A stretch of DNA of 64,000 nt, taken from NCBI RefSeq assembly GCF_017875275.1, contig NZ_JAGGML010000001.1:2439001-2503000 (forward strand), given 5' to 3'. Position numbers and translations under genes: made by a program. The stretch's first letter is position 1. Each line of letters begins with the position of its first letter. Origin of the DNA: Xanthobacter flavus (lineage in GTDB: Bacteria; Pseudomonadota; Alphaproteobacteria; Rhizobiales; Xanthobacteraceae). The notes under the pieces were generated by a model. It saw only the letters and a list, made by a program, of their open reading frames with translations. It was not told where the DNA came from and ran no database searches. This document shows, piece after piece, positions 1-64,000 of this stretch.

Positions 1-812
1 GGGAAGCGGCGGATCTGCATGCTCACGCCGTCCAGCGGCGTGTAATGGCGCTCCAGGAGGTAGAAATTACCGTCCGGCCCCAAGGCGAGGTCGGTGGCGT
101 CGAACGGGCCGCTCTTGGCGACGGTGAAGGTGCCGGGCGCCGCCCCGCCGATGATGAAGCCGGGCAGATCATCGGCCTTCCTCGCTCCCTCCTCGCCGAT
201 GGCGACGAGCGCGCCCTTGAGCGGGCCGGAGGGCATGTAGGCAAGGCTTTCGAGGCCGGTGTTGCGACGCAGCCCCTTGATGGCCGGAGCCGGCACCAGC
301 TTGCCCGGCTTGCCGAGAGGATCGCGCGGATAGCGCCAGATCTCGTTGATGGTCTCCATCGCCACATAGGCGGCATCGGGCGCCAGTGTGACGGATTCCA
401 CATCCTCGCGCGCGTTGTCCGCCTGCACCCGCCCCTCGGTATCGAGCAGCGCTGCGGCCTTGACGTCGGCGAGCCCGGTGGGGCGGTCATTCTCCGTCGC
501 CAGGCGGCCGGAAAGGAACAGGCCGGCATCGGTGATGGCGAGGAAATGCCCGTCCTGCTCCAGCGCGAAGCCGGAGATGCCGCCGAAGCCGGGGAAGGGG
601 GAGGTCAGCACCAGACCGCCGAGGAAGCGCAGCGGACCGAACTGCGCAAGTTCGTCCCCCCGCTTGAAGGCGGCGACAGGCTGCGCCGTGACCGTGATCG
701 CGACCGGCTCGGGCGGCAGCGCGCCCGGCTTGGAGAAGGCGAGATTGAACAGGAATGCGCCGCCGAGCAGCCCGGCGGCGACAAAGGCTGCGAAACGCAG
801 GCGACGCCTCAA
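1..812 (-). CDS. Esterase-like/phytase-like domain protein, 3' end beyond window edge
   Basis: The visible part is about 270 residues. It starts with an uncleaved or N-terminal hydrophobic segment ([21 protein letters not shown]) and continues with beta-propeller-like sequence carrying [21 protein letters not shown] and [14 protein letters not shown]. This matches what is known of the phytase-like/esterase-like family (Pfam PF13449), usually secreted or membrane-anchored with unproven substrate. The start is a TTG whose bases overlap the cobT stop (TTGA), so translation is probably coupled to cobT. No ATG lies in frame before the hydrophobic segment. The gene runs off the left edge, so the C-terminus is not visible. 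The family call is fairly secure; the function is not known. Confidence 0.75.
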
Positions 813-2722
813 TGCAGTCGGCCGCCGCGCCCCGGCGCCCGGCCAGCGCTTCCCCGGCCGGCACCTCCGGGCGTCTCCTCGAACAGCTCGGCGAGCTTTT
901 CGGTCATCACCCCGCCCAGCTCCTCGGCATCCACGATGGTGACGGCGCGGCGGTAATAGCGCGTCACGTCGTGACCGATGCCGATGGCGATCAGCTCCAC
1001 CGGCGAGCGCGTCTCGATCTCGGTGATAATGTGGCGCAGGTGCCGCTCCAGATAATTGCCGGCGTTCACCGAGAGAGTGGAATCATCCACCGGTGCGCCG
1101 TCGGAGATCATCATCAGGATGCGCCGGGCCTCGGTGCGGGCGAGCAGGCGCTTGTGCGCCCAGTCCAGCGCCTCCCCGTCGATATTCTCCTTGAGCAGGC
1201 CCTCGCGCATCATCAGGCCGAGGTTGCGGCGCGCCCGGCGCCACGGGGCGTCGGCCGATTTGTAGATGATGTGCCTGAGGTCGTTGAGGCGGCCGGGGGC
1301 GGCGGGCTTGCCGGCGGCGAGCCAGGCCTCGCGGGACTGGCCGCCCTTCCAGGCGCGGGTGGTGAAGCCCAGCACCTCCACCTTCACGCCGCAGCGCTCC
1401 AGCGTGCGGGCGAGGATGTCGGCGCAGGTGGCGGCCACGGTGATGGGCCGGCCGCGCATGGAGCCCGAATTGTCGATGAGCAGCGTCACCACCGTGTCGC
1501 GGAAGTCGGTGTCGCGCTCGCGCTTGAAGGAGAGCGCCGCCATGGGGTCCATGATGACGCGCGGCAGGCGCGCGGGATCGAGCACCCCCTCTTCCAGGTC
1601 GAATTCCCAGGCGCGGTTCTGCTGCGCCAGCAGCTTGCGCTGAAGGCGATTGGCGAGGCGCGCCACGACGCCCTGGAGATTGGCGAGCTGCTTGTCGAGA
1701 TAGGACCGCAGCCGCGTCAGTTCCTCCGGATCGCACAGGTCTTCGGCGGAGGTCTCCTCGTCGAACTTGGTGGTGAAGGCGTGGTATTCCGGCCCGCGAT
1801 TGTCGTGCGTCACCGGCGGGCGGGGCGACCACGGCTCGGCCGGCTCCTCGCTGTCGCCCATCTCGGTGCCGTCCGGCACGTCGGCGGGGGGCGCGGCCTC
1901 GCTCTGGGCGGCAGAGTCGGGCATCTCCTCCTCGGAAAGCTCGGCCTCCATCTCGGTCGCGCCCTGCTGGCTGTCGTCCTCGCGGCTTTCGCCGTTCTCC
2001 CCGCCCTGCTCGTCGGCGCCGCCCTCGTTCTCGGCCTCCTCGGGCTCCTGCTCGGTGTCGAGGCCGCTTTCCTCGCCCATGTCGAGGGAGGCGAGGAGAT
2101 CGCGGGCCACCTCGCCGAACTTCTTCTGGTTCTCGATGCTGTCGATGAGCCGCGCGAGGTCGCCGGCCGCCCGCTCCTCGATGAAGGGACGCCAGAGGTC
2201 CACCACGCGGCGGGCATCGGGCGGCGGCGGCTCGCCGGTCAGGCGCTCGCGCACCATCAGGGCCACCGCATCGGCGATGGGGGCCTCGGAGCGCTCGGTG
2301 ATGTCGGCATAATTGGCGCGGTGGTAGCGATCCTGCAGCATGGCCGCGAGGTTGCGCTTCACGCCCGGCATGCGGTTGCCGCCGATGGCCTCCACCCGCG
2401 CCTGCTCCACCGCCTCGAACACGCCGCGCGCGACCTCGCCCTGGGGCAGCATCTTGCGATGGACGCCGGGATCATGACAGGCGCGACGCAAGGCGAGCGA
2501 GTCCGCATGGCCGCGCACGATGGCCGCATCCTGGAGCGAGAAGCGGCGCGGCGGCTCGGGCAGGCGCACCCGGTCCGGCCCCAGCGCGGGGCGCTCGGAG
2601 GCGAAGGACACCTCGAACTCGGAGACGCCGGCGATGGCCTTGAAGCAGCCGGTGACGGCGCGCTTGAACGGCTCGGACGGCGCTTCCTTGGGGGCCTTGC
2701 CGGTGGTGCGGTTGGTGGCCAT
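809..2722 (-). CDS. cobT: Cobaltochelatase CobT subunit (aerobic cobalamin pathway)
   Basis: CobT is the large AAA+-partner subunit of the ATP-dependent cobaltochelatase CobNST, which inserts cobalt into hydrogenobyrinic acid a,c-diamide. The N-terminal part ([27 protein letters not shown]) is typical. A long acidic low-complexity stretch follows, then a von Willebrand A domain with an intact MIDAS (DNSGSMRG, Asp about residue 417) and a second metal-site segment ([14 protein letters not shown]). At 637 residues it is close to the usual CobT length. I chose the ATG at 2722 because conserved sequence starts soon after it; an ATG at 2788 would add 22 non-conserved residues. It lies directly downstream of cobS. 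cobN is not in the window. Confidence 0.95.
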
Positions 2723-2831
2723 GGCGCGTGCTTCTTCGGCTCTTGCGCCGTCAAGCGGCGCTTCTTGCGGGGCGACAGGCTGCGCCATGGCGCAGCCTGT
2801 TCAATGCGAGGCGCGGCTGAGCCGCACCCGT

Positions 2832-3815
2832 TCAGGACAAGGCGACGTTGACGGTGCTCTCGGCCAGCTCCTGGCCGAAGCAGCGCTGGTAGAACTCCGC
2901 CACCAGCGGACGCTCCAGCTCGTCGCACTTGTTGAGGAACGTCACGCGCAGCGAGAATGCGATGTCGCGGAAGATGTCCGCGTTCTCGGCCCAGGTGATG
3001 ACCGTGCGCGGGCTCATGACGGTGGAGAGATCGCCATTCATGAACGCCTGCCGGGTGAGGTCGGCGAGGCGGACCATGCGGTTCACCGTGTCGCGGCCTT
3101 CCGCGTTCTGGAAGTGCTTCGCCTTGGCAAGGACGATGTCCACTTCCTTGTCGTGGGCGAGATAGTTCAGCGTGGTCACGATGGACCAGCGGTCCATCTG
3201 CGCCTGGTTGATCTGCTGGGTGCCGTGATAGAGGCCGGTGGTGTCGCCGAGGCCGATGGTGTTGGCGGTGGCGAACAGCCGGAAGGCGCCGTGGGGGCGG
3301 ATCACCCGGCTCTGGTCCAGCAGGGTCAGGCGGCCGGAAGACTCCAGCACGCGCTGGATCACGAACATGACGTCCGGGCGGCCGGCGTCATATTCGTCGA
3401 ACACGAGGGCGACGTTGTTCTGGTAGGCCCAGGGCAGGATGCCGTCGCGGAATTCGGTGACCTGCAGGCCATCCTTCACCACGATCGCGTCCTTGCCGAT
3501 CAGGTCGATGCGCGAGATGTGGCTGTCGAGGTTGATGCGCACGCACGGCCAGTTCAGCCGCGCCGCCACCTGCTCGATGTGCGTGGACTTGCCGGTGCCG
3601 TGGAAGCCGGTGACCATCACCCGGCGGTTGCGGGCGAAGCCGGCGAGGATAGCGAGGGTGGTCGGCCGATCGAACAGATAGTCCGGGTCCAGCTCCGGCA
3701 CATGCGGGTCGGCTTCGGAGTAGGCCGGGACCTCCATGTCGATATCGATGCCGAACGTCTGGCGAACCGACACCTTCATGTCCGGCATCGGGGCAGTGGT
3801 CTCCAAACCGCTCAT
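2832..3815 (-). CDS. cobS: Cobaltochelatase CobS subunit (AAA+ ATPase)
   Basis: This 327-residue AAA+ ATPase forms the ring complex with CobT that powers CobN. The Walker A is GFHGTGKST with the lysine near residue 76, the Walker B region is [14 protein letters not shown], and sensor-1-like FATANTIG is present. The N-terminal [20 protein letters not shown] and the C-terminal [17 protein letters not shown] are characteristic of CobS. The ATG at 3815 is preceded by a strong GGAGGAG ribosome site, which decides it against longer upstream frames. The order J-domain gene, cobS, cobT on one strand with short gaps suggests one transcript. The family identification is very secure. Confidence 0.96.
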
Positions 3816-3919
3816 AACTCCTCCGTCGGCGCGCCCCGCGCGCCCCTTTTCGTGTCCCATGTCCATCACGGCGCGGTCTTTTGGGCCGCCTCCGCGTCGC
3901 CGGCGATCCTGAGGACCGC

Positions 3920-4531
3920 TCAGCAGAATCCTGCCTGCTTGAGGCTGTTGTAGGCCTGGATGACGCTGCGCAGGCGATCCTCCGAGGAACGGTCGCCGCC
4001 GTTCGCGTCGGGGTGGTGCAGCTTCACCAGTTCCTTGTAGCGGGCCTTGATCTCGACCGGGCTGGCCGACATTTCGAGGCCCATCACCTCCAGCGCCCGC
4101 CGCTCCGCGGTGCGCACGATCTTGCCGTTGGGCTCCGGCCGGTCGGCCTGAAAGGTGGCGCCCATCTCGGCCGTGAATCCGAAGGGGTCGCGCATGCCGT
4201 CGGTGGCTTCCGCGCCCGCCCGGCGGCCGCCGGCGCCCTTCATGCCCATCTTCCAGGTGGGGCGATGGCCGGTCAGCGCATCCTTCTGGTAAGCATACAC
4301 CGCATCGTCGGTCATGCCCGAGAAATAGTTGTAGGACTGGTTGTAGGCCTTCACATGGTCGAGACAGTACGACCAGTACTGGCCTTCCTGATGCCGCCCC
4401 TTGGGCGCCTTGTGCGAGCCCTCCGCCGTGCAGCCCGGCCATTGGCAGCCCGTCAGCGACATCCGGCTACGGGGCCGTTCGTCGGCGGGCTTGACCCGGA
4501 TGCGGTCGAAAAGGGGGGAGTCGAGTTTCAT
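3920..4531 (-). CDS. J-domain (DnaJ-like) protein upstream of cobS
   Basis: This 203-residue protein has a C-terminal J domain ([32 protein letters not shown]) with the HPD tripeptide needed to stimulate DnaK ATPase. The N-terminal half has a conserved cysteine segment ([26 protein letters not shown]) that could bind metal. There is no G/F region or zinc-finger domain of classical DnaJ, so it is a specialised co-chaperone. Such a gene is often found just upstream of cobS in alphaproteobacteria, which suggests, as inference only, a role in assembling or remodelling the chelatase. It begins at an ATG 253 bp from the divergent bolA gene. Confidence 0.88.
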
Positions 4532-4784
4532 GGCTGGTCGATTATGGGCGCCGTTCCGCGACGCGGCAAGGAATTGCGGTGCAGCGCGTTTAGAAAGCGC
4601 AGGTCCACGGGGGTAGCAGGGGATGCGTTCGGGGCAATGGGTCGGGGCGGTGAGACGGCTGAGCCGGCCTCGTCACGGCCGAGGGTGGCAGGCCGCGACA
4701 AGCCCCATATAATGCCGCTCACGCGGGAGCGCCATAACCGGCCGCCCCTTTGGTCCATATCCATTGCACAGAAGCTTTTTCATC
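4532..4784. other. Divergent intergenic region between J-domain gene and bolA
   Basis: The 253-bp gap must hold the promoters of the cobS-side operon (minus) and the bolA-side genes (plus). I found no convincing -35/-10 pair, terminator or repeat here. Confidence 0.4.
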
Positions 4785-5084
4785 ATGACCGAAACGTCTC
4801 TTGCCTCCATCCGCCAGACCCTTGAGGCCGGCCTTACCCCCCTCGCCCTCGAACTGGAGGACGAGAGCCACAAGCACGCGGGCCATGCCGGCGTGATGCA
4901 CGACCACAAGGGCGCCAACCGCGGCGACGGCGGCATCACCCACCTCAGGGTGCGGGTCGTCTCGCCGAGCTTCACCGGCAAGAGCCGGGTGGAGCGCCAC
5001 CGCATCGTCAACGGCCTGCTTCAGGGCGAGATCGCGCGCGGCCTGCACGCCCTCGCCATCGAGGCCAAGGCCCCCGGCGAATGA
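4785..5084 (+). CDS. bolA: BolA family protein
   Basis: This is a small 99-residue BolA-fold protein with the pattern DESHKHAGHAG, THLRVRVVSPSFTGKSRVERHRIVNGLL and the C-terminal helix that ends LHALAIEAKAPGE. BolA proteins partner with monothiol glutaredoxins in [2Fe-2S] handling and influence envelope and stress functions. The conserved histidines (HKHAGH and ERHR) that ligate the cluster in such complexes are present. The ATG at 4785 is preferred to an in-frame TTG at 4764 because the conserved N-terminus begins there. queC follows after 30 bp on the same strand. No glutaredoxin gene is visible nearby. Confidence 0.93.
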   Translation: MTETSLASIRQTLEAGLTPLALELEDESHKHAGHAGVMHDHKGANRGDGGITHLRVRVVSPSFTGKSRVERHRIVNGLLQGEIARGLHALAIEAKAPGE

Positions 5085-5114
5085 CCTTGAAGCCGGTCAA
5101 GGGATTGGCCGCCC

Positions 5115-5831
5115 ATGGCTGAGGCCGCGTTGCATCGGGAGGAGGGCGCGCTCGTCCTCTTCTCCGGCGGGCAGGATTCCGCCACCTGCCTCGCCTATGC
5201 GCTGGAGCGCTTCGGCCGGGTGGAGACGCTGGGCTTCGACTACGGCCAGCGCCACGCGGTGGAGCTGGAGCGTCGCCCCGTGCTGCGCGCCGCCTTCCGC
5301 GCCCTCAACCCGCTCTGGGCCGCGCGGCTCGGCGACGACCATGTGCTGGACCTGCCGGTACTCGGCCAGATCTCGGACACGGCGCTCACCCGGGACGTCG
5401 CCCTACACATGGAAACGAGCGGCCTGCCGAACACCTTCGTGCCCGGCCGCAACCTCGTGTTCCTCACCTTCGCCGCCGCCCTCGCCTATCGCCGGGGACT
5501 GCGGCACATCGTCGGCGGCATGTGCGAGACGGACTTCTCCGGCTATCCCGACTGCCGGGACGACACCATCAAGGCCATGCAGGTGGCGCTCAACCTCGGC
5601 ATGGAGAAGCGCTTCGTCCTCCACACGCCGCTCATGTGGATCGACAAGGCCGAGACCTGGCGCCTCGCCGAGCATCTGGGCGGGCGTCTGCTGGTGGATC
5701 TCATCGTCGAGGAGACCCACACCTGCTATCTCGGCGACCGCGGCCACCGCCACGCCTGGGGCTACGGCTGCGGCGAATGCCCCGCCTGCAGGTTGCGCGC
5801 GGATGGATTTGCACGCTACCGCGCCGGCTGA
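5115..5831 (+). CDS. queC: 7-cyano-7-deazaguanine synthase QueC
   Basis: QueC converts 7-carboxy-7-deazaguanine to preQ0 using ATP and ammonia in queuosine biosynthesis. The 238-residue protein has the PP-loop SGGQDSATC near residue 17, the substrate-side segments [21 protein letters not shown] and [17 protein letters not shown], and the C-terminal zinc site made of CYLGDRG plus [13 protein letters not shown]. Length and motif order match the family. The ATG at 5115 has an AAGGGA-like ribosome site. queD, queE and queF are not in the window. Confidence 0.96.
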
Positions 5832-5897
5832 ATGGCCCCTAAATGGCCGTCGAGCCTTGGAAAACGCAGGAAAACAAGCGCGACCGCCACCAAATAG

Positions 5898-8378
<2,481 letters not shown>

Positions 8379-8411
8379 GGCACGTCCCGGCCCGCCGCAG
8401 GAGGTGAGGCC

Positions 8412-8915
8412 ATGAAGACGCCGATGATTGTGCTCCTCGCGGCGCTCGCCATCCTTCTGCCCGCGGCCCCGGCGGCGGCGGGCATCTCGGTGCGTTTTGT
8501 CCACCCCGAGCGCTATTCGGACGGCGATTTCCGCCTCCCCGCCGAGCGCGAGAGCATCATCGCGAGCTTTGCGAGCCTCTTCGCGCGGCTCGGCGCGCGC
8601 GATCTCAAGCCGGACCAGACCCTTGCCCTGGAGGTTCTCGACATCGAACTCGCCGGGGAATACGAGCCCTGGCGCCGGGGCGGCTGGGGTGAGGTCCGCA
8701 TCCTGCGCGACATCACTCCACCGCGGTTCAAGATGCGCTACACGCTGCGCGAAAAGGGCAAGGTCGTCTTCGCCGCTACCGAGACGGTGACCGACATCAA
8801 TTACATGATGAATCCCTCCGCCCGGAATGCGGGGCGCTTCCCGTTCGAGACGGCCATGCTGGAGGATTGGTTCCGCCGCCGCTTCGTGCGCCTGGAGCCG
8901 CCGCGCGGCATGTAG
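8412..8915 (+). CDS. DUF3016 domain protein, secreted
   Basis: This 167-residue protein begins with a clear Sec signal peptide (MKTPMIVLLAALAILLPAAPAAAG). The mature part opens with ISVRFVHPERYSDGDF and contains LALEVLDIELAGEYEPW and a C-terminal METAMLEDWFRRRF-like end, which I recognise as DUF3016. No function is established for the family; an envelope or periplasmic role is inferred from the signal peptide. It is preceded by a near-ideal AGGAGGTGA ribosome site, which fixes the start, and lies 33 bp after gyrB, so it may be co-transcribed with it. Confidence 0.82.
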   Translation: MKTPMIVLLAALAILLPAAPAAAGISVRFVHPERYSDGDFRLPAERESIIASFASLFARLGARDLKPDQTLALEVLDIELAGEYEPWRRGGWGEVRILRDITPPRFKMRYTLREKGKVVFAATETVTDINYMMNPSARNAGRFPFETAMLEDWFRRRFVRLEPPRGM

Positions 8916-8939
8916 CAGTGACGGGGGCCGGTCGGGAAA

Positions 8940-9312
8940 ACACCAGCCGGCCTGTAAGCCGGGTTCTGTACGGCGGGCGTTTCCGCCCGCGTGGCGACCA
9001 TTCCTCTGGGACGCCGGTTGCCCGGCGCCTCTAGCAGTCAACCCGGACGGCGCCCCGTAGACAGGGGTGGTTGCCCGTGCCGTCCCTATTCGACTTTGCT
9101 CCCGGTGGGGTTTGCCGTGCCGCTCCCGTTGCCGGTCGCGCGGTGGGCTCTTACCCCACCGTTTCACCCTGGCCCATGCACGCATGGGTGGTTTGATTTC
9201 TGTGGCACTTTCCCTGGGGTCGCCCCCGCCGGACGTTATCCGGCACCGTGTCTGCGTGGAGCCCGGACTTTCCTCGACACCGAAATGCCGCGGCCGCCCG
9301 GCCGGCTGGTCG
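8940..9312 (-). ncRNA. rnpB: RNase P RNA (class A)
   Basis: On the minus strand the RNA starts near 9312 and ends near 8940. The conserved 5' core GAGGAAAGTCCGGGCTCC lies at about 9257-9274, and the 3' part AGAACCCGGCTTACAGGCCG lies at about 8949-8968. The outermost P1 helix is visible: ACCAGCCGG at the 5' end pairs with CCGGCTGGT at the 3' end. Internal landmarks such as the GGTAAGAGCCCACCG-like and GGCAAACCCCACCGGGAG-like segments of the bacterial type A RNA are also present. It catalyses 5' maturation of tRNAs with RnpA. It sits 45 bp downstream of the ligA stop. End points are accurate to about 10 bases. Confidence 0.95.
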
Positions 9313-9357
9313 GGGAGGAATGGGGGTTCAGGGGCGGGGCGTCAAGAACTTCCTCCC

Positions 9358-11544
<2,187 letters not shown>

Positions 11545-11642
11545 CTATATCCACTCCGCCGGAGTTTCGTTCAATCGCGCTGGACGATTTTCGATCAATG
11601 TCGCCTTCCTGAAAAATGTCTAAGGTACGCCGAAGCGAATCT

Positions 11643-11668
11643 CATGGGGGATGAACATGGGGGATGAA
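11643..11668 (+). repeat. 13-bp tandem duplication covering the ribosome site and start codons of the cytochrome c gene
   Basis: The unit CATGGGGGATGAA occurs twice back to back (11643-11655 and 11656-11668). Each copy supplies a G-run that can act as ribosome site, and ATGs at 11651, 11657 and 11669 are all in the same frame. Spacing from the G-run is about 6 to the ATG at 11657 and 5 to the ATG at 11669. Confidence 0.85.
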
Positions 11669-13675
11669 ATGGTCAGGGTGTCCCGTTACACGCGCCGGCT
11701 TGCGGCGCTTGCCGCCGCCACCTTTCTCGGCGCCGCGTCGCCGGCCCTGGCGCAGTTTGCTCCCGACCCCTCGGCCGATCCGGCGCTGGTCGCGCGCGGC
11801 GAATACATCGCCAAGGCGGCGGACTGCATGCCCTGCCATACGGGCGACAAGTCCAAGCCTTTCGCCGGGGGCCTCGCGCTCAATACGCCTTTTGGCGCCA
11901 TCTACTCGCCCAACATCACGTCCGACCGCACCACCGGCATCGGCAAGTGGACCTACGATGAGTTCGTGAACGCCGTGCGCAACGGCATCCGCAGGGACGG
12001 CGCCTATCTCTATCCGGCCATGCCGTTCGACGCGTACACGCAGATCACCGACGACGACATGAAGGCCCTGTGGGCCTATGTCCGCGCCATTCCGCCGGTC
12101 CCCAACACCCCGCCGGACAACCAGCTGGAATTCCCCTTCAACATCCGCCTCGGCATGCTGGCGTGGCGCGAATTGTTCTTCGATCAGGGTCGCTTCCACC
12201 CGACCGCGGGCAAGAGCGATGCGTGGAATCGCGGCGCCTATCTCGTCAACGCGCTTGGCCATTGCGGCGATTGCCACACCCCGCGCAACCTGATGGGCGC
12301 GACCAAGGCCAAGGCCGCCTTCCTGGGCGCCGACATCGACGGCTTCTGGGCACCGGACATCGACACCGCCTCGCTCAAGAAGACCTGGACGCCGGAGACC
12401 CTTGCCAGCTTCTTCGCCTCCGGCTCCGCGCCGGGCAAGACGTCGGTGTTCGGCCCCATGGCCGAGGTGATCCACGATTCCCTGAGCAAGCTCACCGCGG
12501 ACGACCGCGCCGCCCTCGTCACCTATCTGTTCGATGCCCCGCCCCCGGCCGACAAGCCGGCGGTGCAGAAGGCGTCGCCGCTTTCGGCTGACGTCTATGC
12601 GCGGGCCTCCAAGCTCTACATCGACAATTGCGCCGTCTGCCACATGGACAAGGGCGCGGGTCGCGGCGACACCATCCCCGCGCTTGCGGGCAATCCGGCC
12701 GTGGTCGCGGCGGAGCCCTACAACATCATCATGGCCGTGCTCGGCGGCCTGCCCCCTGGCGGCACCTACGGCGCCATGCCCTCCTTCGCCGGACGGCTGG
12801 ATGACCAGCAGATCGCCGACCTCGCCAACTACGTGCGCACCTCGTGGGGCAATACCGCCCCGCCGAACGTGAACGCCTCCATGGTCGCCGCCTGGCGCGC
12901 CACGGCCAAGGTGCCGGACTACGGCACGCAGGCCGCCTCCGCCTTCACCTGTCCCGACGTGGGCGGCGCCCCCGGCTCGGATGGTCCCGATGCGAAGGCG
13001 GTGGCCGCGCTCTCGGCCATGATGGCGGGCGGCCAGCGCTCCATTCCCATGATGGTGGACACCTACAAGGCCGCCTCCGGCTCGTCCGGCTCCGGCACGA
13101 TCGTGGATGCCCTCACCGCCGCCTATTGCCCGGTGGTGGCCAAGAGCAAAGCGCCCGACTGGCAGAAGACGGCGGAGCTGCGCCGCTTCACCCTCCAGGC
13201 GGCCATGGAAGTGTCCCGCCGCACCGTGTCCGGCCCGGTGGACAGCCAGCCCATCGCCTGGGCGCTGCCGGTCGGCCCCGGCCTCGTGCTGAAGGAGCCC
13301 GCCAGCCTCGCCGACAAGCTCGCCTGCCCGGCCGATGACGGCAAGGCGGTGCCGGCCGACCTCTCGGCGGGGGCGGCGAAGCTGCTCACCGGCGTGAAGC
13401 CCCCCATGCAGGGCGCGGCCATCGCCTCGGCGGCGACCACCCTCTACCAGCAGAACCCGAAGGCGCGGCCGGCGGATGTCGCCAACGCGCTCATCGCGTC
13501 CTACTGCCGGACGGTGGCGCAGGTGAAGACCTCGGTGGCGGAGCAGAATGCGCTGCTCAACCAGTTCGCCGGCCAGGCCGTGCAGACCCTCCAGCTGCTG
13601 CCGCCGAGGAAGACCGTGGTGGAAGCCGCTCCCGCGGCCGCGCCGGCGCCTGCTGCGCCCGCCAAGAAGAAGTGA
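11669..13675 (+). CDS. Three-haem cytochrome c, alcohol-dehydrogenase-subunit-like, with long C-terminal extension
   Basis: The protein has a signal peptide (MVRVSRYTRRLAALAAATFLGAASPALA) and three CXXCH haem-binding sites: CMPCH at about residues 53-57, CGDCH at 199-203 and CAVCH at 321-325. This three-domain pattern matches the cytochrome c subunit of membrane alcohol and gluconate dehydrogenases (AdhB-type). After about residue 410 some 250 further residues contain four scattered cysteines, no CXXCH and an alanine/proline-rich tail. I recognise no domain there. I chose the ATG at 11669 because the two upstream ATGs would put acidic residues ahead of the signal peptide. No quinoprotein or GMC dehydrogenase gene is adjacent, so the electron donor is unknown. 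A terminator follows. Confidence 0.82.
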   Translation: MVRVSRYTRRLAALAAATFLGAASPALAQFAPDPSADPALVARGEYIAKAADCMPCHTGDKSKPFAGGLALNTPFGAIYSPNITSDRTTGIGKWTYDEFVNAVRNGIRRDGAYLYPAMPFDAYTQITDDDMKALWAYVRAIPPVPNTPPDNQLEFPFNIRLGMLAWRELFFDQGRFHPTAGKSDAWNRGAYLVNALGHCGDCHTPRNLMGATKAKAAFLGADIDGFWAPDIDTASLKKTWTPETLASFFASGSAPGKTSVFGPMAEVIHDSLSKLTADDRAALVTYLFDAPPPADKPAVQKASPLSADVYARASKLYIDNCAVCHMDKGAGRGDTIPALAGNPAVVAAEPYNIIMAVLGGLPPGGTYGAMPSFAGRLDDQQIADLANYVRTSWGNTAPPNVNASMVAAWRATAKVPDYGTQAASAFTCPDVGGAPGSDGPDAKAVAALSAMMAGGQRSIPMMVDTYKAASGSSGSGTIVDALTAAYCPVVAKSKAPDWQKTAELRRFTLQAAMEVSRRTVSGPVDSQPIAWALPVGPGLVLKEPASLADKLACPADDGKAVPADLSAGAAKLLTGVKPPMQGAAIASAATTLYQQNPKARPADVANALIASYCRTVAQVKTSVAEQNALLNQFAGQAVQTLQLLPPRKTVVEAAPAAAPAPAAPAKKK

Positions 13676-13789
13676 GGCAGGCCCCGGCGCGTCCGGGGCT
13701 TCCCGCTCCCGCCTCTCCGGCCTGATCCGGACGCCCGGCGCACACCGCGCCGGGGCAGGCGAGGGCGGCGCTTCAGGAACCGTTAACCG

Positions 13790-13805
13790 TGTTTCATGTG
13801 AAACG
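13790..13805. promoter_or_regulatory. parS-like 16-mer
   Basis: TGTTTCATGTGAAACG matches 14 of 16 positions of the conserved chromosomal parS consensus TGTTTCACGTGAAACA; the differences are the eighth base and the last base. It directly abuts, and by five bases overlaps, the terminator stem. Whether ParB binds is not known; the central change spoils the CACGTG core, so this may be a degenerate or chance site. Confidence 0.35.
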
Positions 13806-13840
13806 GCCGCTCCGGAAACCGGGGCGGCCGTTTGCTTTTT
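13801..13840 (+). terminator. Rho-independent terminator after the cytochrome c gene
   Basis: A 15-bp stem (13801-13815 with 13819-13833, one G-U position) with an AAA loop is followed by GCTTTTT. It lies 125 bp after the cytochrome c stop codon on the plus strand. Confidence 0.9.
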
Positions 13841-13876
13841 CCCGCAATAAAGATTGGGCGGCCATGCCCCAAGGCG

Positions 13877-14179
13877 TCAGTCGTGGCTCTGCAGACCGTC
13901 GTGGACCTCGAACACCACGTTGCCCTCCCGCCAGGCGAACGGGGCGCTGGAATCCTGCACCTTGATGTCGCTCTGGGGAATGAGCTTGTCGCAGAGCATC
14001 ACCAGGATGTCTTCGAGGGGCGCGCTGGTGTCGTTCTCCTCGGTCATGCGGTCGATGGAAATTTCGCCGCCCTCCACGCCACCATCCTCGATATGAACGA
14101 TGAAGATCTCTTCGTGGCCATGGATGCCATGGGCGGTGACGCGAAAGGTCTCTCCCTGATACTCAAATTCCCGGACCAT
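13877..14179 (-). CDS. Uncharacterised 100-residue protein
   Basis: I do not recognise this protein. It is acidic and hydrophilic, with VREFEYQGETFRVTAHG, HGHEEIFIVHIEDGG, a middle IDRMTEENDTSAPLEDILVMLCDKLIP and a C-terminal FAWREGNVVFEVHDGLQSHD. It has one cysteine, no signal peptide and no membrane segment, so it should be cytoplasmic. The frame is supported by normal codon use and by a GAGAAACG-type ribosome site ahead of the ATG. It is a single gene between a plus-strand terminator and the esterase gene, with a 160-bp relatively AT-rich region upstream. Confidence 0.65.
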   Translation of the reverse strand: MVREFEYQGETFRVTAHGIHGHEEIFIVHIEDGGVEGGEISIDRMTEENDTSAPLEDILVMLCDKLIPQSDIKVQDSSAPFAWREGNVVFEVHDGLQSHD

Positions 14180-14342
14180 TATCGTTTCTCACTGCTGTCA
14201 TTGAAAAATACGCTGGGACGCAACTGGACTGGCGGGGCAGACCCGCTGAAAAGCGGCGAAATCTAGATGGGTGATCGCGAAATAGTCAAGTGTTGCGCGG
14301 TCAGGAAAATATCGCCCGATAATTGAGCAGATTCCTTCGGTG

Positions 14343-15068
14343 CTACTGCGCCTTCGCCTCCCGCGCACGCGCCACCAATTGCTCCGCCGTGGGCAGGATG
14401 CCGGAGACAATGCGGTCGACGCCTTCGGGAGTTGGGTGGAGCCCGTCCGGCAGGTTCAGCGCGCGGTCGCCAGCAACGCCTTCCAGGAAGAAGGGATAGA
14501 GCAGCACGCCCTCGGCGGCGGCGATGTCCGGGAATATCCTGTCGAACGCCTCGCGATAGGGCTGGCCCATGTTGGGCGCGGCCTTCATGCCGGCGAGGAG
14601 CACGGTGATGCCGCGCTTGCGCAGCCGCTGGACGATCTCGGTGAGCGCCTTGCGCGTCACCGCCGGGTCGAGCCCGCGCAGCATGTCGTTGGCGCCGAGT
14701 TCGACGATCACTGCGTTCGTGCCCTGCGGCACCGACCAGTCGAGGCGGGCGAGGCCCTGGCTCGCCGTCTCGCCGGAGACGCCGGCATTCTCCACCTTCA
14801 CGTCCAGCCCCTTCGCCCTGAGCGCGGCTTCGAGGCGGGCGGGGAATGCGGCGGAGCGCGCGATGCCATAGCCGGCCGTCAGGCTGTCCCCGAAGGCGAC
14901 GATGCGCAGGGTCGCCGCCTCCGCCCCTGACGCGAACGTGAAGACGAGGAAAGCGGCGATCAGCCCCGCCACCGCCTTAAATGCCCGTTCCCATGACGCA
15001 CCCGGCAGGTGCTTCCTTCGTTCCTGCCCGACCCAACGCAGCTCCGGACGCACGGCAAACCCACGCAT
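14343..15068 (-). CDS. TesA-type arylesterase / multifunctional acyl-CoA thioesterase I (GDSL family)
   Basis: This SGNH/GDSL hydrolase has block I FGDSLTAGYG (Ser about residue 62), block III VELGANDMLRG and the catalytic Asp-His pair in LPDGLHPTPEG. A hydrophobic export segment at about residues 29-52 (FKAVAGLIAAFLVFTFASGAEAA) follows a 28-residue basic N-terminal stretch, which is longer than usual. Family members hydrolyse aryl esters, acyl-CoA and lysophospholipids in the periplasm. The only in-frame ATG upstream of the signal segment is at 15068. That start shares bases with the divergent ABC gene's ATG in the tetramer CATG. Head-to-head pairing with a LolD/FtsX-like exporter is common in Proteobacteria. 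Confidence 0.88.
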   Translation of the reverse strand: MRGFAVRPELRWVGQERRKHLPGASWERAFKAVAGLIAAFLVFTFASGAEAATLRIVAFGDSLTAGYGIARSAAFPARLEAALRAKGLDVKVENAGVSGETASQGLARLDWSVPQGTNAVIVELGANDMLRGLDPAVTRKALTEIVQRLRKRGITVLLAGMKAAPNMGQPYREAFDRIFPDIAAAEGVLLYPFFLEGVAGDRALNLPDGLHPTPEGVDRIVSGILPTAEQLVARAREAKAQ

Positions 15069-15786
15069 GGATGATATTTCCTCTCCGCTTCGCACCATCG
15101 CGCTGAAGCATGTGGACCTTTCCCTCGGGGCGGGGGCGGCCCGGGTTCATGTCCTGAAGGACATCTCTGTCGAGATCGGGGCAGGCGAGGCCGTGGGCCT
15201 CGTCGGTCCGTCCGGCTCCGGCAAATCGACGCTGCTCATGGTGATGGCCGGGCTGGAACGGGTGGATGCGGGGCAGGTGAGCGTCGCCGGCACGGACATC
15301 ACCCGCCTCGGCGAGGACCGGCTGGCGCGCTTCCGTGGCCGGCATGTGGGCATTGTCTTCCAGTCCTTCCACCTCATCCCCACCATGACCGCGCTGGAAA
15401 ACGTGGCGGTGCCGCTGGAACTCGCGGGCCGCGCCGACGCCTTCGAGCGCGCCCGGCAGGAGCTGGCCAACGTGGGCCTCGCCGACCGGGCACAGCATTA
15501 TCCGGGCCAGCTTTCCGGTGGCGAGCAGCAGCGCGTGGCGCTGGCCCGCGCGCTTGCGCCGGAGCCGCCCATTCTCGTGGCGGACGAGCCCACCGGCAAT
15601 CTGGACGAGGCCACCGGCCGGCAGGTGATGGACCTCATCTTCTCCGTCCACCGCGCGCGCGGCACGACGCTGGTGCTCGTCACCCACGATGCAGCGCTCG
15701 CCCGCCGGTGCAGCCGGGTGCTGCGCCTGCGCTCGGGGGTGATCGAGGAGGATACGAAGATGGCTCTTGAGGTGGCCGCCCGATGA
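15067..15786 (+). CDS. ABC transporter ATP-binding protein (LolD/MacB type)
   Basis: The 239-residue ATPase has Walker [10 protein letters not shown], the signature LSGGEQQR, Walker [11 protein letters not shown] and the H-loop VTHD. This is the subgroup that works with FtsX-fold permeases in extracting lipoproteins, peptides or other envelope molecules rather than pumping across the membrane. The next gene, which overlaps it by 4 bp, is exactly such a permease. I used the ATG at 15067; the frame stays open upstream to 14902 but that part has no homology and lies over the divergent esterase gene. The substrate is unknown. Confidence 0.9.
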
Positions 15787-18329
15787 GCCTTTCCTCCTCG
15801 CGGCTTCCCGTGCCGCTGCGCCTCGCTCTCCGGGAGCTGCGCGGGGCGCGGCGCGGCTTCGGCATCTTCCTCGGCTGCCTGGTGCTGGGCGTCGCCGCCA
15901 TCGCCGGCATCGGCTCCTTCGCCGGCGCGCTCACCCAGGGGCTGGAGCGGGAGGGCCGCGCCATCCTCGGCGGTGACGCCGGCTTCAGCGTCGTGCAGCG
16001 GGAGATGACGGACGAGGAGCGCGCCAGCCTCGACCGCCACGGCACGCTGGGCTCCGTTGCCCTGCTGCGCGCCATGGCCAGGACCGAGGCGGGCGATGCC
16101 ACCCTCGCCGAACTCAAGGCCGTCGACGGCACCTATCCTCTCGTCGGCACGGTCGGGCTCGATCCGCCCCTGTCCGTGGCCGACGCCCTGCGGGAGAACG
16201 GCGGCGTGTACGGCGCCGTCGCCGATCCCGTCCTGCTGGGCCGGCTGGGGTTGAAGGTCGGCGAGCGCATCCGCGTGGGCGATGCCACGTTCGAGGTCCG
16301 CGCCGCGCTCACGAGCGAGCCGGACAAGCTGTCCTCCGGTGTCGGCCTCGGTGCCCGCCTCCTCATCTCCCAGGCGGCGCTGCCGGCCACGGGCCTCATC
16401 CAGCCCGGCAGCCTCGTGCGCTGGAGCTATCGCCTGCTGCTGGATGATGCTTCGCCGCAAGAGCTCAAGGCGGTGATGGAGGAGGTGCGCGAGCCCATGG
16501 GCCGCGCCGGCTTCGAGGTGCGCACCCGCGACGGCGCGACGCCTCAGCTTGCCCGCAATGTCGGGCGCATCAGCCAGTTCCTCACCCTTGTGGCGCTCAC
16601 CGCGCTGCTGGTGGGCGGGGTGGGCGTCGCCAATGCGGTGTCGAGCCATCTCGCCGGCAAGCTGGAGGTGATCGCCACCCTCAAGGCCGTGGGCGCGACG
16701 CGCCGCGACGTGTTTCTGACCTATGGGGCGGAGATCGGCCTCATCGCCGCTTGCGGCATCGTGCTCGGCCTGATGCTGGGCGCGGCGCTGCCCTTCGGCG
16801 CCGCCGCCGCCATCGGCGCGCTGGTGCCGTTCCCGCTGAACCCGACCCTCGACGGGGCGGCGCTGATGCGGGCGGCGCTCTATGGGCTGCTGGTGGCGGG
16901 CGTGTTCTCGGTCATCCCGCTGGCGCGGGCGCAGGAGGCGCGGGTCTCGGCGCTGTTCAGGGATGGCATCGGCGAGATGCGGCGGCGCATCGCGCTGCCC
17001 TATCTGCTGCTGGTCGGCGGCCTCGGAGCGGCGCTCGTGGTGCTCGCCCTTCTCACCTCCGACGACAAAAGGGCCGCCGCCATCTTCCTCGCCGCCGCCG
17101 CCGCCGTGTTCGTCCTGCTGCGTCTGGTCGCCTCCGGCCTGATGGCTCTGGCCCGGCGGGCGCCGCGCCCGCGCGGGGCGGCGGCGCGCCTCGCTCTCGG
17201 CAACATCCACCGGCCGGGCGCGCTGACGCCGTCGGTGGTGCTCTCGCTCGGGCTTGGGCTGTCGCTGCTGGTGGGCATCTCGCTGATCGACGCCAGCCTC
17301 AACCGCGAGCTGAACGGTCCCGTGCGCGAGAGCGCGCCCAGCTTCTTCTTCGTGGACGTGCCCAACAGCGAGGAGGCGGACTTCCGCGCCTTCCTCGCCG
17401 AACAGGCACCGGGGGCGGTGGTGAAGTCGGTGCCCATGCTGCGCGGCCGCATCACCCATGTGAAGGACACGCCCGCCGAGGAGGTGAAGCCGCGTCCCGA
17501 CGCCGCCTGGGTTCTGCAAAGCGACCGCGGCATCTCCTCGTCTGCCGCGGTTCCCGACGGCTCCACCGTGGTCGCCGGCCGGTGGTGGACGGGCGAGGAA
17601 ACCGAGCCCCTCGTCTCCTTCGACAGCGAGCTCGCCGCAGGCCTCGGGCTCGCGCTCGGGGACACGGTGACGGTGAGCGTGCTCGGTCGCAGCGTCACCG
17701 CCCGCATCGCCAATCTGCGGCAGGTGAAGTGGGAGCGGCTCGGCATCAATTTCGTCATGGTGTTCTCGCCCGCGACCTTCGCCGGCGCGCCCTATACGGT
17801 GCTGGCGACCCTCGCCTTTCCCGATGGGGGCGACACGGCGCGGGAGATCGCGCTGCTCAAAGCCATGGCCGCGCGCTTTCCCGCCATCACCACCGTGCGG
17901 GTGAAAGAGACGCTGGAGGAGGCGCAGAAGATGCTGGACAACCTCTCCCTCGGCATCCGCGCGGCGAGCCTCGTCACGCTCATCACGTCGGTGCTCGTTC
18001 TGGCGGGTGCGCTCGCCGCCGGGCGGGAGCGGCGGATCTATGATGCGGTGATCCTCAAGACCCTGGGCGCCACCCGTGGGCGGCTGACCCTCGCCTATGG
18101 CCTCGAGTACGCCGGGCTCGGCTTCGCCACCGCCGTCGTCGCGACCGCGGCGGGAACGGCGGCGGCCTGGGGCGTGGTCACGCAGGTGATGGAAATCCCC
18201 TTCACCTTCGCGCCGCTTGCCGCCTTCGGCGCGGTGGGGGCGGCGCTGGCCGTGACGCTGGTGGTGGGGCTGCTGGGCACGCTCAAGGCCCTCTCGGCAC
18301 CGCCGGCCCGGGTGTTGAGGCACCTTTAG
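15783..18329 (+). CDS. FtsX-like permease of ABC exporter
   Basis: This is an 848-residue integral membrane protein with two FtsX domains. An N-terminal helix (GFGIFLGCLVLGVAAIAGIGSFAGAL) is followed by a large periplasmic region, then a first three-helix FtsX block with the characteristic LEVIATLKAVGATRRDVFLTY. After a second periplasmic region comes a second block with RRIYDAVILKTLGATRGRLTLAYGLEY. This is the YbbP-like arrangement that partners YbbA-type ATPases and sits beside TesA in many Proteobacteria, as here. It overlaps the ATPase gene (ATGA). The substrate is unknown; an envelope lipid or lipoprotein role is inference. Confidence 0.9.
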   Translation: MSLSSSRLPVPLRLALRELRGARRGFGIFLGCLVLGVAAIAGIGSFAGALTQGLEREGRAILGGDAGFSVVQREMTDEERASLDRHGTLGSVALLRAMARTEAGDATLAELKAVDGTYPLVGTVGLDPPLSVADALRENGGVYGAVADPVLLGRLGLKVGERIRVGDATFEVRAALTSEPDKLSSGVGLGARLLISQAALPATGLIQPGSLVRWSYRLLLDDASPQELKAVMEEVREPMGRAGFEVRTRDGATPQLARNVGRISQFLTLVALTALLVGGVGVANAVSSHLAGKLEVIATLKAVGATRRDVFLTYGAEIGLIAACGIVLGLMLGAALPFGAAAAIGALVPFPLNPTLDGAALMRAALYGLLVAGVFSVIPLARAQEARVSALFRDGIGEMRRRIALPYLLLVGGLGAALVVLALLTSDDKRAAAIFLAAAAAVFVLLRLVASGLMALARRAPRPRGAAARLALGNIHRPGALTPSVVLSLGLGLSLLVGISLIDASLNRELNGPVRESAPSFFFVDVPNSEEADFRAFLAEQAPGAVVKSVPMLRGRITHVKDTPAEEVKPRPDAAWVLQSDRGISSSAAVPDGSTVVAGRWWTGEETEPLVSFDSELAAGLGLALGDTVTVSVLGRSVTARIANLRQVKWERLGINFVMVFSPATFAGAPYTVLATLAFPDGGDTAREIALLKAMAARFPAITTVRVKETLEEAQKMLDNLSLGIRAASLVTLITSVLVLAGALAAGRERRIYDAVILKTLGATRGRLTLAYGLEYAGLGFATAVVATAAGTAAAWGVVTQVMEIPFTFAPLAAFGAVGAALAVTLVVGLLGTLKALSAPPARVLRHL

Positions 18330-18519
18330 CGAAGTATTTGACGTGATGAGTTCTTCGCCGGCTCCACGAAATCTTTACCCCCGCCCGCGAAGGAATGGTA
18401 CCAAAATGGCACCGTGACCACGCCCCGCGAATCGGCGCGGCACCGGATGAGCATCGCGTCCGGCACGATCCCGGACAGACCGGCCGGCACTCCGCCGGAC
18501 CGCACAGGGAGCAAACGAC
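18330..18519. promoter_or_regulatory. Promoter region ahead of the LTXXQ gene with a small dyad
   Basis: The 190-bp gap contains the dyad GGTACCAAAATGGCACC at about 18398-18414 (arms GGTACC/GGCACC differing at one position, 5-bp spacer). It could be an operator for the LTXXQ/GCG_CRPN genes, but no regulator is adjacent. I saw no terminator for the permease gene. Confidence 0.25.
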
Positions 18520-19020
18520 ATGCGCTCTTTCCGTCAGTTCGCCCTCGCCTCGGCGACCGCCGTCGCCCTCGGCACGGTGTTCGCGAGCGGCATCGCGGCC
18601 GCCCAGCCGGCGCCCGCCGCTCCCCCCGACGCCGCGCCCTACACCGCCGAAGACGCGGCGGCCGTGCTGGACGCCCGCTTGGCCGCGCTGAAGACCGTGC
18701 TGCGTCTGACCCCCGACCAGGAGAAGCTCTGGCCGCCGGTGGAAGCCTCCATCCGCGACGCGGTGAAGGGCGCCATCGAGCGCCGCGAAAAGCGCCTCTC
18801 CGCGCCGCCTCCGGCCACCGTGCTCGACGTGCTCGCCAACGTGGCCGCCGCCGAGCAGGCGCGCGGCAAGGCGCTGGCGAGCTTTGTCGAGGCGGCCAAG
18901 CCCTTCGTGGCCTCGCTGACCCCCGCCCAGCGCAACCGCATCCCCACCTTCCTCGGGGTGCATGACAACGGCCAGCAGCCCAACACCTCCGAGCTGTGGA
19001 TCTTCGAGGAGGAGGAATGA
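18520..19020 (+). CDS. LTXXQ-motif (Spy/CpxP-like) periplasmic protein
   Basis: The 166-residue protein has a signal peptide (MRSFRQFALASATAVALGTVFASGIAAAQ) and a helical mature part with two LTxxQ motifs: LRLTPDQEKLWPPVEASI near residue 65 and SLTPAQRNRIP near 137. The spacing and the LWPPVE sequence mark the alphaproteobacterial LTXXQ family related to Spy/CpxP, which bind unfolded proteins or sense envelope stress. Its stop codon overlaps the start of the next gene, suggesting coupled expression with a small secreted cysteine protein. The specific function is unknown. Confidence 0.82.
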   Translation: MRSFRQFALASATAVALGTVFASGIAAAQPAPAAPPDAAPYTAEDAAAVLDARLAALKTVLRLTPDQEKLWPPVEASIRDAVKGAIERREKRLSAPPPATVLDVLANVAAAEQARGKALASFVEAAKPFVASLTPAQRNRIPTFLGVHDNGQQPNTSELWIFEEEE

Positions 19021-19331
19021 TGCGCGCGCTGACCCTTCTCGCCCTTGTCGCGCCGGCGCTCGGCGCGCTGGCCGCGCCTGCCGCCGCCTTCCCGGCGCCG
19101 CGGGCCCTTGATGTCGCGACCGTGCAGACCGTCGCCGGCGGCTGCGGCATCGGCTTCCATCGTGGTCCGTGGGGCGGCTGCCGTCCCAACGGCGCCGTCT
19201 ATGTGGCCCCGGGCGCGGTTGTCGTGGCGCCGCGTCCGGTCGTGGTCGCGCCGGCTCCGGTGGTGGTGGCGCCCGTGCCGCGCTGCTGGTGGCGGGCGGG
19301 GCCCTACGGCGCTGTGCGCGTTTGCAACTGA
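19017..19331 (+). CDS. GCG_CRPN family small secreted protein (copy 1)
   Basis: The 104-residue protein has a signal peptide ending near PAAAFPAP, then the conserved block TVAGGCGIGFHRGPWGGCRPN, which gives the family its name. A valine/proline/alanine repeat (VVVAPxPVVVAP type) and a C-terminal PRCWWRAGPYGAVRVCN follow. The four cysteines fall into two pairs (GCG/GGC and CWW/VC), which could form disulphides or bind metal in the periplasm. The start overlaps the LTXXQ stop (ATGA); an ATG three bases later has better spacing to the GAGGAGGA site. The function of the family is not established. Confidence 0.8.
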   Translation: MMRALTLLALVAPALGALAAPAAAFPAPRALDVATVQTVAGGCGIGFHRGPWGGCRPNGAVYVAPGAVVVAPRPVVVAPAPVVVAPVPRCWWRAGPYGAVRVCN

Positions 19332-19440
19332 AGCGCCGCTGAAGCATTTTCCGGACGGCGGCCGGTCCGCCGTCCTGCCTCTCGCGTCAGGAAACGGCGG
19401 CGTCTTGCGCCGCCCCGCTCTCGGCATTTGGAGAGTCTTC

Positions 19441-19695
19441 ATGCGCAAACAGATCCTGATCGCCGCTGCCGCCGCCGGCTTCCTCGGGCTCGGCATGGGT
19501 GCGGCCGCCGCCTTCCCGGCGCCGCAGCCCCTCGACCGGCTCGGGACAGTCCAGACGGTCGCCGGCGGATGCGGCATCGGCTGGCATCGCGGCCCCTGGG
19601 GCGGCTGCCGCCCCAACTATTGGCGCCCCTATTGGGGGCCGCGCTACTGCTGGTGGCGCCCCGGCCCGTGGGGTCCGGTGCGCGTCTGCCGGTGA
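19441..19695 (+). CDS. GCG_CRPN family small secreted protein (copy 2)
   Basis: This 84-residue paralogue of the preceding gene has the signal peptide MRKQILIAAAAAGFLGLGMGAAAAF, the same block TVAGGCGIGWHRGPWGGCRPN, then a Trp/Tyr/Pro-rich linker (YWRPYWGPRYCWWRPGPWG) and the C-terminal VRVCR. It lacks the Val-Pro repeat of copy 1. The two genes are 109 bp apart, so this one may also have its own promoter. The tandem arrangement with matching ends indicates gene duplication followed by divergence of the middle. Confidence 0.78.
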   Translation: MRKQILIAAAAAGFLGLGMGAAAAFPAPQPLDRLGTVQTVAGGCGIGWHRGPWGGCRPNYWRPYWGPRYCWWRPGPWGPVRVCR

Positions 19696-19824
19696 GGCCA
19701 GCCCCTCGCTGACGCAGGAGCAGGTGCGCCTCTGCCGGTCCGCTGCGACCACAGGACGGGCGCCGCACGCTTGATCGGGCGGCTCTGCCGTGCAAGCACG
19801 GAGAAAACGGCAGGGGGCGCCATC

Positions 19825-21168
19825 ATGACAAAAGGCGAGGCGGATCTCGTCATCGGCGAAGGGCGGGCGCTGAGCGCCCACCCGCTGCGCGCGGCTGTCC
19901 TCAGGGAGCTGCATGCGCGGCCCTTCGTGCCGGTCTCGGCGCCGCGCCGCATGCTGCATGCGGCCTTCCTGCTGGATGCCGCGGGCGCCCAGGCCGATCG
20001 CGCCGCGCTCGCCGCCCTGTGCGTCGCGCGCGGACTTCCGGCCCCGGCACCGGGGGCGAAGTATCACCATGTCTCCTTCGGCGGCGCCGAGCTGCGCTGG
20101 GAGAGCCATGCCGAATTCTGCACCTACACCTGGGACCTGCCATCCGTTGACCTTCAGCCCGGTGCGCTGCCGTTCCAGCCGCCAGCGGTGACGCTGGCCA
20201 GCCCCTTTGGCGAGCTGGCGCAGCCCGGCCCGCTGCTGGTGGCCGTGGACCTCCACCTCCTGCGCGACACCGCCGAGGACTTCTTCCTCGAGAAAGTATT
20301 CGACCGATCGAGCCTCGCACGGTCCGACGTGAACGACGGCTTCGCCGAGATCGCCACCGACTTCGTGGCCGATCCGTCCGGGTTCGTCCGCATCCTGGTG
20401 CGCGACCGTGGCCTCGGCGCCGATGCGTGCGGCGCATTGGTGCAGCGGGTGCTGGAGATCGAGACCTACCGCACGCTCGCCCTTCTCGGCCTGCCGGAGG
20501 CGCAGCGCCTCGCCCCCGAGGTGGCGCGGATCGAGCAGCGACTGGCCGGCTCCGCCACCGAGATGATGTCTGCCAAGGGCCTCAGCGACAACAACCGCCT
20601 GCTGGATGAGCTGGTGGCGCTCGCGGCCGAGCTTGAGGCGGGGGCCACCGCCTCGCTGTTTCGGTTCGGCGCCAGCCGCGCCTACATGGAGATCGTGCGC
20701 CTGCGCCTCGCCACCATCCGCGAGATGTCGGTGCCGGGCTTTCCCACCTGGCAGCAATTCCTCGACCGCCGCATGGCGCCGGCCATGCGCACCTGCTTCA
20801 CGCTGGAGGAGCGGCAGGAGAAGATCGCCCAGAAGCTCGCCAATGCCGCCGACCTGCTGCGCACCCGCGTGGACGTGGAGCTGGAGCAGCAGAATCGCGA
20901 CCTGCTGACCTCGATGAACGAGCGCACCCGCCTTCAGCTGCGCCTTCAGCGCACGGTCGAGGGCCTGTCCGTCGCGGCGATTTCCTATTATGTCGTCAGC
21001 CTCGTGCACCATCTCGCCGAAGGCATCCACGAGAGCGGTGTCGACGTGAAGACGCTGGGCATCCACCTCGACGTCGGGCTGGTGACGGCCGCCGCGGTGC
21101 CGCTGGCGCTGCTGGGTGTCTGGTCCGTGGTGCGGCGCATCCGCAGCGCACACGGCGACGAGGATTGA
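19825..21168 (+). CDS. DUF3422 family membrane-anchored protein
   Basis: The 447-residue protein opens with HPLRAAVLRELHARPFVPVSAPRRMLHAAFLL and contains YHHVSFGGAELRWESHAEFCTYTW and a helical central part. It ends with two hydrophobic segments (SVAAISYYVVSLVHHLAEG and VGLVTAAAVPLALLGVWSVV), the known plan of DUF3422. The C-terminal segments would anchor a mostly cytoplasmic protein. No activity has been assigned to the family as far as I know. I took the ATG at 19825, preceded by CAGGGGG, over an upstream TTG at 19771. It is the first gene of a plus-strand series that continues into the hydrolase genes. Confidence 0.85.
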   Translation: MTKGEADLVIGEGRALSAHPLRAAVLRELHARPFVPVSAPRRMLHAAFLLDAAGAQADRAALAALCVARGLPAPAPGAKYHHVSFGGAELRWESHAEFCTYTWDLPSVDLQPGALPFQPPAVTLASPFGELAQPGPLLVAVDLHLLRDTAEDFFLEKVFDRSSLARSDVNDGFAEIATDFVADPSGFVRILVRDRGLGADACGALVQRVLEIETYRTLALLGLPEAQRLAPEVARIEQRLAGSATEMMSAKGLSDNNRLLDELVALAAELEAGATASLFRFGASRAYMEIVRLRLATIREMSVPGFPTWQQFLDRRMAPAMRTCFTLEERQEKIAQKLANAADLLRTRVDVELEQQNRDLLTSMNERTRLQLRLQRTVEGLSVAAISYYVVSLVHHLAEGIHESGVDVKTLGIHLDVGLVTAAAVPLALLGVWSVVRRIRSAHGDED

Positions 21169-21201
21169 GCCACGGGGATTGAAAGGGTCAGGGGAGGGCC
21201 G

Positions 21202-22032
21202 ATGGACCACGAGGTCGAATACAACAACCGCGCCCGCGTGCCGGACCATCCCGCCATCTTCGAGCGCTGGGCGCACAGCTCGGCCGTCATGCGCGGCGCG
21301 GCCGTGGCGGCCGACCTCGGCGCGCCCTATGGCTCGGGGCCGCGGCAGATCCTCGACATCATCTGGCCCGGCACCGACCGGCAGGCGCCGGTGGTGCTGT
21401 TCATCCACGGCGGTTACTTCCAGTCCCTGCACCCGCGCGATTTCACCTTTGCCGCTGCCGGCTGCCTCGCCCACGGGGTGGCCATGGCGTTCGCCGGCTA
21501 CGACCTCGCGCCGCTGGTGCCGGTGGGCACCATCCTCGCCCAGGCGCGGGCGGCGGCCATCACCCTCTACCGCCTCGTCGGGCGTCCGCTGGTGGTGTGC
21601 GGCCACTCCGCCGGTGGCCATCTCGCGGCGGCACTCACCGCCACCTCCTGGCGCGAAATCGACGTGGACACGCCTGACGATCTTATCCCGTCGGGGCTCG
21701 GTATCTCGGGCGTCTATGAGCTGGAGCCGCTGATACCCACCTCCATCAACAAGGCGCTGCGCCTCGACGCGGAAGAGGCCCGCCGCCTCTCCCCGGCGTT
21801 CTGGCCGGTGCCTGCGGGACGCAGCTTCGATGCCTTCGTCGGCGGCGCGGAGAGCGCGGAATTCCTGCGTCAGGCCCATGACCTCGCCGCCAGCTGGCGT
21901 GCCGGGGGCGTGGCCGCGCAGGCCTTCGACGTGCCGGGCGCCAACCACTTCACCGTGGTGGACGCGCTCGCCGATCCCACCTCGCACATGGTGCGCCGGC
22001 TGGTGGAGATGGCCCGCGCCATCTCCCAGTGA
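21202..22032 (+). CDS. Alpha/beta hydrolase (esterase, kynurenine-formamidase-like)
   Basis: The 276-residue alpha/beta hydrolase has the oxyanion motif FIHGGYFQ (His about residue 69), the nucleophile elbow CGHSAGGH (Ser136) and a C-terminal catalytic histidine in GANHFTVVDAL. HGGY plus GHSAGG is the pattern of hormone-sensitive-lipase-like esterases and of bacterial kynurenine-formamidase-like hydrolases. No tryptophan-catabolism gene is adjacent, so the substrate is not fixed. A GGGGAGGG ribosome site precedes the ATG. The MBL gene follows after 31 bp. Confidence 0.85.
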   Translation: MDHEVEYNNRARVPDHPAIFERWAHSSAVMRGAAVAADLGAPYGSGPRQILDIIWPGTDRQAPVVLFIHGGYFQSLHPRDFTFAAAGCLAHGVAMAFAGYDLAPLVPVGTILAQARAAAITLYRLVGRPLVVCGHSAGGHLAAALTATSWREIDVDTPDDLIPSGLGISGVYELEPLIPTSINKALRLDAEEARRLSPAFWPVPAGRSFDAFVGGAESAEFLRQAHDLAASWRAGGVAAQAFDVPGANHFTVVDALADPTSHMVRRLVEMARAISQ

Positions 22033-22063
22033 CCGGCGGACGACACCTCAGAACGGACCTTTC

Positions 22064-22702
22064 ATGCAGCCCATCCAGATTGCCGTCGTGCCGGTGACGC
22101 CGTTCGAGCAGAACTGCTCCATCCTGTGGTGCACCAAGACCATGAAGGGCGCGGTGATCGACCCCGGCGGCGATCTCGACCGCATCCGCGCCGCCATCAC
22201 CGAGACCGGCGCGACGATTGAGAAGATCCTGCTCACCCACGGCCACGTAGACCACGCCGCCGGCGCCGCCGAACTGGCCGAGAGCCTCGGCGTGAAGGTG
22301 GAGGGCCCGGGCGCCGAGGACCAGTTCATCATCGACGACATTCCCCGCATGGCCCAGAAGTACGGCATCGAGGGCGCCCGGTCGGTGACGCCGGACCTCT
22401 ATCTGAACGAGGGCGACACGGTGACCGTCGGAGACGTGTCGCTCGAGGTGCTGCACGTGCCGGGGCATACGCCGGGCCACATGGTGTTCGTGCATCGCCC
22501 GGTGGGTCTCGCCATCGTCGGCGACACCCTGTTCCGCGGCTCGGTGGGGCGGACCGACTTCCCCTATGGCGATCCCGACCTGCTCATCAAGGGCATCAGG
22601 GAAAAGCTGCTGCCGCTCGGCGACACCATGGTCTGCCTGCCCGGTCATGGTCCTGTCACGAGCATCGGCGACGAAAAAGCCCACAATCCCTTCCTGCGCT
22701 GA
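22064..22702 (+). CDS. MBL-fold metallohydrolase (glyoxalase II/YcbL-like)
   Basis: The 212-residue metallo-beta-lactamase-fold protein has the metal motif LTHGHVDHAAG (His59, His61, Asp63, His64), then HVPGHTPGHMVF, GDTLFRGSVGRTDFPYG and the terminal PGHGPVTSIGDEKAHNPFL. The pattern GRTDxPxG plus GHGPxTxxGxE is that of small YcbL-type glyoxalase II-like enzymes, which hydrolyse thioesters such as S-lactoylglutathione. The start ATG follows the hydrolase stop by 31 bp. The reaction is inferred from family only. Confidence 0.86.
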   Translation: MQPIQIAVVPVTPFEQNCSILWCTKTMKGAVIDPGGDLDRIRAAITETGATIEKILLTHGHVDHAAGAAELAESLGVKVEGPGAEDQFIIDDIPRMAQKYGIEGARSVTPDLYLNEGDTVTVGDVSLEVLHVPGHTPGHMVFVHRPVGLAIVGDTLFRGSVGRTDFPYGDPDLLIKGIREKLLPLGDTMVCLPGHGPVTSIGDEKAHNPFLR

Positions 22703-22719
22703 TCCTCAGGAGCCCGCCC

Positions 22720-23427
22720 GTGACCGCTCAGCGCCGCTACGCCGTCTATGTCGCGCCGCCGTCCGACGGTGCCCTGTGGCGGTTCGGCTCGGCGGTGCTG
22801 GGCTATGATGCGGAGACCGGCGACGCGCCGGCCGCTCCCGACATCGCTGGATTCGACGCGGAGGCCTGGCAACAGGCGACGGCCGAGCCACGCCGCTATG
22901 GCTTCCACGGCACGCTGAAGGCGCCATTCCGGCTCGCGGACGGCGTGGCCGAAGACGATCTGGCACAGCTCATGGCTCGGTGCGCCGCCGGCCATCATGC
23001 GTTCGAGATGCCGCCGCTGGAGGTCCGCGCCATCGGACCTTTCGTGGCGCTGGTGCCGGCGGTGCCGGCACCGAAGCTGGAGGATCTCGCCCGCTCGGCC
23101 GTGCTGGAGCTGGACGGTCTGCGCGCGCCGCTCTCCGCCGCCGAGATCGCCCGGCGCCGGCCCGAACGGCTCTCGGCCCGCCAGATCGGCTATCTGGAAG
23201 CCTATGGCTATCCTTATGTCCTCGACGAATTCCGCTTCCACATGACGCTCACCGGCCCGCTTCCGGAGCTGGAGCGGGGACACGCACTCAACGCACTGGC
23301 CGCCGCCTTCGCCGCCAGCGGGGCGGACGTTCCGGCCCTCGTCACCGATCTCGCGCTCTATGTGCAGGAGCCGGGCGCGCCCCGATTCCGGCTGCTGCGC
23401 CGCTTCCCGCTGGGGGCCACCCAGTGA
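22720..23427 (+). CDS. DUF1045 protein, phosphonate-associated 2H phosphoesterase
   Basis: The 235-residue protein belongs to DUF1045, a family usually encoded in phosphonate (phn) operons. It carries the two H-x-T/S motifs of the 2H phosphoesterase fold: [13 protein letters not shown] (His63) and [11 protein letters not shown] (His174). This predicts action on a cyclic phosphate or ribosyl phosphate intermediate. It starts at a GTG with an AGGAGC-type site 17 bp after the MBL gene. The next gene overlaps its stop codon. No phnGHIJKLM gene is in the window. Confidence 0.85.
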
Positions 23428-24038
23428 AGCAGCTCGGCGAGACGCCGCTCATCGATCCCACCGCACAGGTGCGCGCCTCCACCCTCGGCCGCTACACCGA
23501 GGTCGGCCCGCGCACCAAGCTGCTCGAAGTGGAGATGGGCGATTACTCCTACGTGGTGAACGATTCCGACATCGCCTATGCGCGCATCGGCAAGTTCTGC
23601 TCGATCGCCGCAATGACCCGGCTTAATCCGGGCAATCACCCCACCTGGCGGGCGTCCCAATCCCACTTCCTCTATCGCGCCTCCGCCTATTTCCCGGGCG
23701 AGGAGGACGAGACGGATTTCTTCCAGTGGCGGCGCGACCAGCAGCTGACCATGGGCCACGACGTCTGGATCGGCCATGGCGCGGTGGTGCTGGCCGGCCG
23801 CAGCATCGGCACCGGGGCGGTGGTGGCGGCGGGTGCGGTGGTGTCAAAGGATGTGCCGGCCTACGCCATCGTCGCCGGCGTGCCCGCGCGCATCGTGAAA
23901 TGGCGGTTCCCGGAGGAGATCGCCGCCCGCCTGCAGGCGCTCGGCTGGTGGGACTGGACCCACGCGCAGCTCCGCGCCGCTTTGCCGGACTTCCGCAACC
24001 TGCCCATCGAGGCGTTTCTCGAGAAGTACGAGGGCTGA
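23424..24038 (+). CDS. Phosphonate-associated acetyltransferase, hexapeptide-repeat family
   Basis: This 204-residue left-handed beta-helix acyltransferase has turns such as [41 protein letters not shown] and [50 protein letters not shown]. This is close to the phosphonate-metabolism transferase hexapeptide family and to CatB/VatD xenobiotic acetyltransferases. It begins with a GTG overlapping the stop of the DUF1045 gene, the same pairing seen in phn operons. Here the pair lacks the C-P lyase core, so the acceptor could differ. The catalytic histidine in this family lies in the GHD/IGHG area, which is present. Confidence 0.84.
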
Positions 24039-24116
24039 GGGCCGGTCGTCAGCCAGCGAAATACCGCCCGCGCCCGGCCGCTCCCCTTCGGCGCGGAACG
24101 GTGCTAATCATCGACG

Positions 24117-25163
24117 ATGATGCGTTCTCCCGCGAACAAGGCTCCTTCCGACAGCGCTCCCGACGGCTCTGGCGAGATGGCGCCCGTCCCCCATGTCCAT
24201 CCCGCGTCCGTGGTCTCCGCGCTCGCGACCCTCGATGCCGAGAAGGCCGGGCTCGAAGCCCTGTCCAAGGCCATGGCCGGGCCGCTCGGCGCCGCCTTCG
24301 ACGTGGCGGTGGCGACCATCCAGAATTCCCACGGCCGGGTCATCATCACCGGCATGGGCAAGAGCGGGCACGTCGCGCGCAAGATCGCCGCGACGCTCGC
24401 CTCAACAGGCACGCCGGCCCATTATGTCCACCCCGCCGAGGCGAGCCACGGCGACCTTGGCATGATCACCACCGACGACGTCATCGTCGCTTTGTCGTGG
24501 TCCGGCGAGACGGTGGAGCTGCGCGACCTCGTGGAGTATTCGCGCCGCTTCGACGTGCCGCTCATCGCCTTTACCTCCAATGCGACCAGCGCGCTCGCTT
24601 CCTCGGCGAGCGTGGTCCTGACCCTGCCGGTGGCGCCGGAGGCCTGCCCGCACGGGCTCGCCCCCACCACCTCCACCCTGATGCAGCTGGCGCTGGGCGA
24701 TGCGCTGGCGGTGGCGCTGCTGCAGAGCCGCGGCTTCACCGCGCTCGATTTCCGCCAGCTGCATCCGGGCGGCAAGCTCGGCGCCAGCCTGAAGTTCGTG
24801 CGCGACGTGATGCGTGCGGGCGAGGCCGTGCCGCTGGTGCGCAGCGGGACGCAGATGGGCGCGGCGCTGGTGGAGATGAGCGCCAAGGGCCTTGGCTGCG
24901 TCGGCGTGGTGGGCGAGGACGGAGCCCTCGCCGGCATCGTCACCGATGGCGACCTGCGGCGTCACATGGCCAACGACCTCGCCGCCCGCACGGTGGACGA
25001 GATTATGACCCCCGCGCCTAAGACGGTGCGGCCGGATCAGCTCGCCTCCGAGGCGCTCAACATTCTCAACGCGCGCAAGATCACCGCGCTTCTGGTGGTG
25101 GAGGACAGGGCGCCGGTTGGCGTGCTGCACATCCACGATCTGCTGCTCACCGGCATCGCCTGA
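24117..25163 (+). CDS. kdsD: D-arabinose-5-phosphate isomerase, KpsF/GutQ family
   Basis: The 348-residue protein has a sugar-isomerase (SIS) domain with VIITGMGKSGHVARKIAATLASTGTPA, HPAEASHGDLGMI and SWSGETVELRDL, followed by two CBS domains (GVVGEDGALAGIVTDGDLRRHM and LLVVEDRAPVGVLHIHDLL). It interconverts ribulose 5-phosphate and arabinose 5-phosphate, the first step towards Kdo for lipopolysaccharide. Domain order and the substrate histidines (HPAEASHGD) are intact. Two consecutive ATGs (24117 and 24120) are possible starts. kdsA and kdsB are not nearby. Confidence 0.93.
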   Translation: MMRSPANKAPSDSAPDGSGEMAPVPHVHPASVVSALATLDAEKAGLEALSKAMAGPLGAAFDVAVATIQNSHGRVIITGMGKSGHVARKIAATLASTGTPAHYVHPAEASHGDLGMITTDDVIVALSWSGETVELRDLVEYSRRFDVPLIAFTSNATSALASSASVVLTLPVAPEACPHGLAPTTSTLMQLALGDALAVALLQSRGFTALDFRQLHPGGKLGASLKFVRDVMRAGEAVPLVRSGTQMGAALVEMSAKGLGCVGVVGEDGALAGIVTDGDLRRHMANDLAARTVDEIMTPAPKTVRPDQLASEALNILNARKITALLVVEDRAPVGVLHIHDLLLTGIA

Positions 25164-25229
25164 CCAGCTGGCGCCGTGCGCCCGCTCAAGCCCGCGCGGC
25201 ACGTGAGCGGAGGCATATCCCGCGTCGCC

Positions 25230-26009
25230 TCAGGCGACCGGGATCGCGCTTTCCGGCCGGGTCGCGATCAGGTTGCGCAGGGTGAGCAGGGTGGAGGCAT
25301 CCGCCACACCGTCCACCTGCGAGGGGCGAAAATGGCGCTGGAAGGCGGCCACCACCTCGGCCGTAACCGCATCATAGGTATCCTCGAGGCCGATGCCGTA
25401 GCCGTAATAGGCCAGCATCGCCTTGAGCGCGGCCACCGGCTCTCCTGAATCCCCCAGCATGAAGAAGCGCCCACCGGTGATGTGCGCTTCCGGCACCAGA
25501 TGGCCGACCCCGGCGGCATGGAGCGCAGCCCACGGAAAGCGCTCGCCCGGATCGCGCTTGCGCGCCGGGGCGATGTCCGAATGGGCGACCACCCGATCAG
25601 CGCGGATGCCATGGCGGGCGATGATGTCCCGCGAGAGGGCGATCACCCGCGTGATCTGCGCCTCCGGAAAGGGCGGCAGGCCGAAATCGTGGCCGCCGTT
25701 GACGATCTCGATGCCGATGGAGCGTGAATTGGTATCGGTGATGCCTTCCCAGGACGACAGGCCCGCGTGCCACGCGCGCGCGCCTTCCGCCACCATCTGC
25801 ACGATGCTGCCGTCCTCGCGCACCACATAATGGCAGGAGACCTCCGCCGCCGGCGTGCGCAGCAGCTCGATGGCGGCATCGGCGCTCTCCATGCCGGTGT
25901 AGTGCAGCACCAGCATGTCCACGGCGGCCTTGCGCACGCCGAAATTGGGGGAGGGGACGAGAGCGTCCACCAGCGCGGTATCGGACGCGAGAAGGGCTGG
26001 CGCGTCCAT
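25230..26009 (-). CDS. N-acetylmuramoyl-L-alanine amidase (AmiD-like) with peptidoglycan-binding domain
   Basis: The 259-residue protein has an Amidase_2 domain with zinc ligand regions LVLHYTGM and VVAHSDIAPARKRDPGERF, plus HYVVREDGSIVQMV and SIGIEIVNGG, and a C-terminal peptidoglycan-binding domain (ALKAMLAYYGYGIGLEDTYDAVTAEVVAAFQRHF). It cleaves the amide bond between MurNAc and L-Ala in cell-wall fragments. There is no obvious signal peptide, so it may work on anhydro-muropeptides in the cytoplasm as AmpD does, or be exported otherwise. The ATG at 26009 overlaps the stop of the DjlA-like gene by one base (TGATG). Confidence 0.9.
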   Translation of the reverse strand: MDAPALLASDTALVDALVPSPNFGVRKAAVDMLVLHYTGMESADAAIELLRTPAAEVSCHYVVREDGSIVQMVAEGARAWHAGLSSWEGITDTNSRSIGIEIVNGGHDFGLPPFPEAQITRVIALSRDIIARHGIRADRVVAHSDIAPARKRDPGERFPWAALHAAGVGHLVPEAHITGGRFFMLGDSGEPVAALKAMLAYYGYGIGLEDTYDAVTAEVVAAFQRHFRPSQVDGVADASTLLTLRNLIATRPESAIPVA

Positions 26010-26713
26010 CACAGCCCCCTCTGCCGCGCGATGGCCGAATAGGCCGCATTGAGCGCCGCCACGCGGTCGTTGGCGAGCTTGATGGCGGCGGGCGGCAGGC
26101 CGCGGCCGGCGAGACGGTCGGGGTGGTGGGCGGACACGAGCGCGCGCCAATGGGCCTTCACCTCGTCGTCTCCGGCGTCCGGATCGAGATCGAGCACGGC
26201 GTAGGGATCGCCCGGCCGGCGCACATGACGCGCCTCGATGCGGTCATAGGCCGGACCCTCGAAGCCGAGGATGCGGCCCACCTCGGCGAGGAAGACGAGC
26301 TCCTTCTCGTGCAGCGCGTGGTCCGCCTTGGCGACGTGGAAGAGGGCGTCGAGCAGGTCTTCCCGCGTGTCCGGCGCGTCGGCGAACATGTCCGCGACCT
26401 GACGCGCGTAAGCCTCGAAGCCGGCCGTGTCCTGCTTGGCGAGATTGTAGAGGCGCGCCACCGCATCGAGATCCTCGGGCGGGATGTCGAACACCTCGCG
26501 GAAGGCCTCCACCTCCGCCGGCACCACCACGCCGTCGGCCTTTGCCATCTTGGCGGACAGCGCGATGAGGGCGATGGAGAAGGCGGCCGGCTTGGGCGCG
26601 GGGGCCAGCAGCACGCGGTCGAGCACATGCCCCGCCAAGGCCCCGAGCAGGGCGCCGAGCGGCCCCCCCAGCGCAAAACCCATGCCCGCCCCGCCGATGA
26701 GACCGTAAGCCAC
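26009..26713 (-). CDS. DjlA-like co-chaperone (TerB plus J domain)
   Basis: The 234-residue protein has a glycine-rich membrane-type segment at the N-terminus (GAGMGFALGGPLGALLGALAG), a TerB-like helical domain (IALIALSAKMAKADGVVVPAEVEAF, YNLAKQDTAGFEAYARQV) and a C-terminal J domain with HHPDRL. This is the DjlA plan: membrane-anchored, with the J domain recruiting DnaK. I chose the GTG at 26713 because a GGAGG site precedes it and conserved sequence starts there; an ATG at 26767 would add 18 unconserved residues. It is translationally linked to the amidase gene, a common pairing. Confidence 0.87.
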   Translation of the reverse strand: MAYGLIGGAGMGFALGGPLGALLGALAGHVLDRVLLAPAPKPAAFSIALIALSAKMAKADGVVVPAEVEAFREVFDIPPEDLDAVARLYNLAKQDTAGFEAYARQVADMFADAPDTREDLLDALFHVAKADHALHEKELVFLAEVGRILGFEGPAYDRIEARHVRRPGDPYAVLDLDPDAGDDEVKAHWRALVSAHHPDRLAGRGLPPAAIKLANDRVAALNAAYSAIARQRGL

Positions 26714-26782
26714 CTGATCCTCCGCATCCGTTCCGGCGGAGCTAGAGCAGGGATGCGGCGTCGGCAAGGCGGCGCGTGCGAA

Positions 26783-27631
26783 TCAGCTCCCGTTGCCCGG
26801 GAAGGTGCGGGCGAAGACCTTCCCTTCCGTATCCTCGGCGCGGACCGAGACCGGCGCGGCGGAGGGGGTGAAGCTGAAGCGGAAGGTCGGGTCCTCGCTG
26901 ATGGAGATGCCGCCCTCCATGGCGAAGATGAGCTTGGCCCCCTGCTTCACCTGAACCTCCCGCACGAACCAGGCCGGCGTGTAGCCGCGCGTCGCCTCGT
27001 CCATCTGCAGGCCGGAGAAATTGGGATGGCGGATCTGCACCTGCGCCTCCGGCCGTCCGGCCTCGGCGAAGGAGCGGAAGCGGATCTCGCCGAGCCTGGC
27101 GATGCTCTCCGCCGTGTCCTTGGTGGCCGGGGCGGAGCAGCCGCCCGCCGCCTTCACATAGGCCTTCGTCATGATCAGGGCGCCGTCGCTGGTTTCGGCC
27201 ACCGCGCGCACCCAGCTGTAGGAATTCACACGCACCCGCACGGAGAGGGAGAAATTGCGGATGCCGTCGCCGAAGGCGAATCGGCCGGCCACGGGGGCGG
27301 GGTTCTCGTCGATGATGAGCGTCACCGCCTTCAGCGTGCGTGGATCGTCCTTGGGCAGCTCGAGGGCGAGGGTGAGCGGCACGAGGGCGGCGTCCTCCGC
27401 CCGGCCCGGTGCGTCGATCCGCACCGCATTGCCGGCGTCGGCGATCTTGGCCGAAGGGAAGATGTCGCCGCGAATGGCCGCCCAGGTCGCCTCCGGCCTG
27501 TCGGGGTCGGCCTGCGCCGACTGGGCGGCGGCGGGGCTGGCCAGCATCCCGGCGAGCGGCGTTGCCGCGAGCAGGGCTGCGAGCACAGCGCCCGCGGTGT
27601 GGGCGGAAGAGCGCAGGTTTGAGCGCTTCAT
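26783..27631 (-). CDS. Quinoprotein dehydrogenase-associated SoxYZ-like carrier
   Basis: The 282-residue exported protein has a signal peptide (about residues 1-37, ending SPAAAQS). The SoxY-like part has WAAIRGDIFPSAKI, VPLTLALELPKDDPRTLKAVTLIID and KAYVKAAGGCSAPA, the cysteine-containing segment. A SoxZ-like part (EIRFRSFAEAGRPEAQVQIRHPNFSGLQMD and GGISISEDPTFRFSF) follows. This fused SoxY/SoxZ form is known from gene neighbourhoods of PQQ dehydrogenases. In sulphur oxidation SoxYZ carries intermediates on a cysteine; what this version carries is unknown. A GGGAGG site fixes the start. Confidence 0.88.
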   Translation of the reverse strand: MKRSNLRSSAHTAGAVLAALLAATPLAGMLASPAAAQSAQADPDRPEATWAAIRGDIFPSAKIADAGNAVRIDAPGRAEDAALVPLTLALELPKDDPRTLKAVTLIIDENPAPVAGRFAFGDGIRNFSLSVRVRVNSYSWVRAVAETSDGALIMTKAYVKAAGGCSAPATKDTAESIARLGEIRFRSFAEAGRPEAQVQIRHPNFSGLQMDEATRGYTPAWFVREVQVKQGAKLIFAMEGGISISEDPTFRFSFTPSAAPVSVRAEDTEGKVFARTFPGNGS

Positions 27632-27771
27632 GGCGTTGCCTCCCAAAAGTCCATCATGGCCGTTTCGGCCTTCTCGTCCGTGCCACGCGTGTCGGCGGCG
27701 CGGGCTCACCCGGTTCGCCCTGAAGCGCATTTTCGTCTCGCGAACCGGTATCCGCTTCGCTCGAAAAGGCC

Positions 27772-28386
27772 CTAGGGGCGTGGCTCCACCGCTTCCAGCG
27801 GCAGTCCGGCGTCGCCCCAGCCGTCCACGCCGGTCGGAAACCAGAAAACGTCCGTGTAGCCGTAGGCGAGGGCGCGCTTGGCGGCGTTCCACGACATCCA
27901 GCAATCACGCTGGCAGAAAATCACCAGCGGCGCATTCACATCGCCGCGCGTGACGGCGGAAAGGCCGGCGCGGAAATAGCCGTCGGTTTCCGCGTTGAGC
28001 GCGCCGAAGCCGACATTGGGCAGCCAGACGGCACCGGGAATGGTGGAATGGGGCTGGTCGCGCCACACGGTTCCCGCCGGGAGGCCGGCAGGTTTTGGTG
28101 GGCGTGGCAGCACGTCTACGAAGGCGACCCCGCCCTTGCGCCACAGCGCCGCCGCAGCGACGGCATCAAGCACGCGGGCGCCGCTGAGCGTCGCCGGCAC
28201 CGGCGCACGATAGGCTTCCAGCCGGTAGCCCTCGGGTTCGGCGGGTGCAGCAGCGGCCGAGGCAGGAGATGCGGCGGGTGCCGCAGCGGGCTGGGCAAGG
28301 GCGGGCGGCGTGATCAGCGCGAGCGCGCCGAGGATCGCAAGAGCCAAACGGCAGCTCCCGCCCACGTTCTGCGTGCTCCGGCTCAT
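27772..28386 (-). CDS. PQQ-associated CXXCW-motif rhodanese-like protein
   Basis: The 204-residue secreted protein has a signal peptide ending ALAQPA, then a rhodanese-like fold with AVAAAALWRKGGVAFVDVLPR and FCQRDCWMSWNAAKRALAYGY. The CXXCW sequence (CQRDCW) is the hallmark of a family found only near PQQ-dependent alcohol catabolism. The first cysteine sits where rhodaneses have their sulphur-carrying cysteine. The gene overlaps xoxJ by 4 bp (ATGA). Together with the SoxYZ-like carrier and the metallohydrolase it forms the predicted quinoprotein relay; the chemistry is not established. Confidence 0.88.
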   Translation of the reverse strand: MSRSTQNVGGSCRLALAILGALALITPPALAQPAAAPAASPASAAAAPAEPEGYRLEAYRAPVPATLSGARVLDAVAAAALWRKGGVAFVDVLPRPPKPAGLPAGTVWRDQPHSTIPGAVWLPNVGFGALNAETDGYFRAGLSAVTRGDVNAPLVIFCQRDCWMSWNAAKRALAYGYTDVFWFPTGVDGWGDAGLPLEAVEPRP

Positions 28387-29276
28387 TGGCCCGGCGTCCC
28401 AGCGGGCGGCGGGATCGGCTGTCCGTCCTCGTCCAGCAGCGGGACATGATAGGCGACGAGCACCTTCTGGATGTCGTCGGCGCGCTTGCGCAGGATGGTG
28501 TTGAGCGTCTGTTTCCAGATGTGGTCCGTGGGGCGCACGCCCATGGTGATCCGGTAGGCCAGCGCCGGCCGCGCAGCCTCCTTCACCAGCGGAATCACCT
28601 TGAGCGGCGTAGCGGACCGCGCGGCGAAATAGCCGGCGGTCGGACCCCAGAGCAGGCCGCCGTCGATCTCGCCGGCATCAAGGCTCGCCAGCATCTCCTC
28701 GGCCGGAGAGGCATAGCGCCGGTCCACGAGCAGCGAATAGGTGTGGGCGTTGCCGATGAGCCCGAGTTCCAGGAGGTGGTCGGCGGGCGGGGTCGCGGCG
28801 ATGACGCCGAGCTTCGCGTTCTTCAGCTTCGGATCTGACAGCTGGGTCACGCCGTCGAGCGGGCCCCCGGCCTTCACCACCAGCACGAACACCGATTCGT
28901 AGTAGGGATTGGTGTGCAGCACGAGATCGGCACCGGCGACGTAGCCGATGATGACGTCGCACAGGCGGCGGCCGAGCGTGTTGCGCACGAAGCCGGGACC
29001 CTGCGGCATCAGGTAATTGCGCACGGGCACCTTGAGCTCGTCCGCGACGATGGCCGCGATCTTGTTTTCGAAGCCCTCGCCCGCCGCGTTCGAGAACGGC
29101 ATGTTGGCGGGATCGGCGCACACCCGGAGGGCGTCCGCCGAAACCTGATCGGGGATCTGCTGTCCGCCGGCCCCGGAGGGGCTCAGCAGCAGGATGGCGG
29201 CGAGAGCTGCCGTCGCGAGCGACGCCAGCAAGGGCGCGAACCGTTCCCTACTCGCCGAGGCAGGCCTTCTCGGCAT
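28383..29276 (-). CDS. xoxJ: XoxJ/MoxJ-type periplasmic binding protein of methanol dehydrogenase
   Basis: The 297-residue protein has an N-terminal export segment (LLASLATAALAAILLLSPSGAGG) and a family 3 solute-binding fold (ADALRVCADPANMPFSNAAGEGFENKIAAIVADEL, GTGxLxR-type regions, WGPTAGYFAA). This is the quinoprotein dehydrogenase-associated binding-protein family. XoxJ is thought to interact with and help activate XoxF rather than feed an ABC permease. I took the ATG at 29276, giving a 29-bp overlap with xoxG; an ATG at 29321 would extend it further into that gene. It is followed directly by the CXXCW gene. Confidence 0.9.
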   Translation of the reverse strand: MPRRPASASRERFAPLLASLATAALAAILLLSPSGAGGQQIPDQVSADALRVCADPANMPFSNAAGEGFENKIAAIVADELKVPVRNYLMPQGPGFVRNTLGRRLCDVIIGYVAGADLVLHTNPYYESVFVLVVKAGGPLDGVTQLSDPKLKNAKLGVIAATPPADHLLELGLIGNAHTYSLLVDRRYASPAEEMLASLDAGEIDGGLLWGPTAGYFAARSATPLKVIPLVKEAARPALAYRITMGVRPTDHIWKQTLNTILRKRADDIQKVLVAYHVPLLDEDGQPIPPPAGTPGQ

Positions 29277-29790
29277 CGGTGATCTCCTTCGACTTCTCGT
29301 CACGCTTGGCGGGTCGGACACGGCCGATCGCGTCGTCGGAGCGGGCGCGCAGATAGACGTAGAGGTCGTCCAGGTAGCACATGACGTTCTTGTTCAGGCC
29401 GAACGAGGGCATCACCCGGTCATTGCCGCCGCCGAGATTCTGGCGACCGCCCACGACCACTTCGCTGAACTGGTCGAAGTTCATGGTCTTGAGCGAATCC
29501 ACCAGCGAAGGCGCATAGGTGGAGCCCATGCCGTCGGGGCCATGACAGACGTGGCATTCGGCGTGGTAGCGGCGGTAGCCGGAATAGGTCAGCCAGTCCA
29601 CCTGCCCGTCGGGCTTGATGTTGTAGGTGGGCGCGCCGGCGACGTCGAAATAGCGGCCACCTTCCTCCTTCACGGGTTTCGGATCCGCAGGCTTGGTGGT
29701 CTCGGCGAGCGAGGCGGTGCTGGCAAGGGCGAACGAGAACGCGGCCAGGAAGCAGGCGCCGGCGCGGGTCGGGGGGACGAAAGAAACCAC
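29248..29790 (-). CDS. xoxG: Cytochrome c of methanol oxidation (XoxG-type, four-cysteine)
   Basis: The 180-residue protein has a signal peptide (FVPPTRAGACFLAAFSFALASTASLAE) and a single haem motif CHVCHGPDG. The axial methionine is probably in VMPSFGLN. Two further cysteines (NVMCYLDD and EKACLGE) complete the four-cysteine pattern of the methanol-metabolism cytochrome family. It accepts electrons from XoxF. Several longer starts are open; I chose the GTG at 29790 because GGAGAG lies five bases ahead and the signal peptide begins there. It lies between xoxF and xoxJ. Confidence 0.88.
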   Translation of the reverse strand: MVSFVPPTRAGACFLAAFSFALASTASLAETTKPADPKPVKEEGGRYFDVAGAPTYNIKPDGQVDWLTYSGYRRYHAECHVCHGPDGMGSTYAPSLVDSLKTMNFDQFSEVVVGGRQNLGGGNDRVMPSFGLNKNVMCYLDDLYVYLRARSDDAIGRVRPAKRDEKSKEITDAEKACLGE

Positions 29791-30098
29791 ACGATCTCTC
29801 CAAAACGACGGACGAAGGGCGAAGACGGCGCTGCCATGGCAACCGGCCCGTCTACGGTTTCGCGAGTAGAGCCTTGAGCCGGCGGCCCGTTGCGCGGACA
29901 CGGCCGGTGCCGAAGGGAATGGTCCCGGGTGAACGGCCTTCCGATCGGCTCCGCTCCCCGGGATTCGGGCACAGGTCCGCGTTCCGGCGTTGACCGGCAA
30001 AGCGCTCCTGCCCCTTGGAAAAGGATCGGGCCGGCGGGGGTCTCCCCAGGCCGGCCCGAATGCGCATGCGGGATGCGCCTGGCCTTAACGCCGCCCGA
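29791..30098. other. 308-bp gap between xoxF and xoxG
   Basis: It holds the xoxF terminator (30013-30059) and, probably, a separate promoter for xoxG, since a terminator precedes it. I see no small gene. Confidence 0.5.
30013..30059 (-). terminator. Rho-independent terminator downstream of xoxF
   Basis: A 10-bp perfect GC-rich stem (30050-30059 with 30026-30035) and 14-nt loop are followed on the minus strand by TCCTTTTCC. It probably limits read-through from xoxF, giving more xoxF than xoxG message. Confidence 0.75.
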
Positions 30099-31904
30099 TC
30101 ATTGCGGGATGGCGAAGACCGTCAGCTGACCGCCGAGGGCGGTGTAGTTGCTGAGGGCCGCGTAGCCGCCCACCGCGCCGAGGCCGGCGTTCGGGTCGTT
30201 GAGGCCCGCCGCGAGGCCGATGCCGGCCCAGCCGCCGACACCCGAGAGCACAGCCACATACTGCTTGCCCTTGTGGGTGTAGGTCATGACGTTGCCGATG
30301 ATGCCGGACGGGGTCTTGAACTTGTAGAGTTCCTTGCCCGTCTTGGCATCGACCGCCTTCAGGTAGCCTTCGAGGGTGCCGTAGAACACCACGCCGCCGG
30401 CGGTGGAGAGCGCGCCGGACCACACGGAGAACTGCTCCGGGTTGGACCACACGATCTTGCCCTTCTTGGCATCCCACGCGATGAAGTTGCCCATGCCGCC
30501 ATGGCTGCCAGGAGCCGGGAACATGGAGAGCGTGGCACCCACATAGGGCTGGCCGGGGGTGTAGCTGACCTTGAACGGCTCGTAGTCCATGCACACGTGG
30601 TTGGTGGGCACGTAGAACAGGCCGGTGTCAGGCGAGTAGGCGGCGGGCTGCTGGTCCTTGGTGCCGAGGGCCGCCGGGCAGATGCCCGTGGAGTTCACAT
30701 CCTCGCCGTTCTGCTCGGTGGAATACTTGGCCACGACCAGCGGACGACCATAGGTCGGGCTGTTCTTGTCCATGTCCACTTTGGAAGCCCAGTTGACCGC
30801 CGGGTCGAACTTCTCGGCCACGAGCAGTTCGCCGGTCTTGCGGTCCAGCGTGTAGCCGAAGCCGTTGCGGTCGAAATGCACCAGCGTCTGGCGGTTCTGG
30901 CCGCCGATCTGCTGGTCGGCGAGGATCATCTCGTTGATGCCGTCGAAGTCCCACTCGTCGTGGGGCGTCATCTGATAGACCCACTTGGCGACGCCGGTGT
31001 CGGCGTCACGGGCGAAAATGGTCATGGACCACTTGTTGTCGCCCGGGCGCTGCTTGGGGTTCCAGGTCGAGGGGTTGCCCGATCCGTAATAGATCAGGTT
31101 CAGCTGCGGGTCGTAGGAATACCAGCCCCAGGTGCAGCCGCCGCCGGTCTTCCACTGGTCGCCCTGCCAGGAGGCGAGGGACGAATCCTTGCCCACGGGC
31201 TTGCCGAGCGCGGTGGTCTTCTCGTCGAAGAGAAGCTGGCTGTCCGGGCCGACGGAGTAGGCGCGCCACGCCTGCTTGCCGGTGGCTATGTCGTAGGCGG
31301 TGACGTGGCACTGCACGCCGAACTCGCCGCCGGAGATGCCCACGAGAACCTTGTCCTTCACCGGCATCACGGTGGCGGTGTTGGTCTCGCCCTTCTTGGG
31401 ATCGCCGTTCACCACGGACCAGGCCACCTTGCCGGTCTTGGCGTCGAGCGCCACGACCTTGGTGTCGGCCTGATGCAGGAACACCTTGCCGTCGGCATAG
31501 GCGAGGCCGCGGTTCACCGTATCGCAGCACATCACCGGGATAACGGCGGGATCCTGCTTCGGCTCGTACTTCCAGATGATCTTGCCGTCGTTGTTGAGGT
31601 CGAGGGCATAGACGATGTTCGGGAAGGGCGTGTGGACGTACATGACGTCGCCCACGACCAGCGGGGAGCCCTCATGGCCGCGCAGCACGCCGGTGGAGAA
31701 GGTCCAGGCGACCTGGAGCTTGTTCACGTTGTCGGCAGTGATCTGCTTGAGCTTGGAATGGCGGGTGTTGGCGTAGTCGCCGGTCTGCAGAACCCACTGA
31801 TTGGGGTCCTGGGTCAGCTTCATAACGCTGTCATTCGCGCTGGCGGGCGCGCCGAAAAATGCGGTTGCCGCCGCCGTGGCGGTCAAAACCAAAAGACGTC
31901 TCAT
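30099..31904 (-). CDS. xoxF: Lanthanide-dependent methanol dehydrogenase XoxF (PQQ)
   Basis: The 601-residue periplasmic quinoprotein is an eight-bladed propeller with signal peptide [23 protein letters not shown]. The vicinal disulphide pair CC is at residues 126-127 (VMCCDTVN). The active-site segment [10 protein letters not shown] has the catalytic Asp319 and, two residues on, Asp321, the extra aspartate that coordinates a lanthanide in XoxF; calcium-dependent MxaF has alanine there. [13 protein letters not shown] and the PQQ-stacking region are intact. The strong GGAGGAA site sets the start at 31904. No mxaF, mxaI or second copy is seen in the window. Methanol or another short alcohol is the expected substrate. 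Confidence 0.96.
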
Positions 31905-32253
31905 CCGGGCTTCCTCCGATGGATGCGGGTCCGCGTCCACGCGCATGTGGAGCGTCAACGCACTGAGCGTTTGTTTTTCGCCTTGGGGGACTCCATCTAC
32001 TTCGGCAGCGTGTCACGACCGGCGTGATGCCCTGAAGCCTTGCGGTGACAAGAGCGTCCCGCAGGCCTGCGAACCAACCCCGCGTTCCCCGCACGGAGTT
32101 GTTGAAGCCGAAGCTGTGAGGAACGTAAGCAATGTTTTCGCCCAAGGCAATACGCCAAATGTCCCGTTGACGCCGCGATTTATACTGCATGCGCGAAGTT
32201 GCGGAAGGTAATATTGCGATGCAGCAATATTGGCGTTCTGCACGCCGGCGGCG
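31905..32253. promoter_or_regulatory. xoxF upstream region with 22-bp dyad
   Basis: This 349-bp gene-free stretch is noticeably less GC-rich than the flanking genes and must contain the xoxF promoter. At 32210-32231 it has a perfect dyad with arms AATATTGC and GCAATATT separated by six bases, about 310 bp from the xoxF start. This may be a regulator site or a hairpin at the end of the upstream metallohydrolase transcript, whose stop codon is at 32254-32256. No T-run supports a plain terminator. Confidence 0.45.
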
Positions 32254-33201
32254 CTATTCCCACTCCAGCTCGTGATAGGCGGACGTCGCGTTCCGCGCGT
32301 TGAAATCGTCGAACAGCTGCCAATGCGGCGCTTCCTCACGACCGGCCGTGCGGGCCGCCTCCGCCATGGTGCCGCCGGCCTTCACGCTGGCCCGCACGTC
32401 GGCGACAAGGCGGTTGAGATAGCGCTCGGTGGGCGCCGCCGCCTCGGGCCAGGGGGCGGAGGCGGGACCGTGGCCCGGCACCACGCGGGCCGCCGGGCGG
32501 CGCTTCATCTCCTCCAGGATCGCGATCCAGCCGAGCGCCTTTCCGTCGAGGGCGGGGACATGCCCCAGGAACAGGAGGTCTCCGAGAAACCAGGTGCCGG
32601 TCGTCTCGTCGAACACCGTCAGGTCGGTGGCCGTGTGGGCCGTGCGCCATGCCTCCAGGCGCAGCGGCCGGGCTCCGAGATCGATGGTGCGCACGGTGTC
32701 CACGGTCTCGTCGGGCAGAATCACCCGCGTGCCCTCGGCCGCCTCTGGCCCGAGCAGCCGCACGGTGGCGGACAGGTAGGAGGCGGCGCGCGCCGAGAGC
32801 GCCTCCGGCAGGTTGTGATGGCCGATGAAGGTCACGCCCGGTCCCACGAACGCGGCATCGCCGAGCACATGGTCGGGGTGCATGTGGGTGTTGATGACGT
32901 AGCGGACCGGCAGCGCCGTGCGCGCGCCGATGGCCGCCTTCAGCGCCTCCCCCGCCGCCTTGCTGCCGCCGGTGTCGATCACCGCCACCGCATCCCTGCC
33001 CACGACGAAGCCGGCATTGCCGACGAAGCCGAAATTCTTCGGCAAAGCAAGGGCATAGGGTGCCTGATGGACAAACACACCGGGGGCGATCTCGCGCACC
33101 GCGAGTGGTTCCGGTTGAGGTTGCGCTGCAGCAGGCGTGGCGACGCATGCCAGCGCAAAAAGGACGAGCCCTTGCCAGCGGCTGGCTCCGGGACGTTGCA
33201 T
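32254..33201 (-). CDS. Quinoprotein relay system zinc metallohydrolase (SoxH-like)
   Basis: The 315-residue MBL-fold protein has a signal peptide (MQRPGASRWQGLVLFALACVATPAAAQ), the metal motif INTHMHPDHVLGD, and later TAHTATDLTVFD, GDLLFLGHVPALDG and VVPGHGPAS. Its N-terminal PLAVREIAPGVFVHQAP and its place by xoxF match the metallohydrolase 2 of the predicted quinoprotein relay, related to SoxH. The start codon lies one base beyond the stop of the upstream ABC ATPase gene (TGAGATG), with GGGAGGG inside that gene's end, so the two are translationally coupled. The substrate is unknown. Confidence 0.87.
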   Translation of the reverse strand: MQRPGASRWQGLVLFALACVATPAAAQPQPEPLAVREIAPGVFVHQAPYALALPKNFGFVGNAGFVVGRDAVAVIDTGGSKAAGEALKAAIGARTALPVRYVINTHMHPDHVLGDAAFVGPGVTFIGHHNLPEALSARAASYLSATVRLLGPEAAEGTRVILPDETVDTVRTIDLGARPLRLEAWRTAHTATDLTVFDETTGTWFLGDLLFLGHVPALDGKALGWIAILEEMKRRPAARVVPGHGPASAPWPEAAAPTERYLNRLVADVRASVKAGGTMAEAARTAGREEAPHWQLFDDFNARNATSAYHELEWE

Positions 33202-33202
33202 C

Positions 33203-33952
33203 TCAACCCTCCCGCAACAGGGGAAAACGCGCCGCCAGCGCCGCGCGCTCGGCCTCGATCCACGGACCATCGCGCATCGCGCGGGGCACCGCGAGACACA
33301 CCTCCTCGATGACGTGGGTCGGCCGCGGCGCCAGCATTACCACGCGATCGGCCAGCTCCAGCGCCTCGCGCACATTGTGGGTGACCATGAGCACGCTGGT
33401 GCCGCCATCCGCCGCCAGCGCCACGTAGCGGCGCAGGTCGGCCGCCGCTTGGGTGTCCAGGGAGACGAAGGGCTCGTCGAGCACGAGGAGGTCCGGCTCC
33501 AGCGCCATGGCACGGGCCAGCGAGACGCGCCGCGCGAGGCCCAGCGACAGCTCCCCGGGATAGCGCGCCGCATGGGCCGTAAGGCCGAATCGGTCGATCA
33601 GCGAAGCGAGGTCCATGGTCCGGCGCGCTTTCGGCAGCACGAGGCGGATGTTCTCCTCCACCGTGCGCCACGGCAGAAGCCGGGGCTCCTGGAAAGCGAC
33701 GCCGATAGAGAGTGTCGCAGGGTCTGGCGTCACCTCACCCTCGAAGACGCGGTCGAGCCCGGCGAGAATCCGTAATGTCGTCGTCTTCCCGCAGCCCGAG
33801 GGGCCAATCAGGCAGACGAATTCGCCGCGCCTCACAGCGAGCGTGACGCCGCGCACGGCCTCCATCGCGGCGCCGTCCGGCCGTCGATAGGTCTTGGCGC
33901 GGATGACCGCCTCAATGAGCGGTGAGGCGCCAGCGTCGGACATAGGCTTCAT
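33203..33952 (-). CDS. ABC importer ATPase (nitrate/taurine type)
   Basis: The 249-residue ATPase has Walker A GPSGCGKTTTLRILAG, Q-loop VAFQEPRLLPWRTVEENI, a slightly altered signature (LSLGLARRVSLARAMALEP in place of LSGGxxQR) and Walker B LLVLDEPFVSLD. The LLPWxTVxENI segment is characteristic of the nitrate/sulphonate/taurine importer group. It overlaps the permease gene by about 30-40 bp; ATGs at 33952 and 33943 are both possible. The signature change (no glutamine) is worth noting but the residues after it are typical. It works with the next two genes. Confidence 0.88.
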   Translation of the reverse strand: MKPMSDAGASPLIEAVIRAKTYRRPDGAAMEAVRGVTLAVRRGEFVCLIGPSGCGKTTTLRILAGLDRVFEGEVTPDPATLSIGVAFQEPRLLPWRTVEENIRLVLPKARRTMDLASLIDRFGLTAHAARYPGELSLGLARRVSLARAMALEPDLLVLDEPFVSLDTQAAADLRRYVALAADGGTSVLMVTHNVREALELADRVVMLAPRPTHVIEEVCLAVPRAMRDGPWIEAERAALAARFPLLREG

Positions 33953-34673
33953 AGGGCTGCAGCATGCCGTATTCGATGGCCAGCATGACCGCCATGAAGG
34001 CCAGCGAATAGCCGAGCACGGCGGTCACGTCGAACAGCTGGAAATAGACGGAAATGGCGTAGCCGACGCCGTTGGGGCGACCGAGCAGCTCCACCACCAG
34101 CACGATCTTCCACACCAGCGCGAGACCCGAGCGGGCCGCTCCAGCGATGTGCGGCTGAAGCTGGGGGATCACCACATGGCGCAGCCGGTCGAGGGATGAC
34201 AGGCGGAAGGCGCTCGCCATCTCGTCGAGCTCCGGCGACAGCGCACGCGCCCCCTCGCGCATCAGCACGGCAACGGTCGGGATCTTGTTGAGCGCCACGG
34301 CGAGCACGGCAGCGGCCTCGGTCAGCCCCAGCCAGATGTAGCAGAGCACGGTGATGACGAGGGCAGGCGTGTTGAGGAGCACGATCACCCAGGTATCGAA
34401 GGCGGTGTCCAGCTTGCGCGAACGGCCCAGCGCGACGCCGATGGCGCAGCCGAGCGCCATGGCCACGAGGAAGGAAACGACGACCCGCGCCAGCGTGATG
34501 GCGATGTTGGAGACGAGATCGCCCCCGCTCGCCTCCCGCGCGATAAAGGCGAACACCGCGTGCGGTGCCGGCAGGGAACGGCTGTGTGCGGCCGTCGCCG
34601 CGATCTCCCAGGCCAGCAGCAGCAGGACGAGCGAGGCTGCCCGCGCCGCGGTGCCCGAGGACAGCAGCTTCAT
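33912..34673 (-). CDS. ABC importer permease (nitrate/taurine type)
   Basis: The 253-residue membrane protein has five to six helices and the BPD_transp_1 EAA-like loop at about residues 150-170 (MASAFRLSSLDRLRHVVIPQLQPHIAGAARSGLALVWKIVLVVELLG). Short length and the GLALVWKIVLVVELLG region place it with SsuC/TauC/NrtB permeases. Its start overlaps the stop of the binding-protein gene by 4 bp. Substrate cannot be told from the sequence. Confidence 0.88.
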   Translation of the reverse strand: MKLLSSGTAARAASLVLLLLAWEIAATAAHSRSLPAPHAVFAFIAREASGGDLVSNIAITLARVVVSFLVAMALGCAIGVALGRSRKLDTAFDTWVIVLLNTPALVITVLCYIWLGLTEAAAVLAVALNKIPTVAVLMREGARALSPELDEMASAFRLSSLDRLRHVVIPQLQPHIAGAARSGLALVWKIVLVVELLGRPNGVGYAISVYFQLFDVTAVLGYSLAFMAVMLAIEYGMLQPYEAYVRRWRLTAH

Positions 34674-35692
34674 CGCGCCGCCGGCGCCTGGAAATAGAGG
34701 TTCGCCGGCAGGCGCGTGGCGCTGCCCACCAGCTTCGCGCCGCCGAGCTTGACCAGCACCGCATAAAGCTGCGCGGCGAGCGTTTGCTCTTCCGCAAGCG
34801 ACAGGCGCGGAATGCCCGCGAGGAAGCCGCGCCGGAGCGCCTCGAATGTCGCTTCGTCGCCCGCCTGCATCTGCGCCCGCGCCGCCGCCCAGCCGGGCCC
34901 GGAGCGGGCGGGATCGGGGTCAGCCAGCGCCGTCTTGGTGGCGCGCGAGGCGGCGGTGAAGGCGGCGACCGTGCCCGGGTTCGCGCGGGCGAAGGCGCCG
35001 TCGAACACGTAGCCCACCAGCGTCGGCTCATGGGCGAGGCCGAAGCCCTTCACCATGGCCTCGACGGTCAGCATCTGCCGGAAGCCCTTGGGTTCGAGGC
35101 GGGCGGCGAAGGTCCAGTAGATCAGCGCGGCATCGAGCTTGCCGCCCTCCAGCTCGGCGGCGAGCAGGGGCGGGGCGGCGAACACCGGCTGCGCGGCGGT
35201 CTGCAGGTCCAGCCCCGCCTTTTCCTGCGCGGTCGCCTTCAGCATCAGCCAGCTCTTGTCCAACGGGCCGCCGGCGACGCCCAGCCTCTTGCCGGCGAGG
35301 TCGGCGACGGAGCGGATGGGGGAGCCGTTCGGCACCATCACCGCCCCTTCGGAGGAGGAGAACGGGATGTAGACGAGATCGCGGCCGTCCGCCTTCACCC
35401 GCGCCGCCCAGAGCAGGTCGCTGAGGATGGCGTCCGCCGCGCCCGCCATGAAGGCGACGCGCCCGGCATCGTTGTTGGCATAGCGGGTGACATCGAGCGT
35501 GATGCCGTTGGCGGCATCGAGCCCCAGCGCACCCATGGCAGCGATTTCCCAGGCGGCCGAGCCGAACTGCAGAATGCCGAGACGGATGGGCGGCGAGGCC
35601 GCACTTACGGGAGAGTGCCACCCGATACCCGCGACGGCAGCGCCGGAGAGCGCGGCGCCCGAGAGCGCCAGCAGGCGGCGGCGCGTGAGCAT
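34670..35692 (-). CDS. ABC importer substrate-binding protein (NMT1/THI5-like, Tat-type leader)
   Basis: The 340-residue protein begins MLTRRRLLALSGAALSGAAVAG, a twin-arginine-type leader. The mature part resembles nitrate/sulphonate/taurine binding proteins: PIRLGILQFGSAAWEIAAM, NGITLDVTRYANNDAGRVAFMAGAADAILSDLLWAARVKADG and SVADLAGKRLGVAGGPLDKSWLML. A strong GGGAGG site sets the ATG at 35692. It is first in a run binding protein, permease, ATPase, metallohydrolase, xoxF, which links it to quinoprotein metabolism. The ligand is unknown. Confidence 0.85.
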   Translation of the reverse strand: MLTRRRLLALSGAALSGAAVAGIGWHSPVSAASPPIRLGILQFGSAAWEIAAMGALGLDAANGITLDVTRYANNDAGRVAFMAGAADAILSDLLWAARVKADGRDLVYIPFSSSEGAVMVPNGSPIRSVADLAGKRLGVAGGPLDKSWLMLKATAQEKAGLDLQTAAQPVFAAPPLLAAELEGGKLDAALIYWTFAARLEPKGFRQMLTVEAMVKGFGLAHEPTLVGYVFDGAFARANPGTVAAFTAASRATKTALADPDPARSGPGWAAARAQMQAGDEATFEALRRGFLAGIPRLSLAEEQTLAAQLYAVLVKLGGAKLVGSATRLPANLYFQAPAAR

Positions 35693-36031
35693 GGCCTTCC
35701 TCCCGAAATCCTCCGGCCGGCGCCGCGCCCGCGACCCCGCCCGATGCGCGCCACTGTGGCCGCGCCGGGAAGAAGTGTCCATAACGATATGAAAAGAAAC
35801 GGCTTTTCTGAGAGGAATTTAAGAAGGCAGAGGGGGCAATCTTCCCAAATATGTGGTGGGCTTGCGCCGTCTCAAGGTCTTGTCAGGCTGTCATCCACCG
35901 GCTCGTCCGGGGGCTCCACCGCACCGCGAGGCGAGTGCCCGGAGGCCGTGAACCGGTGGGGCGGACGGGTGGATGGCCCGGACAAGCCGGGCCATGACGG
36001 GAGTCGGGGTGAGTGCGTTTCGCTCTGAGCT
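35693..36031. other. 339-bp gap between the ABC importer and the ligase-like gene
   Basis: It contains a less GC-rich segment (about 35775-35880), which likely carries the promoter of the importer/xox genes, and one repeat of family A (35890-35998). No gene is seen. Confidence 0.5.
35890..35998. repeat. Palindromic intergenic repeat, family A copy 1
   Basis: Two facing imperfect palindromes of about 30 bp (TCATCCACCGGCTCGTCCGG at the left, CCCGGACAAGCCGGGCCATG at the right) are separated by a variable middle. The whole is 109 bp. Matching copies lie at 37332-37438 and 38377-38485. The layout resembles REP/BIME elements. Confidence 0.85.
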
Positions 36032-37288
36032 TCACACCGGCCGGCGGTCCTCGATGGTCTTGGCGTCGGGGGGCAGCGTGCCGGGCGAGAGCATCACGAG
36101 CCGGCCGCGCAGCTTGGTGGCGGAGCGGATGTCTTCCAGCAGGGCATCCTGCGAGAGCGCGGCGGCGTCGGCCACCTCGATCTCCAGCGCCATGTCGTCC
36201 TGGTCGCCCGCGCGATCCACCACGAGGCGGGCCTTCGCGACGGCCGGATGCTTCCGCACCGCCGCCTGCACCTGCACGGGATGCACGAACATGCCGCGGA
36301 TCTTCGTGGTCTGGTCGGCGCGGCCCATCCAGCCCTTGAGGCGGATATTGGTGCGCCCGCAGGGGCTCGTTCCCGGCATGACGGCCGAAAGGTCGCCGGT
36401 GGCGAAGCGCACGAGGGGATAGTCCGGCTCGAACAGGGTGACGACCACCTCGCCGACCTCGCCCACAGCCTCCACCGGATCGCCGGTGCCGGGGCGGAGA
36501 ATTTCGACAAGGCAACCCTCGTCCACGATCATCCCATCCTCGGCCTCGCTCTCATAGGCGACGAGGCCGAGATCGGCCGTGCCGTAGCACTGGCGGGCGA
36601 TGATGCCGGCGGCCTTCAGCTCGGCCCGGTGGGCCGGCAGGAACGCCTCGCCCGACACCAATGCCTTGGTGAGGGAGGAGATGTCGGTGCCGGTCTCGCG
36701 CGCCTTGTCCACGAGGATTTTCAGGAAGGAGGGCGTGCCGCCATAACCCTGCGGACGGATGTCGGCGATGGCGCGCAATTGCAGGTCGGTCTGGCCGACG
36801 CCGGCCGGGACCACGGCGCAGCCCAGCGCGTGGGCGCCGCTCTCGACCATCGAACCCGCGGGGGTCAGGTGATAGGAGAAGGAATTGTGCACGATGTCCC
36901 CGGCGCGGAAGCCGGCGGCGAACAGCCCGCGCGCGAAGCGCCAGAAATCGGGGCCGTGGCCCTCCACGTCGTAGATGGGGCCGGGCGACATGAAGATGCG
37001 TGCGAGCTTGCCCGGCGGCGTCGCGTTGAGGCCGCCGAAGGGGTAGCTCTTCGGCTGGATTTCCAGAAGGTCCGACTTGCGGGTGACCGGCAGCTGCGCC
37101 AGTGCCGCCCGCGTGGTGATGGCGGCCGGGTCCACGTCCTTGAACAGCGCGGCGAAATAGGGCGCCTTCGCCTTGGCGTGGGCCACCTGGGCGGACAGCG
37201 CCTGCAGCAGCGCCTGCTCGCGCGCCTGAGGATCGCGGGTCTCGCTGGCGTCGTAGTGGCGGTTCGGATCGGTCATGGTCGGGCTCAT
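36032..37288 (-). CDS. Phenylacetate-CoA-ligase-like protein lacking the P-loop
   Basis: The 418-residue protein resembles phenylacetate-CoA ligase (PaaK family): QALLQALSAQVAHAKAKAPYFAALFKDVDP, LPVTRKSDLLEIQ, GLFAAGFRAGDIVHNSFSYHLTPAG, QCYGTADLGLVAYESEAEDGMIV and RFATGDLSAVMPG. Where PaaK has the ATP-binding SSGTTG, this protein reads LARIFMSPGPIYDVEG, so the canonical P-loop is absent. Activity as a ligase is therefore doubtful or mechanistically different. It is the last gene after livF, with family A repeats on both sides. Start is ATG 37288 or 37276; neither has a good ribosome site. Confidence 0.8.
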   Translation of the reverse strand: MSPTMTDPNRHYDASETRDPQAREQALLQALSAQVAHAKAKAPYFAALFKDVDPAAITTRAALAQLPVTRKSDLLEIQPKSYPFGGLNATPPGKLARIFMSPGPIYDVEGHGPDFWRFARGLFAAGFRAGDIVHNSFSYHLTPAGSMVESGAHALGCAVVPAGVGQTDLQLRAIADIRPQGYGGTPSFLKILVDKARETGTDISSLTKALVSGEAFLPAHRAELKAAGIIARQCYGTADLGLVAYESEAEDGMIVDEGCLVEILRPGTGDPVEAVGEVGEVVVTLFEPDYPLVRFATGDLSAVMPGTSPCGRTNIRLKGWMGRADQTTKIRGMFVHPVQVQAAVRKHPAVAKARLVVDRAGDQDDMALEIEVADAAALSQDALLEDIRSATKLRGRLVMLSPGTLPPDAKTIEDRRPV

Positions 37289-37331
37289 GTCAGAAGCTGG
37301 CCGGGGAGCAAAGATGATGTTCCATGGGCCG

Positions 37332-37438
37332 TCATGCCCCGGCTCGTCCGGGGCATCCACTCATCGGTGTCGGCGCTCTTCGAAGCTAAGCGCCAGCCTG
37401 GCCGCAGAGTGGATCGCCCGGACGAGCCGGGCGATGAC
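37332..37438. repeat. Palindromic intergenic repeat, family A copy 2
   Basis: Same layout as copy 1: a left palindrome containing GTCATGCCCCGGCTCGTCCG and a right palindrome containing CGCCCGGACGAGCCGGGCGA, with an unrelated middle. It sits between livF and the ligase-like gene, inside the presumed operon. Confidence 0.87.
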
Positions 37439-37513
37439 AGCGGCACGAGAATGCTGCGAGACAACAGTGTTCCACTGACCCGACAGCTCCCAGCCAGTGT
37501 TCGCTAGCGTGCG

Positions 37514-38350
<837 letters not shown>

Positions 38351-38376
38351 GGCGGTCTCCGGTTTCTTGCCAGACC

Positions 38377-38485
38377 GTCATCCCCCGGCTTGTCCGGGGG
38401 ATCCACCTCTGTGGCAGGGCCGTCCCCGAAGGACGATCACCGCTGCGGCGGATGAGTGGATGCCCCGGACAAGCCGGGGCATGAC
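38377..38485. repeat. Palindromic intergenic repeat, family A copy 3
   Basis: Left palindrome with CATCCCCCGGCTTGTCCGGG and right palindrome with GCCCCGGACAAGCCGGGGCA; variable middle. Same orientation and size as copies 1 and 2. It lies between the binding-protein gene and livF. Confidence 0.87.
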
Positions 38486-38525
38486 GTCGATCAAACGGGA
38501 GGCAGGCGAACCTGCCTCCGTGACC

Positions 38526-39806
38526 TCACCAGCCCTGCAGCTCGGTCTTGCGGGGCAGGTCGATGGTGGCGACCTTTTCCAGCTTGATGGTGCCCGACTT
38601 CACGAGATCCGAGACGGACGCATCGGTCGGGCCGCTCACCACCGAGCGGTAGAGGTCCACGCGGGTGGTGGGACGGTGGTCGCTGGTGGTCCAGGTGGAG
38701 GGATTGCACACGCCGTCCATGCCCTTCGGCACCCAGTCCTTCTTCTGGTACATGCCGTCGCGGATCTTCACGCCGGTCACGCCGCCGTTCTTGTCCGCCC
38801 ACTCCATGGCCTCCTTCATGTAGAGCGCGGTGCACATGGCGGCGAGATAGTGCACCGGGCGGTAGGCCGCGCCCGAGGCATCCGACATCTTGGAAATTTC
38901 CTTGGCGGTGGCGAGGCCGGGCGCCGAGCCGCTCCAGGTCACCGCGGTGCGGACCGGGAAGACGACGCCGTTGGCCGCCTCGCCCGCCGCCTTCATGGCG
39001 TTCTCGTCCATGCCCCACACGTTGCCGAGGAACTGCACGTCCACGCCCGCGGTCTTGCACGCCTTCAGCACCGAGATGTTGGAGCCGGCGGTGTTGCCGA
39101 GATAGGCGTAGTTGGCGCCGGACTGCTTCAGCGTCAGGCACTGGGGCGTGTAGTCACCCGGGGTCAGGGCGAAGGTGATGGGATCGAGCACCTCGAAGCC
39201 CAGTTCCTTGGCGTATTCGGCCGCCGCTTCCTTGGGCGAGTTGGGATAGGGATGGTTGGCGCCCATGTGCACCCACTTGGGCTTGCCGGTCTTGCCCTTC
39301 TTCTTCCAGTCGTCGGCGGCCCACTGCACCATGGCGCGGGCGGCGTCCGAATAGGACGGGCCGTAGAAGAAGTTGAACGGGGCGGCGCGCTCGCTCTTGG
39401 CGTTCACCTTGCCCTTGGGATCGGTCAGGGACGCCGAGTAGGAGCCCGAATAATAGGGAATCTCCTCCTTGGTCACCATGCCCACGAGGGCCTCGGTGTC
39501 GGCGGTGCCCCAGCCCTGGATGGCGACCACCTTGTCGGAGCCCACCCACTTCTTGAAGGCGGCCAGAGCGCGCGGCACCTGGTAGCCATATTCGTTGAAG
39601 TCGGAATTGATCTTCTTGCCGTTGACGCCGCCGTTGGCGTTGATCCAGGCGATGGTGTCCTGGATGCCCTGTCCGTAGGGCTGTCCCACGTCGGAGGTGC
39701 CGCCGGAATAATCGGCGAGATGGCCGATGTTGATCGACTGCGCGAGCGCAGGCGTCGCGGCGGCGAGCGCCAGCGCCGAGACGAGGGAAAGGGTCAATCG
39801 CTTCAT
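38526..39806 (-). CDS. Liv-type ABC transporter substrate-binding protein
   Basis: The 426-residue periplasmic protein has a signal peptide (MKRLTLSLVSALALAAATPALAQ) and a type I binding fold (INIGHLADYSGGTSDVGQPYGQGIQDTIAWINANGGVNGKKI, IPYYSGSYSASLTDPKGK, QFLGNVWGMDENAMK). It resembles binding proteins found with FadD-like genes rather than LivJ itself; it is longer than LivJ. Two cysteine-containing segments (CLTLKQSG and CKTAG) are present. The ligand is not known; an aromatic or aliphatic carboxylate would fit the ligase genes. Genes livM and livH lie upstream. Confidence 0.9.
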   Translation of the reverse strand: MKRLTLSLVSALALAAATPALAQSINIGHLADYSGGTSDVGQPYGQGIQDTIAWINANGGVNGKKINSDFNEYGYQVPRALAAFKKWVGSDKVVAIQGWGTADTEALVGMVTKEEIPYYSGSYSASLTDPKGKVNAKSERAAPFNFFYGPSYSDAARAMVQWAADDWKKKGKTGKPKWVHMGANHPYPNSPKEAAAEYAKELGFEVLDPITFALTPGDYTPQCLTLKQSGANYAYLGNTAGSNISVLKACKTAGVDVQFLGNVWGMDENAMKAAGEAANGVVFPVRTAVTWSGSAPGLATAKEISKMSDASGAAYRPVHYLAAMCTALYMKEAMEWADKNGGVTGVKIRDGMYQKKDWVPKGMDGVCNPSTWTTSDHRPTTRVDLYRSVVSGPTDASVSDLVKSGTIKLEKVATIDLPRKTELQGW

Positions 39807-39884
39807 CTGTGGCTCCTTGGGTTGCCTCTTGCACCGGACGGTCTGCGCCGCCTCGGCTCGGGTTTCGTCGGGGACTGCAACGCG

Positions 39885-40955
39885 TCAGTAGGAGAAGGGG
39901 TAGAGCTTCCAATAGGCCTTGATAAGGCGCCAGCGGTGGGCGAGCCCGTCCGGCTCGAAGATCAGGAACAGGATGATGGTGGCGCCGATCAGCATCTCGC
40001 GCATGTAGGTGATGCCGTCCTTGAGGTGCAGCACCTGGTCGATGACGCTGCCCGACAGGGCGGAGGCGAGCCAGCCGGTGGCCTCCGGCAGCAGCACCAT
40101 GAACACGGTGCCCATGAGCGTGCCCATGATGGAACCAAGCCCGCCGATGATGATCATGCCGAGGAACTGGATGGAGAACAGGATGTCGAGCCCCTCCACC
40201 GACATGAAGCCCACATAGTGCGCGTAGAGCGCCCCGCCGATGCCGGCATAGAAGGACGAGATGCCGAACGCCATGGTGCGGTACTTGGTGAGGTTCACGC
40301 CCATCATCTCGGCGGAGAGATAATGGTCGCGCACCGCAATCAGCGCCCGTCCGTCGCGCGAGCGCATGAGATTGGTCGCGCCCACGTAGCCGATGACCAC
40401 GAAGAACAGCACCACGTAGAAATACTTGTCATCGCCGGACAGGTCGAAGCCGAACAGGGTGAAGGGCGCGGCCATGGCGCCGTGGGTGCCGCCGGTGAAC
40501 CACTCGGCGCGCACGAAGAAGTCCTGCAGGATGAACTGGGCGGCGAGCGTCGCGATGGCGAGGTAGAGCCCTTTCACCCGCGCCGCCGGCAGGCCGAAGA
40601 TGAGGCCCACCACCGTGGTCCACAGCCCGGCCAGCACGATGGCGAGCGGCACCGGCACGCCCTTGTCGGCGAGAAAGGCCGAGGCGAAGCCGCCGAAGCC
40701 GAAGAACACGGCATGGCCGATGGAGATCTGGCCGGAGAAGCCGACCAGGATGTTCAACCCCAAAGCGGCGATGCCGAGATAGCCGATCTGGATCATCAGG
40801 GAGAGCGCGTAGCGCGAGGCGAACAGCGGCGCGCAGCACAGGGCCACGATGGCGAGGATGACGAAGATCAGCGTCAGCCGCGTCTGGAAGATGGTCTGGT
40901 CGGCCCGGTAGCTGGTGCGGTAGTCGCCGCACGGCCGCATGGTGGTGAGCGCCAT
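39885..40955 (-). CDS. livM: Liv-type ABC transporter permease LivM
   Basis: The 356-residue membrane protein has eight to ten helices and the LivM/LivH motif GFSGQISIGHAVFFGFGGFASAFLA. The EAA-like loop (SAEMMGVNLTKYRTMAFGISSFYAGIGGALYAHYVG) and GGLGSIMGTLMGTVFMVLLPE are also present. It pairs with LivH to form the translocation path. It starts 5 bp after the livH stop codon. A cytoplasmic C-terminal tail of about 30 residues follows the last helix. Confidence 0.92.
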   Translation of the reverse strand: MALTTMRPCGDYRTSYRADQTIFQTRLTLIFVILAIVALCCAPLFASRYALSLMIQIGYLGIAALGLNILVGFSGQISIGHAVFFGFGGFASAFLADKGVPVPLAIVLAGLWTTVVGLIFGLPAARVKGLYLAIATLAAQFILQDFFVRAEWFTGGTHGAMAAPFTLFGFDLSGDDKYFYVVLFFVVIGYVGATNLMRSRDGRALIAVRDHYLSAEMMGVNLTKYRTMAFGISSFYAGIGGALYAHYVGFMSVEGLDILFSIQFLGMIIIGGLGSIMGTLMGTVFMVLLPEATGWLASALSGSVIDQVLHLKDGITYMREMLIGATIILFLIFEPDGLAHRWRLIKAYWKLYPFSY

Positions 40956-40959
40956 GGCC

Positions 40960-41853
40960 TCAGACCCTCTCGATGTCGCGGGTGCCGAACAGCCCGTAGG
41001 GCTTGATCATCAGGATGATGATCAGGGCGTAGAAGGGGATGATCTCGTAGAGATTGCCCCACTTCAGATACTGGCTGTCCACGTACTGGCCGAGGTTTTC
41101 AAGAAGCCCAACGATCAGGCCGCCCACCACCGCGCCGAACACGCTGTCGAGGCCGCCGAGGATCACCGCCGGGAACACCTTGATGCCGAAGTAGGAGAGG
41201 GCCGACGACACGCCGTTGACGATGCCCACCACAACGCCCGCCACCGCCGAGACCGCCGCCGAGATGCCCCAGGACAGGGCGAACACCTGGCGCACCGAGA
41301 TGCCGAGCGACTGCGCCACCTGCTGGGAGAAGGCGGTCGCCCGCATGGCGAGGCCGAGGCGCGAATACTTAAAGAACCAGGCGAAGCCGGCCATGATCGC
41401 GAGGCTGACGGCGGTGGACATGAGATAGGCCGTCTGTACCTGCAGACCCAGGATGTTCACCTGCGCCACCGGGAAGATGGGCGGGAACGGCTGGGCAAAA
41501 GTGCCGAACATCCACTTCATCAGCGCCTGGAAGAAGATGGAGAGGCCGATCGTCACCATGATGACGGAGATGATGGGCTCGCCAATGAGTGGCCGCAGCA
41601 CCACCATCTGCACGGCGATGCCGAACACCATCATGAAGCAGACCGCGATGAGGAAGCCCCAGAAGAAAGGGATGTTCCACGCCGTGAGCAGCCACCAGCA
41701 GGTCCAGGCGCCGATGAGCAGGAACTCGCCCTGGGCGAAGTTCACCACCTGCGAGGCCTTGTAGATGAGCACGAAGCACATGCCGACCACGCCATAGAGC
41801 GTGCCGATGATGAGCCCGTTGATGATGAGTTGAAGCAGGAGCTGGGATTGCAT
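40960..41853 (-). CDS. livH: Liv-type ABC transporter permease LivH
   Basis: The 297-residue permease begins MQSQLLLQLIINGLIIGTLYGVVGMCFVLIYKASQVVNFAQGEFLLIGAW, the typical LivH start, and carries AMRATAFSQQVAQSLGISVRQVFALSWGISAAVSAVAGVVVG and KVFPAVILGGLDSVFGAVVGGLIVG. It is the first permease gene after the FadD-like gene; a family B repeat fills the 180-bp gap between them. It joins LivM in the membrane. Confidence 0.92.
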   Translation of the reverse strand: MQSQLLLQLIINGLIIGTLYGVVGMCFVLIYKASQVVNFAQGEFLLIGAWTCWWLLTAWNIPFFWGFLIAVCFMMVFGIAVQMVVLRPLIGEPIISVIMVTIGLSIFFQALMKWMFGTFAQPFPPIFPVAQVNILGLQVQTAYLMSTAVSLAIMAGFAWFFKYSRLGLAMRATAFSQQVAQSLGISVRQVFALSWGISAAVSAVAGVVVGIVNGVSSALSYFGIKVFPAVILGGLDSVFGAVVGGLIVGLLENLGQYVDSQYLKWGNLYEIIPFYALIIILMIKPYGLFGTRDIERV

Positions 41854-41883
41854 CAGAGGCTCCCCATGACGGGTGCAGGACGC

Positions 41884-42009
41884 CTCCCCTCTCCCCTTGC
41901 GGGGGAGGGGTCGGGGGTGAGGGGTGAGGCTGCCGGGAAGAGAACAGTCGGCGCACTTAGCGCCAACACCCCCTCACCCCATCCCTCTCCCGCGAGGGGA
42001 GAGGGGGCA
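41884..42009. repeat. Palindromic intergenic repeat, family B copy 1
   Basis: The 126-bp element has a stem-loop at each end (CCCTCTCCCC-TTGCGG-GGGAGGGG on the left; CCCTCTCCCGCGAGGGGAGAG on the right) and CTCACCCC/GGGGTGAG segments inside. A second copy is at 49519-49655. It lies between the FadD-like gene and livH. Confidence 0.85.
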
Positions 42010-42034
42010 GGCCGGCTGTCGTGCCGTCGAGCCA

Positions 42035-43984
42035 TCACGCGGCCCTCCTTTTGCCGTCGTCCTTCACCGGCGGCGGGGCGCCGAGGTCGATGACGTCGAT
42101 CTTGGTCTTGATGCGCTGGCGGGTGCCGTCCTGGAAGGTGATGGTGGTATCCACGTCGATCACCTTCTGGCCCTCGTACATGGCGTCGATGATCGTGCCG
42201 TAGCGCTCGTTGATGACGCCGCGGCGCACCTTGCGGGTGCGGGTCAGCTCGCCGTCGTCGGCGTCCAGTTCCTTGTAAAGCAGGAGGAAACGGCCGATGC
42301 GCTGCTTCTCCGCCAGCGTGCGGTTCACCGCCTCCACTTCCTTCCTCAGAAGCGCGATGACTTCGGGCTTGGCGGAAAGATCGGTATAGGTGGTGAAGGC
42401 GATGCGGTTCTTCTCCGCCCATTTCGAGACGATGGAGAAGCGGATGCAGATGAGCGCGGCGAGGCTGTCGCGCCCGTCGCCCAGCACCACGGCCTCGGCC
42501 ACGTAGGGCGAGAACTTCAGCTTGTTCTCGATGTATTGCGGCGAGAAGCGATCGTTGTGCGAGGTCTTCGCCATGTCACGAATGCGGTCGATGACGACGA
42601 GATGGCCCTTCTTGTTGAAATAGCCGGCATCGCCCGTGCGCATCCAGCCCTCTTCGGCGAAGGACTTCTTGGTCTCTTCGTCGTTGCGGAAATAGCCGGT
42701 GAACATGTTGCCGTGGCGGGTGACCACCTCGCCGAGGCCGTTGGGATCGGGGTCGTCGATGCGGATTTCGACGCCCTCGAACGGCACGCCCACTGTATCG
42801 AAATCGACGTCCTTCTCCGTGTGCAGCGTATAGGCGCCGAGCAGCTCGGTCTGGCCGTAGAGCTGGCGCATGGGCACGCCCAGCGCGAGGAAGAAGCGGA
42901 AGGTGTCGGGTCCGAGCGCGGCGCCACCGGTGCAGGCGGATTTCAGGTGCGAGAAGCCGAGGCGGTCGCGCAACGCGCGGAACAGGATGAAGTCGGCGAG
43001 CGGGGAGCGGCGGCCCTCGTCCAGCGCCTTGAGGCCGAGCTTCATGCCAAGGTCGAACATGGCCCGCTTCAAAGCGGAGGAATCCATCATGCGCGAGCGT
43101 ACGTCGGCAGCGATCTGCTCCCACACGCGGGGGGCGAACAGCACGAAGGAGGGGCCGATCTCCCGCATGTCGGCCATCAGGGTTTCCTGCTCCTCCACGA
43201 AGTTTACCTTCATGCGGGAGATGAGCGCCTGACCGAAGGCGTAGATCTGCTCCATGATCCACGGCATCTGCAGAACACTGACGTATTCGTCCGTGGCGAG
43301 CCTTGGGTCCATCTCAAGATAGGCGCGGCAGTGCCTCAGCAGCGCGCCGCCCGTGAGCATGGCGAGCTTGGGGTGGGAGGTGGTGCCCGACGTGGTGCAG
43401 AGGATGGCGACATCCTCGCCCTCGCCGGCGTCCACGAGGCGGTCATAGGCGCCGGGATCGCGGGCGGCCACTTCGGCACCCCGCGCCTCAAGCTCCTTCA
43501 GCGAGATCAGGCGCGGGTCGTCGTATTTCCGGATACCGCGCGGGTCGGAATAGACGATGTGCCGGACGGTGGGAATTTTCTCTTCCAGCGAGAGCAGCTT
43601 GTCGACCTGCTCCTCGTCCTCGGCGAAGATCACCGCAACGTCTGCATAGGTGACGAGATAGGCCACCTCGTCGGCGAGCGCGTCGCGATAGATGCCGAGG
43701 GAGAGGCCGCCCACCGCGTGGGCTGCGATCTCGCCCATCAGCCATTCCGGGCGATTGTCGCCGATGAGGCCGACCACGTCGCCACGGGCAACACCGAGCG
43801 TGCCGAGGCCCAGGGTCATGTCGCGCACGCGGGTCGCGACCTCGCCCCAGGTGTAGGAAATCCAGATGCCGAGGTCCTTCTCGCGCAGCCACGTCTCGTC
43901 GGCATGCGCCTTCGCGTGGAGCCGCAGCAGCTTCGGCAGGGTGTCGTGGACCGTAACGTCCGGATAGGCGGGAACGGGAGCCAT
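42035..43984 (-). CDS. Long-chain-type AMP-forming acyl-CoA synthetase in the Liv operon
   Basis: The 649-residue ANL enzyme has an ATP-binding motif of slightly unusual form (ILCTTSGTTSHPKLAML), the adenylate motif LYGQTELLGAYT, GDAGYFNKKGHLVVIDRIRDM and FSPQYIENKLKFSPYVAEAVVLGDGRDSLAALICI. The N-terminal YTWGEVATRVRDMTLGLGTLG and GDNRPEWLMGEIAAHAVGG match long-chain fatty acyl-CoA synthetases. It would activate the imported carboxylate by CoA thioesterification. It lies between livG and livH on the same strand. The ATG at 43984 begins the conserved region; the frame upstream overlaps livG. Confidence 0.88.
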   Translation of the reverse strand: MAPVPAYPDVTVHDTLPKLLRLHAKAHADETWLREKDLGIWISYTWGEVATRVRDMTLGLGTLGVARGDVVGLIGDNRPEWLMGEIAAHAVGGLSLGIYRDALADEVAYLVTYADVAVIFAEDEEQVDKLLSLEEKIPTVRHIVYSDPRGIRKYDDPRLISLKELEARGAEVAARDPGAYDRLVDAGEGEDVAILCTTSGTTSHPKLAMLTGGALLRHCRAYLEMDPRLATDEYVSVLQMPWIMEQIYAFGQALISRMKVNFVEEQETLMADMREIGPSFVLFAPRVWEQIAADVRSRMMDSSALKRAMFDLGMKLGLKALDEGRRSPLADFILFRALRDRLGFSHLKSACTGGAALGPDTFRFFLALGVPMRQLYGQTELLGAYTLHTEKDVDFDTVGVPFEGVEIRIDDPDPNGLGEVVTRHGNMFTGYFRNDEETKKSFAEEGWMRTGDAGYFNKKGHLVVIDRIRDMAKTSHNDRFSPQYIENKLKFSPYVAEAVVLGDGRDSLAALICIRFSIVSKWAEKNRIAFTTYTDLSAKPEVIALLRKEVEAVNRTLAEKQRIGRFLLLYKELDADDGELTRTRKVRRGVINERYGTIIDAMYEGQKVIDVDTTITFQDGTRQRIKTKIDVIDLGAPPPVKDDGKRRAA

Positions 43985-44006
43985 GGTGCGCCTCAGCCTT
44001 GCCGCA

Positions 44007-44855
44007 TCATGCGGACACGGCGGCGGGCGCCGCCTCTTCGATCTCAAGATCCTCCTCGCCGAGGTAGGCCTTGCGAACGTGCGGATCGGCCAGCACGGCG
44101 GAGGGCTCGCCTTCCACCAGCTTGCGACCGAAGTCGAGCACCATCACCCTGTGGGAAATGTCCATCACCACGCCCATGTCATGCTCGATCATGATGATCG
44201 TCATGCCCCATTCCTCGTTGAGATCGACGATGTAGCGGGCCATGTCCTCCTTCTCCTCGAGGTTCATGCCCGCCATGGGCTCGTCGAGAAGGATGAGCTT
44301 GGGCTCCAGCGCCACCGCGCGGGCAAGTTCCACGCGCTTGCGCAGGCCGTAGGAGAGGGTGCCGGCGGTGGCCTTGCGCACATGCTGGATGTCAAGGAAG
44401 TCGATAACTTCCTCCACCTTGCGACGATGCTCCAGCTCTTCCTTCTGCGCACCGCCGATCCAGTAGAGCGCGCCGGTGAAGAAGTTGTTCTTCAAGAGGT
44501 GGTGGCGGCCCACCATGATGTTGTCCAGAACGCTCATGTGGCTGAACAGCGCGAGATTCTGGAAGGTGCGGCCGATGCCGATCTCTGCCCGGCGGTTGGG
44601 CTTCAGTTTCGTCACGTCGGCGCCGTCGAAGACCACTCGCCCCTCGCTCGGCGTGTAGCGACCCGAGATGCAGTTCAGCATGGAGGTCTTGCCAGCGCCA
44701 TTGGGGCCGATGATGGAGAACAGCTCGCTGGGACGCACATGGAAGCTGACGTCCGACAGCGCCTTCAGGCCGCCGAAACGCAGCGAGATATTCTGGACAT
44801 CAAGCAGGGCAGACGCGCCCGTGGCAGCCCCGGCCGAAGCGGCAGGTTGCAACAT
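44007..44855 (-). CDS. livG: Branched-chain amino acid-type ABC transporter ATPase LivG
   Basis: The 282-residue ATPase has Walker A GPNGAGKTSMLNCISG, the LivG-type GIGRTFQNLALFSHMSVLDNIMVGRHHLLK, signature LSYGLRKRVELARAVALEP and Walker B LILLDEPMAGMNLEE. It is the first gene of the Liv-type operon and faces the IclR-ANL gene across a 168-bp gap with two 15-bp dyads. The ATG at 44855 has a GGGAGGGG site. With LivF it drives the LivHM permease. Confidence 0.92.
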   Translation of the reverse strand: MLQPAASAGAATGASALLDVQNISLRFGGLKALSDVSFHVRPSELFSIIGPNGAGKTSMLNCISGRYTPSEGRVVFDGADVTKLKPNRRAEIGIGRTFQNLALFSHMSVLDNIMVGRHHLLKNNFFTGALYWIGGAQKEELEHRRKVEEVIDFLDIQHVRKATAGTLSYGLRKRVELARAVALEPKLILLDEPMAGMNLEEKEDMARYIVDLNEEWGMTIIMIEHDMGVVMDISHRVMVLDFGRKLVEGEPSAVLADPHVRKAYLGEEDLEIEEAAPAAVSA

Positions 44856-44901
44856 GATCCCCTCCCTATCCCGCATTGCGGGTTGGCTTCTGCGAGCCGT
44901 A

Positions 44902-44916
44902 TCTCATATTATGAGA
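44902..44916. promoter_or_regulatory. Putative IclR-type operator 1
   Basis: TCTCATATTATGAGA is a dyad with 6-bp arms and a 3-bp centre, 46 bp upstream of the livG start. A related 15-mer lies at 45008-45022. The size and symmetry fit IclR-family operators. Confidence 0.6.
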
Positions 44917-45007
44917 CGCTAATTGCATTCATTATCGAACGACCGTTTGAATCTTTCAAGAGCATCTTTCTGCAATGGAGAAAAATATTGCGATCTCGCC
45001 AAAAACG

Positions 45008-45022
45008 TCTCACATATTGAGA
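45008..45022. promoter_or_regulatory. Putative IclR-type operator 2
   Basis: TCTCACATATTGAGA shares the outer TCTCA...TGAGA arms and length with operator 1. It ends one base before the ATG of the IclR-ANL gene, so a protein bound here would block that gene's transcription or translation start. Confidence 0.6.
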
Positions 45023-45023
45023 T

Positions 45024-46655
45024 ATGTCTTCTTCTTCGGATATGGATGCCGCCTCTCCCAGGGGCGCCCAAAGCCTTTCCCGTGCGGTGTCCGTGCTGCG
45101 CGTCGTGGCGGCGGCGCCGACGCAGGGCGCGCGCCTTGCCGATCTGGTGAAGGGCACCGGACTGTCCAAGGCGACGGCGCATCGCCTGGCGGCCGCGCTC
45201 GTCCACGAGGGCCTGCTCGCCTACGATCCGGCCAGCCGATACTACGGCCTCGGCCAGTTCCTGCTGGATGCCGGAAGTCGCGCGGGCGGGGGGGCGGCCG
45301 GCAGCGTGGCCGAAGCCGATCACGCCCCCGACCCGAGCCTGTACCAGCGGCCGGAATACGGCGGGGATGCGATTGCTCTCGCCCATCTGCTCTGCGACCG
45401 GCATCTGCCCGGCAAGCGCGCGCATCCGGCCATGATCCACGAAACCGTTTCGGGCCAGACATCGGAACTGAGCTTCGGCAAGCTGGCTGAGTATTCCGCG
45501 CGCTTTGCGCGCGTGCTGGCATCCGTGGGGGTCAGGAAAGGCGACTGCGTTGCGGTCATGCTGCCCAAGGGGGTCGAGCTGGTCATCGCCGCTCTGGCGA
45601 TCTGGCGCGTCGGCGCGGTCTATATGCCGCTGTTTTCCACCTATGCCACGTCGGCCGTGAACTCCCGGCTGGAGTCGGGGGAGGTGAAGGCCATCGTTGC
45701 AACCCGCACACTCGTCGATCGGGCTCGGAATTATATCGACTCGTCCACTCCGGTCTTTCTCATAGAAGGAGAGCAGATCAACCGCATTGACGGTATCGTC
45801 AAGCAGTTCTGGTCATCGATTTATTCAACAGAGCCGCTCGATGACGTCGCCATGTATGGTGAGAATGATCCATTCATAATGACATATTCGCCCAAATCGA
45901 TAGCAGCAAAATTGGGCCTGATGATACCGGTGAGGGCGCTGGCTGAATTCGAGCAATGCATGCGCGTCGGGCTCGATGTCCGGGACGAGGACGTCTACTG
46001 GAACATGGCGGACCAGGGGTGGGAGTACGGGATTTTCTACGGTCTTGTCGGGCCGCTGCTGATCGGCTGCTCGATCCTGTTCTGCGATGGTCCCTATGAC
46101 GTGTCGCAGGGCTATCGCGTCCTGTCCAAGTTCCGTGTGACCAACCTCACGGCGGCCCCGTCCCAGATCAAGGCGTGGCGGCGCAGGGACCTCACCCGGG
46201 CGCCGAACCGGCTCGCGCTCCGGCTGGTTTCGGTCTGCGGGGAGCCGCTGCCGTCCGATCTCGTTTCGTGGGTCACGCGGAAGCTGGAAGTGCCCCTCGT
46301 GAACCAGTACGGGCAGCGGGAAACGGGGATGATCATGGGCATGCGGCATGATCCGCACAATCCGCGCGCCCTCGGCCATGCCTCGGTCGGCCGGATCGCG
46401 CCGGGATTTTCCCTCGTGGTGCTCGACCCGGACGGCGCCGTGCTCGGCGCGGGGGCCGAGGGCACGCTGGCGATCGATATCCGACGGTCGCCCTTGTTCT
46501 GGTTCCGCGGCTACAGGAAGGACGATCCGGGAACTAAGGCGCGGTTCAGGTTCGGCGACGATTATTTCATCCTCGGAGATACCGGCCATATCGATGCGGA
46601 CGGCTGCGTGCACTACAGCGGGCGCGCGTCCCACGCGATCTCCATGCAGGGATGA
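45024..46655 (+). CDS. Chimeric IclR helix-turn-helix / truncated acyl-CoA-synthetase-like protein
   Basis: One open frame of 543 residues joins two unrelated modules. Residues 15-78 form an IclR winged helix (SLSRAVSVLRVVAAAPTQGA, LADLVKGTGLSKATAHRLAA, LVHEGLLAYDPASRYYGLG). A Gly/Ala-rich junction (about 84-95) follows. From about residue 106 to the end it is an ANL acyl-CoA synthetase core (VAVMLPKGVELVIAALAIW, VYWNMADQGWEYGIFYGLVG, VNQYGQRETGM, ILGDTGHIDADG). The IclR effector domain is missing. The ligase part has MTYSPKSIAAKLG where TSGTTGxPKG belongs, has SH for the hinge Asp pair (YSGRASHAI) and stops there, so the C-terminal subdomain and catalytic lysine are absent. No ribosome site is visible at ATG 45024 or 45042. 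It could be a ligand-sensing regulator or the scar of a deletion. Confidence 0.7.
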   Translation: MSSSSDMDAASPRGAQSLSRAVSVLRVVAAAPTQGARLADLVKGTGLSKATAHRLAAALVHEGLLAYDPASRYYGLGQFLLDAGSRAGGGAAGSVAEADHAPDPSLYQRPEYGGDAIALAHLLCDRHLPGKRAHPAMIHETVSGQTSELSFGKLAEYSARFARVLASVGVRKGDCVAVMLPKGVELVIAALAIWRVGAVYMPLFSTYATSAVNSRLESGEVKAIVATRTLVDRARNYIDSSTPVFLIEGEQINRIDGIVKQFWSSIYSTEPLDDVAMYGENDPFIMTYSPKSIAAKLGLMIPVRALAEFEQCMRVGLDVRDEDVYWNMADQGWEYGIFYGLVGPLLIGCSILFCDGPYDVSQGYRVLSKFRVTNLTAAPSQIKAWRRRDLTRAPNRLALRLVSVCGEPLPSDLVSWVTRKLEVPLVNQYGQRETGMIMGMRHDPHNPRALGHASVGRIAPGFSLVVLDPDGAVLGAGAEGTLAIDIRRSPLFWFRGYRKDDPGTKARFRFGDDYFILGDTGHIDADGCVHYSGRASHAISMQG

Positions 46656-46669
46656 TGGCAGGGATGATG
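46646..46669 (+). repeat. 12-bp tandem duplication at the 3' end of the chimeric gene
   Basis: GCAGGGATGATG occurs twice in tandem (46646-46657, 46658-46669), followed by GCAG. The stop codon of the chimeric gene lies in the first unit. Such a short duplication is typical of replication slippage or end-joining. Confidence 0.8.
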
Positions 46670-46717
46670 GCAGCGGTGAAAGATGTCCGGGCCGTTCGCC
46701 GGGCGGGATAAAAAATC

Positions 46718-46725
46718 GAACGTTC
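46718..46725. promoter_or_regulatory. Possible TetR operator ahead of the tetR gene
   Basis: The perfect octamer palindrome GAACGTTC lies in an AT-rich setting (AAAAATCGAACGTTCTTTTC) about 160 bp upstream of the TetR gene. It shares the AACG/CGTT half-site feel of the site ahead of liuB. Assignment rests on position only. Confidence 0.35.
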
Positions 46726-46881
46726 TTTTCAATCTGGCCAAGCGCCGGCTCTTGTCGCAAGATATCGTTCCATCTGGTGGCCGGGAAGCTGGTCCGCCAT
46801 CGCGGTTTCCGTCCGGACCGGGTTTCGACGTCAGCTCCTGCGCCGATTGAGCCGAGGCCGGACCTTGAGCGTTCAAAGGCA

Positions 46882-47574
46882 ATGGCGCGCACCATCGGTT
46901 CCAACGGCGCCCGTACCGCACAAGCCATTCGGCAGGCGGGCGTCCAGCTCATCTATCGGCACGGCTACGAGGCCATGAGCCTCAGGCAGCTGGCGGCTGA
47001 GGTTGGCCTGCAGTCCGGCTCGCTCTACAAATATTTCGACAACAAGCAGTCCCTGCTGTTCGATATCGTCCGCGACCATATGGAGGATCTGCTCGGCAAG
47101 GCCGAGGCGGATCTCGCTGGAGTCGAGGATCCGCTGGCCCGCCTCAAGGTCTTCTGCGCCTTCCATCTGCGCTATCACATGACGCGGCTCGCCCACGTCT
47201 TCATTGCCAACATGGAGATCCGCAGCCTCGACGAGGCCCACCGCGCGGTCGTGGTCGGCCTGCGCCGGCGCTATGAGGGGCTGCTGGAGGGCATCCTGCG
47301 CCAGGGGGCGGAACTCGGCGTCTTCGAGGTGCGCGAGCCCAAGGTCGCGACCTACGCCATCATCTCCATGCTCACCGGCATCTGCATGTGGTACCTGCCG
47401 GGCGGGCGGCTGAGCCAGGACGAGATCGTCGACGCCTACACCGCCCTCGTCATCGGCGGTGTCACGGGCGGGACGCCGCTTGCCGAATCCCTTTCTGCGC
47501 CTCTCGCTCCCGTCGCTGCTCCCGCGGATCTTCCGGCGCGCGGGAAGCCGGTGCGCAAGGCCGCAAGGGCCTGA
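46882..47574 (+). CDS. TetR family transcriptional regulator of the liu genes (LiuQ-like by position)
   Basis: The 230-residue protein has a TetR N-terminal domain (AQAIRQAGVQLIYRHGYEAMSLRQLAAEVGLQSGSLYKYFDNKQSLLFDIV) and a helical C-terminal ligand domain (CAFHLRYHMTRLAHVFIANMEIRSLDEAHRAVV, GICMWYLPGGRLS). An extra Ala/Pro-rich tail of about 35 residues ends the protein. It is encoded just upstream of liuB on the same strand; TetR regulators of this type control leucine/isovalerate catabolism in several Proteobacteria. The ligand would be an acyl-CoA of the pathway, by inference. Confidence 0.85.
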   Translation: MARTIGSNGARTAQAIRQAGVQLIYRHGYEAMSLRQLAAEVGLQSGSLYKYFDNKQSLLFDIVRDHMEDLLGKAEADLAGVEDPLARLKVFCAFHLRYHMTRLAHVFIANMEIRSLDEAHRAVVVGLRRRYEGLLEGILRQGAELGVFEVREPKVATYAIISMLTGICMWYLPGGRLSQDEIVDAYTALVIGGVTGGTPLAESLSAPLAPVAAPADLPARGKPVRKAARA

Positions 47575-47884
47575 TAGAACGCCTGATCCGGCGCCGTCCG
47601 ACGACATCGCGAAAGCCCTTGCACCGGCATTAAAAAAACGTACGATCGTTTCCAAGCCGGCAACGACCGGCGCCGAGGATGACGCCCGAGCCGCCGTGCG
47701 CCCGTTTGCGCCGGCCTTGGCGCGTCTTTCCCAGGCTGCCCCGCTGCCGGTTCGCGAGAGCCGGGCTCCTGCAAGGATCGTCGATCCGTGCGGAGGCTGC
47801 TTCTCTTGAGGCGAGAGGGCGTGAGGCCTTGCCGGATTGTCGATCCGGCGGTAGCGCGCCCGAACATTTGGGGCGAGATCGCTC
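47575..47884. other. 310-bp gap between tetR and liuB
   Basis: It contains the operator-like site at 47636-47651 and, presumably, the liu promoter. No small gene or terminator was found. Confidence 0.45.
47636..47651. promoter_or_regulatory. Putative operator of the liu genes
   Basis: AAACGTACGATCGTTT has outer arms AAACG/CGTTT six bases apart, with the overlapping inner palindromes CGTACG and CGATCG. It is preceded by an A-run and stands about 230 bp ahead of liuB. It is a reasonable binding site for the adjacent TetR protein. Confidence 0.5.
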
Positions 47885-49492
47885 ATGGCCATCATCGAGG
47901 ATGCGGTCGACCGCCGCTCCGACGCATTCCGCCGCAATCGCGAGGCGCTGGAAGCCTCGGTTGCGGAGCTTCGGTCCGTCGTGGAGAAGGTGGCGGAAGG
48001 CGGCGGGACCGTCGCCCGCGAGCGGCACCTGAAGCGCGGCAAGCTGCTGCCGCGGGACCGCATCCGCACCCTGCTCGACACCGGCTCGCCCTTCCTGGAA
48101 TTCAGCCAGCTCGCCGGCTACGGCATGTATGACGACGAGGTGCCCGCCGCCGGCATCATCACCGGCATCGGCCGCGTCTCGGGCCGCGAATGCGTCATCG
48201 TCGCCAACGACGCGACGGTGAAGGGCGGCACCTATTTCCCCATGACGGTGAAGAAGCATCTGCGCGCCCAGCGCGTGGCGCAGGAAAACCACCTGCCGTG
48301 CATCTATCTCGTCGATTCCGGCGGCGCCAATTTGCCGAACCAGGACGAGGTCTTCCCCGACCGCGAGCATTTCGGCCGCATCTTCTTCAACCAGGCCAAC
48401 ATGTCCGCTGCCGGCATCCCGCAGATTGCGGTGGTGATGGGCTCGTGCACCGCCGGCGGCGCCTATGTGCCGGCCATGGCGGACCAGTCCATCATGGTGA
48501 AGAACCAGGCCACCATCTTCCTCGGCGGCCCGCCTTTGGTGAAGGCGGCCACCGGCGAGGTCGTCACGGCAGAGGAGCTGGGCGGCGCGGACGTCCACAC
48601 CCGCACCTCCGGCGTCGCCGATCACATGGCGGAGAACGACGCCCATGCCCTGGGCATCGCCCGCTCCATCGTGGCCGATCTCAACACCACCAAGGCCCAT
48701 TCCCTCGACATCCGCGAGCCGCGCCCGCCGCTCTTCGATGCGAAGGAGATCTATGGCATCGTCTCGGCCGACCCGAAGCAGCCGTTCGACGTGAGGCAGA
48801 TCATCGCCCGCATCGTGGACGGCTCCGAGTTCGACGAGTTCAAGCCGCTCTATGGCCCCACGCTGGTGACGGGCTTCGCCCGCATCTTCGGCTATCCGGT
48901 GGGCATCATCGCCAACAACGGCATCCTGTTCTCCGAGAGCGCGCTGAAGGGCGCGCATTTCGTGGAATTGTGCTGCCAGCGCAATATTCCCCTCGTCTTC
49001 CTGCAGAACATCACCGGCTTCATGGTGGGGCGGAAGTATGAGAGCGGCGGCATCGCCAAGGACGGGGCGAAGTTCGTCACGGCCGTGTCCTGCGCGAGCG
49101 TGCCGAAGTTCACGGTGGTGATCGGCAATTCCTTCGGCGCGGGAAACTACGGCATGTGCGGCCGCGCCTTCGATCCGCGCTTCCTGTGGATGTGGCCCAA
49201 TGCGCGCATCTCGGTGATGGGTGGCGAGCAGGCGGCGGGCGTGCTGGCGCAGGTGAAGCGCGACGGCATCGAGGGGCGCGGCGGGAGCTGGCCGACGGAG
49301 GAGGAGGAAGCCTTCAAGGCCCCCATCCGCCATCAGTACGAGGTGCAGGGCCATCCCTATTATTCCTCGGCCCGGCTGTGGGACGACGGCGTCATCGACC
49401 CCGCCGACACCCGCATGGTGCTGGCCCTCGCTTTGTCCGCCGCCCTCAACGCCCCCGAGCAGGAGACACGCTTCGGCGTGTTCCGCATGTGA
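47885..49492 (+). CDS. liuB: Methylcrotonyl-CoA carboxylase beta (carboxyltransferase) subunit
   Basis: The 535-residue carboxyltransferase moves CO2 from biotin on LiuD to 3-methylcrotonyl-CoA in leucine breakdown. It has the acyl-CoA carboxylase pattern: RLLxR-type [77 protein letters not shown], and the second-half [46 protein letters not shown] and NLPNQ are diagnostic of methylcrotonyl rather than propionyl enzymes. The ATG at 47885 lacks a strong ribosome site. liuC follows after a family B repeat. Confidence 0.94.
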
Positions 49493-49518
49493 TGGGGCGG
49501 GTCGCAATTATCGGGCTG

Positions 49519-49655
49519 CTCCCCTCTCCCCTTGCGGGAGAGGGTGGATCGCGGCTCAGCCGCGAGACGGGTGAGGGGTATGGCTCGGCCAGAGTCGTTC
49601 CCGGTGGCGACAGCCCCCTCACCCCCGTCCCCTCTCCCGCGAGGGGAGAGGGGCG
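49519..49655. repeat. Palindromic intergenic repeat, family B copy 2
   Basis: Same end structures as the copy at 41884-42009: a left stem with CCCCTCTCCCCTTGCGGGAG and a right stem with CCCTCTCCCGCGAGGGGAGA, with an additional small hairpin (GCGGCTCAGCCGC) inside. It fills the liuB-liuC gap. Confidence 0.85.
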
Positions 49656-49685
49656 TGGCGATATCCTGCGTGAAAGGCGGATGGC

Positions 49686-50470
49686 ATGAGCCTGAGCACC
49701 GGCCTCACCCGCACCACCGAGGATGGCGTCGCCGTCCTCACCCTCGACCGGCCCGAAGTGCGCAACGCCTTCGACGATGCGCTTATTGCCGCGCTGACGG
49801 ACGCATACGAGGCGGCCATCGCAGACCCTGCCGCCGTCGCCATCCTGCTGCGCGCCAATGGCCCGGTGTTCTGCTCCGGCGGCGATCTCAACTGGATGCG
49901 CCGCATGGCCGGCTATTCGCGGGAGGAGAACCTCGCGGACGCGGAGCGGCTGGGCGCGCTCATGCGCACCATCGACCGCTCGCCCAAGCCCACCCTCGTG
50001 CGCATCCACGGCTCGGCCTTCGCTGGAGCCACCGGGTTGATCGCGGCCAGCGACATCGCGGTGGCGGTGCCGGAGGCGGAATTCGCCGTCACCGAGGTGC
50101 GCATCGGCCTGATCCCGGCGGTCATCAGCCCCTATCTGGTGCGGGCCATGGGGGCACGACAGGCACGGCGCTATTTCCTCACCGCCGAACGCTTCTCCGC
50201 CGCCACCGCGCTGGAACTGGGCCTCGTCCATGAGGTGGTGCCGGCGGACGATCTGGACGCCGCCATCGCCCGTCACCTCAAGGCGCTGAAGGCGGCGAGC
50301 CCCGCCGCGCTCGCCGCCACCAAGGCCCTCGTCGCCGCCGTGGACCGGCCGCTCGACGACGCCGTCATCTCCGACACTGCCCGCCGCATCGCCGACCAGC
50401 GCGCCAGCGCCGACGGCCGCGAGGGTGTCACCGCCTTCCTCGAAAAGAGAAAACCCAATTGGGGGGCCGC

Positions 50471-50474
<4 letters not shown>
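49686..50474 (+). CDS. liuC: Enoyl-CoA hydratase family, methylglutaconyl-CoA hydratase LiuC
   Basis: The 262-residue crotonase-fold enzyme has VAVLTLDRPEVRNAFDDALIAAL, the oxyanion-hole segment GPVFCSGGDLNWMRRMAGYSREENLADAERLG and HGSAFAGATGLIAASDIAVAVPEAEFAVTEVRIGLIPAVISPYLVRAMG. The GGDLNWM sequence and place between liuB and liuD point to methylglutaconyl-CoA hydratase, which makes HMG-CoA. The glutamate in TEVRIGLIPA corresponds to a catalytic crotonase acid. Its stop overlaps the liuD start (ATGA). Confidence 0.92.
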
Positions 50475-52470
<1,996 letters not shown>

Positions 52471-52471
<1 letters not shown>

Positions 52472-53376
52472 TGGCCCGCCCCGCTTCCGTCCGCATCGTC
52501 GAGGTCGGCCCCCGCGACGGCCTGCAGAACGAGCCGGGCATCGTGCCGCTGGCCGCCAAGGTGGCGCTCATCGACGCCCTGGCCGACGCCGGGCTGAGGA
52601 TGATCGAGGCCGGCTCGTTCGTCTCGCCCAAATGGGTGCCGCAGATGGCCGACACCGCCGAGGTGCTGGGCTCGATCGATCGCCGGCCCGGCGTGCGCTA
52701 CACCGTTCTGGCGCCCAATCTGAAGGGGCTGGAGCTGGCGCTCGCCTGCGGCATCGAGGAGGTGGCGGTGTTCACCGCAGCCTCGGAGGCGTTCACGCAA
52801 AAGAATATCAACTGCACCATCGCCGAGAGCCTGGAGCGCTTCACCCCGCTCATCGATCTCGCCCGCGCGCGCGGCGTCGCGGTGCGCGGCTATGTGAGCT
52901 GCGCGCTGGGCTGCCCCTATCAGGGCGAAGTGCCGATGGCGAAGGTGGTGGAGGTGTCGGAAGCCCTCACCGCCATGGGCTGCTACGAGGTGTCGGTGAG
53001 CGACACCATCGGCGTCGGTACTCCGGACAAGGCGCAGGCGGTGACCGGCGCGGTGGCCGACCGCATCGGGCTGGAGCGCACCGCCATCCATTTCCACGAC
53101 ACCTACGGGCAGGCGCTGGCCAATGTGCTGGCCTGTCTCGACATCGGCGTGTCGTCCGTGGATTCGGCGGTGGCCGGGCTCGGCGGCTGTCCCTATGCCA
53201 AGGGGGCGTCGGGCAATCTCGCCACCGAGGATCTGGTCTACATGCTGAATGGCCTCGGCATCGAGACCGGCGTTGATCTCGATCGCCTCGCGGCGGCCGG
53301 GCGGGCCATCACCGCGGCGCTCGGCCGAGCGCCGGCTTCCAAGGTGGCGCAAGCGCTGGCTGCGACATGTGCGTGA
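52471..53376 (+). CDS. liuE: Hydroxymethylglutaryl-CoA lyase LiuE
   Basis: The 301-residue TIM-barrel lyase splits HMG-CoA to acetyl-CoA and acetoacetate, the last step of leucine breakdown. It has [79 protein letters not shown] and the catalytic-cysteine segment [24 protein letters not shown]. All key metal and catalytic residues are present. Its ATG shares one base with the liuD stop (TGATGG). It ends the liu operon; a gene for acetoacetate activation does not follow. Confidence 0.95.
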
Positions 53377-53546
53377 GGCCGTGTGCGTTAGGCCCTGCTG
53401 AAGCGGGGCCGGTGGCGTTGGTTCCCCTTATCCCGTAACCTTAATGGCAGTTGAAGGGGCGGCTCCGTTGCCTTGGCCAGATGCAGCCCCTAACTGTCGA
53501 AGGTAAATCCGGCGCAGGGTCTGCCGGTCAGTCCGGGGTCGCGCTC

Positions 53547-54263
53547 ATGTCTGCGTCGAGTGCCGCTTTGACCGTTTCAGGCCGCACCGTGCGGCGGCTC
53601 GCGGTGATGTCCGCGCTCGCCGTTCTCGCCGCCCCCATCGCCGCGACCCCTGCGGCTGCGCAGGAGCTGACGCGCCTCTATGCGCCGAAGCCGCCCGCCG
53701 GATCTGCCTATGTCCGCGTGGTGGACCTTGCCGCCAGCGGCGCACCCATCGGCATCGGGACGGCGCCGGCCGCGCCCATCCCCGCCGGCGACACCGCCAC
53801 CATCTACCGCATCGTGAAGGGCGGCGCGCCGCTTTCGGTCAGCCTTGCCGGCAAGCCGGCCGAAGGGAGCATCATGCCGGCGGCCGATGCCTTCTCCACC
53901 GTCATCGTGCCGGCCTCGGGGCCCGCAGTGGTCATCACCGATCCCACCGAGGGCCGTAACGATCTGAAGGCGCAGCTGCGCGTCTACAATCTGGTGCCCG
54001 GCTGCGCCGCGAGCGTGACGGTGGCGGACGGCGGCCCCGTCGTGTTCGAGGGCGTCGCCACCAACGACACCCGCCAGCGCGCCATCAACCCCATCGAGGC
54101 GGTGCTGGCCGCCACCTGCGGCGCCGCGGTGTCGCAGCCGCTGAAGCTGCCGCCGCTCAAGGCCGGCGACCACTACAGCCTGTTCCTGCTGCCCGGCGCG
54201 AACGGGCCGAAGCTCGCCGGCCAGCGCGACGAGACCGAGCCCTATCGCGGTCCGGGCAACTGA
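53547..54263 (+). CDS. AlgF-like polysaccharide O-acetylation periplasmic protein
   Basis: The 238-residue exported protein (signal segment VRRLAVMSALAVLAAPIAATPAAAQ) resembles AlgF, a periplasmic protein of alginate O-acetylation. It has ELTRLYAPKPPAGSAYVRVVDL, a beta-rich repeat, AQLRVYNLVPGCAASVTVADGG and AGDHYSLFLLPG. AlgF-type proteins pass acetyl groups between the MBOAT protein and the transferase. The start is uncertain: ATG 53547 or a GTG near 53589. It precedes the algI-like gene by 9 bp. Because alginate synthase is not present here, the polymer may differ. Confidence 0.8.
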   Translation: MSASSAALTVSGRTVRRLAVMSALAVLAAPIAATPAAAQELTRLYAPKPPAGSAYVRVVDLAASGAPIGIGTAPAAPIPAGDTATIYRIVKGGAPLSVSLAGKPAEGSIMPAADAFSTVIVPASGPAVVITDPTEGRNDLKAQLRVYNLVPGCAASVTVADGGPVVFEGVATNDTRQRAINPIEAVLAATCGAAVSQPLKLPPLKAGDHYSLFLLPGANGPKLAGQRDETEPYRGPGN

Positions 54264-54272
54264 TCCGGCCCC

Positions 54273-55658
54273 ATGGTCTTCGCCTCCGACAGCTTCCTGT
54301 TCCTGTTCCTGCCGGTCTTCCTCATCGTCTATGCGCTGACGCCGGGCCTCGCGCGCAACGTCGTCATTCTCGCCTTTTCCTGGCTGTTCTATGCCTGGTG
54401 GCGCGCGGACTTCCTCCCCCTCATCGTCTCCATCGCCATCTGGTCGTGGGCGACGGGCCTGTGGATCTCCCGCGCGGAGGGAAGGGCCCGGGGATGGGCG
54501 CTGTTCATCGGCATCGTCTGGCCGCTCGCGTCCCTCGTCTGGTTCAAGTACGCCAACATGCTGGTGCATTCGGCCGAGGTGCTCACCGCCTCGGTCTGGG
54601 GCTGGCCGGACGTGCTTTTGCCCATCGGGCTTTCGTTCTTTGTCTTCGGGGCCATCTCCTATTCCACGGACGTGTTCCGGGGGACGGTGAAGGCCGAGCC
54701 CTCGTTCGTGAACTATGCCACCTACCAGTCCATGTTCGGCCACCTCGTGGCCGGCCCGGTGGTGCGCTACGAATGGGTGGCGCAGCGCCTGAAGGAGCGC
54801 ACCTTCCACCGGGCCGAGTTCATGTTCGGCGTCGAGCGCTTCATGCTCGGCTTCGCCCAGAAGGTGCTGATCGCCGATACGCTCGCCCCCATGGTGGATG
54901 CGGGCTATGCCATCGCCCATCCCACCACGATGGACGTGCTGCTGGCCGTCACCGGCTACACGCTCCAGCTCTATTTCGATTTCTCCGGCTACAGCGCCAT
55001 GGCCATCGGCCTCGGCCTCATGGTGGGCCTTAAGTTCCCGGAGAATTTCGACAATCCCTATCTCTCCACCTCGCTGGCGGAGTTCTGGCGGCGCTGGCAC
55101 ATCTCGCTGTCGAGCTGGCTGCGGGACTATCTCTATATCCCGCTCGGCGGCAATCGCGGGTCCACGGGCCGCGTGTCCGCGAACCTCCTCATCACCATGG
55201 GGCTCGGGGGCCTGTGGCATGGGGCCAGCTGGACCTTTCTCATCTGGGGCCTGTGGCACGGCTTCGGTCTCATGGTGGGTCGCGTGTGGAAGAATCTCGG
55301 CCTGCCGGGGACCGGCGCATGGCTCGGCCACGTCCTCACGCTCGCCTTCGTCATGGTCGGCTGGGCATTGTTCCGGGCGCAGAGCTGGGCCGAGGCGGGG
55401 GTGATCTTCTCCGGACTCACCGGGAGCAACGGCGTCGCGCTGAGCCCGTCCATGGGCGCGGCCATCCGCCCGGTGGAGATCGCGACGCTCGTACTCGGCA
55501 TCGGCCTGATCTACCTGCCGAAGCTTCTACGCATCGATCCGTCCGCGCCCAATCCCGGCCACTGGCTCAGGGCCTGGGCGGCGCTGCCGCTGTTCCTGTT
55601 CGCCGTGCTGGTGCTGCAGGGGCGCATGGTGGTGCCCTTCCTCTATTTCCAGTTCTGA
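54273..55658 (+). CDS. MBOAT family O-acyltransferase (AlgI-like)
   Basis: The 461-residue multi-helix MBOAT protein opens VFASDSFLFLFLPVFLIVYAL and carries PIGLSFFVFGAISYSTDVFRG, FDFSGYSAMAIGLGLMVGLKFPENFDNPYLSTSLAEFWRRWHISLSSWLRDYLYIPLGGNR. The catalytic histidine is in LGGLWHGASWTF (His316). It moves an acetyl group across the inner membrane for polysaccharide O-acetylation. The order AlgF-like, AlgI-like, AlgJ/X-like is the same set of functions as algI-algJ-algF in Pseudomonas, in a different order. Confidence 0.93.
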   Translation: MVFASDSFLFLFLPVFLIVYALTPGLARNVVILAFSWLFYAWWRADFLPLIVSIAIWSWATGLWISRAEGRARGWALFIGIVWPLASLVWFKYANMLVHSAEVLTASVWGWPDVLLPIGLSFFVFGAISYSTDVFRGTVKAEPSFVNYATYQSMFGHLVAGPVVRYEWVAQRLKERTFHRAEFMFGVERFMLGFAQKVLIADTLAPMVDAGYAIAHPTTMDVLLAVTGYTLQLYFDFSGYSAMAIGLGLMVGLKFPENFDNPYLSTSLAEFWRRWHISLSSWLRDYLYIPLGGNRGSTGRVSANLLITMGLGGLWHGASWTFLIWGLWHGFGLMVGRVWKNLGLPGTGAWLGHVLTLAFVMVGWALFRAQSWAEAGVIFSGLTGSNGVALSPSMGAAIRPVEIATLVLGIGLIYLPKLLRIDPSAPNPGHWLRAWAALPLFLFAVLVLQGRMVVPFLYFQF

Positions 55659-55667
55659 GGGGGGACG

Positions 55668-56750
55668 ATGCCGCATCTCGCCCGCGCCCTCGCGACCCTC
55701 GCCTTCCTGGCGTTGATGCTGACCGGCCTCGGCTTCGTCGCCGTGCATCTCAGGGGTGAGGAGGCGCGCACCGCGCTCGCGGCAGCGGCGACCCGCGAGA
55801 ATGTGCTGGATGGCCGCTTCACCGCCGTGCTCGACAAGCAGATCACCGCCGGCTTGCCCCAGCTGACAGGGCTTGAGGATGTGGTCTCCGGCCTCGCCTA
55901 CAAGGTGCTGGGGGATGCCGGCGATCTCGTGCGCGCCGGCTGCCCCGGCTGGCTGTTCTACCGCGAGGAGCTGATCGAGACGCGGGGCGCACGAGCCAAT
56001 TTCGAAACCCGGCTGAAGATCGCGGCGAAGATCCGGGATGCGTTCGCGGCGCGAAACCTCGCTTTGGTGGTGCTCCCCGTTCCGGACAAGGCGTTGCTGG
56101 CGGCGGAGCATCTGTGCGGCGCCTCCGTCTCCGGCGAGGCGCGCTGGCGGTCGCAGGCGTGGTGGTCGCAGAGCGGTGCGCTCGGGCTCGATCAGGTGGA
56201 GATCGCGCCCGGCTTTCCCGGTGCCGACGGCTTCCTGCGCACGGACACCCATTGGAACGTTGCCGGCGCCAAGCTCGCCGCCGGCCGGGTGGCGGAGGCG
56301 GTGCGCCGGCGCATCGGTCCGGGCACGCAGAAGATCACCCTTTCGCAAAGCCCACCCAAGGCGCGCGTGGGCGACCTCATGCGTCTCGCGGGGCTGGAGC
56401 GCACGTACAGCTGGTCCGGCCCGCAGCCGGACGAGGAGCCGGAAGTGTCAGCCGCCATCGCCCGCACCGGCGGGCTTCTCGATGACGTGCCGGGACCGCA
56501 GGTGGTGCTCGCCGGCTCCTCCTTCTCCCGAAATTCCGGCTTCCTCGAATATCTTCAGGCCGCGTCCGGCACCGAGGTCGCGCAGAGGAGCCGCGACGGC
56601 TCCGGCTTTGCCGGCCAGCTTCTCGAACTTCTGATGGACGAGCCGCAGATTCTGGCTGAAACCCGCCTCGTGGTGTGGGAATTCCCCATGCGAGCCCTCA
56701 CCCGGCCGCTGACGGATGTCGAGCGCCGCTTTCTGGGAGATGCGAAATGA
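55668..56750 (+). CDS. AlgJ/AlgX-like SGNH acetyltransferase 1
   Basis: The 360-residue membrane-anchored periplasmic protein has an N-terminal helix (RALATLAFLALMLTGLGFVAVHL) and an AlgX/AlgJ SGNH-like domain: WLFYREELIE, the catalytic Asp-His motif RTDTHWN (Asp193, His195) and the nucleophile motif AGSSFSRNSGF (Ser about 285). This is the pattern of AlgJ/AlgX O-acetyltransferases. It starts 9 bp after the MBOAT gene. Its stop overlaps the next, related gene by ATGA, so both are co-translated. Confidence 0.88.
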   Translation: MPHLARALATLAFLALMLTGLGFVAVHLRGEEARTALAAAATRENVLDGRFTAVLDKQITAGLPQLTGLEDVVSGLAYKVLGDAGDLVRAGCPGWLFYREELIETRGARANFETRLKIAAKIRDAFAARNLALVVLPVPDKALLAAEHLCGASVSGEARWRSQAWWSQSGALGLDQVEIAPGFPGADGFLRTDTHWNVAGAKLAAGRVAEAVRRRIGPGTQKITLSQSPPKARVGDLMRLAGLERTYSWSGPQPDEEPEVSAAIARTGGLLDDVPGPQVVLAGSSFSRNSGFLEYLQAASGTEVAQRSRDGSGFAGQLLELLMDEPQILAETRLVVWEFPMRALTRPLTDVERRFLGDAK

Positions 56751-57760
56751 TGAAGGTCGCCGGCGCTGGACGCGCATTCACCCGCCGCGGCTTCCTGGCG
56801 ACGAGCATGCTGGGCGGCCTGCTGGCGGCGGGCATCGCCGGCCTGTCCACCCCAGCGGCGGCGCAGAACAGCGGCATCATTTCCGGCAAGGACGGCTGGC
56901 TGTTTCCGGGCTGGGAGAGCATCTCCGTCCTCGACCGCTCGGGCATTACCGCCAACGTCATGCTGATGCAGGAGACGAAGGCGGCGCTTGCCGCACGCAA
57001 CGTGACGCTGATGGTCATGGTGGTTCCCATGAAGGCGCCCTTCTACAGGGAGAAGCTGCCGGACGGGACGACGCTCTCGGCCGACGTCGCCGGCCAGTAT
57101 GACTTCATCCTCGACCAGCTGAGGAAGGCTGGCATCGACACGGTGGACCTGCGCCCGGCGATGAAATCGGTGCAGACCGGCAAGCAGACCAGCTTCTACC
57201 GCGCCGACTACCATTGGACCGCCTGGGCATCCGAGGCGGCGGCGGACGCGGTGGCGCAGGCCATCAAGGCGAAGGTGGGCAAGCTCGCCGGCAGCCCGCC
57301 CGGCGACAAGCTCGGCGAATGGGTCACGCAGCGCCATCTCGGCGATCTTGCCCAGCGCTTTCTCACGCCGGACCAGCAGAAGCAGATTGGACCGGACCTC
57401 TACACCGTCCGCACGCCGGCGCCGGCCAAGGCCTCGCTGGTGGATTCCGCGCCAGCGCCGGTCCACATCATCGGCAACAGCTTCGTGCAGCCCTATCTCG
57501 GGTTTCCGCAGAAGCTCTCCAACGCCCTCGACCGGCCGGTGTCGCTGACCTGGAATCCGGGGAATGTCGGCCCCTGGGCGACCTTCCTGCAATATGTGGG
57601 ATCTCCGGACTTCGCGAAGAGCCCGCCGCAGGTGCTGCTCTGGCAGTTCAACGAGGGGCCGTTCCACAGCGGCCCGCAGGCGACCGACCAATGGGACGTC
57701 CCCTCCATCATGCCCCCCCAGACCTGGCGGGAGCGGATGCTGGCGGCGATCCGCAGATAG
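56747..57760 (+). CDS. AlgJ/AlgX-like SGNH acetyltransferase 2, Tat-exported
   Basis: The 337-residue protein starts with a twin-arginine leader (FTRRGFLATSMLGGLLAAGIAGLSTPAAAQ). The SGNH domain has GKDGWLFPGWESISVLDRSG, VMVVPMKAPFYREKLP, the Asp-His motif RADYHWTAWAS (Asp154, His156) and IIGNSFVQPY with Ser245. Both catalytic motifs are intact. It differs enough from the preceding gene to suggest separate roles, one perhaps transferring and one relaying acetyl groups. A terminator follows its stop codon. Confidence 0.86.
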   Translation: MMKVAGAGRAFTRRGFLATSMLGGLLAAGIAGLSTPAAAQNSGIISGKDGWLFPGWESISVLDRSGITANVMLMQETKAALAARNVTLMVMVVPMKAPFYREKLPDGTTLSADVAGQYDFILDQLRKAGIDTVDLRPAMKSVQTGKQTSFYRADYHWTAWASEAAADAVAQAIKAKVGKLAGSPPGDKLGEWVTQRHLGDLAQRFLTPDQQKQIGPDLYTVRTPAPAKASLVDSAPAPVHIIGNSFVQPYLGFPQKLSNALDRPVSLTWNPGNVGPWATFLQYVGSPDFAKSPPQVLLWQFNEGPFHSGPQATDQWDVPSIMPPQTWRERMLAAIRR

Positions 57761-57790
57761 GGTTCGGTTAATAAACCCTGCAGAAGTGTT

Positions 57791-57830
57791 AACGGCGCCC
57801 GGAGGCAATCTTCTCGGGCGCCGTTTTTGT
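57791..57830 (+). terminator. Rho-independent terminator after the O-acetylation genes
   Basis: An 11-bp perfect stem (AACGGCGCCCG at 57791-57801 with CGGGCGCCGTT at 57815-57825) is followed by TTTTG. It closes the AlgF/I/J/X-like operon and separates it from the NfrA-like gene. An AT-rich segment (about 57835-57945) beyond it is the likely promoter of that gene. Confidence 0.9.
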
Positions 57831-57945
57831 TTACGATCGGGTAACGTCTGGGGCGGCGAAGTAAAAAATTCGTTTACGCGGGCGAATATTATCGGGTCTC
57901 GTTAAGGTTAACTGTGGTTTAAGTAGTCGGTGCCATGGTGAGGCC

Positions 57946-60900
57946 ATGAGCACCGCGATTCATTTCCGCACCTGCCTTGCCCCCACCCTCGACCGGGATC
58001 GGAAGAGGCTTTCGCGCGGCATCGCGCTCAGCCTCGTGCTGGCGAGCTCGGCCGCCGCGCTGACGCTCGCGGCGACCCCCGCCGGGGCCCAGACCCAGCC
58101 AGCGCCGCAGGCGCAGCAACCGCCGCAGGCCCAGCCGGCGCCCCAGGCCACGCGAACGCCGGAGCTGACGGGGGCGGCTTGGGTGGCGGCTGATCGCGCC
58201 TATGCCGCGCAGCGGGACAAAAGATACGCGGATGTCGTGACCTATGCCCGCGAGGCGCTGAAGCTGCGCCCCGACGTGGCGCGGCTCTGGCTCTTGCTGA
58301 TGGATGCGCTGGACGCCCAAGGCAAGACTGCCGAGGCGGTGGTGGTGGGCAACGAGGCGATCGCCGCCGGCATCACCGATCAGGCGCTCACGGCCCGTGT
58401 CCGCTCTCAGAGCCGCGTGCTGGCGCAGGAACCGTCCGTCGCCGCCAACAAGGCGCTGGAGGCCCAGAACCCGAAGGCCGCCATCGAGCAGGCGCGCAAG
58501 GCCATCGCGCTGGTGCCGGACGATCTCAGCTATCGCGTGCTCCTCATCTACACGCTGCTGGCCGATGGCCAGCTGGACGCGGCCGACAAGGCGGCGAGCG
58601 AAGCCATCCAGGTCGATCCCCAGTCTTTCCTGCCGCGCACCCTGCGCGGCTATGTCCGCATGCGCCTCGGCAAGGTGGCGGAGGCAGAACAGGATTTCGA
58701 CGCCGCCCTGAAGGATGAGGTGCTCTCCGGGCCGACCGCCCGCGACGCGCGCGTGGTGATGGCCGACGCCGCCATTGCCGCGAACCACCCCCAGCGGGCG
58801 CTCAAGCTTCTGGAATCGGTCGAGCCCGATGCGGCGGTCCAGGCGCGGCTGCGGGTCGCCCGCGCGCAGGAGCGCAACCCGAAGACTGTTCCCGCCAATG
58901 CGGCCCAGACCCTGCCGGTGCCGTTCCAGAAGTGCATCGACACGCCCTATGGCCCCTCCTGCAGCCTCATCCCCGCCACCACGCCGCCCGGCGGGGGCGT
59001 GAGCGACACGCCCGGCTACGACGCCGCGCTCGAAGCCTTCGGTGCCTATCGCGAGGGCAACGACAATCTGTCCGAGGCCCGCATCCGTGAGGCGCTGAAG
59101 GAAAACCCCGGCAATGCCCAGTGGCGCCGGCTGCTGATCGATTCGCTCGACCGCTCGAAGAAGTACAAGGAGCTGGATGTCGTCCTGCGCGAGGCCATCA
59201 GCCAAGGCGACAACGATCCGGCCCTGATCGCGCTCCGCGCGGCCAACGACAAGCGCCTCGCCGAGCCCATGGCCGTGCAGGCCATCAAGGACATCGGCCG
59301 CGGCAAGGCCGCGAGCGCCGTCACCTCCGCCCGGCAGGCGGTGGAGCGGGCGCCCGACGCCCTCATCTTCCGCATCGTGCTCATCAATGCGCTGATGGCG
59401 GCGAACCAGTTCAAGGACGCCGAGACGGCCGCCACCGGCGCGGTCGCGGACAATCCCAACGAGCCGCTGCCGCACATCCTGCGCGCCTGGCTGCTGCAGA
59501 AGACCGGCCAGCGCGAGGAAGCGGCGCGGGAATTCGACACCGTTCTCAACAGCAACCTCCTCACCGACCTGGAGGAGCTGAACTACCGGCTGATCGCGGC
59601 GAACGCGGCCATGGCGGACGGCAAGCCCGAGGAGGCGCTGAAGGCGCTCGAACCCCTCGACGCGGCCAAGAACAAGGAGGTCGGCGTCCTGCGCAAGCAG
59701 GCGGAGGCCCAGGCGAAGGCGCCGAACGCCGCCAAGCCCGCGCTTCAGCAGCCGGCCGTGCTGTGCCAGCCGACGAGCTATGGCGTCATCTGCTCGGTGT
59801 TCGCCAATCCGCAGATGCAGGCGCCGGGCGTGGCCGGGCTCAATCCGGGTGCGCCGGGCTATGCGGCGGCCACCGCCGCCTATGCCGCATTCGCCCGAAA
59901 GGACTACGGGACCGCCATCACCGAGGCGCGCCGCGCGGTGGATGCCGACCCCGGAAATCGCAATTACCAGACGCTGCTGCTCAACGCCTTGTCCTCCGCC
60001 GGCCGCTACGGCGAGGCCGAGGCGGTCGCCAGCCGGCTGCTGGCGGCGAGCCCGCGCGATGCCACCCTGCTGGTGCAGCGGGCCAATCTGCGCCTGCAGG
60101 CGAAGGATTTCTCCGGCGCCGTCGCCGACTACAAGGCGGCGCTCGGCTCGCCCAACCTGCCGCCGGCCCAGGTGCGCATCGTGCGCCTTGGTCTCGCCGA
60201 CGCCGCGCTCAACGCCAAGCAGCCGGAGGTCGCCATCTGGGCGCTCCAGCCCTACGCCAACGAGGACAGCTACGAGGTGCAGGCCCGCCTCGGCTTCGCC
60301 TCCCTCGCGCTCGAGGACAAGGAGGGCGCGCTCAATGCCTTCACCCGCGCGGCGGCGCGGGCGCGCACCCCGCAGGAGCGCATGGCGATGCTCACCGCCC
60401 GCGTCAGCGTGCTCACGCAGCTCGGCCGCAAGGACGAGGCGCGCGCGCTGTTCCAGCAGGCCTACAACAGCGGCGCCCTGCGCGGCATGAAGCCGGTGGA
60501 CCTCGCGGTTCTGGCCAGCCAGGCGGGAGAGGACGAGCTTGCCTACGAATACTTCTCCGAAGCCAACAGCCGCTGGCGGCTGCGCGGCACCAATTTGATC
60601 AATGCCGCCTACAATGCGCGCCGCACCTATCACAACGCCGAGGCGGTCGATTACTTCAAGTCCGCCATCGACGAGGCGCGGGAGGGCAAGCTTCAGCTCG
60701 ATCCGCAATATCTGTTCGGTCTGAGGCGCGAGGTCGCCGAGCTGACGCGCACCTGGGGCGCCTACGCCTCGGTGAGCTACGGCCCGGTGGGCGTGGCGCC
60801 CGGTTCGTTCCTGGTTCCGCAAACGTCCAACGGCGCCAACAACACGCTGGGCGCGGGCGGTGAAATCTACTGGCGCCCCCCCGGCATCGGCTATCGCGAC

Positions 60901-61485
60901 GGTTCGATCTTCGAACTGTTCGTGCGCGGCTTCGGCACGCTCTATTCCGACGCCGGCGGGGCCACGGGCTTCGACACCATCCAGGGCTCGGTGGGTGCGC
61001 GCTGGAAGCCCTTCTCGACCGAGAACCTGGTGTTCGAGATTTCCTATCTCTTCCCGGTTGGCCAGTTCTCGCGCAACGACATGCTGCTGCGCACCGCCTA
61101 TTCGAAGGCGGAGGGCACGGATCTTCGGGTCGACGTGGACAACTGGCGGGCCTGGCAGATCTATGCCGACTACAATTACTTCGTGAGCCAGCCGCAGACG
61201 ATCGCCACCTTCGAGGGGCGCTATGGCCACGCCTTCCGGATGGACGCGATCTCCGACCATCTGGTGTTGTGGCCCTATCTCGCCATCGGCGGTGGCTACG
61301 ACACCGGCTATGCGACGCCGTTCGCCATGGGCATCGGCCCGGGTCTCACCGCCCGCTACTGGTTCAATGAGGACGAATACACGGCGCCGCGCTCGTATCT
61401 CGACTTCACGCTCCAGTATCGCTTCAAGCTTGCGGGCGACGATCGCGCCCAGGGCATCTTCGCCGGCGCCTTCCTCTCCTACTGA
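57946..61485 (+). CDS. NfrA-like outer-membrane protein: TPR array plus C-terminal barrel
   Basis: This is a 1179-residue exported protein with signal segment GIALSLVLASSAAALTLAATPAGAQ. A Gln/Pro-rich linker and a long tetratricopeptide array (roughly residues 70-900: AIEQARKAIALVPDDLSYRVLL, AEAVASRLLAASPRDATLLVQRANL and similar) follow. Two inserted segments hold CxxxxYG(P/V)xCS pairs (KCIDTPYGPSCS and LCQPTSYGVICS). The last 230 residues (DGSIFELFVRGFGTLYSDAGG to IFAGAFLSY) match the NfrA (phage N4 receptor) C-terminal domain, a beta-barrel ending in Tyr. This plan resembles BcsC, AlgK/E and PgaA exporters. No NfrB-like synthase is near. Confidence 0.85.
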   Translation: MSTAIHFRTCLAPTLDRDRKRLSRGIALSLVLASSAAALTLAATPAGAQTQPAPQAQQPPQAQPAPQATRTPELTGAAWVAADRAYAAQRDKRYADVVTYAREALKLRPDVARLWLLLMDALDAQGKTAEAVVVGNEAIAAGITDQALTARVRSQSRVLAQEPSVAANKALEAQNPKAAIEQARKAIALVPDDLSYRVLLIYTLLADGQLDAADKAASEAIQVDPQSFLPRTLRGYVRMRLGKVAEAEQDFDAALKDEVLSGPTARDARVVMADAAIAANHPQRALKLLESVEPDAAVQARLRVARAQERNPKTVPANAAQTLPVPFQKCIDTPYGPSCSLIPATTPPGGGVSDTPGYDAALEAFGAYREGNDNLSEARIREALKENPGNAQWRRLLIDSLDRSKKYKELDVVLREAISQGDNDPALIALRAANDKRLAEPMAVQAIKDIGRGKAASAVTSARQAVERAPDALIFRIVLINALMAANQFKDAETAATGAVADNPNEPLPHILRAWLLQKTGQREEAAREFDTVLNSNLLTDLEELNYRLIAANAAMADGKPEEALKALEPLDAAKNKEVGVLRKQAEAQAKAPNAAKPALQQPAVLCQPTSYGVICSVFANPQMQAPGVAGLNPGAPGYAAATAAYAAFARKDYGTAITEARRAVDADPGNRNYQTLLLNALSSAGRYGEAEAVASRLLAASPRDATLLVQRANLRLQAKDFSGAVADYKAALGSPNLPPAQVRIVRLGLADAALNAKQPEVAIWALQPYANEDSYEVQARLGFASLALEDKEGALNAFTRAAARARTPQERMAMLTARVSVLTQLGRKDEARALFQQAYNSGALRGMKPVDLAVLASQAGEDELAYEYFSEANSRWRLRGTNLINAAYNARRTYHNAEAVDYFKSAIDEAREGKLQLDPQYLFGLRREVAELTRTWGAYASVSYGPVGVAPGSFLVPQTSNGANNTLGAGGEIYWRPPGIGYRDGSIFELFVRGFGTLYSDAGGATGFDTIQGSVGARWKPFSTENLVFEISYLFPVGQFSRNDMLLRTAYSKAEGTDLRVDVDNWRAWQIYADYNYFVSQPQTIATFEGRYGHAFRMDAISDHLVLWPYLAIGGGYDTGYATPFAMGIGPGLTARYWFNEDEYTAPRSYLDFTLQYRFKLAGDDRAQGIFAGAFLSY

Positions 61486-61522
61486 GCCGGAAGACGCAGC
61501 AAGGGTGTTGGGAAACAAGGGC

Positions 61523-61536
61523 TTGCGCCACATCAA
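61523..61536 (+). promoter_or_regulatory. FNR/FixK-type anaerobox upstream of hemN
   Basis: TTGCGCCACATCAA matches the FNR/FixK consensus TTGAT-N4-ATCAA at 8 of 10 positions; TTGCG-N4-ATCAA variants are common ahead of alphaproteobacterial hemN genes. It is 35 bp upstream of the ATG. A FixK-like protein is encoded 1.7 kb away, which makes control by it plausible. Confidence 0.65.
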
Positions 61537-61570
61537 GGCGCAAGCTCCCGAGGGGCGGCATGATCGGGGC

Positions 61571-62950
61571 ATGACCTGCCCCGATACGAACACCCTCCTC
61601 GCCCGCTACGGGCAGCCGGTGCCACGCTACACCAGCTACCCCACCGCCCCCCATTTCTCGCCCGAGGTCGATGCCGCGACCTACGCAGGCTGGCTGAAGG
61701 CGCTGCGGCCGGACGGAACGGTCTCGGTCTATATCCACGTGCCGTTCTGCGCCGAGCTGTGCCTGTATTGCGGCTGCCAGACCGCCGTTGCACGCAGCCG
61801 CACGCCGGTGAAGGCTTATGCCGACCGGCTCGTGGACGAGATCGGCCTCGTCGCCCGCCATCTTCCGGGGCGGATGACGCTTACCCATCTGCATTTCGGC
61901 GGCGGCACGCCCACCATGCTGGCGGACGAGGACTTTGCCGCGATTATGCTGGCGCTGCGGGATGTCTTCGCCTTCGCGGACGATGCCGAAATTGCCATCG
62001 AGATCGATCCGCGGGTGATGGATGCGGACAAGGTGGCGGTGCTCGCCCGGGAGGGCTTCAACCGCGCCAGCCTCGGCGTGCAGGATTTCGACCCGAAGGT
62101 GCAGGAGGCCATCGGCCGTCACCAGTCGCTGGAGGAGACGCAACAGGTCGCGGACGCGCTCCGGGCGGCCGGCATCGGCGCGCTGAACCTCGATCTCATG
62201 TATGGACTGCCGCATCAGGATCAGGCCTCCGTGCGCCGCACGGTGGAGGCGGCGCTGGCGCTCGATCCCGACCGCATCGCCGTGTTCGGCTATGCGCATG
62301 TGCCGTGGATGAAGAAGCATCAGGCCCTCATCCCCGAACAGGCCCTGCCCGGCGCGGCCGAGCGCCTCGCCCAGGCCGAGCTGGTCGCCGATATCCTGGC
62401 GGGGCACGGCTACCGGGCGGTGGGGCTCGACCATTTCGCCAAGGCGGACGACCCCATGGCGCGGCGCGCGGCCGACGGCTCGCTCAAGCGCAATTTCCAG
62501 GGCTACACCACGGATGACGCCCCGGTGCTGATCGGCTTCGGCGCCTCGGCCATCGGCGCACTGCCGCAGGGCTATGTACAGAATCTCGCCGCCACGCCCC
62601 AGTGGCACAAGGCGGTGGAGGGCGGCGCGCTGCCCATCGCGCGGGGCATCGCGGTGAGCGACGAGGACCGGCTGCGCCGCCATGTCATCGAGCGGCTCAT
62701 GTGCGACCTCGCCGTCGATCTCGATGCCGCCTGCGGGAGCCTCGGCTTCCCGCCGGACACGTTCGCGGACGAGATGGCGGCGCTGGAGCCCCTGGTCGCC
62801 GACGGCCTGGCGGTGCGGCGTGGTGGCGTGGTGGAAGTGCCGGAGGCGGCGCGGCCGTTCACCCGGGTGGTGTGCGCCGTGTTCGATGCCCGCCTTTCCG
62901 CCAGCCGGGCGGCAGCGCCGGAGAAGAAGCGGCACGCGGCCGCAGTCTAG
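61571..62950 (+). CDS. hemN: Oxygen-independent coproporphyrinogen III dehydrogenase
   Basis: The 459-residue radical-SAM enzyme decarboxylates coproporphyrinogen III under low oxygen in haem synthesis. The cluster motif is VPFCAELCLYCGC (Cys60, Cys64, Cys67, with the fourth Cys69 typical of true HemN). RYTSYPTAPHF, LHFGGGTPTMLADEDF, NRASLGVQDFDPKVQEAIGRHQ, GYAHVPWMKKHQ and GLDHFAKADDPMA are all diagnostic and separate it from HemW. Start is ATG 61571. An FNR/FixK-type box is upstream; the fixK-like gene is convergent downstream. Confidence 0.95.
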   Translation: MTCPDTNTLLARYGQPVPRYTSYPTAPHFSPEVDAATYAGWLKALRPDGTVSVYIHVPFCAELCLYCGCQTAVARSRTPVKAYADRLVDEIGLVARHLPGRMTLTHLHFGGGTPTMLADEDFAAIMLALRDVFAFADDAEIAIEIDPRVMDADKVAVLAREGFNRASLGVQDFDPKVQEAIGRHQSLEETQQVADALRAAGIGALNLDLMYGLPHQDQASVRRTVEAALALDPDRIAVFGYAHVPWMKKHQALIPEQALPGAAERLAQAELVADILAGHGYRAVGLDHFAKADDPMARRAADGSLKRNFQGYTTDDAPVLIGFGASAIGALPQGYVQNLAATPQWHKAVEGGALPIARGIAVSDEDRLRRHVIERLMCDLAVDLDAACGSLGFPPDTFADEMAALEPLVADGLAVRRGGVVEVPEAARPFTRVVCAVFDARLSASRAAAPEKKRHAAAV

Positions 62951-62958
62951 AGCACGCG

Positions 62959-62987
62959 CCGATCAGCGTGCAACGCGAGCTGATCGG
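62959..62987. repeat. Inverted repeat after hemN
   Basis: Arms CCGATCAGC (62959-62967) and GCTGATCGG (62979-62987) with an 11-nt loop, immediately after the hemN stop. No T-run follows, so it may be a weak terminator or an mRNA-end hairpin. Confidence 0.55.
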
Positions 62988-63025
62988 ATAACGCGTTCTC
63001 TATCCATAAGTGAGAGGGCGATTCA

Positions 63026-63052
63026 CCGATCAAATTGATTCAATTTGATCGG
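63026..63052. repeat. Perfect 27-bp palindrome between hemN and the regulator gene
   Basis: Arms CCGATCAAATTGA and TCAATTTGATCGG meet at a single T. It has TTGAT/ATCAA elements that recall FNR/FixK half-sites, yet the spacing differs from the standard box. It may be a hairpin between convergent genes, or a regulatory or dispersed element. Confidence 0.7.
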
Positions 63053-63130
63053 ATCGCGCTCGAGCTGCCGCATCCCCGGCTGCGATGTCAGCAGACCAGC
63101 GCTTCCGGAATCCGACCGACCTCACCTCTT

Positions 63131-63166
63131 GACGCAAAAGAAAAGGCCCGCCGGGGCCGGTGGGCC
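63131..63166 (-). terminator. Rho-independent terminator of the fixK-like gene
   Basis: On the minus strand a 10-bp stem with one mismatch (63157-63166 with 63145-63154) is followed by TTTTCTTTTGCG. It lies 60 bp after the regulator's stop codon. Confidence 0.85.
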
Positions 63167-63227
63167 GGGAGCGGGCCAAGGGGGAACGCTGCTGATCGGA
63201 GAGGATGCAGCGTGCCGGGGGAAGAAC

Positions 63228-63983
63228 TCAGGAGTTCAGGCGCTTCAGGGTCGCGCCATCGCGCAGCACCACCCGGCGCGAGGACGGCAGGGCGATGGCG
63301 GAAATCTCTTCCAGATGGGTCAGGGTCCGCGACACGGTCTCGATGGTGAGGCCGAGGAAATCGGCGATGTCCTGCCGCGACATGGGCAGCGTGACTTCGG
63401 TCCCGTTCGGACCCTGGCCGGCGCCGGCGCGCTCGGCCATGTCCAGGAGGAAGGTGGCGACCCGTTCCTGGGCGGTCTTGCGGCCCAGGACGAGAAGGTG
63501 ATTCTGCGCGCGGCCAAGCTCGGCCGCGGTCAGCGCCCACAAGGCGTGGGCGAGCTCGGTATCGTCGGAGGCGCGGGAAAAGAGGATCGAGCGCTTCACC
63601 CGGACGATCTTGCATTCGCTCACCGCCTCGGCGGAGAAGCGGTGACGGCCGGTCATTTCCCAGCCGAACACGTCGCCGGGCAGGCAGAAAGTCTCGATCT
63701 GGCGCCGGCCGTCGCCGAGCAGCTTGCAGATGCGCACCGCGCCGGACAGGACGATGTAGAGGTTTTCGGCCGGCTGATCCTCGCCGAAAATCTCCGCGTT
63801 GCGGGCGTAGCTCGCAACCACTCCGAGGCGCGCGACCACTTCGGTGGGGGTTCGCGTGTTAGCCTCCTCGGTCCAGCGATGGGCGGGCCGTGCGGAAGAC
63901 AGGGGCGCTGCGTAGGACTTGCTGTCATACGTCCGGGACTGGGCGTAGGGCTTGTGGGCGATCGCTGCTGCGGGGCTCGGCAT
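63228..63983 (-). CDS. Crp/Fnr family regulator, FixK-like
   Basis: The 251-residue regulator has a cyclic-nucleotide-binding fold (ENLYIVLSGAVRICKLLGDGRRQIETFCLPGDVFGWEMTGRHRFSAEAV) and a Crp-type helix-turn-helix (LPMSRQDIADFLGLTIETVSRTLTHLEE). The recognition helix has E-x-x-SR at about 215-219, as in FNR and FixK, which read TTGAT half-sites. The N-terminal cysteine cluster of FNR is missing, so it does not hold an oxygen-sensing 4Fe-4S centre; FixK-type is the best fit. It is convergent with hemN, whose upstream box it may bind. FixL/FixJ are not in the window. Confidence 0.88.
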   Translation of the reverse strand: MPSPAAAIAHKPYAQSRTYDSKSYAAPLSSARPAHRWTEEANTRTPTEVVARLGVVASYARNAEIFGEDQPAENLYIVLSGAVRICKLLGDGRRQIETFCLPGDVFGWEMTGRHRFSAEAVSECKIVRVKRSILFSRASDDTELAHALWALTAAELGRAQNHLLVLGRKTAQERVATFLLDMAERAGAGQGPNGTEVTLPMSRQDIADFLGLTIETVSRTLTHLEEISAIALPSSRRVVLRDGATLKRLNS

Positions 63984-64000
63984 CGGTTGACCCTTCCATC

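Follow-up and report, generated by a model that had tools for sequence, protein, structure and literature searches.

A putative one-component regulator joining an IclR winged helix to a dead acyl-CoA ligase domain in Xanthobacter flavus

The window, a stretch of 64,000 nucleotides of the Xanthobacter flavus genome whose numbering is used throughout, contained a gene on the + strand (45024..46655) for a 543-residue fusion of an IclR-type DNA-binding domain with a pseudo-ligase, identified from its single frame, its Pfam domains and its same-junction orthologues. On the − strand, divergent from the fusion, lay a likely target operon whose first gene, as judged from synteny, encoded a LivG-type ABC ATPase (44007..44876). 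It was followed by genes for a long-chain-type acyl-CoA ligase with a TSGTT-type P-loop (42035..43987), a LivH-type permease (40960..41853), a LivM-type permease (39885..40955), a Liv-type substrate-binding protein (38526..39806), a LivF-type ABC ATPase (37514..38350) and, as the last gene of the likely operon, a PaaK-like AMP-binding protein (36032..37360; all − strand). A TetR regulator gene, which also occurs in loci without the fusion and the dyads described below, was located downstream of the fusion (46879..47574, + strand) and may share its control. In the window and in all 12 compared loci the fusion stood between a divergently oriented LivG gene and TetR; as far as the contigs reach, the operon order after LivG (ligase, LivH, LivM, substrate-binding protein, LivF, PaaK-like protein) was kept and liu genes came after TetR. 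LivG was also divergent from the fusion in all seven Azospirillum loci and in G977, a genome from the class sample, and the whole liv-ligase operon was present in four annotated Azospirillum records and in G977. In A. brasilense, valine-degradation genes were found beyond the fusion.

The fusion protein consisted of three parts. The IclR winged helix-turn-helix occupied residues 14–78 (45063..45257, + strand) and matched HTH_IclR (PF09339) over residues 17–69 (E 5.7e-13, 48.8 bits against a cut-off of 22). It was followed by a linker of residues 79–111 (45258..45356, + strand), which evolved fast according to both conservation and dN/dS, and by a pseudo-ANL domain of residues 112–543 (45357..46652, + strand), which Pfam, PDB 5u2a and dN/dS delimited as the N-terminal ligase domain only. 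AMP-binding (PF00501) was matched over residues 132–484 (E 1.5e-48), and the nearest solved chain, PDB 5u2a, aligned with residues 123–542 (E 1.1e-66). Neither the IclR_C effector domain (PF01614) nor AMP-binding_C (PF13193) gave a Pfam match in the window protein even at E ≤ 1, and IclR_C was found in a paralogue within the same genome. The uninterrupted frame and the Pfam matches agree with the sequence-only reading of this locus, which had described one 543-codon frame carrying an IclR winged helix without the IclR effector domain. An AlphaFold model of the fusion had a mean pLDDT of 45, with the winged helix region alone passable.

The ligase part was compared motif by motif with active ANL enzymes, using 23 fusion rows (20 truncated and three Bradyrhizobium-type) and 16 active relatives; the names and roles of motifs A3–A10 are those that we take to apply to the family. 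The P-loop (A3, residues 287–298; 45882..45917, + strand) was lost, with MTYSPKSIAAKLG in place of the TSGTTG/TSGSTG-type loop of the 16 aligned active relatives. In the A5 motif, YGxTE, threonine was replaced by arginine in all 20 aligned truncated fusions and by alanine in the three Bradyrhizobium-type fusions, whereas it was kept in 16 of 16 active relatives (15 with YGQTE, one with FGATE). The corresponding segment of the window protein, QYGQRETG (46305..46328, + strand), had earlier been taken for an intact substrate-side segment; that assignment is wrong in a single residue, arginine standing in place of the A5 threonine. At the end of the protein (46623..46652, + strand) a remnant of the A8 hinge, GRASHAI, had SH where active relatives have an aspartate pair, and the C-terminal subdomain with the A10 lysine was absent. 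The A7 aspartate (GD) was present in all 23 fusion rows. Pfam and the motif comparison thus both bear out the earlier description of an ANL N-terminal domain that has lost its P-loop and its C-terminal subdomain. As a separate observation, the P-loop region of the PaaK-like protein (36032–37360) also appeared abnormal by eye (MSPGPIYDVEG), and this protein may be another non-canonical ligase.

The full-length fusion was found in 14 of 391 family genomes, the window's own included, at 69–100% identity, and one further family genome, G711, carried a longer relative at 41% identity. These counts are lower bounds, because a strict cut-off was applied and only the best candidates were scored per genome. 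Within the genus, nine of 14 genomes had the fusion. It was also present in Xanthobacter sp. YC-JY1, in Aquabacter cavernae and in two MAGs labelled Hyphomicrobiales and Rhizobiales, although some of these named-source sequences were identical to sequences already among the genomes surveyed. Thirteen aligned rows shared a length range of 537–544 residues, the junction, the loss of the P-loop and the end point. A tblastn search against plasmids gave 13 Azospirillum records at 49–52% identity, covering residues 33–35 to 542, and all seven of those read stopped at the same hinge. The same truncated kind of fusion occurred in G977 (from a sample of 385 class genomes). In a phylum sample, one of 398 genomes matched at E ≤ 1e-120, which was the own genome only. 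An order search with the first 99 residues as the query returned, at E ≤ 1e-10, 25 of 397 genomes including the window's own, and no second fusion was recognised among them. Viral contigs yielded no fusion and two ligases. The distribution looks restricted. Four fusion members in annotated records were labelled AMP-binding protein, which classes them with enzymes. A search for homologues with the same junction, proposed along with the first description of the gene, was thereby answered by other genomes of two orders, and because these carry same-junction orthologues, chance joining and misassembly were ruled out.

Selection on the three parts differed. By the Nei–Gojobori method, dN/dS of the ligase part was 0.025–0.19 in 17 of 17 pairs and that of the winged helix was 0–0.51, while the linker reached 0.18–1.12 in the 14 computable truncated-form pairs (one saturated) and 0.04–0.07 in two Bradyrhizobium-type pairs. 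Among 13 rows, 33 of 65 positions were invariant in the winged helix, 1 of 33 in the linker and 257 of 430 in the ligase part, with 0 of 9 at the former P-loop (positions 289–297). Judged from these ratios and counts, purifying selection maintains the dead ligase part, and the former ATP loop is free to vary. The dN/dS calculation had been suggested together with the first description of the gene, and for the dead ligase part it came out far below 1 in each of the 17 pairs.

Longer relatives, in which a degenerate C-terminal subdomain follows the ligase domain, were found in the genus of G711 (three of 265 genomes; the Bradyrhizobium-type forms) and in one of 385 class genomes (G1201). Pfam assigned a winged helix and a ligase domain with a C-terminal subdomain to the long forms at L102 and L130. 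Their P-loops were also altered (YTLSIGGTPKG in G711, YLAGTTNSPRG in G1201) and A8 was degenerate; the A10 lysine was kept in the three Bradyrhizobium-type proteins and was not recognisable by eye in G1201. All four long-form loci had a tannase-family gene divergent from the fusion, as recognised by Pfam in two of them (G711 and G1201) and by tblastn in three, G881 and G807 among these. For the ligase part, a tree was built from the 23 fusions and 16 active relatives, leaving out G463, G977, G1201 and six further plasmid records. The fusions formed one side of a branch with 99/99 support, and the Bradyrhizobium-type forms were sister to the truncated forms, in a tree that was rooted on a long outgroup row and carried long-branch warnings. 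The Bradyrhizobium-type forms retained the IclR linker helix in the linker region, and the winged helix plus linker helix of G711 was 57% (58/102) identical to a classical IclR protein encoded in the same genome as the window. This match ended at IclR residue 123, and the IclR_C match of that protein began at residue 110; therefore, the junction is placed close to where the effector domain begins. A stepwise origin, in which the two parts would have been joined close to the beginning of the IclR effector domain, after which the ATP site would have decayed and the C-terminal subdomain been lost last, forms part of the joint reading given below and is put forward with the same moderate confidence. 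Elsewhere in the window's genome (L084, 3389–5931) a classical iclR gene, with a winged helix close to that of the fusions, was followed immediately downstream by an intact ANL ligase gene. A gene order of this kind could give rise to such a fusion, but this ligase was not close to the fused one (29% identity over part).

The loci without the fusion bear on how the gene arose. Eleven such LivG loci were read; in six of them LivG and TetR were adjacent, no second gene pair intervening, and in the other five the fusion was absent and no TetR match was found. The sequence-only reading had offered, as an alternative, a deletion scar that fused an iclR gene with what was left of a ligase gene, for example one of the liu cluster, in which case the gene would be a decaying pseudogene. 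The missing C-terminal subdomain and P-loop fit this idea, as does the window copy having diverged more than its neighbour genes. We nevertheless give it next to no credence. Conservation of the junction across many genomes of two orders refutes it, the dN/dS values are far below 1, longer sister forms exist, and the fusion-less relatives lack both halves at the locus. As to the divergence itself, the window copy was 74–75% identical to those of congeners, while the compared flanking liv, TetR and liu genes were 88–99% identical to those of G009. Its dS to G009 was 0.88, against 0.18–0.36 for nine neighbour genes, which suggests that the window gene was replaced by a copy from another lineage.

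The 147-bp gap between livG and the fusion contained two operator-like dyads, neither assigned to a strand. O1 (ATCTCATATTATGAGAC, 44901..44917) lay beside livG and had at most one mismatch in 13 of 13 aligned loci; O2 (GTCTCACATATTGAGAT, 45007..45023) touched the fusion start codon and had at most one mismatch in 12 of 13 loci and two in the remaining one. Two 15-bp dyads had been proposed here, of which the pair was upheld and the length was not, the dyads being 17 bp (6-5-6). Between O1 and O2, on the − strand, a promoter-like TTGAAA-N17-GATAAT for livG (44931..44959) was exact in 13 of 13 aligned loci, and a weaker promoter-like site on the + strand lay over O1. A promoter-like TTGAAA-N18-TATAGT was likewise present in all seven Azospirillum loci. 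The dyads were of the type RTCTCA-N5-TGAGAY in Xanthobacteraceae and GGTCCA-N5-TGGACC in Azospirillum.

Mismatches were counted within 300 bp upstream of LivG, with the fusion-less loci scored against both dyad types. Two dyads were present in 21 of 21 fusion loci (13 of the Xanthobacteraceae type, seven from Azospirillum, and G977). The best dyad (O1) had 0–1 mismatch in all 21 and the second 0–1 in 20, with two mismatches in L029, whereas the best site of either type in the 11 fusion-less LivG loci had 3–5. G463 carried both dyads. All three Bradyrhizobium-type loci had two GGTCCA-type dyads before the tannase gene, the second site with one mismatch in two of them; the sites of G1201 were weak by the GGTCCA rule (one and two mismatches). 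A dyad pair was met by a loose rule in 16 of 5000 shuffles of the intergenic region and, by the same rule, in 30 of 1304 equally long window segments, counting those that overlap the pair itself. A single pair is therefore only weakly unusual, and the case for the dyads rests on their conservation across loci and on the fusion-less controls. The consensus for IclR group 1 operators published in PMC13273656, GKTYCRYW3-4RYGRAMC, was matched exactly by the Azospirillum O1 in seven of seven loci and by O2 in five of seven, and had no match in 2.5 million mononucleotide-shuffled bases. O1 and O2 of the window had three and four mismatches to it, the six Xanthobacteraceae sites tested had 2–4, four Bradyrhizobium-type sites 1–3, and the two G1201 sites three and two.

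In the whole genome of the window (5.35 Mb) RTCTCA-N5-TGAGAY occurred four times, two of these in the livG-fusion gap. Of the other two sites (G000:C1:1485402 and 1527464, regions L148 and L149), one was flanked by a classical iclR gene and a GMC oxidoreductase gene, and the other preceded a substrate-binding-protein-like gene, with a further classical iclR gene about 1.9 kb away; both of these iclR genes have IclR_C. Given that classical iclR genes occur around both extra dyads, sites of this type may be bound by a paralogue, and the dyads beside livG could in principle belong to another regulator, either the TetR neighbour or a separate IclR protein, with the fusion serving some other role. 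We consider this very unlikely. TetR persists in six fusion-less loci that have no such dyad, by which it was ruled out as the owner, and a dyad pair accompanies the fusion in the tannase context too.

Relative to the expected livG start, O1 was placed shortly downstream, and O2 was at the regulator's own start codon, so that the layout is that of an autoregulated repressor that could loop. The dyad centres were 104–106 bp apart in Xanthobacteraceae, 116 in Azospirillum, 117 in G977, 104–105 in the three Bradyrhizobium-type loci and 138 in G1201, where the sites were weak. These spacings come close to whole numbers of 10.5-bp turns (P about 0.002 under a uniform expectation, with one value per lineage), and the helical phasing is only suggestive because lineages may share an inherited spacing.

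Taken together, the conserved junction, the purifying selection, the conserved divergent position and the paired dyads that track the fusion give good support to the earlier proposal that the protein is a regulator. Probably, it is a one-component regulator that has a catalytically dead ANL ligase domain in the place of the IclR effector domain, represses the liv-ligase operon and senses an acid. In the mechanism that we propose from the sequence data, the winged helix would bind the two copies of the 17-bp IclR-type dyad; with O1 and O2 on the same face of the DNA, the sites could be bridged by two dimers, with the livG promoter in the loop. The looped state would repress both the liv-ligase operon and the regulator's own gene, and the pseudo-ligase would most likely bind an acyl or aryl acid, whether free or as the CoA ester, relieving repression. 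The steps differ in strength: DNA binding by the fusion protein is strongly indicated, repression appears likely and looping is suggested by the layout of the sites, and ligand sensing by the pseudo-ligase, suggested by domain conservation and gene context, is more tentative. The kind of ligand might be branched short acids for the liv type and phenolic acids for the tannase type, as the gene neighbourhood suggests.

The same observations could be accommodated if the protein were a DNA-binding regulator whose pseudo-ligase served as a dimerisation or loop-forming scaffold without a small-molecule ligand. Since the Xanthobacteraceae form does not conserve the IclR linker helix, its dimer must be held together by some other part, and the dyad spacing suits looping. 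However, stretches around and after the A4 motif are among the most conserved of the protein (31 of 32 positions invariant in residues 354–385 and 19 of 25 in 322–346, 13 rows), and these we take to adjoin the former substrate site; the gene context, moreover, is one of uptake, activation or ester hydrolysis of acids. A pure scaffold therefore strikes us as rather unlikely. Highly improbable, in our view, is an enzyme-regulator whose domain keeps some other chemistry, such as adenylate or acyl-CoA hydrolysis. It would account for the A7 aspartate retained in all rows and for the lysine at the place of A10 in the three Bradyrhizobium-type proteins, but the truncated forms have lost the P-loop, the A5 threonine and the whole C-terminal subdomain, and in place of the A8 aspartate pair SH or SD is found.

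The proposed acid-sensing regulator can be set beside several known systems. With IclR one-component regulators it shares the PF09339 winged helix and the divergent layout, and the palindromic sites beside the gene are putative operators of this family, those of Azospirillum fitting the group 1 consensus of PMC13273656 and those of the window departing from it by three and four mismatches; it differs in having a ligase-derived domain where IclR regulators have IclR_C. The homologous N-terminal domain of about 420 residues is shared with ACSM/AcsA-like acyl-CoA synthetases, the nearest active relatives being 33–37% identical, but unlike these enzymes the fusion lacks the P-loop, the A5 threonine, A8 and the C-terminal subdomain, and has a DNA-binding domain. 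MocR regulators, which combine a GntR winged helix with an aminotransferase-like sensory domain, similarly join a DNA-binding domain to an enzyme-derived one, in the fusion a putative sensor (MocR as described in PMC5320631). The DNA-binding family and the enzyme fold are different, Pfam giving an IclR winged helix and AMP-binding for the fusion, and the MocR ligand is PLP.

Three long frames of the order search were looked at as possible further IclR fusions (L107, L108 and L109). L107 was rejected as an IclR fusion, being by eye a classical IclR sequence with upstream read-through. L108 (1714–3517, − strand) and L109 are IclR regulators fused to an SMP-30/gluconolactonase-like part, and so also join IclR to an enzyme-type domain; in L108, for which Pfam found the HTH, IclR_C and SGL, the effector domain is kept and the enzyme part is added, not substituted as in the pseudo-ligase fusion.

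No description of an IclR–ANL regulator was found in open-licence PMC text. We are moderately confident in the joint reading, that the fusions represent an undescribed regulator class in which a dead acyl-CoA ligase would sense for an IclR winged helix, which acts through two helically phased operators and has been re-used for liv-ligase and tannase targets, and which had the stepwise origin outlined above. If this is true, genes annotated as ligases conceal a class of acid sensors, and the forms, which range from partly to fully decayed, would offer a direct route to study how an enzyme becomes a sensor. Members of the ANL fold accept many acids, and the fold would then be a useful biosensor module.
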